Positions 1 to 33,640 of a DNA stretch of 33,640 bases are shown here, in pieces. A model generated the notes under the pieces. That model searched no databases. It was given only the letters and a program-made list of their open reading frames with translations, and was not told where the DNA came from. The stretch comes from a virus, in IMG/VR virus record IMGVR_UViG_3300027805_000049, positions 1 to 33,640 of that record, one strand, 5' to 3'. How positions within the stretch are numbered: the stretch's first letter is position 1; the number at the start of each line of letters is the position of its first letter. The translations under genes and the position numbers were made by a program.

Positions 1-134
1 ACATAGCCTAAACAGACGTAGGATATAGGGCAACGTCAATACCAGCCAAGCTATCTTTAGCGTAGAAGCGTATCGTAAGCACATCGCCAGCCCTCATCGG
101 TATGTGAGCGCCACCACTCATACGAGTATCGATA
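1..134. repeat. Left copy of terminal redundancy
   Basis: Bases 9-134 are identical to 33515-33640. The first eight bases also match 33506-33513, but one G (33514 in the right copy) is missing between bases 8 and 9 here. The overlap indicates a circular or circularly permuted molecule, or an assembler overlap. I do not read it as a biological long terminal repeat, because it lies in the middle of a coding region. Confidence 0.9.
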
Positions 135-709
135 ATCTTGTTTGCGCCCATCATGTTATTGTCCACGTTGTCCAAAAGACGATACAACGAACCGTTCAAA
201 AATAGCCCCAATTTTGAGCTAGTCACGTTTGCGTTACTAGCATACTGAAAGTTAATGTGAGAATAGACCCAGTAGATACCAGTTGCATCCTCTGGGCATC
301 GGTATTGCCAGTAGGCAGAGCCGTCAGCTACAACGCCACCATTTGAGCAGCCAATAGCGCGCAGCACTTCTTTGTTAAAAGCTAGTATCTGCCAAGCGTT
401 GACCGCATATGCTTGGTTCTGCTGTATATCCCATTGGAACGAACGCTTGTAATCGCTGACCCAATGCTTTGATCTATGCTCAGATTCCTGCATTGCCTTC
501 ATGATCTTGTCGTTGTCCGTCTGGATATACTGGTTAGTGATATAAAGCTGGTTTATATCACCGTATCGTATGTTGACTGTCTCTTGGTAGGTTACTGATG
601 TAGGTGTTGTGCCTACTTGAAAGATCGCACCATTCCGCATTTGGTCACGCTCAAACGCTAGCGATGCCGGTGCTACCTTGCGGTTCTTAATTGGGTCGTT
701 GATTGGCAT
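8..709 (-). CDS. Tail-tip protein with jelly-roll-like C-terminus (N-terminal 233 residues; gene crosses the contig ends)
   Basis: This is the upstream part of a gene that continues at 33640-33418 in the closed genome, giving about 265 residues. The TAG stop at 8-10 exists only because one G is missing relative to the right-hand copy, where the same frame continues for 32 more residues. The first half is probably a virion attachment region. The second half (GIYWVYSHINF, then KLGLFLNG, HIPMRAGDVLTIRFYA) resembles the C1q/TNF-like beta jelly rolls found in phage receptor-binding proteins. The start at 709 shares a base with the stop of the preceding gene, the baseplate protein. Its place after tape measure, distal tail and hub genes suggests a minor tail or receptor-binding role. 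The fold is inferred from pattern only. Confidence 0.75.
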   Translation of the reverse strand: MPINDPIKNRKVAPASLAFERDQMRNGAIFQVGTTPTSVTYQETVNIRYGDINQLYITNQYIQTDNDKIMKAMQESEHRSKHWVSDYKRSFQWDIQQNQAYAVNAWQILAFNKEVLRAIGCSNGGVVADGSAYWQYRCPEDATGIYWVYSHINFQYASNANVTSSKLGLFLNGSLYRLLDNVDNNMMGANKIIDTRMSGGAHIPMRAGDVLTIRFYAKDSLAGIDVALYPTSV

Positions 710-2487
710 TATGCACTCACCATATAATATCTGTGCGTAGCTTTTGCGCCTACCAAGTCAACGGATATTGAGACCGGCATAGCTTTGTCCCATGAGATAT
801 TGCCGAATTTCAAGGCCGCTTCGTCAGTCAGCTCGAATTTTCCAGCTATGTAATCCGTCATCACCTTGCTGCTGATGCTCAAAGGCCATTCAACCTCTAC
901 AATAGCGTTGTTCTCGTTGCTGAATACTGTTAAAAGTAGGTTGCATAAAGCAGCAGTGATACACCCGTTAACTTGGCAGTCGTTGATTTGCAAGAAGTAG
1001 GTCGCCTGCGTTGCCGAATTGGTGCGAAAATCAGTCGCCTTGACTGGGTTCTTGAGTCCATCGGGGTCTACTTCAACGTATTGCGATGAACTGTAATTGA
1101 TTCGCGTCTTTTCGTGTACCTTAATAAAGTTATTTGGCGATACGCTGTAATACGATCCGCGAACATACAACTGATTGGTCTGCTTTATAGGTGCTTTGAA
1201 TTGAGGCCATGTATCGTCTGGGTTATTATCCTGTATATGCACCGGCATGTTATGAATTATCGGCTCAATGTTCATGCTTCGCGATGCCCTAGCCCCTCGC
1301 TGCACCTTGACTATATCAGTAGCGTCACGGTCACTATCTGTCTCAAAACGCACCTCTGCCTTGAGGATGTTATCGCCACGCTTGGTTATGCTTGAGTATG
1401 TAAGAGCGCTAGACAACGACAGCGTTGCATCTACATTGCTCGCATGATCGCGGCCTTCTGTAATACGCTTAACGTCAAAGATTGCTCGTATTGCCGTAGT
1501 TGCGCCGCTGCCGCTTACCTCGAAGCGATATCCCACACGAATGCCTGATTGCTCACAAAGTTCACGCAGGACGTCGTAAGCCGATACGTTTGCATTTGCT
1601 ATGCCGTACTTATCCTGCTGTACTAGCATGCCTCCTATTGGCGTGGTCTGTCCGTTTGGTGTAATGGTAGCCACTACCCATAGCTCTTGGTTAGTTAGCG
1701 CCGTACTGCCTGCATTACGTGGTAGTGAAGTTAGGTTAGCAGGGGGAAACCAATCGACGGCATGTGTTAGCACCTTGCGTAGATTGTTTCCATAATCAAA
1801 GTTGCCACTAATAACCGAATGAGATAGCGCCGTATTCCATGCGCCTCCACTATCTGCATAAGCATCGAGCACATCGTAAATGTTAATAAACTTTGCGCTT
1901 GCGTTGATGCTCCAGAACTCTTGTACTTGTTGCTTATTGATTAAACTACCCGTAGCAAAGCGCACTTGAAATGCTGAACGGTCGGAATCTACAAGAGTTC
2001 CTATGCCGTTGAATATGTCATAGCCGCTCTTTGTTTTTAGCCAGTAGTAAACAATATCAACTAGTTCCACATTGTAAGAGAACATGCCGTTATCTAGCGG
2101 CTGCAATTCCAATGCTTCTACGTTGTCTTCGCATCCTGCAAACTCAAGCGTCCACGTTGCGCCGCTAGTGCCGCGGTCTGTGTAGAGATACCACGTATTA
2201 CGAGTGTATATTCCGGGGCTTGTCTCGTCGTAACCTTGTTCAATATATTCCTGTATAGAACCAGCCCCACTTGGTAGCTGATCCCAAATAAGACGAAACG
2301 AAAACGTAGCGGGATTCATTAGACCATACGGAAGCGAATCAAACTCTGCGGTCAACTCGCCCATCTCAAGCAGCACTACTTCTGGCAACGGTACGATAGT
2401 GTCACCAAATGCGCCATCATAAGTTATCATGTCCAGCCGTACTTGCCATCCGTTCGGCATAGTACGAGCAATGCGATAATGTGCCAT
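709..2487 (-). CDS. Baseplate hub / tail-associated protein (Tal-like)
   Basis: A 592-residue beta-rich protein encoded third after the tape measure, the usual position of the tail hub (Tal or gp27-like) in siphoviruses. I see no peptidase or lysozyme motif, so it may be only structural. Residues 1-120 look like a compact beta domain. The middle (around 260-400) contains the kind of phrases seen in phage late-control-type hub proteins, for example SAYDVLRELCEQSGIRVGYRFEV, which suggests an FNIII/hub insertion. The ATG at 2487 is the first base of the upstream stop, giving tight coupling with the Dit-like gene. The name rests on position and size; no diagnostic motif is visible. Confidence 0.6.
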   Translation of the reverse strand: MAHYRIARTMPNGWQVRLDMITYDGAFGDTIVPLPEVVLLEMGELTAEFDSLPYGLMNPATFSFRLIWDQLPSGAGSIQEYIEQGYDETSPGIYTRNTWYLYTDRGTSGATWTLEFAGCEDNVEALELQPLDNGMFSYNVELVDIVYYWLKTKSGYDIFNGIGTLVDSDRSAFQVRFATGSLINKQQVQEFWSINASAKFINIYDVLDAYADSGGAWNTALSHSVISGNFDYGNNLRKVLTHAVDWFPPANLTSLPRNAGSTALTNQELWVVATITPNGQTTPIGGMLVQQDKYGIANANVSAYDVLRELCEQSGIRVGYRFEVSGSGATTAIRAIFDVKRITEGRDHASNVDATLSLSSALTYSSITKRGDNILKAEVRFETDSDRDATDIVKVQRGARASRSMNIEPIIHNMPVHIQDNNPDDTWPQFKAPIKQTNQLYVRGSYYSVSPNNFIKVHEKTRINYSSSQYVEVDPDGLKNPVKATDFRTNSATQATYFLQINDCQVNGCITAALCNLLLTVFSNENNAIVEVEWPLSISSKVMTDYIAGKFELTDEAALKFGNISWDKAMPVSISVDLVGAKATHRYYMVSA

Positions 2488-2975
2488 TAGCTGCGCTTCC
2501 TATGCTCAAAGGTGAGCGTTAGTGTGCGGTTACCAAACTGCTTATTGATTGCTGTGTTATTAGAAGTTAGGGTTACAGGGTATACATACGTTGCCGCTGG
2601 ATAAGCGCGCGAACCACCATCAACGCGAAGGTATAGGTACTTGAAATCGCGGATGATGTTGAGCAGAGCAATCATATCCTCCATATCCTGTTCTAAAGTT
2701 ACTGCTGTTGCATCGTAACTAAACGGATAGGTCTCAATTTGGAACTGTATACGACGCGTCGTAAATCCTATGACCGTGCCGCTAACATCCTCCAGCGTAC
2801 CTGTGTTAAACACATAGTCAAACTGCGGAGCAAGTATGTAAACGCTTTTGCTTGTTGCTGTTGTCAATGCTGATATAAGCATCATTGCGCCGCCATACGT
2901 CGCATCGGTTGTAGTTGTCGCTGTATCTGTATTGCTGCCATACAGCGTTATTGTCCAGTTACTCTTTGCTGGCAT
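2487..2975 (-). CDS. Distal tail (Dit-like) protein
   Basis: A 162-residue protein directly downstream of the tape measure gene (one base between them) and upstream of the hub gene, where Dit genes normally lie. The sequence is beta-rich, with a TTTRRIQFQIETYPF segment, a central helix-like stretch EQDMEDMIALLNIIRDF, and a C-terminal strand ending LTLTFEHRKRS, a common end for tail-ring proteins. It would form the hexameric ring joining the tail tube to the hub. There are no catalytic motifs. The assignment is from gene order and general appearance, so a minor tail protein of another type is possible. Confidence 0.5.
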   Translation of the reverse strand: MPAKSNWTITLYGSNTDTATTTTDATYGGAMMLISALTTATSKSVYILAPQFDYVFNTGTLEDVSGTVIGFTTRRIQFQIETYPFSYDATAVTLEQDMEDMIALLNIIRDFKYLYLRVDGGSRAYPAATYVYPVTLTSNNTAINKQFGNRTLTLTFEHRKRS

Positions 2976-2976
2976 A

Positions 2977-5900
2977 TTATCCTCTCAACTTTCTTGCAAT
3001 CATTCGTGAGCGGTCGCGCTCGTAAAGATACGTGTCCATGCCTACTTGCACATCAACGCCCATGTTGCCTTGTATGCCGTTCGGCATTGAGTCCAGACGC
3101 TGCCGAATAGCCGATAACTCCGAGCGCATAAGCTGCAACTCTGTTACTGGTATCGTGCTGATCTGGTTATCCGCTAGCATCTTCTGCAAAGCAGGGAAAG
3201 ACTCAAGCGATTTGCCGCTGTGCAGGTGCTCAAGCAGCGCCCTGTTCTTGCGTGTGGTTTCGGCGGTCATCACGAACTCTTGTCCGTGTACTACGCCTGC
3301 CACTTGCTTTGTACCGCCATTGCCCGTGTAACCACCCTCTTCAAAGCCAGACAATGCAGATTGCAATAATGCTTTTAACGCTTGCACGGCTGCCAAGCCC
3401 GCGATCTGTCCGAATGGAGGCGGGATAACCGAGCTAAACAAGGCAACAATCGATGGCGTGTACAGGTCAAGCAATGCGCTGACAGTAGAGCCGACTACTT
3501 TCTTGAGTGCCTCTCCTGCGCTTTCACCGCCTGCTACAAGCGACGCAAAAGCAGCGCCCGCAGATACGGCAATTTGATTGAGTGCCGCGTCCTGTACTTC
3601 TGCGGATTCTTTGGCTAGTTTCTCATCTTCTTTCTTGAGATTGGCGCGATCCTGTGCGTACTTTTCCTCAATCGCCTTAAGCGCCGCTTCGTAAACTTCC
3701 TTGTCCTTGATACCCTGATCTTGAAGCGCCTTAACTTCTGCCGCCTTTAGTTTTTCAAGGTCAATCTCTTGTTTTGCTATCTCTTTTCTACGTTCTAGTG
3801 CAGCGTTAACCGTATTAATACCGTCCTGTGCTGCCTGTGCCTGCTGATCTGCGATAGCTTGGAATGCTTGCGAGATAGCCGTAGCAGTCGCGCTCGCGGT
3901 CTGTTCCTGTTGTGATTGCAAGTTAGCGAGCTGGTCTACCGATTCCTGGTAGGTCGCCGTACCATCTTGCAAGTTCTCAATCAGCTTTTCTTGCTCTTCA
4001 TTCAACGCCGCTGCTTTGTCCGCAGCTTCCCCGTAGATAGTCGCAAAATCTACCGAGCGCAGAGCTTCACCAATTCCACGCAATGAGTCGGCAAATATTT
4101 CGCCTGCCTGCTTGACCTGTTGCTGCCTTATCTGCGCTACGATGTCCGCCGTACCCTTCGCAATTTCATCCGCGCTCTGCTGGTATGCCGCGCGAATCTG
4201 CAAAGCGTAGACATTAGACGTATCGCTTGGCAACGATTGCAGCTCTTGGAAGATACGCTGGCGTGCCTCCGCTGCACTTGCCTTGAACGTAGCGGGATCA
4301 ATCAAGCCAAGCTGCAACTGCTGTGCTAGCTTTTCGATCGCCTCCTTGTACGCTGGCGTCTGCTCTATAATGGCGTCAATGCCTTCGCTCAAACTGCCCT
4401 CAATAACGGCACGCTGCGCTGATAGCAGCTCATTAGCTACGCCTGCATTGCCTGCTGCGAGCTGCGCCTTCAATCGCTCCACACGCTGCGCTGCAAACTT
4501 GGCTGTAATATCGTCCAGCTTCTTTTGCTGTTCCTCTTCTGACTTTAACTGCTGCGCTCTGGCCTTTGCTTCTATCTCGGCAATCTTACGACCATTCTCT
4601 TCGCGCAATATCTCAATACGCTTGTTGATTACCGCCTCTTCTGCGGTGCGAAGTTCGCCTGTACTCTTTAGCTGTTTGCGCTGTTCTTCGATAGCTGCTA
4701 TCGCGTACTTCTGTTCAATCTCAATACGCTTCTTTGCTTGATCTTCATCGCTTGCTATTGTGTCCGTTGCTGCCAGTTCCCGCGCTTTTGCCTGCTCTGC
4801 GGTCAATCCTGCTAGCTCTTCCTTGGCTTTGCGTAGTGCTTCGGCTGCTGCCTTTGCTTTCTCTGGGTCTACGGGTGTAGTCTTTGCTGCCTTCTTATTG
4901 CTTTCTGCAAGGTTGTTTGTTGCGGAAGCTACGTTCTTGGTTTCTTCCGTCTGCTTTTTTAGTGATTGCGTAGTCTTTGCGCTGGTATCGTCAATGCCTA
5001 GCAAGGCATTTTTGATAGTGTTCAAATCGAATGATGCTATTGCATTTATGAGCCGTGTAATGTACTTAACGACTTCATCAATGATCGTAATTAACGACGT
5101 AGCAACACCCGCAAAGAACTGGAGTACGTTAGCAACACCCTGTATTATCCCGATCGCCGCGCTCAAAACAAGATTAAGCGCACCCATTACTACCTTATTT
5201 TCGGTAATGAGCTTGACTAATGAGATAAACAGCTTTGCAAGAACGCCAATAACAGGCACGAGTGCCGTTGCAATTTGACCGACTAACTGCCCGATAGTAG
5301 GAAGCAACGCCAATATCACGTCAAAGATTGGCTGCAATGCAGGAAATAACTGACGGAAAGTGTCAGCTAAAATGTTGATGATTTGCGTGAGCGGCTGCAT
5401 TGCCGTGTTGACTACTTGCAATATCACCGGTACTAGCTGCTGTATCAATCCGAGCAACGGTTCGAGAACGGCCGATATAAGAGATAGCAACGGCCCAGAC
5501 AACGAAGATACAAGCGTGCTAATAGCTCCGCCAATCTGTTGCAGAATAGGTGCAAGCGGAGTCAAGATACCCTGCAATACCGGCAGCAGCGATTCCAACA
5601 CAGGCAGCAGCGTTTGCGCCAATGGTATCAGCGCTTCCAGTAACTGCGAGCCGATCTTCTCGAATACTTCCCCAAGCTGGTTTTGCAGCTTGTTGAGAAT
5701 ACCGCCTACATCGCCCTGCTGCTCCGCTACCGTCTTGAATGATTCACCAAGCTGCTCATTGGCTGCCTTCAACTTTTCGGCGGGCGAGATATTGGACTTC
5801 AACACCTCCGCAAGCTGCGGATATTTCTTGCTCAAGTTCTCAATAGCAGCCGCGCCTTCGGGATCGTTGATGCCCCGCGCAAATGCTTTTGCTACTGCTT

Positions 5901-6492
5901 CGCCCTTAACCGCTCCGTTGGTGAACGTCTCAAGTCCAGCGGCGAGCTTTGTCAAATCCTGTGCGCTCTCACCTGTAAAGCCGCCCAATGATGCTACCGA
6001 TACAGCAAGCTCGCGTGTTCGTGCTACCGGCTGCCCTAAATTATTGGCAAGCTCAAGAGATGACTTCGACACCTTTTCTATTTCAGCGTCTACGTCTGCT
6101 ATGCCTTGCGCCTTAAACGCTACCTCTAGCGAATCCTGAAACTCATCGGCTGCAAGTGCGCCTTCTTTAAGGCCACCTACAATACCAGACAATGCCTGCG
6201 AGGCAGCGCCACCAAGAGCACCGCCTGCAATAGCACCGAGACCACCTAGCTTTTTAGAGAATCCACCGGCACTAGCTTCCGCGCCTTTGGTGTCTACATC
6301 TACCTTTACAGTTTCAGTCCTAGATAAGCCGTCAATCTTCTTATCTGCGCTGTCAACTTCGCTATCGTTGACGTTAACTTTTACGCTTGGCTTGGCATTG
6401 CCTAGCTTGTTGATCATGCCAAGCGCATCTGCAAGCGTCTTCTTGAGTGACGTTAAATCTAGGCCAATACTAACGGTAGCTTTTTCTGCCAT
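2977..6492 (-). CDS. Tail tape measure protein
   Basis: At 1171 residues this is the longest gene in the window. It starts with a typical tape-measure N-terminus (SIGLDLTSLKKTLADAL). Residues about 80-125 are Gly/Ala rich with LGGLGAIAGGALGG. Residues about 280-490 form repeated hydrophobic helices (PLLSLISAVLEPLLGLIQQL) that could insert in the host membrane. Residues about 540-720 and 800-960 are Ala/Glu/Lys-rich coiled coil. The C-terminus has FEEGGYTGNGG and VHGQEFVMTAETTRKN, a recurrent tape-measure ending. At about 0.15 nm per residue it predicts a tail near 175 nm. The start at 6492 shares a base with the upstream chaperone stop. Identification is strong; the exact tail length is inference. 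Confidence 0.93.
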   Translation of the reverse strand: MAEKATVSIGLDLTSLKKTLADALGMINKLGNAKPSVKVNVNDSEVDSADKKIDGLSRTETVKVDVDTKGAEASAGGFSKKLGGLGAIAGGALGGAASQALSGIVGGLKEGALAADEFQDSLEVAFKAQGIADVDAEIEKVSKSSLELANNLGQPVARTRELAVSVASLGGFTGESAQDLTKLAAGLETFTNGAVKGEAVAKAFARGINDPEGAAAIENLSKKYPQLAEVLKSNISPAEKLKAANEQLGESFKTVAEQQGDVGGILNKLQNQLGEVFEKIGSQLLEALIPLAQTLLPVLESLLPVLQGILTPLAPILQQIGGAISTLVSSLSGPLLSLISAVLEPLLGLIQQLVPVILQVVNTAMQPLTQIINILADTFRQLFPALQPIFDVILALLPTIGQLVGQIATALVPVIGVLAKLFISLVKLITENKVVMGALNLVLSAAIGIIQGVANVLQFFAGVATSLITIIDEVVKYITRLINAIASFDLNTIKNALLGIDDTSAKTTQSLKKQTEETKNVASATNNLAESNKKAAKTTPVDPEKAKAAAEALRKAKEELAGLTAEQAKARELAATDTIASDEDQAKKRIEIEQKYAIAAIEEQRKQLKSTGELRTAEEAVINKRIEILREENGRKIAEIEAKARAQQLKSEEEQQKKLDDITAKFAAQRVERLKAQLAAGNAGVANELLSAQRAVIEGSLSEGIDAIIEQTPAYKEAIEKLAQQLQLGLIDPATFKASAAEARQRIFQELQSLPSDTSNVYALQIRAAYQQSADEIAKGTADIVAQIRQQQVKQAGEIFADSLRGIGEALRSVDFATIYGEAADKAAALNEEQEKLIENLQDGTATYQESVDQLANLQSQQEQTASATATAISQAFQAIADQQAQAAQDGINTVNAALERRKEIAKQEIDLEKLKAAEVKALQDQGIKDKEVYEAALKAIEEKYAQDRANLKKEDEKLAKESAEVQDAALNQIAVSAGAAFASLVAGGESAGEALKKVVGSTVSALLDLYTPSIVALFSSVIPPPFGQIAGLAAVQALKALLQSALSGFEEGGYTGNGGTKQVAGVVHGQEFVMTAETTRKNRALLEHLHSGKSLESFPALQKMLADNQISTIPVTELQLMRSELSAIRQRLDSMPNGIQGNMGVDVQVGMDTYLYERDRSRMIARKLRG

Positions 6493-6929
6493 TACTTCAT
6501 TTCAAGTAGGGTGCTGCAATACTTCTGCACATCCGCCATTGTTACGTGATGCCAGAATCCTTCGGTCTCAAAATCTTTTGCGTCCTGTTCTGATAGCTTG
6601 CTCTTGTCTGCCGTCGCTTTGATGCAGTCAATACCGAGCATGAGCGCGCTCATTGTGTGCGGAAGTTCCTGCATTTGGCGATGCAATGCGGCTGCTTTGA
6701 CCATGTTCGTCTTTGCCCATTCGGTCAGGTCAAGCTCGGTAAAAGTTCCGCCGTTTAAGATTGCTTTATCAACAAGCGCAGCGAACTCTGCATCTTCTGC
6801 GTACATCTTCGATACGCTTGCCATGATGCGGTCTTTGCTGTGCTCTTCGATATACGTGCTGATCTTGCCTTGCCATTCTTGCAAGAGCTTCGCGTTCGCT
6901 ACTGATAGCGGGATAGGTTCAAAATTCAT
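6492..6929 (-). CDS. Tail assembly chaperone-like protein, paralogue B
   Basis: A 145-residue protein immediately upstream of the tape measure gene, the standard place for tail assembly chaperones. It is a shorter paralogue of the protein at 7283-7894: both share an N-terminal pattern (IPLSVANAKLLQEW here, LPVTLRNQQICKDW there) and a C-terminal block MLGIDCIKATADKSKLSEQD (here) against LLGIDCIRATVDYSKLTEQE. The ribosome binding site is duplicated too: AAGGACACACAATGAA precedes both genes. It overlaps the upstream small gene by 11 bases. It presumably coats or folds the tape measure protein during tail assembly. The function is inferred from position. Confidence 0.7.
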   Translation of the reverse strand: MNFEPIPLSVANAKLLQEWQGKISTYIEEHSKDRIMASVSKMYAEDAEFAALVDKAILNGGTFTELDLTEWAKTNMVKAAALHRQMQELPHTMSALMLGIDCIKATADKSKLSEQDAKDFETEGFWHHVTMADVQKYCSTLLEMK

Positions 6930-7314
6930 TGTGTGTCCTTCGAGGTTTGTTTAATCGCTTGCCGCTGGCTTTCTCGTACATGTATGCCTGTTCGCCCATG
7001 TCCCCAGTCCACCACGGCTTCTTATAGTTAATTGCTTTTTGGATATTTACCAGCTTGTAGAATTCCGCATACGCCATATCCATTACTTGGTAGTAACTCA
7101 ATCCCCATTCTTGAGCGTATTGCAGAGCCATTGCCATAGATGATGCGGTCTTTGGTAACGTGTCGGTGTAGTTATCGTCTATGTCCATTGTAAAGTTAGG
7201 ATGGTCTTGCGAGAAACCGTACTTGTCTAGCAGCTTCACATCGTGAATTTTCCACATAGTCACCCGCCAAACTTGGTATAACTCATTGCTTGTGTGAGCT
7301 GCGAAATCGGTCAA
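6919..7314 (-). CDS. Putative tail assembly protein between the two chaperone paralogues
   Basis: 131 residues, Tyr/Trp/Met-rich and probably helical, with no family recognised. The start is most likely the TTG at 7314, because a strong GGAGGT lies 11 bases upstream; the ATG at 7257 is the fallback. It overlaps the end of the first chaperone gene by 32 bases in another frame. A G/GT-style fusion would need a +1 shift, and I see no slippery site, so I treat it as a separate gene. Its place next to the tape measure suggests a role in tail assembly (a GT-like protein), but nothing in the protein proves it. Confidence 0.65.
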   Translation of the reverse strand: MTDFAAHTSNELYQVWRVTMWKIHDVKLLDKYGFSQDHPNFTMDIDDNYTDTLPKTASSMAMALQYAQEWGLSYYQVMDMAYAEFYKLVNIQKAINYKKPWWTGDMGEQAYMYEKASGKRLNKPRRTHNEF

Positions 7315-7894
7315 CGTATTGAGCCACCTCCGAGGCCGTCACGTCCTGCCAGAATTCACTATCATTTGCGCTCTTGATAGCGTCCGATTCCTGCTCTGTT
7401 AGCTTGCTATAATCGACCGTAGCACGTATGCAGTCAATGCCCAATAGCATAGACTCCATCGTCTGCGGGAAAGCATCTAGGTTAAAGTACATCTGCCGCC
7501 CTATTTCGGGGCTATCTTTCAGCAGCACAACCAGCGAATCCTTAAGTTCCTGCTCTGCTATGGCCTTCGCTGCCTCCTGCGTCATCGGCTCGTATTCCAG
7601 CTCTGGCTGCTTTGCCTCTTTGCGCTGCTCATTCTCGTAGTCGTGCTGCGCCTTATGTGCCTCTATTAGCCCCGTAATTCGCGCCTGAAGCGTTACATTG
7701 TTGACCATGCCCACTTCGTCGATTAGCTCGGCTAACTCTTCGCTACCGTGCCGCAATCGCGCAATCGTGCGGAGCATATACTCAACGCTTCGTTGCTGTA
7801 TGTGATTGCTAATTCTTTGATACCAGTCCTTGCAAATCTGCTGATTGCGTAGCGTGACCGGTAGATGGTCTATTTCTATGCCGTTTAATTTCAT
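7283..7894 (-). CDS. Tail assembly chaperone-like protein, paralogue A
   Basis: 203 residues. It is the long paralogue of the 6492-6929 product; the extra length comes from an acidic, Glu/Lys/Gln-rich helical insertion at about residues 75-130. The shared blocks lie at both ends (LPVTLRNQQICKDWYQRIS near the N-terminus, FPQTMESMLLGIDC near the C-terminus). The ATG at 7894 has an AAGGACA Shine-Dalgarno and is preceded by a structured 86-base gap after the major tail gene. By position it matches the G-type tail assembly chaperone of long-tailed phages. The family name is inferred from context. Confidence 0.7.
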   Translation of the reverse strand: MKLNGIEIDHLPVTLRNQQICKDWYQRISNHIQQRSVEYMLRTIARLRHGSEELAELIDEVGMVNNVTLQARITGLIEAHKAQHDYENEQRKEAKQPELEYEPMTQEAAKAIAEQELKDSLVVLLKDSPEIGRQMYFNLDAFPQTMESMLLGIDCIRATVDYSKLTEQESDAIKSANDSEFWQDVTASEVAQYVDRFRSSHKQ

Positions 7895-7980
7895 TGTGTG
7901 TCCTTATAAATAGGGGGCCAGTAACTGACGGGACACAGATCGCCAGCACCAGCCCCCAGTATGCGTATTGCTACGCTTAA
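7895..7980 (-). promoter_or_regulatory. Structured intercistronic RNA between major tail gene and chaperone gene
   Basis: The transcript of this gap can form two hairpins. The first, right after the major-tail stop, is GCGTA-GCAA-TACGC (7976-7963), a 5-bp stem with a GNRA tetraloop. The second is branched: GGGGGC pairs with GCCCCC (7957-7952 with 7918-7913), and inside it CTGGCG pairs with CGTCAG (7946-7941 with 7930-7925) over a 10-base loop. It is followed by TATTTATAAGGACA, which has no proper U-run. It may be a partial attenuator or an RNA stabiliser that sets the ratio of major tail protein to chaperone. The function is inference. Confidence 0.6.
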
Positions 7981-8571
7981 TTACGCAAGGTTTACAAGCA
8001 TCTTGCCGTATGGATAAGATGCTGCTGCGACCGTTACTGATGTTGCCGTTGTTGATGTGTACGACGTAAGAACAGCAGAAGGTACGAGCAAGTCAGTTGT
8101 GATGCTTGTTGCAATAGCCGTAAGCGTTGGCTTAACATAAGCTGTACCGGCAAAGTTTACAGAGCCAGATGACTTTGCAACCTTAACAAGACCAGCCCAT
8201 GCGAGGCGGTTCCCATCGTTTGTACCACCTGATATAGTAGCTCCACGTACAAGCATAGCAAGAGTCGTGCTGCCAGCAGATGCGCCGCTGATAATTTCGC
8301 CGTCTTCCATCGTCAGCTCTTCAGTTGTAGCTGATGATGTAGAAGCAGGTGCGTATGTCTGGACAAATGACCAATAAAGCGAGTCTGCCTGTACTTGGTC
8401 GAGCGTCCATGTGCGAATACCGTTGTCATCGTTTGCGCCGTCTGACGTGATCTGTGAATTACACGTATAGACAGGAGTAGTCGATGCGAAGGTTGTCTGT
8501 GTTGTACCAACAGTAACCGTAAAGAACTCTGCCTTACGACCACCATTGATTACATATCCAGATAGTGCCAT
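7981..8571 (-). CDS. Major tail (tube) protein
   Basis: 196 residues, rich in Ser, Thr, Ala and Gly, with alternating beta-strand patterns as in siphovirus tube proteins. It lies between the tail-completion genes and the chaperone/tape-measure genes, exactly where the major tail protein is expected. The ATG at 8571 follows a GGAGAAATGAA ribosome binding site. No signal peptide or enzymatic motif is present. The next gene upstream is a glycosyltransferase, so this protein is a candidate for glycosylation of its many Ser/Thr residues. The assignment is by synteny and composition. Confidence 0.72.
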   Translation of the reverse strand: MALSGYVINGGRKAEFFTVTVGTTQTTFASTTPVYTCNSQITSDGANDDNGIRTWTLDQVQADSLYWSFVQTYAPASTSSATTEELTMEDGEIISGASAGSTTLAMLVRGATISGGTNDGNRLAWAGLVKVAKSSGSVNFAGTAYVKPTLTAIATSITTDLLVPSAVLTSYTSTTATSVTVAAASYPYGKMLVNLA

Positions 8572-8572
8572 T

Positions 8573-9322
8573 TCATTTCTCCATTTTAATTAGTGCTGTT
8601 AAATCGCGAACGTATGTGTCGCGATAGAATGTATGCAGTCCATGCTCTTCGGTATGCTCTGCTAACCATCTGCCGATCAAAGTGGTGTTGCGTATGAGCT
8701 TCTTCTTGAGCGTTTCAGGATCGCCGCTGTAACCATTATGTGCGATCGTGATAGTTGTATCTATGATGCTGTAACCAGCACCGCGGATAGTGTGTGCAAT
8801 CTGCTCATGTGCGTAACCTTCCCAGTAAAACTCTGGTTTGTTGCGATACATCCGCAATTGCCCGATGTTAAAGTATTCGTTTTCCGATGCTTCGCCGATC
8901 AGCTTCTTATAGCATGACAGCGACGCTTGCCCTGCCATAAATCCACCTACGCCGCCGCCATGTCGTAGCGTTGCCTCTGCTATGCCTTCGTGCTGTTGCT
9001 CGCAAAGGTACTCGTCGCAGTCCATCCAGAATATCCATTCCTTCGTTGCCATTTGACCGCATAGATTGCGAGCTTGTGCAAAGCTAAACTTACCCTTCTC
9101 ATACGTCCACTCGCGCGAACGGATCGTGTGGTTCTCGTCGGTATGCTCTACAATATCAGTAACCTGATGCTCGCGCCCTTGCTTATTTAGCAGGATGCAA
9201 ACTTCGGCATTCTTTGGTAGTGAGCGAAGCATTCCCTGCATACTCTTGTGCATATCGTCATGCGATGCGATAACGCAAAAGCTGACAGGAAAAGTATCTA
9301 GTTGTGTGTCCTGTGTGTCCAT
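8573..9322 (-). CDS. GT-A type glycosyltransferase (family 2-like)
   Basis: 249 residues. The N-terminus PVSFCVIASHDD resembles the nucleotide-sugar binding start of GT2 enzymes. Residues 82-104 carry the ARNLCGQMATKEWIFWMD segment followed by CDE, that is a D-C-D-E metal-binding DxD motif at 101-104. Later residues (NIGQLRMYRNKPEFYWEGYAHE) resemble the acceptor part of WaaE-like transferases. The length is normal for a minimal GT-A domain, and no membrane anchor is seen. The start at 9322 has AGGACAC upstream. The gene sits inside the tail module, one base before the major tail gene, so the substrate may be a virion protein; a host surface glycan is the alternative. Confidence 0.8.
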   Translation of the reverse strand: MDTQDTQLDTFPVSFCVIASHDDMHKSMQGMLRSLPKNAEVCILLNKQGREHQVTDIVEHTDENHTIRSREWTYEKGKFSFAQARNLCGQMATKEWIFWMDCDEYLCEQQHEGIAEATLRHGGGVGGFMAGQASLSCYKKLIGEASENEYFNIGQLRMYRNKPEFYWEGYAHEQIAHTIRGAGYSIIDTTITIAHNGYSGDPETLKKKLIRNTTLIGRWLAEHTEEHGLHTFYRDTYVRDLTALIKMEK

Positions 9323-9327
9323 GTGTC

Positions 9328-9792
9328 CTAGACTGGTTGTATAACAAATGTTACAGTAGCAGCAACGCCCATCTGTATCTTATTGCTGCCCGTGTTAAAG
9401 TTGCCTACGTTGCCGTCAACGTGCATTGATGTGATAGCGGTATAGAATTTGCCGTCGTTGTTGCTGCCTAGTGAGTCCAGATCGTACTGTTCCAAAGCAT
9501 ACTTGATACGGCTCGCAATATCGCCCGCCCGCTCGTTAGCAATGCCCAGCTCGCTAGGGTCTGCTTCTATCATGGCATTGCACATAATCTCAACCAATGC
9601 ACGCCCAAGCCCCAGACTCAAGCCCGTCTCTGCATCCGTATCGTACTGCATCTGGCTGATGTATGGATAGCAGATAGTAGTATTTGACTCATATGCATCT
9701 GGCCTCCAAATACGACGTGGCGTAAGATTGCCGTCGCTGTTCAGAGCATCAATGATTGTGTCCACAATGTACTGCATCGAATTGCTAGCCAT
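9328..9792 (-). CDS. Tail completion / tail terminator-like protein
   Basis: 154 residues encoded after the gp10-like gene and before the tail tube module, the usual place of the tail terminator. The N-terminus has a helix (YIVDTIIDALNSD), followed by beta-rich text ending in ATVTFVIQPV, as in small alpha/beta terminator proteins. The start codon overlaps the upstream stop by one base (9792). No sequence signature is diagnostic, so the name is positional. A neck or minor tail protein would also fit. Confidence 0.55.
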   Translation of the reverse strand: MASNSMQYIVDTIIDALNSDGNLTPRRIWRPDAYESNTTICYPYISQMQYDTDAETGLSLGLGRALVEIMCNAMIEADPSELGIANERAGDIASRIKYALEQYDLDSLGSNNDGKFYTAITSMHVDGNVGNFNTGSNKIQMGVAATVTFVIQPV

Positions 9793-10301
9793 TATCCGAA
9801 CTCCTGCATAAACTCATCTACAATCGTAGTTTCAAGCTCGCGTATCAATGCCTTGAATCCGTTGGCATCGCGCATATAGTCCAAAAAGCCGGGCCTTAAA
9901 AATGGCCTTGCCTTTGCCCTAGCGGTTCCCATCTCATTGTAAACAGCATACATAAGCGACTGGTTGCGTGTGCCCGATTTAACCATAGTTTGTGGGTCGT
10001 AACCAAACTCTATATCAAACTTGCCATTACGTAATTCGACTTTACTGATGTTGCCTTTTTCATCTGGAGTAATTGCTCGCTGTATGTTGCCATATAGAGT
10101 GCGTAATCTATCAGTACGATTCAGTGGCTTAAAGTATCTATTGCCTGACTTTGCAGTCACCATACCCGTCTTCATTTGCGGGCCTTGCAGATAATCACCT
10201 ACATAGATAGTCAGCTCTTGCGGTATGCTTTCGGCAGTGTCTTTTATAGCTGCCAATATACCACGCTCAAGCCGTGCTAATCTTTGTGAGATGTCGCTCA
10301 T
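9792..10301 (-). CDS. HK97 gp10-like tail completion protein
   Basis: 169 residues. The C-terminal half has the family-typical pattern of a histidine/tyrosine plus EMGT followed by ARPFLRPGF: here VYNEMGTARAKARPFLRP at about 121-138. The N-terminus is helical (QRLARLERGILAAIKDTAES). In HK97-like phages this protein joins completed heads and tails. It overlaps the connector gene by four bases (10298-10301), and the order connector, gp10-like, terminator, tail tube is the canonical one. Confidence is fairly good because of the motif plus synteny. Confidence 0.8.
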   Translation of the reverse strand: MSDISQRLARLERGILAAIKDTAESIPQELTIYVGDYLQGPQMKTGMVTAKSGNRYFKPLNRTDRLRTLYGNIQRAITPDEKGNISKVELRNGKFDIEFGYDPQTMVKSGTRNQSLMYAVYNEMGTARAKARPFLRPGFLDYMRDANGFKALIRELETTIVDEFMQEFG

Positions 10302-10873
10302 ATTGTTACGCGAGTGTATGGTGCGAGTCGTGGCTTAACGCGGTTACGCATTGCCTGCAAGGTCTTTGAGATCGACATACCAGCTTCGCTTTCCGTGATA
10401 GCAGTCACACCGAATCGGTTTGCCTGTGGTGCGAATGGCGTCTCCATATACAGCTCCGTCACCATCTCCGCAGCGCATATTTCAATCACGCTAGGGATGC
10501 TGGTATAGCCAACGCTCATGACTGCTTCGTACTGCTTGTTGATGAAACCATCTTCAAGGTACAGGTACTTAACGCCGCGTATGTCCACAAGATTAGTAGT
10601 GCCGGTGACGGAAGCAAATGTATCTCCGTAGCTGTCTCTATATTTAAGCGTAGTCAACGTCACCGGCACGGTATAACCTGTTAATAGCAACGTATCGCGC
10701 GTGCCTTCGTAGTAAGCTGTTACGCTTTCCTGAATGATTGGCTGGTTGCAGATGTCTTTAATCTCATTATCAACATAGCCAATAAGACGATCAATGAGAG
10801 CGTCTCGGCTGGTGTCGATTGCTGCGATGTTTAGCCAGTCCTGCTTAATTATAGCACGCGATACGAGAGGCAT
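10298..10873 (-). CDS. Head-tail connector (gp6/gp15-like adaptor)
   Basis: 191 residues. The N-terminus (KQDWLNIAAIDTSRDALIDRLIGYVDNEIKDICNQPI) is the helical pattern of gp6-like adaptors that bind below the portal. The middle is a beta domain, and the C-terminus carries helices with a Gly/Ser loop and MRNRVKPRLAPYTRV, typical of the family. It would form the first ring under the portal. It is encoded three bases after a small unknown gene and overlaps the gp10-like gene by four bases. Confidence 0.78.
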   Translation of the reverse strand: MPLVSRAIIKQDWLNIAAIDTSRDALIDRLIGYVDNEIKDICNQPIIQESVTAYYEGTRDTLLLTGYTVPVTLTTLKYRDSYGDTFASVTGTTNLVDIRGVKYLYLEDGFINKQYEAVMSVGYTSIPSVIEICAAEMVTELYMETPFAPQANRFGVTAITESEAGMSISKTLQAMRNRVKPRLAPYTRVTI

Positions 10874-10876
10874 TGC

Positions 10877-11077
10877 TTATTCCTTGATTGCAGATGGTAC
10901 TGGGGTCTCTGGCTTAATTGCCTTAACGTGCATCTTGCCGACAGTCATAATCGAACCGTCATGCAGCTTGACTACACATGCGCTTGGAGTGTCGCTAACA
11001 ACTTCAACGTCGATGTCTTTTGCACCGTGGTTAATGGTCACGATTGCCTTGTTCTTGATCTTGCTGAAATCAATCAT
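10877..11077 (-). CDS. Small conserved-looking protein of unknown function (66 aa)
   Basis: 66 residues starting MIDFSKIKNKAIVTINHG, with a beta-rich core (DIDVEVVSDTPSACVVKLHDG) and a Lys/Pro tail. The start overlaps the upstream membrane-protein stop (TAATG at 11077), and the stop lies three bases before the connector gene. It may be a small head or connector accessory protein. I recognise no family. The compact spacing and good beta pattern are the reasons to accept it. Confidence 0.6.
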   Translation of the reverse strand: MIDFSKIKNKAIVTINHGAKDIDVEVVSDTPSACVVKLHDGSIMTVGKMHVKAIKPETPVPSAIKE

Positions 11078-11457
11078 TACTTTGCTCCCTTATTTGCATC
11101 TGCCGTAAAGTATGCCTGAACAACATCGACAAGCGCATAGCAAGCGGCTAATACAAGCCCTTCCGTAACATTACCTGCGCTAATGCCAAATGCGCCAAGC
11201 GCAAAAAATACCAGCTTAACAACGCCGGTTACTGTGGTTTTCCAGTTGCTCATCGCAACGCCTTTTATAATTGTGTAAAAGTGTGGTATCATTCTGACGT
11301 AATGCAGTAGATTTAGCTTCTTTGTTTCACGTGGAACATGCGGCTGCAATTCGTCTGCTAGCGGCACGCGCTCGATTGGCGGTACGTAATCCTGACGTTT
11401 AGGCCAGAACTTGTAACGCTGCACAACCTTTGATATGATCGGATCATCTGACAGCAC
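11077..11457 (-). CDS. Small membrane protein, holin candidate; long form starts at GTG 11457
   Basis: The C-terminal 58 residues, from the ATG at 11253, read MSNWKTTVTGVVKLVFFALG followed by a second hydrophobic stretch (VTEGLVLAACYALVDVVQAYF). This is a two-helix hairpin of holin size, and AAAGGCG precedes that ATG. The same frame is open for 68 more codons upstream to a GTG at 11457, which overlaps the previous gene and has AAGGCG upstream. That part is polar and Pro/Arg-rich (WPKRQDYVPPIERV), and it contains the parS-like site. Either a 126-residue protein is made, or only the 58-residue form is, leaving a 190-base untranslated gap that would be unusual here. The holin role is inference. 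Confidence 0.55.
   Translation of the reverse strand: MLSDDPIISKVVQRYKFWPKRQDYVPPIERVPLADELQPHVPRETKKLNLLHYVRMIPHFYTIIKGVAMSNWKTTVTGVVKLVFFALGAFGISAGNVTEGLVLAACYALVDVVQAYFTADANKGAK
11333..11348. promoter_or_regulatory. parS-consensus site (ParB binding site)
   Basis: The plus strand reads TGTTTCACGTGGAACA. Its complement TGTTCCACGTGAAACA matches the bacterial chromosomal parS consensus TGTTNCACGTGAAACA at every fixed position. On the coding strand it falls in codons for HVPRET of the 11077-11457 frame. The phage ParB-domain protein lacks the helix-turn-helix that reads parS, so a host ParB is the likely partner, if any. Binding is not shown by the sequence. Confidence 0.7.
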
Positions 11458-11728
11458 GCTTGTACGCCTTACGTGGTTTTGGTTCTGTGTGACCTGTGCG
11501 CTCTTCTAAACGTACAAGACGTTCGATGATGTCCATGATGCGCTGCGTTATTAGCTCGTCTGATTTCTTAAGAGCGATGATTTCACCCGTTAGATTGCTC
11601 ATGACCTCGTGCATAGCAATCACGTTGTCACGTGTTTCTCTAAATTCATTTACAAGCGACTTTACCCAGAAGCCGATGATGGCTAGCATGGTGCTCATGA
11701 TGATGCCGAACATAGTCTCAACGGTCAT
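11444..11728 (-). CDS. Membrane-anchored coiled-coil protein (holin/haemolysin XhlA-like candidate)
   Basis: 94 residues. One N-terminal transmembrane helix (MFGIIMSTMLAIIGFWVKSLV, about 5-25) is followed by a long amphipathic coiled coil (about 27-75, with LITQRIMDIIERLVRLEERTG) and a basic tail (KPRKAYKRAVR). Order and size resemble small phage proteins of the XhlA/holin-accessory type, although in those the membrane helix is often C-terminal. It overlaps the fibre-accessory gene by four bases at its start and the two-helix membrane gene by 14 at its end, so both are likely co-translated and may act together at the membrane. Confidence 0.6.
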   Translation of the reverse strand: MTVETMFGIIMSTMLAIIGFWVKSLVNEFRETRDNVIAMHEVMSNLTGEIIALKKSDELITQRIMDIIERLVRLEERTGHTEPKPRKAYKRAVR

Positions 11729-11940
11729 GGCTGCTGCTCCTGCGCTACGTCCTCGTTATTAGGGATGGCACGATAGAAACGGCCTTCGCTTTCTTCCCAC
11801 CAGTCGCCAATGCCCGCCCAGTCGTTAGCTATCATAATCGTTCCGTCATCTGGCGGCTGCCATGTTTCAAGCGAGCCGTTCCACAGGCACGTATTATAGA
11901 CTACGTTATCTTTGACCATTGCGTATCGTTTAGGTTCCAT
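11725..11940 (-). CDS. Small fibre-associated protein (71 aa)
   Basis: 71 residues: a short beta meander starting MEPKRYAMVKDNVVYNTCLW, with Trp/Pro segments (TWQPPDDGTIMIAND) and an end GIGDWWEESEGRFYRA. Many phages encode such short proteins (a variable beta core plus a terminal GxGDxW..GxFYR) right after a tail fibre gene, as fibre accessory or assembly proteins. Here it follows the glycine-rich fibre gene by three bases and has GGAG upstream of its ATG. Its role is inferred from this context. Confidence 0.6.
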   Translation of the reverse strand: MEPKRYAMVKDNVVYNTCLWNGSLETWQPPDDGTIMIANDWAGIGDWWEESEGRFYRAIPNNEDVAQEQQP

Positions 11941-11943
11941 CGT

Positions 11944-13071
11944 TTATGCTCCGTAATACTCGACTACAAAAACAAGACCATCGCCGCCGTTACCACCAGC
12001 GCCAGAGTTAGCGCCGTTAGTGCTTGCACCACCGCCACCGCCTCCGGCACCGCGCCCGCCGTTGCCACCGTCACCGCCTGCAATAGTGCCCGCAGTGTTA
12101 CCAGATGCACCACTTGAACCCGCTGTTCCCATCGCCGCAGTTGTTGTAGTATCAATATCGAAAAGTATGTTATTTGCCACGTCGCTACCATTGTTGCCGC
12201 TACGTGTCCCTGTTGTTGTTCCACCTGATGGACCGTTGGTAAGTACGCCAATGTCATAAATACCTCCGCCACTTCCACCGCTACGTTCTACGTTTGCGCT
12301 GCTAATTCCCCCCGCACCGCCCGCACTAGCGCCGCCAATGTTGCCAGCCAAACCATTAACGCCGGAACCCCCAGAACTTGATACGCCGCTACTAGAGCCA
12401 GCAGCACCATTCAATGAAAAAGGGCCGCGAGCTGGTGTACAGAGCGAAGCACTCCCACCTGATCCACCGATTCCAGAAGTTGAACTTCCACCTGAACCAC
12501 CGGAACTTGTGCTTGTAATTACAAGAGAACCGAACGAACTTGATCCACCATTTTGGCCATTAGCCCCATTTGTATCATCGGCGGTTATAGCTCCACCATT
12601 AGCGCCGCCTGTACCTACCGTTATAGTATATGAAGCACTAGATAAAGTTGCAGATTTTATCAAACGATATGACAGCGAACCACCGCCACCCCCTCCACCA
12701 CCATAGCGATTTGTTGACGCCGCGCCTCTTCTACCACTACCCCCGCCGCCACCAGCACCTACGCACAAAACCAACACACCCCAGAAGTTAGACGCTGTGG
12801 GCTTGTTCCATGTGTCGTTGGCTGTGTATTCGCGGATGACTGGGTTCGTTCCACCACCACCAGTAGCGGTCAAGTCGGTCTCGGTTCCTGCATCGTTTTT
12901 AAAATATAGCTTCCCGTCTGTCTTTGCATAGACTATACCATAACCAGATGCAGGCGTAGATGGTGAGCTGCCTTGTTCAGACAGAACAGCCGATGCACCC
13001 GCAATCAAGCTATCACTATTCGTTAGCTCTGCGAGTGCTGCCGGTGTTGTTATGGGTCTTTTATCTGCCAT
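11944..13071 (-). CDS. Glycine-rich tail fibre / adhesin
   Basis: 375 residues. Residues 1-70 form an attachment-like module almost duplicated by the preceding small gene (EQGSSPSTPASG, then LYFKNDAGTETDL). Residues 78-100 (NPVIREYTANDTWNKP) and the strand WGVLVLCVGAGGGGG start a glycine-rich domain that fills the rest, with Gly runs separated by Ser/Thr/Asn/Ala. It ends with the strand GLVFVVEYYGA. This layout is typical of phage glycine-rich fibre-tip domains, where exposed loops between polyglycine segments contact the receptor. It lies upstream of the small fibre-associated protein. Low-complexity DNA here makes sequence errors possible. Confidence 0.75.
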   Translation of the reverse strand: MADKRPITTPAALAELTNSDSLIAGASAVLSEQGSSPSTPASGYGIVYAKTDGKLYFKNDAGTETDLTATGGGGTNPVIREYTANDTWNKPTASNFWGVLVLCVGAGGGGGSGRRGAASTNRYGGGGGGGGSLSYRLIKSATLSSASYTITVGTGGANGGAITADDTNGANGQNGGSSSFGSLVITSTSSGGSGGSSTSGIGGSGGSASLCTPARGPFSLNGAAGSSSGVSSSGGSGVNGLAGNIGGASAGGAGGISSANVERSGGSGGGIYDIGVLTNGPSGGTTTGTRSGNNGSDVANNILFDIDTTTTAAMGTAGSSGASGNTAGTIAGGDGGNGGRGAGGGGGGASTNGANSGAGGNGGDGLVFVVEYYGA

Positions 13072-13277
13072 TAGTTAAGCTGTGTTTCCGTGCCTGCATC
13101 GTTCTTGAAATACAGATTGCCGTCTGACTTGACATACAACAAAGCTAGTCCAGATGCAGGCGTGCTTGGGCTGCTGCCCTGTTCTGCTAACACAATAGAC
13201 GCACCAAATACCAAACTGTCAGAGCTTGAGAACTCCGACAGATTGCCGCTGGTTGTTATCGGTCGTAGATTAGCCAT
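13071..13277 (-). CDS. Stand-alone copy of the fibre attachment module (68 aa)
   Basis: 68 residues, closely similar to residues 1-70 of the next gene: RPITT near the start, SDSL with GAS, EQGSSPSTPASG, and LYFKNDAGTET at the end are shared, followed directly by a stop. Start and stop share bases with both neighbours (13277 and 13071). It may be a structural adaptor, or the remaining N-terminus of a fibre whose distal part was lost after duplication. The similarity is visible directly; the structural role is inferred. Confidence 0.7.
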   Translation of the reverse strand: MANLRPITTSGNLSEFSSSDSLVFGASIVLAEQGSSPSTPASGLALLYVKSDGNLYFKNDAGTETQLN

Positions 13278-13786
13278 TAGGCAAGCGTGATAGGCATTTG
13301 TTCTTCAAAGTTCAGCTCAGTCGTAGACAGAGCAATACCGACTTCCTGCGAAATATAGCCCGATGTGCTAGGGGCAGTTGAGACAATATCGCCCGCAGAT
13401 GATCCGCTCAAATAATAAGGAGCGCCCGGTGTCAAGCTAGTTAGACCTGTGATTGTACCATCAAGGTACACGGTAGCATTTGCTGGGCTTGTCGTAGATG
13501 CGATTACAAAGCCGTGAGCACGGCGTCCGTTGCTAGCATCTGCCTTGCGTGCCTTAACTGTGCCGCTATCGTTCCATAGGTTTACCAGATCGCCTGCGCT
13601 AAGGTTCTCGCTAGTTGCTGCAACCTTTACAGTCGCACCAATCCCAGAAGGCAATACCGAATTATCCAGCTTACCGCCGCCGTCAAGGGCTACAATCTTG
13701 CCAGCTTCCGTTGCGCCTGTGGATGTTACGGTAGCTTCGACTTCTGCGAGCTGACCGCCATTATTTTTTATGTACTTGTCTGCCAT
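13277..13786 (-). CDS. Putative virion decoration / collar-type protein
   Basis: 169 residues of Ala/Gly/Ser/Thr-rich beta protein. The central part (SENLSAGDLVNLWNDSG, then RRAHGFVIAS, YLDGTITGLTSLTPGAPYYL) is the compact beta-barrel pattern of phage capsid-decoration or spike-base proteins, where a value is set, then a GxxxLTPGxxYYLS repeat follows. It shares this layout with the product of 13790-14266. The start at 13786 lies after a three-base gap. Its position between capsid and fibre genes supports a structural role, but I cannot tell head from tail. Confidence 0.55.
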   Translation of the reverse strand: MADKYIKNNGGQLAEVEATVTSTGATEAGKIVALDGGGKLDNSVLPSGIGATVKVAATSENLSAGDLVNLWNDSGTVKARKADASNGRRAHGFVIASTTSPANATVYLDGTITGLTSLTPGAPYYLSGSSAGDIVSTAPSTSGYISQEVGIALSTTELNFEEQMPITLA

Positions 13787-13789
13787 TGT

Positions 13790-14266
13790 TTACACCGTTT
13801 GAATTATTGTGTCTATGTCGATGATTAGTGTTGTTGCTGTGATTGCTTTTGCTACGTGAACGATGATGCTGCCACCGGTCGGGGCCGTCTGCGTTAGCGA
13901 GCCGTTAGCCCCTAGATAGATTGCGCCCTTTGTCCAGTTCCACGAAGCGTCCGTAATCTGTCCACTTGTTTTGATCGTGATGTTCTGGCCTGTGCTTGCC
14001 GATGTTGTGCTTATGCCAATTACTACGGAATTGGCAAGCGAGTCTGGCGTAGCGTACTTTGCAAGGCCGCTAGAATCCGTTGTAATGCATCGCAAAGCGG
14101 AAAGCGATGTAGATGCTACCAGCGTAGTATCAATCGCAGCAGGGACGATTCCACCGCTTGCAATGTCAAGCGTAAGGTCGTAGCTCTGCACGTTAACCGT
14201 TGGCTGTGATTGCTTCACATCAACAACTAACGTGTCCTGCTTGATATTTACTACGCTTATGCTCAA
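13790..14266 (-). CDS. Putative virion structural protein (decoration-like beta domain)
   Basis: 158 residues. The N-terminal 35 residues have repeated Val/Asp strands (VVNIKQDTLVVDVKQSQPTV). The rest forms a beta domain with IGISTTSAST, ITIKTSGQI, WTKGAIYLGANGSLTQTAPT and a final strand TLIIDIDTII. The phrase G(A/T)IYLG.nG.LTQ.aPTG is common in phage decoration and tail-fibre base domains. It overlaps the upstream gene by four bases. A function beyond virion structure cannot be read from the sequence. Confidence 0.55.
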   Translation of the reverse strand: MSISVVNIKQDTLVVDVKQSQPTVNVQSYDLTLDIASGGIVPAAIDTTLVASTSLSALRCITTDSSGLAKYATPDSLANSVVIGISTTSASTGQNITIKTSGQITDASWNWTKGAIYLGANGSLTQTAPTGGSIIVHVAKAITATTLIIDIDTIIQTV

Positions 14267-14607
14267 GAAGTAACCTCGTCGACTACCGTAACATCACCAC
14301 GCAATAGCTCTGTAACAACGCCGCTAATGGTAACCTCTAAATCCCACTTGTACTCCGTCGTGGTCACAAGTGCTGCCGTCTCTGCGCTGGTTAGCGCAAT
14401 GCTGAATGTGCCTGCTGCTGCGCTCACGATAGCACAGGTAAACGTAGCGGCAAGAGTGCCCGATACCGTACGCACTTGAGCAGCGAATGTATAGCCGCTG
14501 ATGTTCTGTACTGCGCCGTTGACTTTGTAGGTAAGCGTGCGAGCAAAAGCCCCACCCTTGCGTATCTGCAAATCAACTCTTGCGCCTGCGTTGGATAGTG
14601 TTATCAT
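14263..14607 (-). CDS. Small Ig/BppU-like structural protein (114 aa)
   Basis: 114 residues of regular beta strands: DLQIRKGGAFARTLTY, ISGYTFAAQVRTVSGTL, TFSIALTSAETAAL, YKWDLEVTISG and LLRGDVTVVDEVTS. This is the pattern of small immunoglobulin-like virion proteins (BppU N-terminal-type) in which an induced conformation binds a fibre or capsid. The start at 14607 follows a stable hairpin, and no strong Shine-Dalgarno is visible. Placed between capsid genes and fibre genes, it is probably a virion accessory protein. Confidence 0.55.
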   Translation of the reverse strand: MITLSNAGARVDLQIRKGGAFARTLTYKVNGAVQNISGYTFAAQVRTVSGTLAATFTCAIVSAAAGTFSIALTSAETAALVTTTEYKWDLEVTISGVVTELLRGDVTVVDEVTS

Positions 14608-14626
14608 GTGCTTTTCTGTGAGATCA

Positions 14627-14650
14627 CCACGAGGGCCGTAGCCCCCGTAG
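14627..14650 (-). promoter_or_regulatory. UNCG-tetraloop hairpin after the capsid-associated gene
   Basis: On the minus strand the RNA reads CUACGGGGGC, UACG, GCCCUCGUGG. This is a 10-bp stem with two G-U wobbles, capped by a C(UACG)G tetraloop, one of the most stable RNA tetraloops known. It begins 12 bases after the stop at 14662. No U-run follows, so it is more likely an RNA stabiliser or partial attenuator than a full terminator. Confidence 0.65.
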
Positions 14651-14661
14651 TCATGTCACTG

Positions 14662-15105
14662 TTACACGATGAGGTTAGCAGCCAAGCCACGCTCAGTAGC
14701 GTCGTCAGATGTTACATTGCCATTGTAGAGTTCAGCAATGCAAGCGCCGAATGTACCGGCAGAGCCATCACCAGCCGTAGCAACAACATCGAGATAACGC
14801 TTGCGGCCCTTCAGGTCAATGAAGAATGCGAAAATCTTGTTATCGTCTGTTGCTGTTGGAAGTGCCGGAGCACCTGATGCGCCGTATACAGCACCCGTAA
14901 TATCAGCAGCTCCGCTCATGCCAGAGTCATCAGACTCCTGCACCTTAAGAGCTGTCATAGCGATGTCAGTTGCGCCAAGCTGAAAGTAGATAGCTACCTT
15001 GTTAAAGCCGAGCGTGTCGATTGTAGTTGTAGCAAACGACGCATTGTCCACGATAGCGGCAGGCGGCGTTACGTTAACAACCTTTACGTTTTGTAGGTTA
15101 TTCAT
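14662..15105 (-). CDS. Putative capsid decoration protein
   Basis: 147 residues directly downstream of the major capsid gene (13 bases apart), with a strong AAGGAGA ribosome binding site. The middle carries GFNKVAIYFQLGATDIAMTALKVQESDDSGMS, and the end has RKRYLDVVATAGDGSAGTFGACIAELYNG. The same two-part pattern is familiar from short proteins encoded after HK97-type capsids, usually of unknown function. High expression is likely from the ribosome site and the stabilising hairpin downstream. The decoration role is inferred from position; it could also be a neck protein. Confidence 0.55.
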   Translation of the reverse strand: MNNLQNVKVVNVTPPAAIVDNASFATTTIDTLGFNKVAIYFQLGATDIAMTALKVQESDDSGMSGAADITGAVYGASGAPALPTATDDNKIFAFFIDLKGRKRYLDVVATAGDGSAGTFGACIAELYNGNVTSDDATERGLAANLIV

Positions 15106-15118
15106 TCTGGGGTTCTCC

Positions 15119-16582
15119 TTAAGCGTTCTTTGTTACAAGAGCTGCAAGTGCGCCGCGCTGGCGGCTTGAAGCTGTTGCTGATCCATTACCAATGTTCCAC
15201 CAGTTTACGCCGTAGCGAGCTGTGGACTTGTTGTACTGCGTATCTGTCAGGAAGCCAACTTCCTGTGAGCTTGTGATTGACAGGCCGCGACGATCGCCGA
15301 ACAAACCAGCTTGAGCAGCATCGCCATAGAACAATACGAACTGGCTGTTTTCTGCTGAAAGCAGCGGCGTGTAAAGCTCGTCTGTGAAGACAACTTCAGC
15401 GCCGTTAAAGAACTGACGTGTTACGCCGTCTACGATCTGCGTTGATGTGTTACCACCTACTGCTTGGATCAGAGGAACAATTGTGCCGTACCATACTTGC
15501 GATGGAACGTAGAAGCGGTTGTTCATTCCTGGGAATGTGGCAACCTTTGCCTGCGTCTTGATGATGTCAGAGAGCGTGATAGAAGCAAGCGTTGCGCCTG
15601 TTGCTACCTGTACGCCCGCTGCATATACCTTGTTGGCATCTGTTGTCCATGTGCCGCCTGCATCTGTTACGAGCTTCTTGAAAGATTCGGTCAGACCTAC
15701 AAGACCGTTGTACGTTGAAGTACCATCGCCAAGGAATGCAACCTTGTCTTCCTGTACAGCGTGAGCATAGCCGTGATCCTTTGCGATCTCTTCTGCGATT
15801 GCTGCATATGAATCTTCGCCGAGTTCGATCGTGTTCTGTGTGAGAGCACCGAACTTCTTAGCTGTAAGCTGAACACCGCTGAACTGCACATCTGAAGCTG
15901 TGTAGCTCTGGCCTTCGCCGAGTGCGTATACAGTCGTGCCGCCTACGTTGCGGTTAACTGTGCGTGTTTCGCTGTTCATAGATACTACGTCCATGATACC
16001 ACGAGCTACGCCGCGTTCTTCACGATAGTACAGGATAGCTTGGTCAAGCTCATCGACAACAGTCAAACCGCCGAGCGAGTTGCTCGTTGTTGCCATTGTC
16101 TTCTGCATTGGTACGCCGTTATCCTTACACCATTGTGCCGAGTTAGCATCGCCAAGGTAAGCAGCGATCTGGCGTCCTGCCTTGTATGCTGCTGCTCCTG
16201 CTTCTGTGCCGAACTGCTTGAATGCCTTGCCGCGATAGTGCTGGCCTGTGATCTTTGCGCCTTCTGGAACAACAAAGCCAGAAGGTACTGGAGCTGCTGT
16301 CTTAAGTGCGTTAAGATCTGAAGCGTTCTTTGTCTTCATATCGTTAAGCGCCTTCTTTTGTTGAATGATTGTCATGATACGAGCGAGCTTGGCTTGTGCC
16401 TTTGCTGCGCCTTCTACTGCTGCCGATACTTCTTCCATCTCGGCTTCTTCTGTCGATGCTTCTGCTAGAAGCGCCGCGATCTGCTCGCGGATTGTTGCTA
16501 CTTCGGCTGCCATTGCTTCTGGTGTTTCAAATGTACCAGCGAGAACGGCATCCAAAGCTGCGAGGATTTCTTCCCACGTCAT
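15119..16582 (-). CDS. HK97-fold major capsid protein with N-terminal scaffold region
   Basis: 487 residues. Residues about 1-115 are an Ala/Glu-rich coiled coil (EEILAALDAVLAGTFETPEAM) acting as the scaffolding delta domain, which the neighbouring protease should remove. From about 165 the HK97 fold begins: SLGGLTVVDELDQAILYYREE, then TVYALGEGQSYTASDVQF, the E-loop/A-domain pattern KKFGALTQNTIELGEDSYAAIAEEIAKDHGYA, FLGDGTSTYNGL, and late FYVPSQVWYG with FNGAEVVFTDELY. It would form the icosahedral shell. The GGAG ribosome site lies eight bases before the ATG, and the gene touches the protease stop. Confidence 0.95.
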   Translation of the reverse strand: MTWEEILAALDAVLAGTFETPEAMAAEVATIREQIAALLAEASTEEAEMEEVSAAVEGAAKAQAKLARIMTIIQQKKALNDMKTKNASDLNALKTAAPVPSGFVVPEGAKITGQHYRGKAFKQFGTEAGAAAYKAGRQIAAYLGDANSAQWCKDNGVPMQKTMATTSNSLGGLTVVDELDQAILYYREERGVARGIMDVVSMNSETRTVNRNVGGTTVYALGEGQSYTASDVQFSGVQLTAKKFGALTQNTIELGEDSYAAIAEEIAKDHGYAHAVQEDKVAFLGDGTSTYNGLVGLTESFKKLVTDAGGTWTTDANKVYAAGVQVATGATLASITLSDIIKTQAKVATFPGMNNRFYVPSQVWYGTIVPLIQAVGGNTSTQIVDGVTRQFFNGAEVVFTDELYTPLLSAENSQFVLFYGDAAQAGLFGDRRGLSITSSQEVGFLTDTQYNKSTARYGVNWWNIGNGSATASSRQRGALAALVTKNA

Positions 16583-17343
16583 TAGATTATCTCCATTGTA
16601 TTGATTGTTTGCATAAGCGATAGGAGCTGCTTGCGCTTGATCTCCTTATCGTCTGCCTTTGGAATTGGGTCTGTCTCGGCATGAAGCTGATACAGATTCT
16701 TTGACACGTCTTTCAGTTGATCGGCAAGTGAAAGAATCATGCCTCGGATTCGAGAGTTGAGCACACGGCCCGCTTTACTACGCATATCCGCGTATGCGAG
16801 TGCGTGCTCTTCTGATTGCTTGATAAGCGTAGCCGCTACATCGAGCTTTTCTTCTAACGTCATAGCTTTTACATTGGATGTCATGGTCATTGGGTTTGCC
16901 CCTACCGTAACCGGTGACCATTCGATAATGTTTAGTTTGTTGAGTTCTTTTGTACCATCTGCCAGCGGCGTTGTTTCAACCTCTTCATATCCGAAGCTGT
17001 ACTCATCGACGCTGCCAAACTTGATATGCTCGTATGCGTCTTTGCCGTCGGTAGTGTTGAGATTAAACAGGCCCTTCACGTACAGCGCACCGTTATCGCG
17101 CAGACGCTCTGGCAATCGTGCATCGCCCGCTGGTATCTCTTCTGCTAGAACCGTCTTACCAATTGGGCGCTGCATATCGTGCTGCCATACCATCTTTGGT
17201 AGCTTGGCCTCTATGCTTTCCTTAAATGCGCCGTAGATAACACGATCGCCGTATGAATCGACATTGCCGAAGACGCTTACAAACGCTTCGACGCTGCCCT
17301 CTTCATCGGCTTTGAATTCTACTGGTATGTTCTTGTACTTCAT
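16582..17343 (-). CDS. Prohead (capsid maturation) protease, HK97 U35 type
   Basis: 253 residues. It shows the herpes/HK97 assemblin-like signature: GNVDSYGDRVIYGAF at about 26-40, the catalytic histidine in MVWQHD (H55), the serine region FGSVDEYSFGYE (candidate S111), and the end strand WSPVTVGANPMT. After about residue 160 there is a helical C-terminal tail, probably scaffold-like. It should cleave the capsid delta domain inside the procapsid. It lies between portal and capsid genes, the standard order, and shares a base with both neighbours. Confidence 0.9.
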   Translation of the reverse strand: MKYKNIPVEFKADEEGSVEAFVSVFGNVDSYGDRVIYGAFKESIEAKLPKMVWQHDMQRPIGKTVLAEEIPAGDARLPERLRDNGALYVKGLFNLNTTDGKDAYEHIKFGSVDEYSFGYEEVETTPLADGTKELNKLNIIEWSPVTVGANPMTMTSNVKAMTLEEKLDVAATLIKQSEEHALAYADMRSKAGRVLNSRIRGMILSLADQLKDVSKNLYQLHAETDPIPKADDKEIKRKQLLSLMQTINTMEII

Positions 17344-19796
17344 TATACGTCGCTCGTTATTCTTGATTTGCGAACAGGTCGTAGTGTGCAGCGGCAGTTG
17401 ATCGCCTCGCTTGGCTCACCCAGTCCGGGGCCTTCGCCCGCACCATCTACGTACTGATCAAATGTTTCGCCTTCGTCAATCCACTTACCATCCAGCTCTT
17501 CGTGCGTCTCACGTACATCAGCATCCCGCTGGGATAGCCAGACTTGCACCACCTTACGCTTTGGGTCTGTCTCGCGCTGATTAACACGCTTGACGGTCTG
17601 ACGCTGCACTACGCTTGCCTGCGCTTTGCACGTAGTCGTAGCTATCATCTTTGCGCGGGATGTCGTAAGCTCTGTGAACTTCTTTGTTAGTGCCTGCTGG
17701 ACTACATCGACCGGCTGCCCTGCATTGGCTTCAAGTACCTTTGCCACATCCTTACGTGTAGTCTTCAACGATTCCGTCATGCTCTCCGTCATCTTGCGAA
17801 TCTGCTCATCGCGGATTTGGTCGGTGAAGCTCTGCACCTGCGTTAGATCACCGCCCACGCTCTCAAGTGTTAGCTCGATTATGCGAGTGCGTAGAACATC
17901 TTGCGTTTCGCGGTTAGCTACCATGAATTGCTTAACTAGCTCTGCGATGTTGATCGCATCCTGCGGGGCTTTGACCATTTTGTTGACGCCAACAAAACGA
18001 TCAGACTTTACTTGCTTCATAACGGCCCGCTCTACACGCTTCATTATGTCGGCAACGTCTTTCTGTGTAGGTGCAAGCGCCTTTAGAACAACGTCTTCCT
18101 GCTTCTGCCAGTACTTTACCGCTTCTGGCTCGTGCCACTTTACCTTGCGGCCTTCAACGCTTTCGATTGGGTCTGCGTTCTGTACTGGTGCGGATGCTCT
18201 ACCTTCGCGCTCGTCTTCGTTGTCCATCTGACCGACTAGCTTATTTGCCCACGTCTGACCAGCATCACCACCCCACAAAGCCCACGCTATGCGCCCAGCG
18301 CTGGGAAAGCCGTCCTGATCTGGCTGCCATCCTTCCCCCTGCTTGTCTACTTCATGGCGTGCAAAGTAGGATGCCATACGACGTGCCGTATCTGGCGATA
18401 CGTTACGACCATTCGACAGATCGCGAGCGCGTGCCACACCTACCTCTGTTCCACCGCGTCCATACTCCTCACGCCATTCAAGGCCCTTTGCAGCTTCATC
18501 GCGCACACCCTGCGGTGGGCTAAAGTCGATCTCATCGTAAGGGGCTTTGAGCTGCTTTGCTTCTGGCTCATCTGCGCTAAACGCACCGAATCCGCCTTCT
18601 TGCGGGACGATCTCGTATGCAAACTTGTCACCATCTTCGACCGGTTCAAAGCCCAGTTTGTTGCGGGTCTCGTTAAGCGTCAGGATGTTAGCGTTAAACT
18701 CTGCAATAACAGGATAGATAACAGCATCCACGTCTGGTTGCAATGCCTGTACTTCTGACAGGTCAAACTGCATCTCTACATTTGGAAACTCTTTTGCCAA
18801 TCCAGATTCGAGCTGTTCCTCGATAGCATTCCAAAAGGGCACACGCGTAAGCGTCGTGAACTCTTGATAGGCGCTCGCAAGGTTATTGTAGGTACTGCGG
18901 GCCAGTCCTGCGCTCGTAAGCACTACGGCTGGATGGATGCGGAATGCACCGCAGATTGATGTCTCAAGCTCTTGTATCGTCTCGATAGCTTGCAGCTTCT
19001 GCGCGTCCAATCCCATCTGCGTATAGTTCATGCCAGAACCGAGGACGAGCGGATCTGTACGCTCACGCCCACTTGCATCCTTACGCTTGCGTAGCTGCGC
19101 CTTGAGCGACTCAACCGTAGCAATAGGAATATCGCCCGGCGCTGATAGGACTCCAGACGGTACAGCATTTGAAGCCACGAGCGAATAGATCGTAGCTTGC
19201 AGCTCGTTGTATGTGTTGATCTTATCCCATGCCACGCTGATAGGGCTTACGCCCTTGTGCATATTGACCGGATCGCGGTATGCTGGATTCTGGATATGAA
19301 TCACATCTTCCGAGGGCCAGTCCTGCGTTATGTTACCTGACTGGTAGCGGTAAGCATAGACCCATCCCAGATCGTTAAGCAGCGGCGCAACGTGAGCATC
19401 CGAGTAAGGGTACAGCTCGACGATGTTGCCCATTGCCGAGCGTACTTTGACGATGTAAGCATTGCCGCCAATAGCTAGGTATGTCCACACAATCTGCCAG
19501 AATTCAGCTTGACCCATACGTGGGTTCGGCTTGCGGAACAGCAGACTGACTGGATGGTTCCTGTTGATCGTACCATCGTCGTACATAGCAGCCAAAGGCG
19601 GCTCGTTAAGCGTAGATGCGTAAACACCAACGCAGGCCGCTACGACTGGGTTGCGATTAAATCCATGTTCGACGTTGGCAAGGTAACCAGCTTTTGAAGG
19701 ATAGCCAATTCGCCCTCCGACTTGCGTGCCGTTAGGGCTTGGTAGTGCTTGATTGTTACGACCAAAGAGTTTCTGGAAGTAATCGGCTATGGCCAC
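17343..19796 (-). CDS. Portal protein fused to an unknown central domain and a MuF-like head morphogenesis domain
   Basis: 817 residues, about twice the normal portal length. Residues 1-400 are an HK97-type portal (GYLANVEHGFNRNPVVAACV, GGNAYIVKVRS, FRIHPAVVL, LTLNETRNKLGFEPV). Residues about 425-525 form a separate block (PPQGVRDEAAKGLEWREEYG, VARARDLSNGRN, YFARHEVDKQGEGW, SAGRIAWALWGGDAG) that I have seen attached to phage head proteins but cannot assign. Residues about 560-810 are a helical region followed by a MuF-type end (VWLSQRDADVRETHEELDG, then EAINCRCTLRPV). It forms the DNA-entry ring; the MuF part probably aids head assembly or DNA ejection. The frame is intact and uninterrupted. 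Confidence 0.9.
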   Translation of the reverse strand: MAIADYFQKLFGRNNQALPSPNGTQVGGRIGYPSKAGYLANVEHGFNRNPVVAACVGVYASTLNEPPLAAMYDDGTINRNHPVSLLFRKPNPRMGQAEFWQIVWTYLAIGGNAYIVKVRSAMGNIVELYPYSDAHVAPLLNDLGWVYAYRYQSGNITQDWPSEDVIHIQNPAYRDPVNMHKGVSPISVAWDKINTYNELQATIYSLVASNAVPSGVLSAPGDIPIATVESLKAQLRKRKDASGRERTDPLVLGSGMNYTQMGLDAQKLQAIETIQELETSICGAFRIHPAVVLTSAGLARSTYNNLASAYQEFTTLTRVPFWNAIEEQLESGLAKEFPNVEMQFDLSEVQALQPDVDAVIYPVIAEFNANILTLNETRNKLGFEPVEDGDKFAYEIVPQEGGFGAFSADEPEAKQLKAPYDEIDFSPPQGVRDEAAKGLEWREEYGRGGTEVGVARARDLSNGRNVSPDTARRMASYFARHEVDKQGEGWQPDQDGFPSAGRIAWALWGGDAGQTWANKLVGQMDNEDEREGRASAPVQNADPIESVEGRKVKWHEPEAVKYWQKQEDVVLKALAPTQKDVADIMKRVERAVMKQVKSDRFVGVNKMVKAPQDAINIAELVKQFMVANRETQDVLRTRIIELTLESVGGDLTQVQSFTDQIRDEQIRKMTESMTESLKTTRKDVAKVLEANAGQPVDVVQQALTKKFTELTTSRAKMIATTTCKAQASVVQRQTVKRVNQRETDPKRKVVQVWLSQRDADVRETHEELDGKWIDEGETFDQYVDGAGEGPGLGEPSEAINCRCTLRPVRKSRITSDV

Positions 19797-20962
19797 TATA
19801 TCTCGTAAACGTAAGTGTTAGATTCGTGTCCGTTTACTGCGTAGATGAGAGCATCGACCATATCGTCAGGCTTCCCATCTTTGCCGTCGAACATAAGTAG
19901 TTGCTCTGTAAATTCCAAAGGTACGTTATTAACGTGTTTAATATAGCCATGCTCGTACTTGCCCGCAATGGGCAGGAAGCGTGTGAGCTTATTGCGCCCC
20001 CGTGGATTGACACCTTGAATGTTGAGCATGGTCTCGGCTCGGAGCTGCTGCACCATTACCTCTTGATACGCCACGTTCTCGACGCACACCCTGACCGCAT
20101 TCCAGTTGTAGGCCGTCTGCTTTATCTTGTCTTTGGTCTCGTTAAAGCTCCACTTGCCGAATACTACATCAGCGACGTAATACGTCGTCCCACGCTTGCC
20201 TACAACCACAATAGCGCGATCGTCTGCGTTAGACTTCATGCCTACCGCCAAGTCCACGCCGATAACGTAGCTAATATCGTCTTCTGGTAGCAAAGCGTAT
20301 TGTAGCCACTCTTTCCGCATGATGCGCCCCATTGGCCCGATAAACTCGCCCTCCAGTTCCTGCCGTGCAAACTCGCTTGTGTAGGTTTCTTCGAGGTTAC
20401 GCACGTACTCGCTCGGTAGGTGGATATTGTCCCGCGTCTTGGCTGTTACCACGTAATAGTCTGGATTGCCTGCGGTGGCCTTGCGGTATATGCGCTCATA
20501 TACCCAGTTGGTATCTCCGTTCGGTGATGTGGTTATCCAGCATCTGGTAGGATCACGGCGAATACGGCCTAGCATAACATCCCACGTAGCCCCGTCCATA
20601 TAATCCGCTTCGTCTAACCAGAACCAGTTTAGATTTGGGCCTCGCAGGGAATCGGGCTTGTCCGCTGATCTCCAGAAGATCGTAGTACCGTTGACTAGCT
20701 TTGTGACCCCTTCGCTCTTGTTATGTTCTTCGACGTACTGACTGAACAAGTCAAAGAAGGTAAGCTGGGTAGCATCGCGCAGCATGGGGTAGGTAGGTGC
20801 TAGGATTGTGCCATACGTGCCGGCTGGCTGCCGTAGAACCTCCACGCAGCCCGCAAGCGTCTTACCTGATCCAATCCCCCCAACAAATCCCCTATGCCTC
20901 GCCGGATTGCTCCAGAAGTCGATCTGGGCTGGTAGCGGGTCGGCTATCTCCAAGTTGGCCAT
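19796..20962 (-). CDS. terL: Terminase large subunit
   Basis: 388 residues. The ATPase part has Walker A GGIGSGKT (28-35), a conserved adenine-side APTYPMLRDATQLTF, and Walker B WFWLDEAD (113-120), followed by the coupling motif ITTSPNG. The nuclease part shows the RNase H-type acidic residues D237 (VIGVDLAVG), E295 (VCVENV) and D366/D367/D370 (KPDDMVDALIYA). The length is near the short end for TerL but all motifs are present. It packages DNA into the procapsid with the portal. The start at 20962 has AGGAAA upstream and overlaps the small terminase by 71 bases. Confidence 0.95.
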   Translation of the reverse strand: MANLEIADPLPAQIDFWSNPARHRGFVGGIGSGKTLAGCVEVLRQPAGTYGTILAPTYPMLRDATQLTFFDLFSQYVEEHNKSEGVTKLVNGTTIFWRSADKPDSLRGPNLNWFWLDEADYMDGATWDVMLGRIRRDPTRCWITTSPNGDTNWVYERIYRKATAGNPDYYVVTAKTRDNIHLPSEYVRNLEETYTSEFARQELEGEFIGPMGRIMRKEWLQYALLPEDDISYVIGVDLAVGMKSNADDRAIVVVGKRGTTYYVADVVFGKWSFNETKDKIKQTAYNWNAVRVCVENVAYQEVMVQQLRAETMLNIQGVNPRGRNKLTRFLPIAGKYEHGYIKHVNNVPLEFTEQLLMFDGKDGKPDDMVDALIYAVNGHESNTYVYEI

Positions 20963-21272
20963 ATTCTGGTTTCCTAATTACGACATTGATTTCTTGCAAC
21001 CCCTGCGTTTGGTGTATCTTTTCAGATTGTCCGAGTTGCTGTTTACCTAACCAGATAAGCATTGCAGGATTCCCAGACATAGCCAGCTCGTATTGCTTGC
21101 GTCGTATGCTTGCTTTACCTTGGCTGCGCCCTTCGTCAAGCTCTGCCTTAAATCGAGCAGTCAGCGTATCATGCGAGCATTTGACTATATCGGCTATCTC
21201 TAGATTGGTACATCCTATTGCTGCCAGCTTGCGTACTTGCTCGGGGTCAATGTCTAGCTTAGGTCTGCCCAT
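20892..21272 (-). CDS. terS: Terminase small subunit
   Basis: 126 residues. The N-terminal helix-turn-helix (DPEQVRKLAAIGCTNLEIADIVKCSHDTLTARF) and the following helix with RRKQYELAMSGNPAMLIWLGKQQLGQSEK are the typical DNA-recognition and oligomerisation parts of small terminases. It lies directly upstream of, and overlaps, the large subunit gene. The last 24 codons are shared with terL in another frame, so the C-terminal tail is constrained by that overlap. It overlaps the methyltransferase stop by 14 bases. Confidence 0.88.
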   Translation of the reverse strand: MGRPKLDIDPEQVRKLAAIGCTNLEIADIVKCSHDTLTARFKAELDEGRSQGKASIRRKQYELAMSGNPAMLIWLGKQQLGQSEKIHQTQGLQEINVVIRKPEYGQLGDSRPATSPDRLLEQSGEA

Positions 21273-22317
21273 TATCTAACCATTGTTGTATTACTGCTTT
21301 TGCGACCTGTTCTGTCATTCGTGGGGGCACTGACATGCCGATCATGTATTTACCTATTCTGTCTGTTTTAGCCACATAGTCGTCTGGGAAACTACCAAGG
21401 CGCTTCCATTCGCGGAAAGTTAATCTCCTGCAAACACCCCAATGCGTAATAACTCCATCAGTTGCCGGAAGAGTGCAAGATGGCCGTTTTGAGTCAAGCC
21501 TTATATTGTTAAAGCTAGAAACACGGTTTTCAGTTTTTTGAATAAATTTTGAATATGCTTGCCCTGGCAGTGTATTTGGCCAGCACTTTAAATCATTGGG
21601 AGCAGGGGCCGTTTCTTTTAATTCACTATCACTTAAAACTTGCAAATCCGCTGTGGCTTCGGCTACGCTTATCCACCTGTGCTGCGGTGTTAACTTAAGC
21701 GCCGGCACATCAATATCATTGCGAACAGCACAAAAGAAAACACGCTCCCTGCATTGCGGCACACCACAATCAGCGGAGTTGACAAGGAACACTTGAGGCC
21801 TGTACCCAATTTCTCTAAATCGCTGCATTATCATTTTTGTGTAGCCTTTGGCGTTGCCGATCAGCATTCCTTTGACGTTTTCGGCAATAGCAACTTTTGG
21901 CTGAAGTCGCTCAACAAGGTCCAGATAATCAAAAAACAAATCAGACAGCACTTGCTTGGCTTGTCCTTCTCTAAAATGCTTATCCTTGCCCCATGCTTTT
22001 TCACGACTTCCAGACATGCTAAATGTTGAACAAGGGGGGGAGCCATCTAATATATCTAATTGGTATAATTCTTCTGGCAATTCAACAGTTAGCAAATCTC
22101 GTATCGGACATAAAAAATAATGTTTTGGCTTTAGATTTTTTTTGTAATGCCATGCCATTTCTGGGTCTATATCATTTGCCGCTATTACATCACATCCAGC
22201 TAATTTATAGCCCATTGATGAACCGCCACCGCATGCGAAGGTCGACATAACTTTAAGTCCGTTAGAAGGTACATTGTCCAAATCGGACAATAGCCAAGCG
22301 CAGTCTGGTTTAGTCAT
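21259..22317 (-). CDS. DNA (cytosine-5) methyltransferase
   Basis: 352 residues. The C5 MTase motifs are in the usual order: motif I TFACGGGSSMGYKLAG (26-41, SAM binding), motif IV GSPPC (92-96, catalytic Cys96), motif VI AENVKG (145-150), motif VIII QCRERVF (188-194), a target-recognition region (about 215-290) and motif X IGMSVPP near the C-terminus. I place the start at the ATG at 22317, which overlaps the ParB-domain gene by eight bases (ATGACTAA); the TTG two codons earlier is less likely. It probably modifies phage DNA to evade restriction. The gene is visibly more AT-rich than its neighbours. No cognate nuclease gene is seen. Confidence 0.92.
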   Translation of the reverse strand: MTKPDCAWLLSDLDNVPSNGLKVMSTFACGGGSSMGYKLAGCDVIAANDIDPEMAWHYKKNLKPKHYFLCPIRDLLTVELPEELYQLDILDGSPPCSTFSMSGSREKAWGKDKHFREGQAKQVLSDLFFDYLDLVERLQPKVAIAENVKGMLIGNAKGYTKMIMQRFREIGYRPQVFLVNSADCGVPQCRERVFFCAVRNDIDVPALKLTPQHRWISVAEATADLQVLSDSELKETAPAPNDLKCWPNTLPGQAYSKFIQKTENRVSSFNNIRLDSKRPSCTLPATDGVITHWGVCRRLTFREWKRLGSFPDDYVAKTDRIGKYMIGMSVPPRMTEQVAKAVIQQWLDNGQT

Positions 22318-22813
22318 ATTCAAATCCGCATTTTGGACATTTGTTTTTCATTTCGTATTCATCAATATCTATTTCTTTTGCAGAAGATTCTGGCTCGTAA
22401 TCTATGTGCATTGAAGTAGCTAACTCATCCGGATTAAATCCTAGCAAAGCAACATCGAAGCCCTCCATATGGAGATCGTCCAGCTCTACCTTAAGCATCT
22501 CTTTATCCCAGTCTGCATTCATAGCCAGTTTATTATCTGCTATCACGTAAGCCCTCCGCTGCGCTTCTGTTAGGTGCTCGTGCCTTACGCATGGTACAGA
22601 TTGCAACTGCAAATGCTCGGCTGCCATCACACGACCGTGGCCTGCAATGATTGTGTTGCTTGCGTCGATCAGCACAGGATTCATAAATCCAAACTCGCGT
22701 ATGCTTGCGGCAATCTGCTTTACTTGCGCTGGAGAGTGCGTCCGGCTATTGCGAGCGTATGGTATCAGTTTCGATACTTCTACGTGTTCGATTTGTATTT
22801 TGGTGTTGTTCAT
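22310..22813 (-). CDS. ParB/Srx-type nuclease-fold protein with C-terminal Zn-knuckle-like end
   Basis: 167 residues. The N-terminal ParB domain shows VSKLIPYARNSRTHSPAQVKQIAASI, the core FGFMNPVLID, and IIAGHGRVMAAEHL (nucleotide-binding G-H-G-R, about 56-68). No helix-turn-helix follows, so it is not a partition ParB. Proteins of this type are often joined or adjacent to DNA methyltransferases, as here. The C-terminus CPKCGFEYD (about 158-167) holds only one Cys pair, so a complete zinc ribbon is absent. The AAGGAT ribosome site precedes the ATG. It overlaps the methyltransferase, and the two probably act together on DNA. Confidence 0.85.
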   Translation of the reverse strand: MNNTKIQIEHVEVSKLIPYARNSRTHSPAQVKQIAASIREFGFMNPVLIDASNTIIAGHGRVMAAEHLQLQSVPCVRHEHLTEAQRRAYVIADNKLAMNADWDKEMLKVELDDLHMEGFDVALLGFNPDELATSMHIDYEPESSAKEIDIDEYEMKNKCPKCGFEYD

Positions 22814-22818
22814 ACGAT

Positions 22819-23154
22819 TTATCCTTTCACTTCTTCCACTTCGACCGTAAAGTTAACATCCAGCAGCGATTCCATGCGCTCGACGTATTCACGGAAGTTA
22901 ACATCTGTCTGCATGTGATCTTTGATACGGCGTATGCCGTGTAAGACTGTCGTATGGTCTTTATTAAATAGCCGTGCTATCAAAGAGTTAGTCAGTCTGT
23001 ACTGTGTAAGTAGGTAATACATGAGGAGATACCGGCATTCTACGACCCAAGCATGGCGATCTTTGGCGCAGAGCTGATCCCATGTGCAGTTGTACAGTTT
23101 GCAGAACTGGTCTATTAGGTTGAGTACGGCTGGATTTTGTGTGTTTGGTTTCAA
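22819..23154 (-). CDS. Stand-alone DnaA domain IV protein
   Basis: 111 residues. The region from about 36 to 80 matches the DnaA C-terminal DNA-binding domain: CRYLLMYYLLTQYRLTNSLIARLF, then the signature KDHTTVLHGIRRIKDH (65-80). The AAA+ ATPase domain is absent. The start is a TTG at 23154; AAGGAG lies six bases upstream and no ATG fits as well. It may bind DnaA-box-like DNA at the phage origin, which lies nearby, or compete with the host DnaA. No good DnaA box (TTATNCACA) was found by eye in the intergenic gaps. Confidence 0.85.
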   Translation of the reverse strand: MKPNTQNPAVLNLIDQFCKLYNCTWDQLCAKDRHAWVVECRYLLMYYLLTQYRLTNSLIARLFNKDHTTVLHGIRRIKDHMQTDVNFREYVERMESLLDVNFTVEVEEVKG

Positions 23155-23240
23155 TTTGTTCTCCTTGATGTAAGTTTTTGAGTTGTTAAGCTATGCTTAA
23201 TAGTTGTTTGCTGGCCCTTTGCAGGCCCGTAGGCGCGTTT
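23155..23240 (-). promoter_or_regulatory. Intergenic gap with inverted repeat before the DnaA-domain gene
   Basis: 86 bases between the initiator and the DnaA-domain gene. A perfect inverted repeat TTAAGC-TAT-GCTTAA lies at 23186-23200, and a GGCC-rich palindromic stretch (GGCCC, tttgca, GGCCC) at about 23213-23228. The ribosome site AAGGAG of the downstream gene is at its left end. The 15-bp repeat could be an operator. I see no clear promoter. Confidence 0.4.
23186..23200. repeat. 15-bp inverted repeat (TTAAGC/GCTTAA)
   Basis: Two perfect 6-base arms separated by three bases, in the gap upstream of the DnaA-domain gene. The size suits a dimeric DNA-binding protein. It is too short and lacks a T-run for a terminator. 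Chance occurrence cannot be excluded. Confidence 0.45.
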
Positions 23241-24140
23241 TTATTCGTTGTTTGATACTTTGGATAGGTACAAAGCTTTCATTCGCTCTATTTCAATTTC
23301 AGACGGTAGCTCCTTCTGGTACAATTCGACCACCTGCTTCGGCAATCCTGCGGGCTTTGTGCGGATCGCAATCTGCGGATCAGCTTCTTTGCCAAACTTG
23401 CCTTTGTTCCTGTTCCAGTTCCTCGCTGTTGCTTTCCAATCCTTCATAGCGTTTTTACCAACCTTCCATCCGTTGGCTGTGTAGTGGTCATAGAATTTGT
23501 TTGCCTCATCCGCTGTACTGCCTAGATGCAGGAAGTAGCCGAGGATTTCTTGTAAACTTGGGCGCGTGAATGCGCGCGAGCGCATACTCACACTATCTAT
23601 TTGTTCTATATTCTTACCTTCTTTACTTCTTAACTTCTTATGATAGTGCCCTTGCTGTGCCCTTGCTGTGCCCTCCGTGTGCCCCTCTGTCGATTGCTGT
23701 TCCTGTAAGTCGTTATAATTCAATACGATAAAGTGTGTCGCTACTGTGCCCTTTTTTGGCAAAATCATTCCGTCAACTTTAGCATGCTTTAGGAAGTTGC
23801 GTACACTCTTCTCGCTTGTGTGCGATTGCTGTGCTAGTGTTCTGATGCTTGTCAGTATTTCACCACGCTCAACTATTACCAGCTTGCCATGCACTAAAAC
23901 CTTGGATTGCTTCCAGTTTGTGCCCCATAAAATAGCCAGCCAGATGTTGGTATAGTTTGGGTTTTTATAGACCCAGTGATCTTGCATCTTGCGGTAGAGC
24001 TTGATCCATGATTTGTCCATTGTATAAATAGGAAACCCAGACGCTAACTGATCTACCTCGGTCATGATATAACCGTCCACATCCTCTCGAACATGGAAAT
24101 CTTTTAGCGTCTGGGTCGTATTGTTTTGGTTGTCTATCAT
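23241..24140 (-). CDS. Replication initiator / replisome organiser
   Basis: 299 residues in two parts. The N-terminal winged-helix part (about 43-135) has WIKLYRKMQDHWVYKNPNYT, GEILTSIRTLAQQSHTSEKS and a helix VRNFLKHA, as in phage replisome organisers. The C-terminal part (about 190-245) has LQEILGYFLHLGSTADEANKFY and NGWKVGKNAMKDWKATARNW, typical of the family end. The low-complexity linker between them (about 150-180) is encoded by an 11-bp direct-repeat array. The protein should bind that array, melt the adjacent AT-rich tract and recruit helicase. The ATG at 24140 has little Shine-Dalgarno; internal ATGs at codons 26 and 41 are alternatives. Confidence 0.85.
   Translation of the reverse strand: MIDNQNNTTQTLKDFHVREDVDGYIMTEVDQLASGFPIYTMDKSWIKLYRKMQDHWVYKNPNYTNIWLAILWGTNWKQSKVLVHGKLVIVERGEILTSIRTLAQQSHTSEKSVRNFLKHAKVDGMILPKKGTVATHFIVLNYNDLQEQQSTEGHTEGTARAQQGHYHKKLRSKEGKNIEQIDSVSMRSRAFTRPSLQEILGYFLHLGSTADEANKFYDHYTANGWKVGKNAMKDWKATARNWNRNKGKFGKEADPQIAIRTKPAGLPKQVVELYQKELPSEIEIERMKALYLSKVSNNE
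23601..23689. other. Predicted replication origin inside the initiator gene (AT-rich tract plus iterons)
   Basis: Four tandem 11-bp units beginning GTGCCC lie at 23646-23656, 23657-23667, 23668-23678 and 23679-23689. The first two are identical; the others drift in their last five bases. Directly left is a T-rich strand (about 23601-23645) with two adjacent ACTTCTTA copies (23625-23632 and 23633-23640). An 11-base period does not follow codons, so it is unlikely to exist for the protein. The layout (iterons plus an AT-rich unwinding element in the linker of the initiator gene) mirrors phage lambda ori in O. The function is inferred. Confidence 0.7.
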
Positions 24141-24212
24141 GTTTTTAGGTATTGCTAATTATGGCATATTCACCATAATAAAAAGTAATTCGTTGCAAAG
24201 AATATCCACGCT
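24141..24212 (-). promoter_or_regulatory. AT-rich gap with 7-bp inverted repeat
   Basis: 72 AT-rich bases between the methyltransferase and the replication initiator. A perfect inverted repeat ATTATGG / CCATAAT with an eight-base spacer lies at 24158-24179. It could be an operator or a weak hairpin in front of the initiator message. No convincing promoter or terminator is visible. Confidence 0.4.
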
Positions 24213-24800
24213 TTAGAGCTTACGCAGCCATATTTGCCAGTTCTTTGCAAGCAGCTCGTATTCGCCGTCGTGTACTTCTAGGAACGTGTCAATCCCCTGC
24301 TTTGGATTGTACTGCGGCCCCTTGCCCCCATCCCATTGGTAGTCATCAAAAGCAAGGATGCCGCCCTGCTTGAGATACTTCCAGCCCTTTGCTCCGTCTT
24401 TCCAGACCTGATCTGCGGTATGGTCGCCGTCGATGTATACAAAGTCAAACTGATTGTGGTCTAGCATGTCTTTGTAGCTCTCAAAGAACTTGTCTGACGT
24501 CATCCGAAAGTATCGCACTTTCATGTATGCACGAAGTCCTATGCGGTCAAGGTAGGTATCGAATACATCCTCCCAATCGAATAGCTCATGCTCCGCTTCA
24601 TCGCTGCCCTGCCATGTGTCCACGTCATGTAGGATCGATTTGTCGCCCGTTAGCACGTATCTGCATAGCCAATCGCTTGCGTGGCCTACAAATGCGCCTA
24701 TCTGCAATGCTTGGTAGTTATCGCGGCCTGCTTCTGGCAGCAGGAACTCGGTAAAGTTTGCCCGTGCTACCGAGTCAAACCAGTTCGGGTATTCAGTCAT
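24213..24800 (-). CDS. Class I SAM-dependent methyltransferase (Methyltransf_24-like)
   Basis: 195 residues. SAM-binding motif I is LQIGAFVGHASDWL (33-46), an acidic partner is DVDTW (59-63), and the motif FDFVYIDGDHTADQVWKDG (118-136) is the strong family signature, followed by LKQGGILAFDDY (143-154). This family methylates small molecules or sugars and often sits in glycan gene clusters. The phage carries a glycosyltransferase elsewhere, so a sugar substrate is possible. The start at 24800 overlaps the small membrane-protein gene by eight bases. Confidence 0.82.
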   Translation of the reverse strand: MTEYPNWFDSVARANFTEFLLPEAGRDNYQALQIGAFVGHASDWLCRYVLTGDKSILHDVDTWQGSDEAEHELFDWEDVFDTYLDRIGLRAYMKVRYFRMTSDKFFESYKDMLDHNQFDFVYIDGDHTADQVWKDGAKGWKYLKQGGILAFDDYQWDGGKGPQYNPKQGIDTFLEVHDGEYELLAKNWQIWLRKL

Positions 24801-24891
24801 CTACCCTCCTGTTATGTAGGTATATCTCAAGCCCGATATACAGCACCAGTAGCACTAAGCTGATTGCTAGACCCCTGTCGATTGCGTCCAT
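24793..24891 (-). CDS. Tiny single-pass membrane protein (32 aa)
   Basis: 32 residues with one hydrophobic helix (about 8-25: LAISLVLLVLYIGLEIYL), a short acidic N-terminus (MDAIDRG) and a basic/acidic tail (HNRRVDD). Its ATG at 24891 overlaps the upstream stop (TAATG), and its stop overlaps the next start, as coupled genes do in this phage. No function can be read from the sequence. Confidence 0.65.
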   Translation of the reverse strand: MDAIDRGLAISLVLLVLYIGLEIYLHNRRVDD

Positions 24892-25190
24892 TAGTCCTCC
24901 TTTAATACGTTAAGTCGTGGTAAATCTGCTCCGATAATGTTGCAGGCATCGTCTATTGAACGTGCCACACCGTACTGCCCCCTCCAATGCGCTGCAAACT
25001 CATATTGATCTTCCGTCAGCTTGCCTTTGGCCTGCTTGACTTCGATCATGTAGTTGCGTCCGCGCCATCCTACCACAAGATCGGGGAAGCCCTGCCCAAC
25101 TGCGCTCATGACAGCGACTGATGCACCAATCTTGCGGAGGTATGCTACTATTTCCTTTTGGTTTATGTCCACCTTTGCTGCCCTCTTCAT
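24891..25190 (-). CDS. VRR-NUC-like PD-(D/E)XK nuclease
   Basis: 99 residues starting at the ATG at 25190 (MKRAAKVDINQKEIVAYLRK), two bases after the upstream stop. The core GQGFPDLVVGWRGRNYMIEVKQ (32-53) is the PD-(D/E)XK signature: D37, E50 and K52, with the preceding helix and the following QYEFAAHWRG. Small VRR-NUC domains of this kind cleave branched DNA (Holliday-junction-type) and are common near phage replication genes. It ends with a CNIIGADLPRL tail. A Holliday-junction resolvase role is likely but unproven. Confidence 0.82.
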   Translation of the reverse strand: MKRAAKVDINQKEIVAYLRKIGASVAVMSAVGQGFPDLVVGWRGRNYMIEVKQAKGKLTEDQYEFAAHWRGQYGVARSIDDACNIIGADLPRLNVLKED

Positions 25191-25192
25191 AA

Positions 25193-25540
25193 TCAGAAAG
25201 GAACATCGGTAGGTTCTGCGATAACCGTTGCCTTGCTTGCCGGTGCGCCTTCGCTTAGCTTGTCCAGCTTCCAGCAATCGAGGGATGTAAACCAGCCCAT
25301 ACCGCCTTCACGCTTCTGATAGCCGCGACCACGCAAGTTGACGCGCGCTGTAACCGTATCGCCTACCTTGAAGCGGTCTAGCTCCTTGCACTTGTCTTGC
25401 GTAAACTGGCATTCCAGTTCCTGCGGGTATTCAGATTGCGTCTTAACTACGAAAGATCGCTTCTGGAATGTGTCTTTCACCTGTTGCGTCTGACCTATGT
25501 GGATCAGCTCGCCGGTAATGTTAATTGCGTCGCTACTCAT
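25193..25540 (-). CDS. DUF3127 SSB-like single-strand DNA-binding protein
   Basis: 115 residues from the ATG at 25540, which forms an ATGA overlap with the upstream stop; the longer frame to 25591 is rejected for that reason. The pattern ITGELIHIGQTQQVKDTFQKRSF, then KVGDTVTARVNLRGRGYQ and WFTSLDCWKL, matches DUF3127, an OB-fold family found mainly in Bacteroidota and their phages. The C-terminus ends DVPF, like the acidic tips of SSB proteins (DIPF), suggesting recruitment of partners. It probably coats single-stranded DNA during replication. The family is a strong hint for the host phylum. Confidence 0.82.
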   Translation of the reverse strand: MSSDAINITGELIHIGQTQQVKDTFQKRSFVVKTQSEYPQELECQFTQDKCKELDRFKVGDTVTARVNLRGRGYQKREGGMGWFTSLDCWKLDKLSEGAPASKATVIAEPTDVPF

Positions 25541-25737
25541 CGTTTGCCTTTCAAGCGCAATTTGTGCGCTATTTGTGATAGTATATCGCATGCGGCTTTA
25601 TATTCCGCTGCTTCTCTGTCCATGTTTGCTTCATATTCGTAGATACCAGCACGTTCGTGCCATTCTACAAGCTGCTCGTCATCGAACTTGCTTACCAAGT
25701 GGATAACGAAGTCCGGGTCTGCTTGGTTATCATTCAT
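25537..25737 (-). CDS. Small acidic/alpha-helical protein (66 aa)
   Basis: 66 residues from the ATG at 25737 (MNDNQADPDFVIHLVSKFDD), preceded by GGGGGA five bases upstream; the longer frame begins at a GTG without a good site. The body is a charged helix (EANMDREAAEYKAACDILSQI), ending HKLRLKGKR. It forms an ATGA overlap with the DUF3127 gene. The function is unknown; its place suggests a replication accessory. Confidence 0.6.
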   Translation of the reverse strand: MNDNQADPDFVIHLVSKFDDEQLVEWHERAGIYEYEANMDREAAEYKAACDILSQIAHKLRLKGKR

Positions 25738-25796
25738 ATATCCCCCATATTGTAGCACCCCTTGTAAGTGAGTGCGTGACTCCTTGCTCCCTCCGT

Positions 25797-25829
25797 GAGT
25801 CGTCAGACGAAAATCTGGCGGCTCTTTTT
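25797..25829 (+). terminator. Intrinsic terminator pointing against all genes
   Basis: On the plus strand an 11-bp stem GAGTCGTCAGA (25797-25807) pairs with TCTGGCGGCTC (25814-25824) around loop CGAAAA, with two G-U wobbles, and is followed directly by five T. On the minus strand there is no T-run after it. It would stop antisense transcription, or end a short plus-strand RNA. It shares the gap with nothing else recognisable. Confidence 0.65.
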
Positions 25830-26196
25830 ATTTGATCCACTCGCCCAGGGTGTTCTCATATCCGAATACGGTAGTTGACAGCGGATAACGTGCCAGCACT
25901 CCAGCCACATCCTTGCCCACCGTATTACGTAGGTTGGTGTTATGAGCATCCATACGCTTCACGTTGTCTACTATGTCTTCAACGATCTTAACTACCTCCC
26001 GCTCCGCTGGCATGTTGCTTAACTTGTCTATTACCGTCGCAATATACTCTTTAGCAGCGGCAATGGCGTCACGCTCGTTAATAGCATCGTTTATGATAAA
26101 CTGCTTACGGTACTTTGCGCCTCGGTCTGCCTGCACCTGTGCTCGTATTGCTACGACCCTGCCTGATATGCTGACACGTTCTATTCTTTGCTTCAT
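25828..26196 (-). CDS. Hypothetical helical protein (122 aa)
   Basis: 122 residues from the ATG at 26196, which overlaps the small membrane protein stop (ATGA); the extended start further right is not used. Residues 1-35 are basic (MKQRIERVSISGRVVAIRAQ); the middle is helical (NERDAIAAAKEYIATVIDKL, EREVVKIVEDIVDNVKRMD). No family recognised. It follows the plus-directed terminator and is presumably an early accessory protein. Confidence 0.55.
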   Translation of the reverse strand: MKQRIERVSISGRVVAIRAQVQADRGAKYRKQFIINDAINERDAIAAAKEYIATVIDKLSNMPAEREVVKIVEDIVDNVKRMDAHNTNLRNTVGKDVAGVLARYPLSTTVFGYENTLGEWIK

Positions 26197-26333
26197 ACGA
26201 TTCCCACGAGCCAAAGGAAGAAGTACAGCATACAGGCAAATGCTACTATGCAAGTAAGCGCAACGAAGAACAGGATCAGCACCATAGCATCAGCGGCAAA
26301 GCGTGCTAGGTCGATGTCATCACGCTTGCTCAT
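26193..26333 (-). CDS. Small single-pass membrane protein (46 aa)
   Basis: 46 residues with a charged N-terminus (MSKRDDIDLARFAAD) and one long hydrophobic stretch (about 17-46: MVLILFFVALTCIVAFACML, then YFFLWLVGIV). It overlaps the upstream Cys-rich gene by 14 bases and the next gene by four (ATGA). It is probably an inner-membrane protein made early; no family recognised. Confidence 0.7.
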   Translation of the reverse strand: MSKRDDIDLARFAADAMVLILFFVALTCIVAFACMLYFFLWLVGIV

Positions 26334-26523
26334 GCTTGCCCCCTTTGTATGGCTTATAGTTAGCGCAGTAAAATGTTTCTGGCATCTCTATCTCAATTTC
26401 GATAACATCGCAGTAGCTGTATGGTACGGAGATCGTATAGAATCCCTCGTAGCTCAACTGATCGCGCTCGTATTCTTTCAGTCGGCTGCATGTTCTGCAT
26501 GTGCCGTGGTTATTGTCGTGCAT
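26320..26523 (-). CDS. Small Cys-containing protein (67 aa)
   Basis: 67 residues with four cysteines: a CRTC pair near the N-terminus (CRTCSRLKEYERDQLSYEG), one in YCDVIEIEIEMPETF and one in FYCANYKPYKGG. The CxxC-plus-FYCxNYKP pattern resembles small phage zinc-binding proteins that begin with H/C-rich text. The ribosome site GGAGCAAACA is close to the ATG. Its first codons, ATGCACGA, are the same as those of the GIY-YIG gene upstream. Confidence 0.6.
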   Translation of the reverse strand: MHDNNHGTCRTCSRLKEYERDQLSYEGFYTISVPYSYCDVIEIEIEMPETFYCANYKPYKGGKHEQA

Positions 26524-26534
26524 TGTTTGCTCCT

Positions 26535-27431
26535 TTAAGCTGCTTTTAATTGTGCAAATGGTTTAATCATTTTAATGTCTTTATGTTTTCTTGCTATTGT
26601 TAGCAGAAAAGAAGATATATAGGCGTATATGCGTTCATCTAGTTTATTGCTATTCATCAAACCAAATAAACTTGATCTAGGAAATCGTTTTGCATTTGCA
26701 ATTAAAGACAAATACTCCGTTACATTTATATCTTGAGTTCTTTTCTGTTCATTGAAATCAGTATCATAAAAACCTCTACTCAAATAAAAATCTATTCGCC
26801 TGCAAAGTTCATCATCATAATTAAACCATTCTCTATTGTAATGCCAATACTTAAATTTTCTGTGTATTTCAGATTCGGAAGTAATACTGACACATTGAAT
26901 ACTTCCTAAATGCAAAAGATCGTATGGGCAGTGTGAATGTACTGACTTAGTACGTTGATTATCGAGCTTTGATTGAAATCCAATTTTTACTAGCTTAACT
27001 TCCTCTGCTAGTAAAAAATATATATAACCTTTTTCTTTCCATTTTATCATCCTTTTGTAATCGCTGACCATATCTTCAACTAATGATATGATATAGCTCG
27101 CTACTCTGTCAATGTACTTGTCGCTAGCTGGTAGGTTGTAGATAGGGCATTCAGATATATCACAGGTATCATTAGGTTGCTCATAACTGACTTGTGTTAT
27201 AACATAAGATACAAGTGAGTATATTGTTTTTTGTGATAGATAGTAATTATCATCAATAACACTTCTAAGTAAAAAGCATAGATTGGATTTAAAATTGCTG
27301 TAGTCAAAACGCTGGTTTTGCAAAACAGCATTTGTATATATTGGTAGTACAAACCTTCTTGCTTGCCATGCCTCTTTTATCGGTGTTCTTGTAGTAACTG
27401 ATATAGGCATATTGTCGTATTGATCGTGCAT
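26535..27431 (-). CDS. GIY-YIG (T5orf172/Mug113-type) nuclease with an unknown N-terminal half
   Basis: 298 residues. The nuclease core is at about 135-210: GYIYFL (135-140) as the GIY element, VKLVKIG (145-151) for YIG, R160, LGSIQC, the acidic helix SEIHRKF (E188, H190) and NREWFN (R200, E201). This order matches Mug113/T5orf172 proteins. Residues 1-130 are helical with no recognised domain; about 220-298 form a basic helical tail. The gene is clearly more AT-rich than its neighbours (about one third GC by eye), suggesting recent entry. It has AGGAGGG before the ATG and is preceded by the structured RNA. It may act as a homing endonuclease. Confidence 0.75.
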   Translation of the reverse strand: MHDQYDNMPISVTTRTPIKEAWQARRFVLPIYTNAVLQNQRFDYSNFKSNLCFLLRSVIDDNYYLSQKTIYSLVSYVITQVSYEQPNDTCDISECPIYNLPASDKYIDRVASYIISLVEDMVSDYKRMIKWKEKGYIYFLLAEEVKLVKIGFQSKLDNQRTKSVHSHCPYDLLHLGSIQCVSITSESEIHRKFKYWHYNREWFNYDDELCRRIDFYLSRGFYDTDFNEQKRTQDINVTEYLSLIANAKRFPRSSLFGLMNSNKLDERIYAYISSFLLTIARKHKDIKMIKPFAQLKAA

Positions 27432-27442
27432 AATCCCTCCTA

Positions 27443-27551
27443 GATTTTAAAATCGGGGCTTTGGCTTCCCAACCGCAGCCCCTGTTCCAAGCCCAATCAG
27501 TAAAGTCTTACGATTGGTTTTGCACAACCGACATCACGGGGTTCTTCCCCG
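27443..27551 (-). ncRNA. Structured RNA upstream of the GIY-YIG gene (HEARO/omegaRNA-like candidate)
   Basis: Four hairpins and a palindrome fill the gap, read on the minus strand: H1 CGGGG-AAGAA-CCCCG (27551-27537); H2 GGTT-GTGCAA-AACC (27529-27516); H3 CCAATC, GTAA-GACT-TTAC, GATTGG (27517-27493), which shares two bases with H2; H4 GGGGCT with TTGG-GAAG-CCAA inside and AGCCCC closing (27482-27455, bulge GCGG). It ends in the 12-base palindrome GATTTTAAAATC (27454-27443), then the ribosome site. The order (first hairpin at the element edge, RNA directly before a nuclease gene) recalls HEARO/omegaRNA elements of IscB. Homology is not established. Confidence 0.5.
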
Positions 27552-27555
27552 CTAG

Positions 27556-27996
27556 TTAGTTGTAGTTCAGACCGCTCTTTGCGGCCTTTGCTTTCATGCG
27601 CTCGTGGTGAGCAATAAATGCCCGATGAAATGATTGTGCGCGATCTCGTGACAAGAAAGACTTGCTGTAACCCATGCATCGACCATTTGATTTAACACGA
27701 TAATCTTTCACTCTAAACCGCCATTCAACACCGGATGTTGATATTCTACACCATGACGAATAATCTCCATACGTTTCTTCAATTATAGAAAGATTATGAA
27801 AACCTCCGCATTTGTTGTAGAACTCTGCAACTGATTTAGTCCTACGTTTGTAATTATTGTTTTGCTCGTATGGTATAACTGGTGATATACGTTTTACCAT
27901 TACCGGCTGCTGATATGCCCTGCCTGCCGTCGTTTTTACCGTCGTTTGTGCCGACTCAATACCGAGCCAGCGCCGTAAGAATGATTTTAGTCCCAT
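27556..27996 (-). CDS. Hypothetical basic protein (146 aa)
   Basis: 146 residues, basic, with an amphipathic start MGLKSFLRRWLGIESA and a helical middle. The core (KSVAEFYNKCGGFHNLSI, SWCRISTSGVEWRFRVKDYR) could be a small beta domain, and the end GYSKSFLSRDRAQSFHRAF is helical and basic. The start at 27996 overlaps the upstream stop (TAATG). The stop lies five bases before the structured RNA. No family recognised. It may be the gene whose 3' end served as the landing site of the RNA/GIY-YIG element. Confidence 0.6.
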   Translation of the reverse strand: MGLKSFLRRWLGIESAQTTVKTTAGRAYQQPVMVKRISPVIPYEQNNNYKRRTKSVAEFYNKCGGFHNLSIIEETYGDYSSWCRISTSGVEWRFRVKDYRVKSNGRCMGYSKSFLSRDRAQSFHRAFIAHHERMKAKAAKSGLNYN

Positions 27997-28211
27997 TATT
28001 GTGCCCCCTCGTCTGGTTTGTATGTTAGTTTTTCCAGCATTACTAGCGCTGGGTTGTTTTCTTCGCAGTCTTCGTAAGCATCATTCAGCAATCGCATGAT
28101 CTCGTTTGCAACTTGCTTTGTCGGTAAGCAGTCCGCTACGCAAAAGTCAGCGTCAATATCGACTACCGAATAGAACCCGCTGGGTTGCTTCCATGTTTTT
28201 AGGTTTCTCAT
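27996..28211 (-). CDS. Small acidic protein (71 aa)
   Basis: 71 residues: a beta start (NLKTWKQPSGFYSVVDIDAD), two cysteines (CVADC), then a helix (KQVANEIMRLLNDAYEDCEE) and an acidic tail. It forms an ATGA overlap with the gene before it (28208-28211). Small proteins with this strand-then-helix pattern are common in early phage regions; no family name can be given. Confidence 0.6.
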   Translation of the reverse strand: MRNLKTWKQPSGFYSVVDIDADFCVADCLPTKQVANEIMRLLNDAYEDCEENNPALVMLEKLTYKPDEGAQ

Positions 28212-28456
28212 CGCTGTTCCTCCGTTGGATCAATATCACGGCTGTATTTTGGGCTATATTCAAACCTAAATGGGCCTTCGTCCGGTACGTATGTTATCCA
28301 GCAATATCCGCAGCATTTGTTTGTTTCTAAATGCCATATTTCAATAGCGTAGCAATCATCCAAAGCTGCAGAATCGTATGCAGATTGCCAGTTGTCGTAA
28401 ATGCCTATAGTATCATTGTCTTCATATTCGCCTCTAGATGCAATGTAAATCTTCAT
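28208..28456 (-). CDS. Small Cys/Tyr-rich protein (82 aa)
   Basis: 82 residues from the ATG at 28456 (MKIYIASRGEYEDNDTIGIY), chosen because it forms an ATGA overlap with the preceding stop at 28453. The longer frame upstream runs inside the next gene and is rejected. It has the motif YDNWQSAYDSA, a CCGYCW cluster and an acidic end DIDPTEEQR. Its pattern recalls short phage proteins that begin with KIY.AS.GEYSD, of unknown role. It is expressed just after the recombination gene. Confidence 0.65.
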   Translation of the reverse strand: MKIYIASRGEYEDNDTIGIYDNWQSAYDSAALDDCYAIEIWHLETNKCCGYCWITYVPDEGPFRFEYSPKYSRDIDPTEEQR

Positions 28457-29199
28457 CGCTGCACCTCCGTATATGCACCGTTCTTCCAAATCAAATCTAG
28501 CTCTTTGGCACGTCGTGCTACGTATTCGCGGATCGGTGCTTTGATGCCTTCGTCTACGCTCTTGATCTGCATAACAATTGCAGTTAGCTCTTCTGGCCCC
28601 GTAGCGGCGTCGATAGCCAATAGCCACTCCGTTATAGCTTCGTCCTGTTCTGACGTCGTAGCGGGCTTTATAGGCGGCAATTCGATACGTTCTGCGCCTT
28701 GTACTTGCACAACTTCCTCTTCGTCCAGCATACCCAGACCGCAGGCGCTCAAAATAGCGCGTCGCTTTGCCTGCGTTGCTGCCTTCTTCATCGCATTGCT
28801 CGCAGCATCGCCGCGCATACCGCCAATCGTGACAGCTCCTATGTCCTCGGAGTAGCTGCCCGTTGGTGTTTCGCATCGTGCCGTTACTACGTACTGATCG
28901 CCAATGACCTCGCGAGCTACGATAGCCACGCGAAGACCGCGAATGGACGTTAGTTGTGCCGTGCATGTCTTGTTTGCGTACAGCGTTAGCTTACCTGATA
29001 GCTTGATAAGATCAAAGGGCTTTTGATATGGGTCTAGTCCCACGCGCTCGCATACGAGTTTGTAATACTGGATGCGCTGTTCCTGCGACATTGCAGATAG
29101 ATCGCCGTTTACTACCAGCGTCTCAAACAACGCTGCTGCCTGCGACTCGTTTATAGATGCTGCGACCGCCGTGTTAGTCGCTGTAATTGCTTGGCTCAT
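28453..29199 (-). CDS. Phage recombination-associated protein (putative single-strand annealing type)
   Basis: 248 residues. The core (about 40-165: QRIQYYKLVCERVGLDPYQK, then PFDLIKLSGKLTLYANKTCT, SYSEDIGAVTIGG, AMKKAATQAKRRAILSACGL) matches a widespread phage family that accompanies Sipho_Gp157 proteins. The GLGMLDEEEV end and the A.KKA.T.AKRRA pattern resemble annealing proteins of the Rad52/Red-beta-like superfamilies, but I do not assert membership. Residues 190-248 are helical. It likely acts with the DUF3127 and VRR-NUC-like proteins. It forms ATGA overlaps on both sides. Confidence 0.65.
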   Translation of the reverse strand: MSQAITATNTAVAASINESQAAALFETLVVNGDLSAMSQEQRIQYYKLVCERVGLDPYQKPFDLIKLSGKLTLYANKTCTAQLTSIRGLRVAIVAREVIGDQYVVTARCETPTGSYSEDIGAVTIGGMRGDAASNAMKKAATQAKRRAILSACGLGMLDEEEVVQVQGAERIELPPIKPATTSEQDEAITEWLLAIDAATGPEELTAIVMQIKSVDEGIKAPIREYVARRAKELDLIWKNGAYTEVQR

Positions 29200-29720
29200 T
29201 TTACCTCCAACCTTGTTGTGTTGATTAACCTTGCTCCATCCACCGGTACGCCATTCTTGAGCGCATCGGCTATTGCTTTCTTGTCTGCTGTATACGTAGT
29301 CTTTTCTACTAGATATTCTTTCGCTATCATGATTTCGTCTAGTATTTCGACCTTTGGCGGGTTCTTGCGTAGCTTGAGCGTGTAGAGATCGGTCACCACT
29401 TCCTTCACATCTACCATCTCCATATAGCGCTTAACTGCGTTCTCGAGCCGTTCTGCCCTTGTTATCCGCTCGTTACGCAGATTGTGCAAGCGTTCCTGCT
29501 CTAACTTGATTGCCTCCGCTGACATCTTGAGATTCGCCGCAATGTCCATTGCCTGCACAATATACTCACGGAAGTTCTCGCCTGCTTCTTCTATCGCATC
29601 TTCAAACATTGCCACAACTTCGGGGTCGTCCGTGTGCATCATTTGATTCATAAGATCGGCGAGCTTGTATGCCGCGCCGCTGCTACTCGTGAATGTCTGC
29701 TTGGTCTCTCGGAAAATCAT
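29196..29720 (-). CDS. Sipho_Gp157-family protein
   Basis: 174 residues matching the siphovirus Gp157 pattern: a long helical N-terminus with EAIKLEQERLHNLRNERI, a turn region KRYMEMVDVKEVVTDLYTLKL, then RKNPPKVEILDE, PSVE-type strand, EYLVEKTTYTADKKAIADAL and a C-terminal INTTRLEVK. The family is reported as a phage resistance or recombination-associated protein; the exact function is unclear. It lies directly before the putative annealing protein and forms ATGA overlaps on both sides. Confidence 0.88.
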   Translation of the reverse strand: MIFRETKQTFTSSSGAAYKLADLMNQMMHTDDPEVVAMFEDAIEEAGENFREYIVQAMDIAANLKMSAEAIKLEQERLHNLRNERITRAERLENAVKRYMEMVDVKEVVTDLYTLKLRKNPPKVEILDEIMIAKEYLVEKTTYTADKKAIADALKNGVPVDGARLINTTRLEVK

Positions 29721-29874
29721 TTTTCTTCCCCTGTATGAATGTTCGTATGTAGATCTTGCACCAATGTTGAAGCTGCTTCTGCGTGCTCCGTCCGTCCTTC
29801 TTTGCGTCCTGTGATAAGGTTTTGTGTGTCTCCAAATCTAAACGGATCATCTTGTGCTGCGTAGTGTGCTTCAT
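29683..29874 (-). CDS. Possible ribbon-helix-helix (Arc/CopG-like) DNA-binding protein in an overlapping frame
   Basis: 63 residues from the ATG at 29874 (MKHTTQHKMIRLDLETHKTL). The segment MIRLDLETHKTLSQDAKKDG followed by RSTQKQLQHW is a close fit to the Arc/CopG pattern (strand, helix A, GRS turn, helix B). It overlaps the alternative frame at 29717-29953 for most of its length, and Gp157 by 38 bases. Its ribosome site (GGGAAG next to the ATG) is poorly spaced. If real, it is the only repressor-like protein here and could bind the operator at 30914-30932. Which frame is used is uncertain. Confidence 0.45.
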   Translation of the reverse strand: MKHTTQHKMIRLDLETHKTLSQDAKKDGRSTQKQLQHWCKIYIRTFIQGKKNDFPRDQADIHE

Positions 29875-29953
29875 CTTCCCACCATTCGTAAGTATGTTTA
29901 GTGCGTTTTGTTTGTTCTTCAATCAGGTGCAAATATCGCTTTGTCATGCTCAT
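29717..29953 (-). CDS. Hypothetical early protein (78 aa), competing frame
   Basis: 78 residues (MSMTKRYLHLIEEQTKRTKH, then YEWWEDEAHYAAQDDPF), charged. It is linked by ATGA overlaps to both neighbours (29950-29953 and 29717-29720), like most gene pairs in this phage, which supports translation. But the RHH-like frame covers much of the same DNA. The N-terminal 26 codons are unique to this frame; beyond that one of the two may be accidental. I recognise no domain. Confidence 0.5.
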   Translation of the reverse strand: MSMTKRYLHLIEEQTKRTKHTYEWWEDEAHYAAQDDPFRFGDTQNLITGRKEGRTEHAEAASTLVQDLHTNIHTGEEK

Positions 29954-30375
29954 GGCATCACCTCATTGTATATGTCACAAATGCGTTGAGCCGTCTCATG
30001 AAAATACTCTGCTTTGAGTGCTGGAAGTGGAGAATGAGCTATCCCATCCTCTCCTAAAAACCAACATAGCATCATAGGATTCCACTTGACCGTCCACCGC
30101 TTCGGTTTGACATACATATCTGGTTTCGGAATTGGCATCCACGGTTCGCCCGCTTCGATCTTATACCATTGCAGTAGATTGATGTGCCCCCATCGACAAC
30201 ATATAACATTGCCACTTACTGCCTCTTGTTTTGTAGGCAATCTATCTGTTATCCATTCCGAAGATTTAGACATAATCTGATCCTCAACAACCATTTGAAG
30301 TTTATACGTATCGTGCATACCTATGATTGCTCTTCTTCGGTTCTTCCAATGACCGCCTGTTTTTTCTTTACTCAT
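29950..30375 (-). CDS. DUF551-like early protein (141 aa)
   Basis: 141 residues from the ATG at 30375, which makes an ATGA overlap with the membrane protein gene; the upstream GTG is not needed. Residues about 38-85 (SEWITDRLPTKQEAVSGNVI, then WYKIEAGEPWMPIPKPDMY) follow the DUF551 layout (WI..RLP at the start, WMPLPEPP at the end) found in many small phage and prophage proteins of unknown function. A second part (about 90-141) is Trp/Phe-rich and ends in a helix. Confidence 0.6.
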   Translation of the reverse strand: MSKEKTGGHWKNRRRAIIGMHDTYKLQMVVEDQIMSKSSEWITDRLPTKQEAVSGNVICCRWGHINLLQWYKIEAGEPWMPIPKPDMYVKPKRWTVKWNPMMLCWFLGEDGIAHSPLPALKAEYFHETAQRICDIYNEVMP

Positions 30376-30593
30376 CTTGCCCCCCACAAAGTAACCGTCT
30401 GCTCTGGCTTGATAATCGGATCAGGTGTTGCAGCTACTGCCAATGCTGACAGCGTGATAGCAAGCAGAGCGATAAGGCCTACGCCAACGATATACAGCTT
30501 CTGCCGATACGATGCGCTTAAGTAAGGAGCCACGCGCCAGTACGTCTTGCCGTCTGTGCTGCGTGTTGTCGTGAATTCAATGCCGATGTTCAT
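30372..30593 (-). CDS. Single-pass membrane protein (73 aa)
   Basis: 73 residues from the ATG at 30593 (MNIGIEFTTTRSTDGKTYWR), with AAGGGT nine bases upstream; the longer frame overlaps the preceding gene and is rejected. One transmembrane helix (about 34-57: LYIVGVGLIALLAITLSALA) follows a basic segment (SASYRQK), then a short periplasm-side-like tail. Location in the early operon suggests a host-takeover or superinfection role; nothing specific can be read. Confidence 0.65.
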   Translation of the reverse strand: MNIGIEFTTTRSTDGKTYWRVAPYLSASYRQKLYIVGVGLIALLAITLSALAVAATPDPIIKPEQTVTLWGAR

Positions 30594-30652
30594 GATACTA
30601 CCCTTGTGAAAAGTGAATGATTGCAGTGTAGGATGCTGCGCCCCGTGGTTTG

Positions 30653-30868
30653 TTAAAATGCCATTTCTGAGATGCTGATATATTCGCCTGTCTTTGCTGC
30701 TTGAAATACCAAGTGGCACTTCTTGCCATTTGGACGCTTTGCTTGGAATAGTACCGGCATCCAGTTGTTGCTTACCATATGAGCCGCTGTATTTGCCGAT
30801 GCTTCCTTCTGCGATAGAACTACCATGCTGATGTGCTGGCCTTTTACGTTTACGTTGATTGTGTTCAT
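30653..30868 (-). CDS. First early gene: small beta-rich protein (71 aa)
   Basis: 71 residues from the ATG at 30868 (MNTINVNVKGQHISMVVLSQ), preceded by AAGGGC; the longer frame upstream runs through the terminator and promoter and is rejected. It has a beta start, a helical middle (KEASANTAAHMVSNNW), then KRPNGKKCHLVFQAAKTGEY. It is the first gene after the early promoter, so it should be made soonest after infection. No family recognised. Confidence 0.7.
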   Translation of the reverse strand: MNTINVNVKGQHISMVVLSQKEASANTAAHMVSNNWMPVLFQAKRPNGKKCHLVFQAAKTGEYISISEMAF

Positions 30869-30905
30869 TGCCGTGCCCTTGTTAAGTGAGTAATTGATTA
30901 CGTCA

Positions 30906-30935
30906 CAAATATATGTAAACATTTCGTTTACACAA
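30906..30935 (-). promoter_or_regulatory. Early promoter, Bacteroidota-type
   Basis: On the minus strand TTG (30935-30933) and TATATTTG (30913-30906) are separated by exactly 19 bases. This is the -33 TTG / -7 TAnnTTTG arrangement of Bacteroidota sigma promoters. Transcription would begin about 30 bases before the first gene's ATG at 30868. The whole early region lies downstream. The host sigma is assumed. Confidence 0.65.
30914..30932. promoter_or_regulatory. Operator palindrome filling the promoter spacer
   Basis: TGTAAACATTTCGTTTACA: two perfect 7-base arms around ATTTC. It occupies precisely the 19-base spacer between the -33 and -7 elements, so a bound dimer would block RNA polymerase. 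No second perfect copy was noticed in the window. The binding protein is unknown; the possible RHH protein or a host regulator are candidates. Confidence 0.7.
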
Positions 30936-30945
30936 TAGGCAAATG

Positions 30946-30976
30946 AAAAAAAGTGCAAAAAAAATTGCACCTTTTC
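30946..30976 (-). terminator. Intrinsic terminator after the endolysin gene
   Basis: Minus strand: GTGCAA (30970-30965), a 6-T loop, TTGCAC (30958-30953), then seven T. Flanking A and T runs lengthen the stem. A weaker GATAT/ATATC hairpin lies just upstream. It ends the late transcript 30-60 bases after the endolysin stop and insulates the early promoter. The same sequence has A/T runs on both sides and may work both ways. Confidence 0.85.
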
Positions 30977-31005
30977 TCGGATATGTCGAAATATCGGGCT
31001 TTTTT

Positions 31006-31536
31006 CTACACTTTGGCGTCGTATACCATAGCATCTTGCACGTTAAGCTCGCTAGGCAATCGGTATGCAATGATCCGCCCCTTGTCAAATCCCGCAACGC
31101 TTACCTTGTTTGACTGGTTGCCACCTAAAACATACACGTATTTGGCCGTCTCGCGCACATAAAAGCCCACATGACCGCCGCCGGTACGCGTCATCACTAC
31201 AATGCACCCTTCATGCGGCTTGCATGACTGCCCATATTTAGCCCACGATTTCGCTGCCGCTGATCCAGTCACGCTATATCCAGCATTGCCTACGCACCAG
31301 TTGACAAATGACGAACACCAAGGCGTCTCGTCATCCTTTGCCTTCAAAGTCGTGCGCTGATGGTACTCAACGATGCGCTTGTTATGCTTTGCGCCTGCTA
31401 CCTCTGCCTGCCCTAGCTCCTTTTGCGCGATCTGCATCCAACTGTACTCGCTTGGCTGCTCCTGCTTTGGAGTGTTTAGCTGTTTTGAGATATTGCCAGA
31501 CCATGTTTTCAAGGCCAACAACAAGTTCTTCATCAT
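31006..31536 (-). CDS. Endolysin, cysteine peptidase (CHAP / TIGR02594-like)
   Basis: 176 residues. The catalytic Cys74 lies in TPWCSSFVNWC, a histidine in GGGHVGFYV (His122) and a third residue in LGGNQSNKV (Asn140). With SWMQIAQKELGQAEV this matches the TIGR02594/CHAP-like peptidoglycan amidase or endopeptidase group. The ATG at 31536 is chosen because AGGGAG lies eight bases upstream; a TTG precedes it by one codon. The first 50 codons overlap the metallopeptidase gene in another frame. It cuts host peptidoglycan for release. There is no signal peptide, so it needs a holin. Confidence 0.82.
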   Translation of the reverse strand: MMKNLLLALKTWSGNISKQLNTPKQEQPSEYSWMQIAQKELGQAEVAGAKHNKRIVEYHQRTTLKAKDDETPWCSSFVNWCVGNAGYSVTGSAAAKSWAKYGQSCKPHEGCIVVMTRTGGGHVGFYVRETAKYVYVLGGNQSNKVSVAGFDKGRIIAYRLPSELNVQDAMVYDAKV

Positions 31537-31777
31537 CAAATTTTCTCCCTATCGTATAAAGTGCCGCGTGTATGAATTCATGAATAAACGTCTGCGTCAT
31601 CGTATCGGCTGTGCACGGCTTGCCCTCAACAGTCCTAGCAATCCTGATCGTGTAGGTATCTATGTTGCATTCGCCGTACAAGTGCTGCACTTCGCCAGCA
31701 GGCGTAACCACGACAATCGCCTTTTGCAGCTTAACGCGCCAAGTATTGCCGCCGAGCTTGAAAGATGTTGGCGTCAT
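31382..31777 (-). CDS. Zinc metallopeptidase-like protein (HEFIH)
   Basis: 131 residues. Residues 63-72 are TFIHEFIHAA, an HExxH zinc motif (H66, E67, H70), with acidic residues in DDEELVVGLENMVW (82-94) able to supply the third ligand. The N-terminal half is beta-like (KLGGNTWRVKLQKAIVVVTP), as in short phage SprT/WLM-type peptidases. The basic low-complexity tail from about 100 is encoded in the overlap with the endolysin gene. It forms an ATGA overlap with the metallophosphoesterase. Target unknown. Confidence 0.72.
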   Translation of the reverse strand: MTPTSFKLGGNTWRVKLQKAIVVVTPAGEVQHLYGECNIDTYTIRIARTVEGKPCTADTMTQTFIHEFIHAALYTIGRKFDDEELVVGLENMVWQYLKTAKHSKAGAAKRVQLDADRAKGARAGRGSRRKA

Positions 31778-32745
31778 CGGACTACCCCTTGCAGGATTAC
31801 TTTGTTGTGAACGGTAAAATTACCCTGCGCTTCCAACTCTACCAATGCTACGCCGTGATTCCAGTTGTTTCTAGGCGCATAGCGCGGGTTTAGATCGCAC
31901 AAGCACCCAACAGACCACCCTGCTATGAAAGTCCCGTCTAGAGGCCTGCGGAATAGGTCTGTGGACGTTTTATGTACGTGCCCTACCATCACATTGTCTA
32001 CTGCCTTCATGCGGTAGTTACGTGCTGGATTAACTCCACCACCTCCGAACCACTCATGACCGTGATCTATCCATAGCTTGCCGGCTTTCACCTTTGCCCG
32101 CTCGTCCACCCATTCTATGCCCTGCTCATTCAAGCCCAGCATCTCTTCTAATACAATCGTGCCTTCTAACTCTTTGGCCTTCTGTGCTAGGTAACGCTTG
32201 AGCCGTTCCTCGTGATTACCCTCGCGATAGATTATACGCACCTTATCGCCGAAGAAATCACGTAAATGCTTGACCATAGTACGAGCAGCGTCCAGTTCCC
32301 ATTTCCAAGACCTGTTGTTCTCTACCTTTTCATGCGAGGATAGGTTGTAGCAGTCCATCATGTCGCCATTTAAAAGCAGCGTATCAACACCGCAGTTACG
32401 CAGCCATTCGATAGCAGTCAAATAAGCACCACTGTACGATCCGTCTGGCTCTCTACGCAGATCGTGAAAAGGCCAGTGAGCATCTGATATTACGCCTATC
32501 TTATTGGCTAGCGATAAGTCTGTTATCTGATCCTCGCGTAGCTCACCCGCAAGCGGCTCAACGCTCTGCACATCTTCGCCAAATACTACGCCGCGCTCTG
32601 CTGGTATTGAATCGATGTTTTCAGCCCTAGCAATACCGCTCTGGTAGTTTGGCGTGTTGTTTTTGTGTGCTTTCAACCTAGCGGCCCGCATTGCTGCAAC
32701 CGCTTCGTATTCTTCGTCAGTTAGCCGAACTGGTTTGTTGCCCAT
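31774..32745 (-). CDS. Metallophosphoesterase (calcineurin-like)
   Basis: 323 residues from the ATG at 32745, which overlaps the preceding stop (TGATG). Motifs in order: ISDAH (86-90), GDMMD (127-131), GNHEER (176-181), HGHE (228-231) and GHVH (255-258), the five metal-binding blocks of the superfamily. Residues 1-80 are an extra helical/charged region (LTDEEYEAVAAMRAARLKAH) with no recognised domain. Family members cleave phosphodiesters or nucleotides; a role in DNA or nucleotide metabolism, or removal of a host signal, is possible. It lies in the late region between tail-tip and lysis genes, which is unusual. Confidence 0.88.
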   Translation of the reverse strand: MGNKPVRLTDEEYEAVAAMRAARLKAHKNNTPNYQSGIARAENIDSIPAERGVVFGEDVQSVEPLAGELREDQITDLSLANKIGVISDAHWPFHDLRREPDGSYSGAYLTAIEWLRNCGVDTLLLNGDMMDCYNLSSHEKVENNRSWKWELDAARTMVKHLRDFFGDKVRIIYREGNHEERLKRYLAQKAKELEGTIVLEEMLGLNEQGIEWVDERAKVKAGKLWIDHGHEWFGGGGVNPARNYRMKAVDNVMVGHVHKTSTDLFRRPLDGTFIAGWSVGCLCDLNPRYAPRNNWNHGVALVELEAQGNFTVHNKVILQGVVR

Positions 32746-32885
32746 CAATTGGCCTTTACATGGTGTTCTTTTGCCCAGCTCTCTAGATATGCGATAACAT
32801 GTAGTATCTGATATCTACGCACCGGCGGGATGTCATCGTATGCTATGACCGTTAGCTGCTGTATTAGTTCCTCAACATCTATCAT
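32745..32885 (-). CDS. Small protein between tail and phosphoesterase genes (46 aa)
   Basis: 46 residues (MIDVEELIQQLTVIAYDDIP, then YQILHVIAYLESWAKEH), two acidic/amphipathic helices. It begins at the ATG at 32885 with an ATGA overlap to the tail gene and ends overlapping the phosphoesterase start. Acceptable as a real gene because of this coupling on both sides. No family recognised. Confidence 0.6.
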   Translation of the reverse strand: MIDVEELIQQLTVIAYDDIPPVRRYQILHVIAYLESWAKEHHVKAN

Positions 32886-33421
32886 AGTGCTGTGCCTGCT
32901 TCCGTGATTACCTTAACTCGAATCGCTGCCGATGCTGCATAGGTTAACGTGCTCGCATCGTTAGAGATTACCACGCCGTACAAAAAGCCAGCCGTTGAGC
33001 CAATACCTGTACGAAAGTAGCGAGCAGGATTAACGCGAGCTACCCAGACCGTATCTGATACACGCACGTAGTCCGCCTGTGCTACTGGTACAACAGCGAT
33101 CAGATTAGTCACGCTGCCGTTATATACTGCCCCCGCAGTAGGAGCGCCCGGACTGCTGTTCGTGTATAGGTAAACATGCAGCGGAGCTTTCTTGATATTG
33201 GCGCTGCTGCTGGCAGTCTCTTCAACTTCAAGCTGCCGCAAGATCATGTGCTGGTTAGTCGTGTTCGCTGTACCTTCAAACGTGATAACCGTTGTAGAGA
33301 CAGGATAGTATTGCGACAAAGCGCTTGTTGATACGCTGGTTAGGTCGATCCAGCCGAGATCAGTTGAGTTTGTTGCGCTTAAGAGATTAGGCGCGATAGG
33401 TGTATTTGGTAAGCAGCTCAT
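32882..33421 (-). CDS. Minor tail / fibre-like protein (179 aa)
   Basis: 179 residues of beta-rich, Ser/Thr/Ala-rich sequence (TNSTDLGWIDLTSVSTS, then HMILRQLEVEETASSSAN), without enzymatic motifs. It overlaps the tail-tip gene by four bases. Similar small beta proteins after C1q-like receptor proteins are usually fibre or tail-tip accessories. Its C-terminal strands (RVKVITEAGTAL) end a possible jelly roll. The function is inferred from neighbours. Confidence 0.55.
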   Translation of the reverse strand: MSCLPNTPIAPNLLSATNSTDLGWIDLTSVSTSALSQYYPVSTTVITFEGTANTTNQHMILRQLEVEETASSSANIKKAPLHVYLYTNSSPGAPTAGAVYNGSVTNLIAVVPVAQADYVRVSDTVWVARVNPARYFRTGIGSTAGFLYGVVISNDASTLTYAASAAIRVKVITEAGTAL

Positions 33422-33640
33422 TGGTTATGGTCAAATTGGTAAAGGAATCCTGTTACTGGGTTGTCAATTAGCTCTGCATTAGAGCAGTTCTCGCGGTGTG
33501 CCGTCACATAGCCGTAAACAGACGTAGGATATAGGGCAACGTCAATACCAGCCAAGCTATCTTTAGCGTAGAAGCGTATCGTAAGCACATCGCCAGCCCT
33601 CATCGGTATGTGAGCGCCACCACTCATACGAGTATCGATA
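33418..33640 (-). CDS. C-terminal part of the contig-crossing tail-tip gene
   Basis: This piece repeats the end of the protein from 8-709 (MSGGAHIPMRAGDVLTIRFY) and adds YGYVTAHRENCSN through FLYQFDHNQ before the real stop at 33418. In the closed genome the gene runs from 709 across the junction to 33418. The frame agrees with the downstream gene by an ATGA overlap, so the copy here, with the extra G at 33514, is likely the correct one. Confidence 0.85.
   Translation of the reverse strand, partial: IDTRMSGGAHIPMRAGDVLTIRFYAKDSLAGIDVALYPTSVYGYVTAHRENCSNAELIDNPVTGFLYQFDHNQ
33506..33640. repeat. Right copy of terminal redundancy
   Basis: This copy matches bases 1-134 with one inserted G (33514). 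It proves that the ends join or repeat. The inserted base restores the reading frame of the tail-tip gene, so an error near base 8 of the contig is the simplest explanation. Confidence 0.9.

Follow-up and report, generated by a model that had tools for sequence, protein, structure and literature searches.

In-gene origins with the kind of N-domain considered here are already known from phage SPP1, and swaps of an origin plus a protein domain are known from plasmids. In the accessible text of one account, SPP1 oriL lies within gene 38, carries direct repeats bound by gp38 and includes an AT-rich DNA-unwinding element (DUE); oriL has been reconstituted as an origin, and the phage encodes both a helicase loader (gp39) and a helicase (gp40) of its own (PMC6316719). 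For plasmid pSK41, the source describes a Rep protein whose winged-helix N-domain, distinct from its C-domain, binds Rep boxes in the middle of the rep gene, and whose linker is encoded by ori; in a chimera, pPR9 compared with pSK41, a block of about 500 bp comprising the N-terminal domain (NTD) and ori has been swapped, the NTD being phage-like (PMC5703833). Iterons of RepA_N plasmids are, in the excerpt available, mostly semi-palindromic direct repeats that converge on an A tract (PMC7145576). Plasmid iterons are elsewhere described as direct, helix-phased and bound by monomers, and those of phage lambda as inverted repeats of about 19 bp bound by O dimers (PMC5043065, available in part).

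The locus compared with these systems here comes from IMG/VR virus record IMGVR_UViG_3300027805_000049, whose positions 1 to 33,640 form the whole stretch of DNA analysed (33,640 nucleotides, hereafter the window). Very probably, one gene of this uncultured phage encodes an initiator and also contains its own origin, with the N-domain acting on iterons, an adjoining A-rich tract being opened and the C-domain recruiting a helicase.

The initiator gene and its repeats

The features of the gene, all on the minus strand, are as follows.

23241..24140 (-): initiator gene, 299 aa, DnaD-like helicase loader phrog_2514 with an SPP1 gp38-type N-domain (profile and BLASTP)
23703..24014 (-): N-terminal winged-helix DNA-binding domain, residues about 43-146 (alignment, AlphaFold2, fold match)
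23772..23813 (-): recognition helix, residues 110-123, in which K111, HMM column 71, is the presumed specificity position (AlphaFold2 secondary structure, covariation)
23746..23751 (-): isolated further GGGCAC core within the N-domain coding region, upstream of the array (pattern match)
23642..23685 (-): iteron array, four 11-bp direct units GGGCAC-N5, 44 bp (sequence, repeat search)
23597..23641 (-): A-rich tract, candidate DNA-unwinding element with AAGAAGT-type repeats, directly after the array (composition)
23391..23573 (-): C-terminal domain, residues about 190-250 (..ANGWKVGKNAMKDWKATARNW..), presumed to recruit the helicase (AlphaFold2; common to loci L029-L080)
23643..23985 (-): exchangeable cassette of winged helix and iterons, gene nt 156-498 (block unaligned between the window and relative L021)

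The gene product matches the PHROGs profile of a DnaD-like helicase loader (phrog_2514, E 9e-25, residues 42-241). Its N-domain shares 35% identity with SPP1 gp38 over residues 43-163 (BLASTP, E 7e-17), and SPP1 gene 38, the closest CHARACTERISED relative, was among 181 phage records found by tblastn. Judged by sequence, the closest characterised relative is SPP1 gp38, not lambda O, and because the N-domain is clearly homologous to gp38, the in-gene origin of SPP1 is the proper comparison. Pfam searches at E<=1 returned nothing convincing for the initiator and no match to RepA_N or to the lambda O family (Phage_rep_O), whose membership is not supported; a PHROG 'O-like' match is weak (E 0.018). 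The best distant sequence match of the N-domain is a FadR-family regulator (E 0.001), and Foldseek alone found no match for this domain at E<=0.001. VIA-align matched it to CRP-type domains (Z up to 8.4, about 64-80 residues) and to the plasmid initiator N-domains 4pql, 4pt7 and 5kbj (Z 7.1-7.3, 96-100 residues), values around 7-8 that may mean a common fold only and are by themselves no proof of kinship.

An AlphaFold2 model built on 54 sequences is confident for an N-domain (residues 51-140, pLDDT 79-95) and a C-domain (residues 191-240, pLDDT 84-91), and between them it predicts a disordered linker (residues 150-188, pLDDT <50). The linker coincides with the array and the A-rich tract. This supports the original prediction of a DNA-binding N-domain and a separate C-domain, with the repeats located between them. 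Helicase recruitment by the C-domain is presumed from annotation and position.

The array itself is regular. On the plus strand GTGCCC occurs at 23646-23651, 23657-23662, 23668-23673 and 23679-23684, a spacing of exactly 11; on the coding strand the units run from 23685 to 23642 as GGGGCACACGG / AGGGCACAGCA / AGGGCACAGCA / AGGGCACTATC. The four tandem units foreseen from the letters alone are thus present, although the span first given for them together with the AT-rich element, 23601-23689, was too wide for the array, and 23601-23641 does belong to the A-rich tract. The pattern GGGCAC-N5-GGGCAC matches exactly, with overlaps, at three places in the whole window, every one within the array. 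When up to three mismatches are allowed, the genome holds 123 sites resembling AGGGCACAGCA against 112 expected, a chance-level count, and DnaA boxes at up to one mismatch number 8 against 6.8 expected, none of them near the array. No dyad was found in the 11-bp units, the best self-dyad having 4 matches.

Could the repeats instead reflect a low-complexity protein linker without DNA function? The stretch is predicted to be disordered, and many linkers of the family are rich in K, N and E. Against this, 11 is not a multiple of the codon and the GGGCAC hexamer is read along the array in frames 0, +2, +1 and 0 (GH, EGT, RAQ and GH), so the period belongs to the DNA, as had been proposed. The lag-11 identity of 26/33 positions was reached by only 2 of 5000 synonymous-codon shuffles of the gene (0 of 100 in a smaller run), and the four-unit array was rebuilt in none of the 5000. 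With the family data given below, a linker without DNA function becomes very improbable.

The 45 nt after the array contain 58% A and 76% A+T, compared with 55% A+T in the gene as a whole. Directly after the fourth unit the coding strand reads ATAAGAAGTTAAGAAGTAAAGAAGG..., and a tandem ACTTCTTA lies at about 23625-23640 (TRF row 23611-23640, period 8), in agreement with the AT-rich tract and tandem repeat expected beside the units. AAGAAGT recurs at 8-9 bp within 23597-23641 and is largely retained where arrays have been exchanged; the tract might be read as a single strand by the initiator or by a host protein.

From these features we infer binding, melting, helicase loading and origin activity at this gene. 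The winged-helix N-domain would sit on the 11-bp direct iterons, and, with one unit per helical turn, protomers would all point the same way along a single face of the DNA. The resulting nucleoprotein array would strain and then open the adjoining A-rich tract, and the C-domain would bring the replicative helicase. This helicase is probably the host's, since none was recognised among the large ORFs of the window, apart from the unscanned ORFs 709-2487, which lies beside tail genes, and 11944-13071, which is glycine-rich. The other large ORFs scanned are assigned to families of tape-measure, capsid, portal, terminase, methylase or phosphoesterase proteins. Placing the array in a disordered linker would let the protein tolerate the hexamer in all three reading frames, and protein and site together form a cassette of about 340 bp, exchangeable as a unit. 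GC skew shows no switch at the array; skew is uninformative for the origin here because the recognised genes lie on one strand.

Several further observations concern the surroundings of the gene. Just downstream, at 22819-23154 (-), the product of a small gene has a helix-turn-helix like that of DnaA domain IV (PF08299, E 4e-12), with homologues in 28/28 close relatives and in 22/52 of loci L029-L080; a phage protein that binds DnaA boxes, encoded next to an in-gene origin, might serve as a second initiator or else as a decoy. A cytosine-C5 methylase gene lies beside a ParB-like gene at 21259-22813, upstream of the terminase genes. The last 100 bases of the window are found again at 35-134, which would fit a genome of about 33.5 kb that is circular or terminally redundant.

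The C-domain (ANGWKVGKNAMKDWKAAVRTW) is also found in distant phage loci, L029-L080, most of which have other N-domains, and several of these genes carry their own in-gene repeats of 10 or 11 bp. The presumed helicase-side module thus appears to have been paired with many DNA readers. One initiator-like gene (L067:4551-5255, +) has a perfect 12-bp array encoding QSGT repeats (lag 12, 33/33); its period, being divisible by three, departs from the 11-bp rule.

The 11-bp period across the family and the exchange of arrays

Together, 433 sequences (loci and the window) yielded 322 ORFs with the N-domain, 294 of them with a usable linker, in 142 clusters at 70% identity. When loci fetched by iteron pattern were left out, 241 genes in 116 clusters (<70% identity) remained. 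In these, linker autocorrelation peaks at lag 11 (0.369, against 0.272 in the N-domain control), and harmonics appear at 22 and 33. Among non-codon lags, 11 scores best in 74/116 clusters and 22 in 14/116, and 11 is best in only 5/116 for control N-domain DNA; lag 11 exceeds synonymous shuffles at p<=0.01 in 40/116 clusters, compared with 1/116 in the control. Among non-multiples of three, periods 11 and 22 stand alone in the family, which again argues against repeats that merely follow the composition of a protein linker.

Arrays reach the threshold in 87/116 clusters, with a median of about 5 units and a start at the end of the N-domain; the other 29 have no array at threshold or fewer than 45 nt after it. 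The 45 nt that follow the array are richer in A+T than the gene in 82 of the 87 (medians 78% and 62%). This bears on a different explanation, in which the initiator or some other regulator would repress its own operon by using the repeats as operators, the origin being elsewhere. The winged-helix fold does resemble that of GntR, CRP and CodY regulators, and sites within a gene could roadblock transcription. However, an A+T-richer tract lies beside the array in these 82 of 87 clusters, the sites are mid-gene and in a single orientation, and the homologous SPP1 oriL has been reconstituted as an origin, according to the available part of its description (PMC6316719). Operator sites are therefore an improbable explanation, and the in-gene origin is preferred.

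Scans of IMG/VR by DNA pattern alone lead to the same kind of gene. Three units of GGGCAC-N5 were found in 90 stretches; among the matches listed, 43/80 have an N-domain ORF over the repeat, and the repeat lies on the coding strand of N-domain ORFs in a ratio of 74:0. For three units of AACACAC-N4, an N-domain ORF covers the repeat in 23/38, with a coding-strand ratio of 41:0. The pattern loci without such an ORF over the repeat (37/80 among the matches listed, and 15/38) look, at a stricter cut-off, like a mixture of other initiator-type linkers, chance matches and GC-rich repeats. At this cut-off, six loci (L111, L145, L170, L176, L182 and L184) have GGGCAC arrays and GH.EGT.RA linkers in ORFs outside the N-domain profile; they are possibly other initiator types that use the GGGCAC unit.

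Closer to the window, 28 related loci in IMG/VR (L001-L028) show five N-domain types, each with its own 11-bp array. The GGGCAC type is shared by the window and 13 loci, and the TAACACACG type is found in 11 loci, the GGGCGC type in L024, the TAACACGCG type in L028 (where the N-domain is incomplete) and the CCAAAAGTCC type in L021 and L022. Within one type, array differences sit in the spacers and not in the cores. The C-domain and a similar A-rich tract persist across all five types. Conservation of the repeats in relatives that keep the protein, the check suggested with the original prediction, therefore has a clear outcome: 11-bp arrays are kept, and their sequence changes with the DNA-binding domain.

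The flanks of L021 match the window at 80.0% up to gene nt 155 and at 90.6% from nt 499, where the array ends. The block between them (nt 156-498), which holds the winged helix and the array, does not align with the window. Reader and site therefore travel as one cassette of about 340 bp, for which the pPR9 and pSK41 block is a published plasmid parallel.

Recognition-helix residues and iteron bases

Arrays were registered on their shared AC core, and 109 N-domain columns were ranked after background identity had been removed by regression. The starting set was 175 genes (90% clusters), 46 of which had no array at threshold; from the 129 left, 7 ambiguous genes were dropped in a first register, or 10 without C at the core column in a second. 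The first register misplaced the AACGACA type, and a neighbour-aware register was used instead, in which 2 genes were still changing at the last round.

Column 71, which is K111 of the window at the start of the predicted recognition helix 110-123, ranked top of the 109 in each case: 0.234 against 0.064 for the next column (122 genes, first register) and 0.272 against 0.089 (119 genes, improved register). Without pattern-fetched genes the values were 0.114 against 0.067 (96 genes, first register) and 0.187 against 0.094 (95 genes, improved register). Across the family, the helix position of K111 best predicts the variable bases of the iteron. Covariation between iteron bases and a recognition-helix residue also counts against a linker without DNA function. 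Lys71 occurs with G at iteron column 5 in 24/26 genes and Thr71 with A at column 4 in 29/34, and C at column 9 is found with Glu59 in 13/22 genes, Leu59 in 1/34 and Ile59 in 0/24. Some single columns behave differently: for iteron column 6 alone, column 71 was not top in the unbiased set, and for iteron column 9, columns 62, 60 and 106 rank above 59 in the unbiased set, as do 106, 60, 62 and 52 in the full set.

Comparisons between close relatives point the same way. In the 15 closest non-overlapping pairs per contrast (first register), bases follow the residue 12:1 for K71/G, 9:0 for Q71/CA and 9:0 for E59/C, the bases not differing in the remaining pairs. Independent pairs drawn from a tree (first register) gave three supported pairs each for K71 and T71; the base follows the residue in means of 1.9 and 2.6 and goes against it in 0.0, and three pairs are too few for significance.

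A prediction for Lys and Gln was written beforehand, and 80 loci fetched by protein only provided 43 genes that were new and mutually distinct. In agreement with the prediction for Gln, arrays of the AACA/AACC type were found in 23 of the 25 Gln71 genes; one other has a GG-bearing unit that also holds AAC, and one has no array. The single Lys71 gene carries GGGC (1/1), a number too small to test Lys. In a post hoc comparison, cores are mostly GAC(A/C) in 8/9 Arg71 genes, the ninth being a tie, and in 0/24 Gln71 genes (Fisher p 6e-7, uncorrected for relatedness). Nearest Arg/Gln pairs agree in 8/9, the ninth holding the tie, and the closest pair (L483 with Arg, L472 with Gln) has 85% background identity.

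Lys or Arg with G, Gln with A and Glu with C are familiar residue-base pairings. On balance, we lean towards regarding gp38-type genes as a large natural set of DNA-binding proteins that carry their own sites, in which a simple direct-readout code can be read from sequence. With the same leaning, column 71 would pair Lys with GGG, Gln with (T/C)AAC, Arg with GAC and Thr with A at column 4, and it seems about as likely that Glu at helix-2 column 59 goes with ACC instead of ACA. The literature searched, which covered few subscription papers, held no report of a family-wide 11-bp rule or of a residue-base code for these initiators.

These results narrow the likely origin in this uncultured phage to a span of about 90 bp, and make the origin findable by sequence alone in a broad phage family, as an 11-bp periodicity inside the initiator linker. 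Because each gene holds both reader and site, hundreds of genomes become a data set on base choice by winged helices, and the same data set bears on how initiator specificity changes, through cassette exchange or single residues. Such change possibly serves escape from incompatibility with related phages or plasmids. If the code is true, specificity would shift through single residues or cassette exchange, and for uncultured phages the protein could by itself be enough to predict origin, iterons and compatibility group.

The locus compared with known in-gene origins

The original prediction had likened this gene to lambda O and its origin. The coarse layout agrees, with repeats inside the initiator gene followed by an A+T-rich stretch, and on this account a lambda O-type origin, with a dimeric initiator on dyad iterons and a P-like loader, was weighed as an alternative. 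Lambda iterons, as described in the available text (PMC5043065), are inverted repeats of about 19 bp bound by dimers, whereas those of the window are direct 11-bp units without a dyad, and the protein has no O-family Pfam match at E<=1. The analogy therefore holds for layout only, the dyad iterons and O-type protein are not supported, and an origin of the lambda type is most unlikely. The wider proposal, an in-gene array of probable initiator sites beside a candidate unwinding element with one helical turn per unit, is supported.

Geminiviruses offer a conceptual parallel, in that the specificity determinants of Rep, in the portions of the literature available, are matched to the iterons of its own genome; those iterons lie upstream of the gene, and the window's lie inside it. 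Geminivirus Rep belongs to an unrelated rolling-circle Rep family.

RepA_N plasmids resemble the window more closely. As far as the available sources describe them, they share the winged-helix N-domain, the sites central in the gene, the linker encoded by ori and the separate C-domain, and the position of the array would make the candidate origin a centrally placed one. They differ in that their iterons are mostly semi-palindromic, compared with the short asymmetric 11-bp units found here, and the initiator resembles them in fold (Z 7.1-7.3 to the three structures named above, a range that may mean a common fold only) but has no Pfam RepA_N match at E<=1.

SPP1 gp38/oriL is nearest. The two loci have in common a homologous DNA-binding N-domain, 11-bp direct units in the linker, downstream of the N-domain in the initiator gene, and an adjoining A-rich tract, which in the window is recognised as an AT-rich element by composition alone. 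In SPP1 gene 38, lag-11 units occupy the same linker position (29/33, the best lag of that gene) and are followed by an A-rich tract with a 9-bp lag. The iteron letters differ between the two (AAACGACA/AAAAGACA versus GGGCACAG), the C-domains do not align, and SPP1 has gp39 and gp40, as given in the accessible text, where no counterpart was recognised in the window. Based on these sequence comparisons, we conclude that the window contains a putative in-gene origin of an already known sort, that of SPP1 oriL, which is also like that of pSK41 and other RepA_N plasmids.
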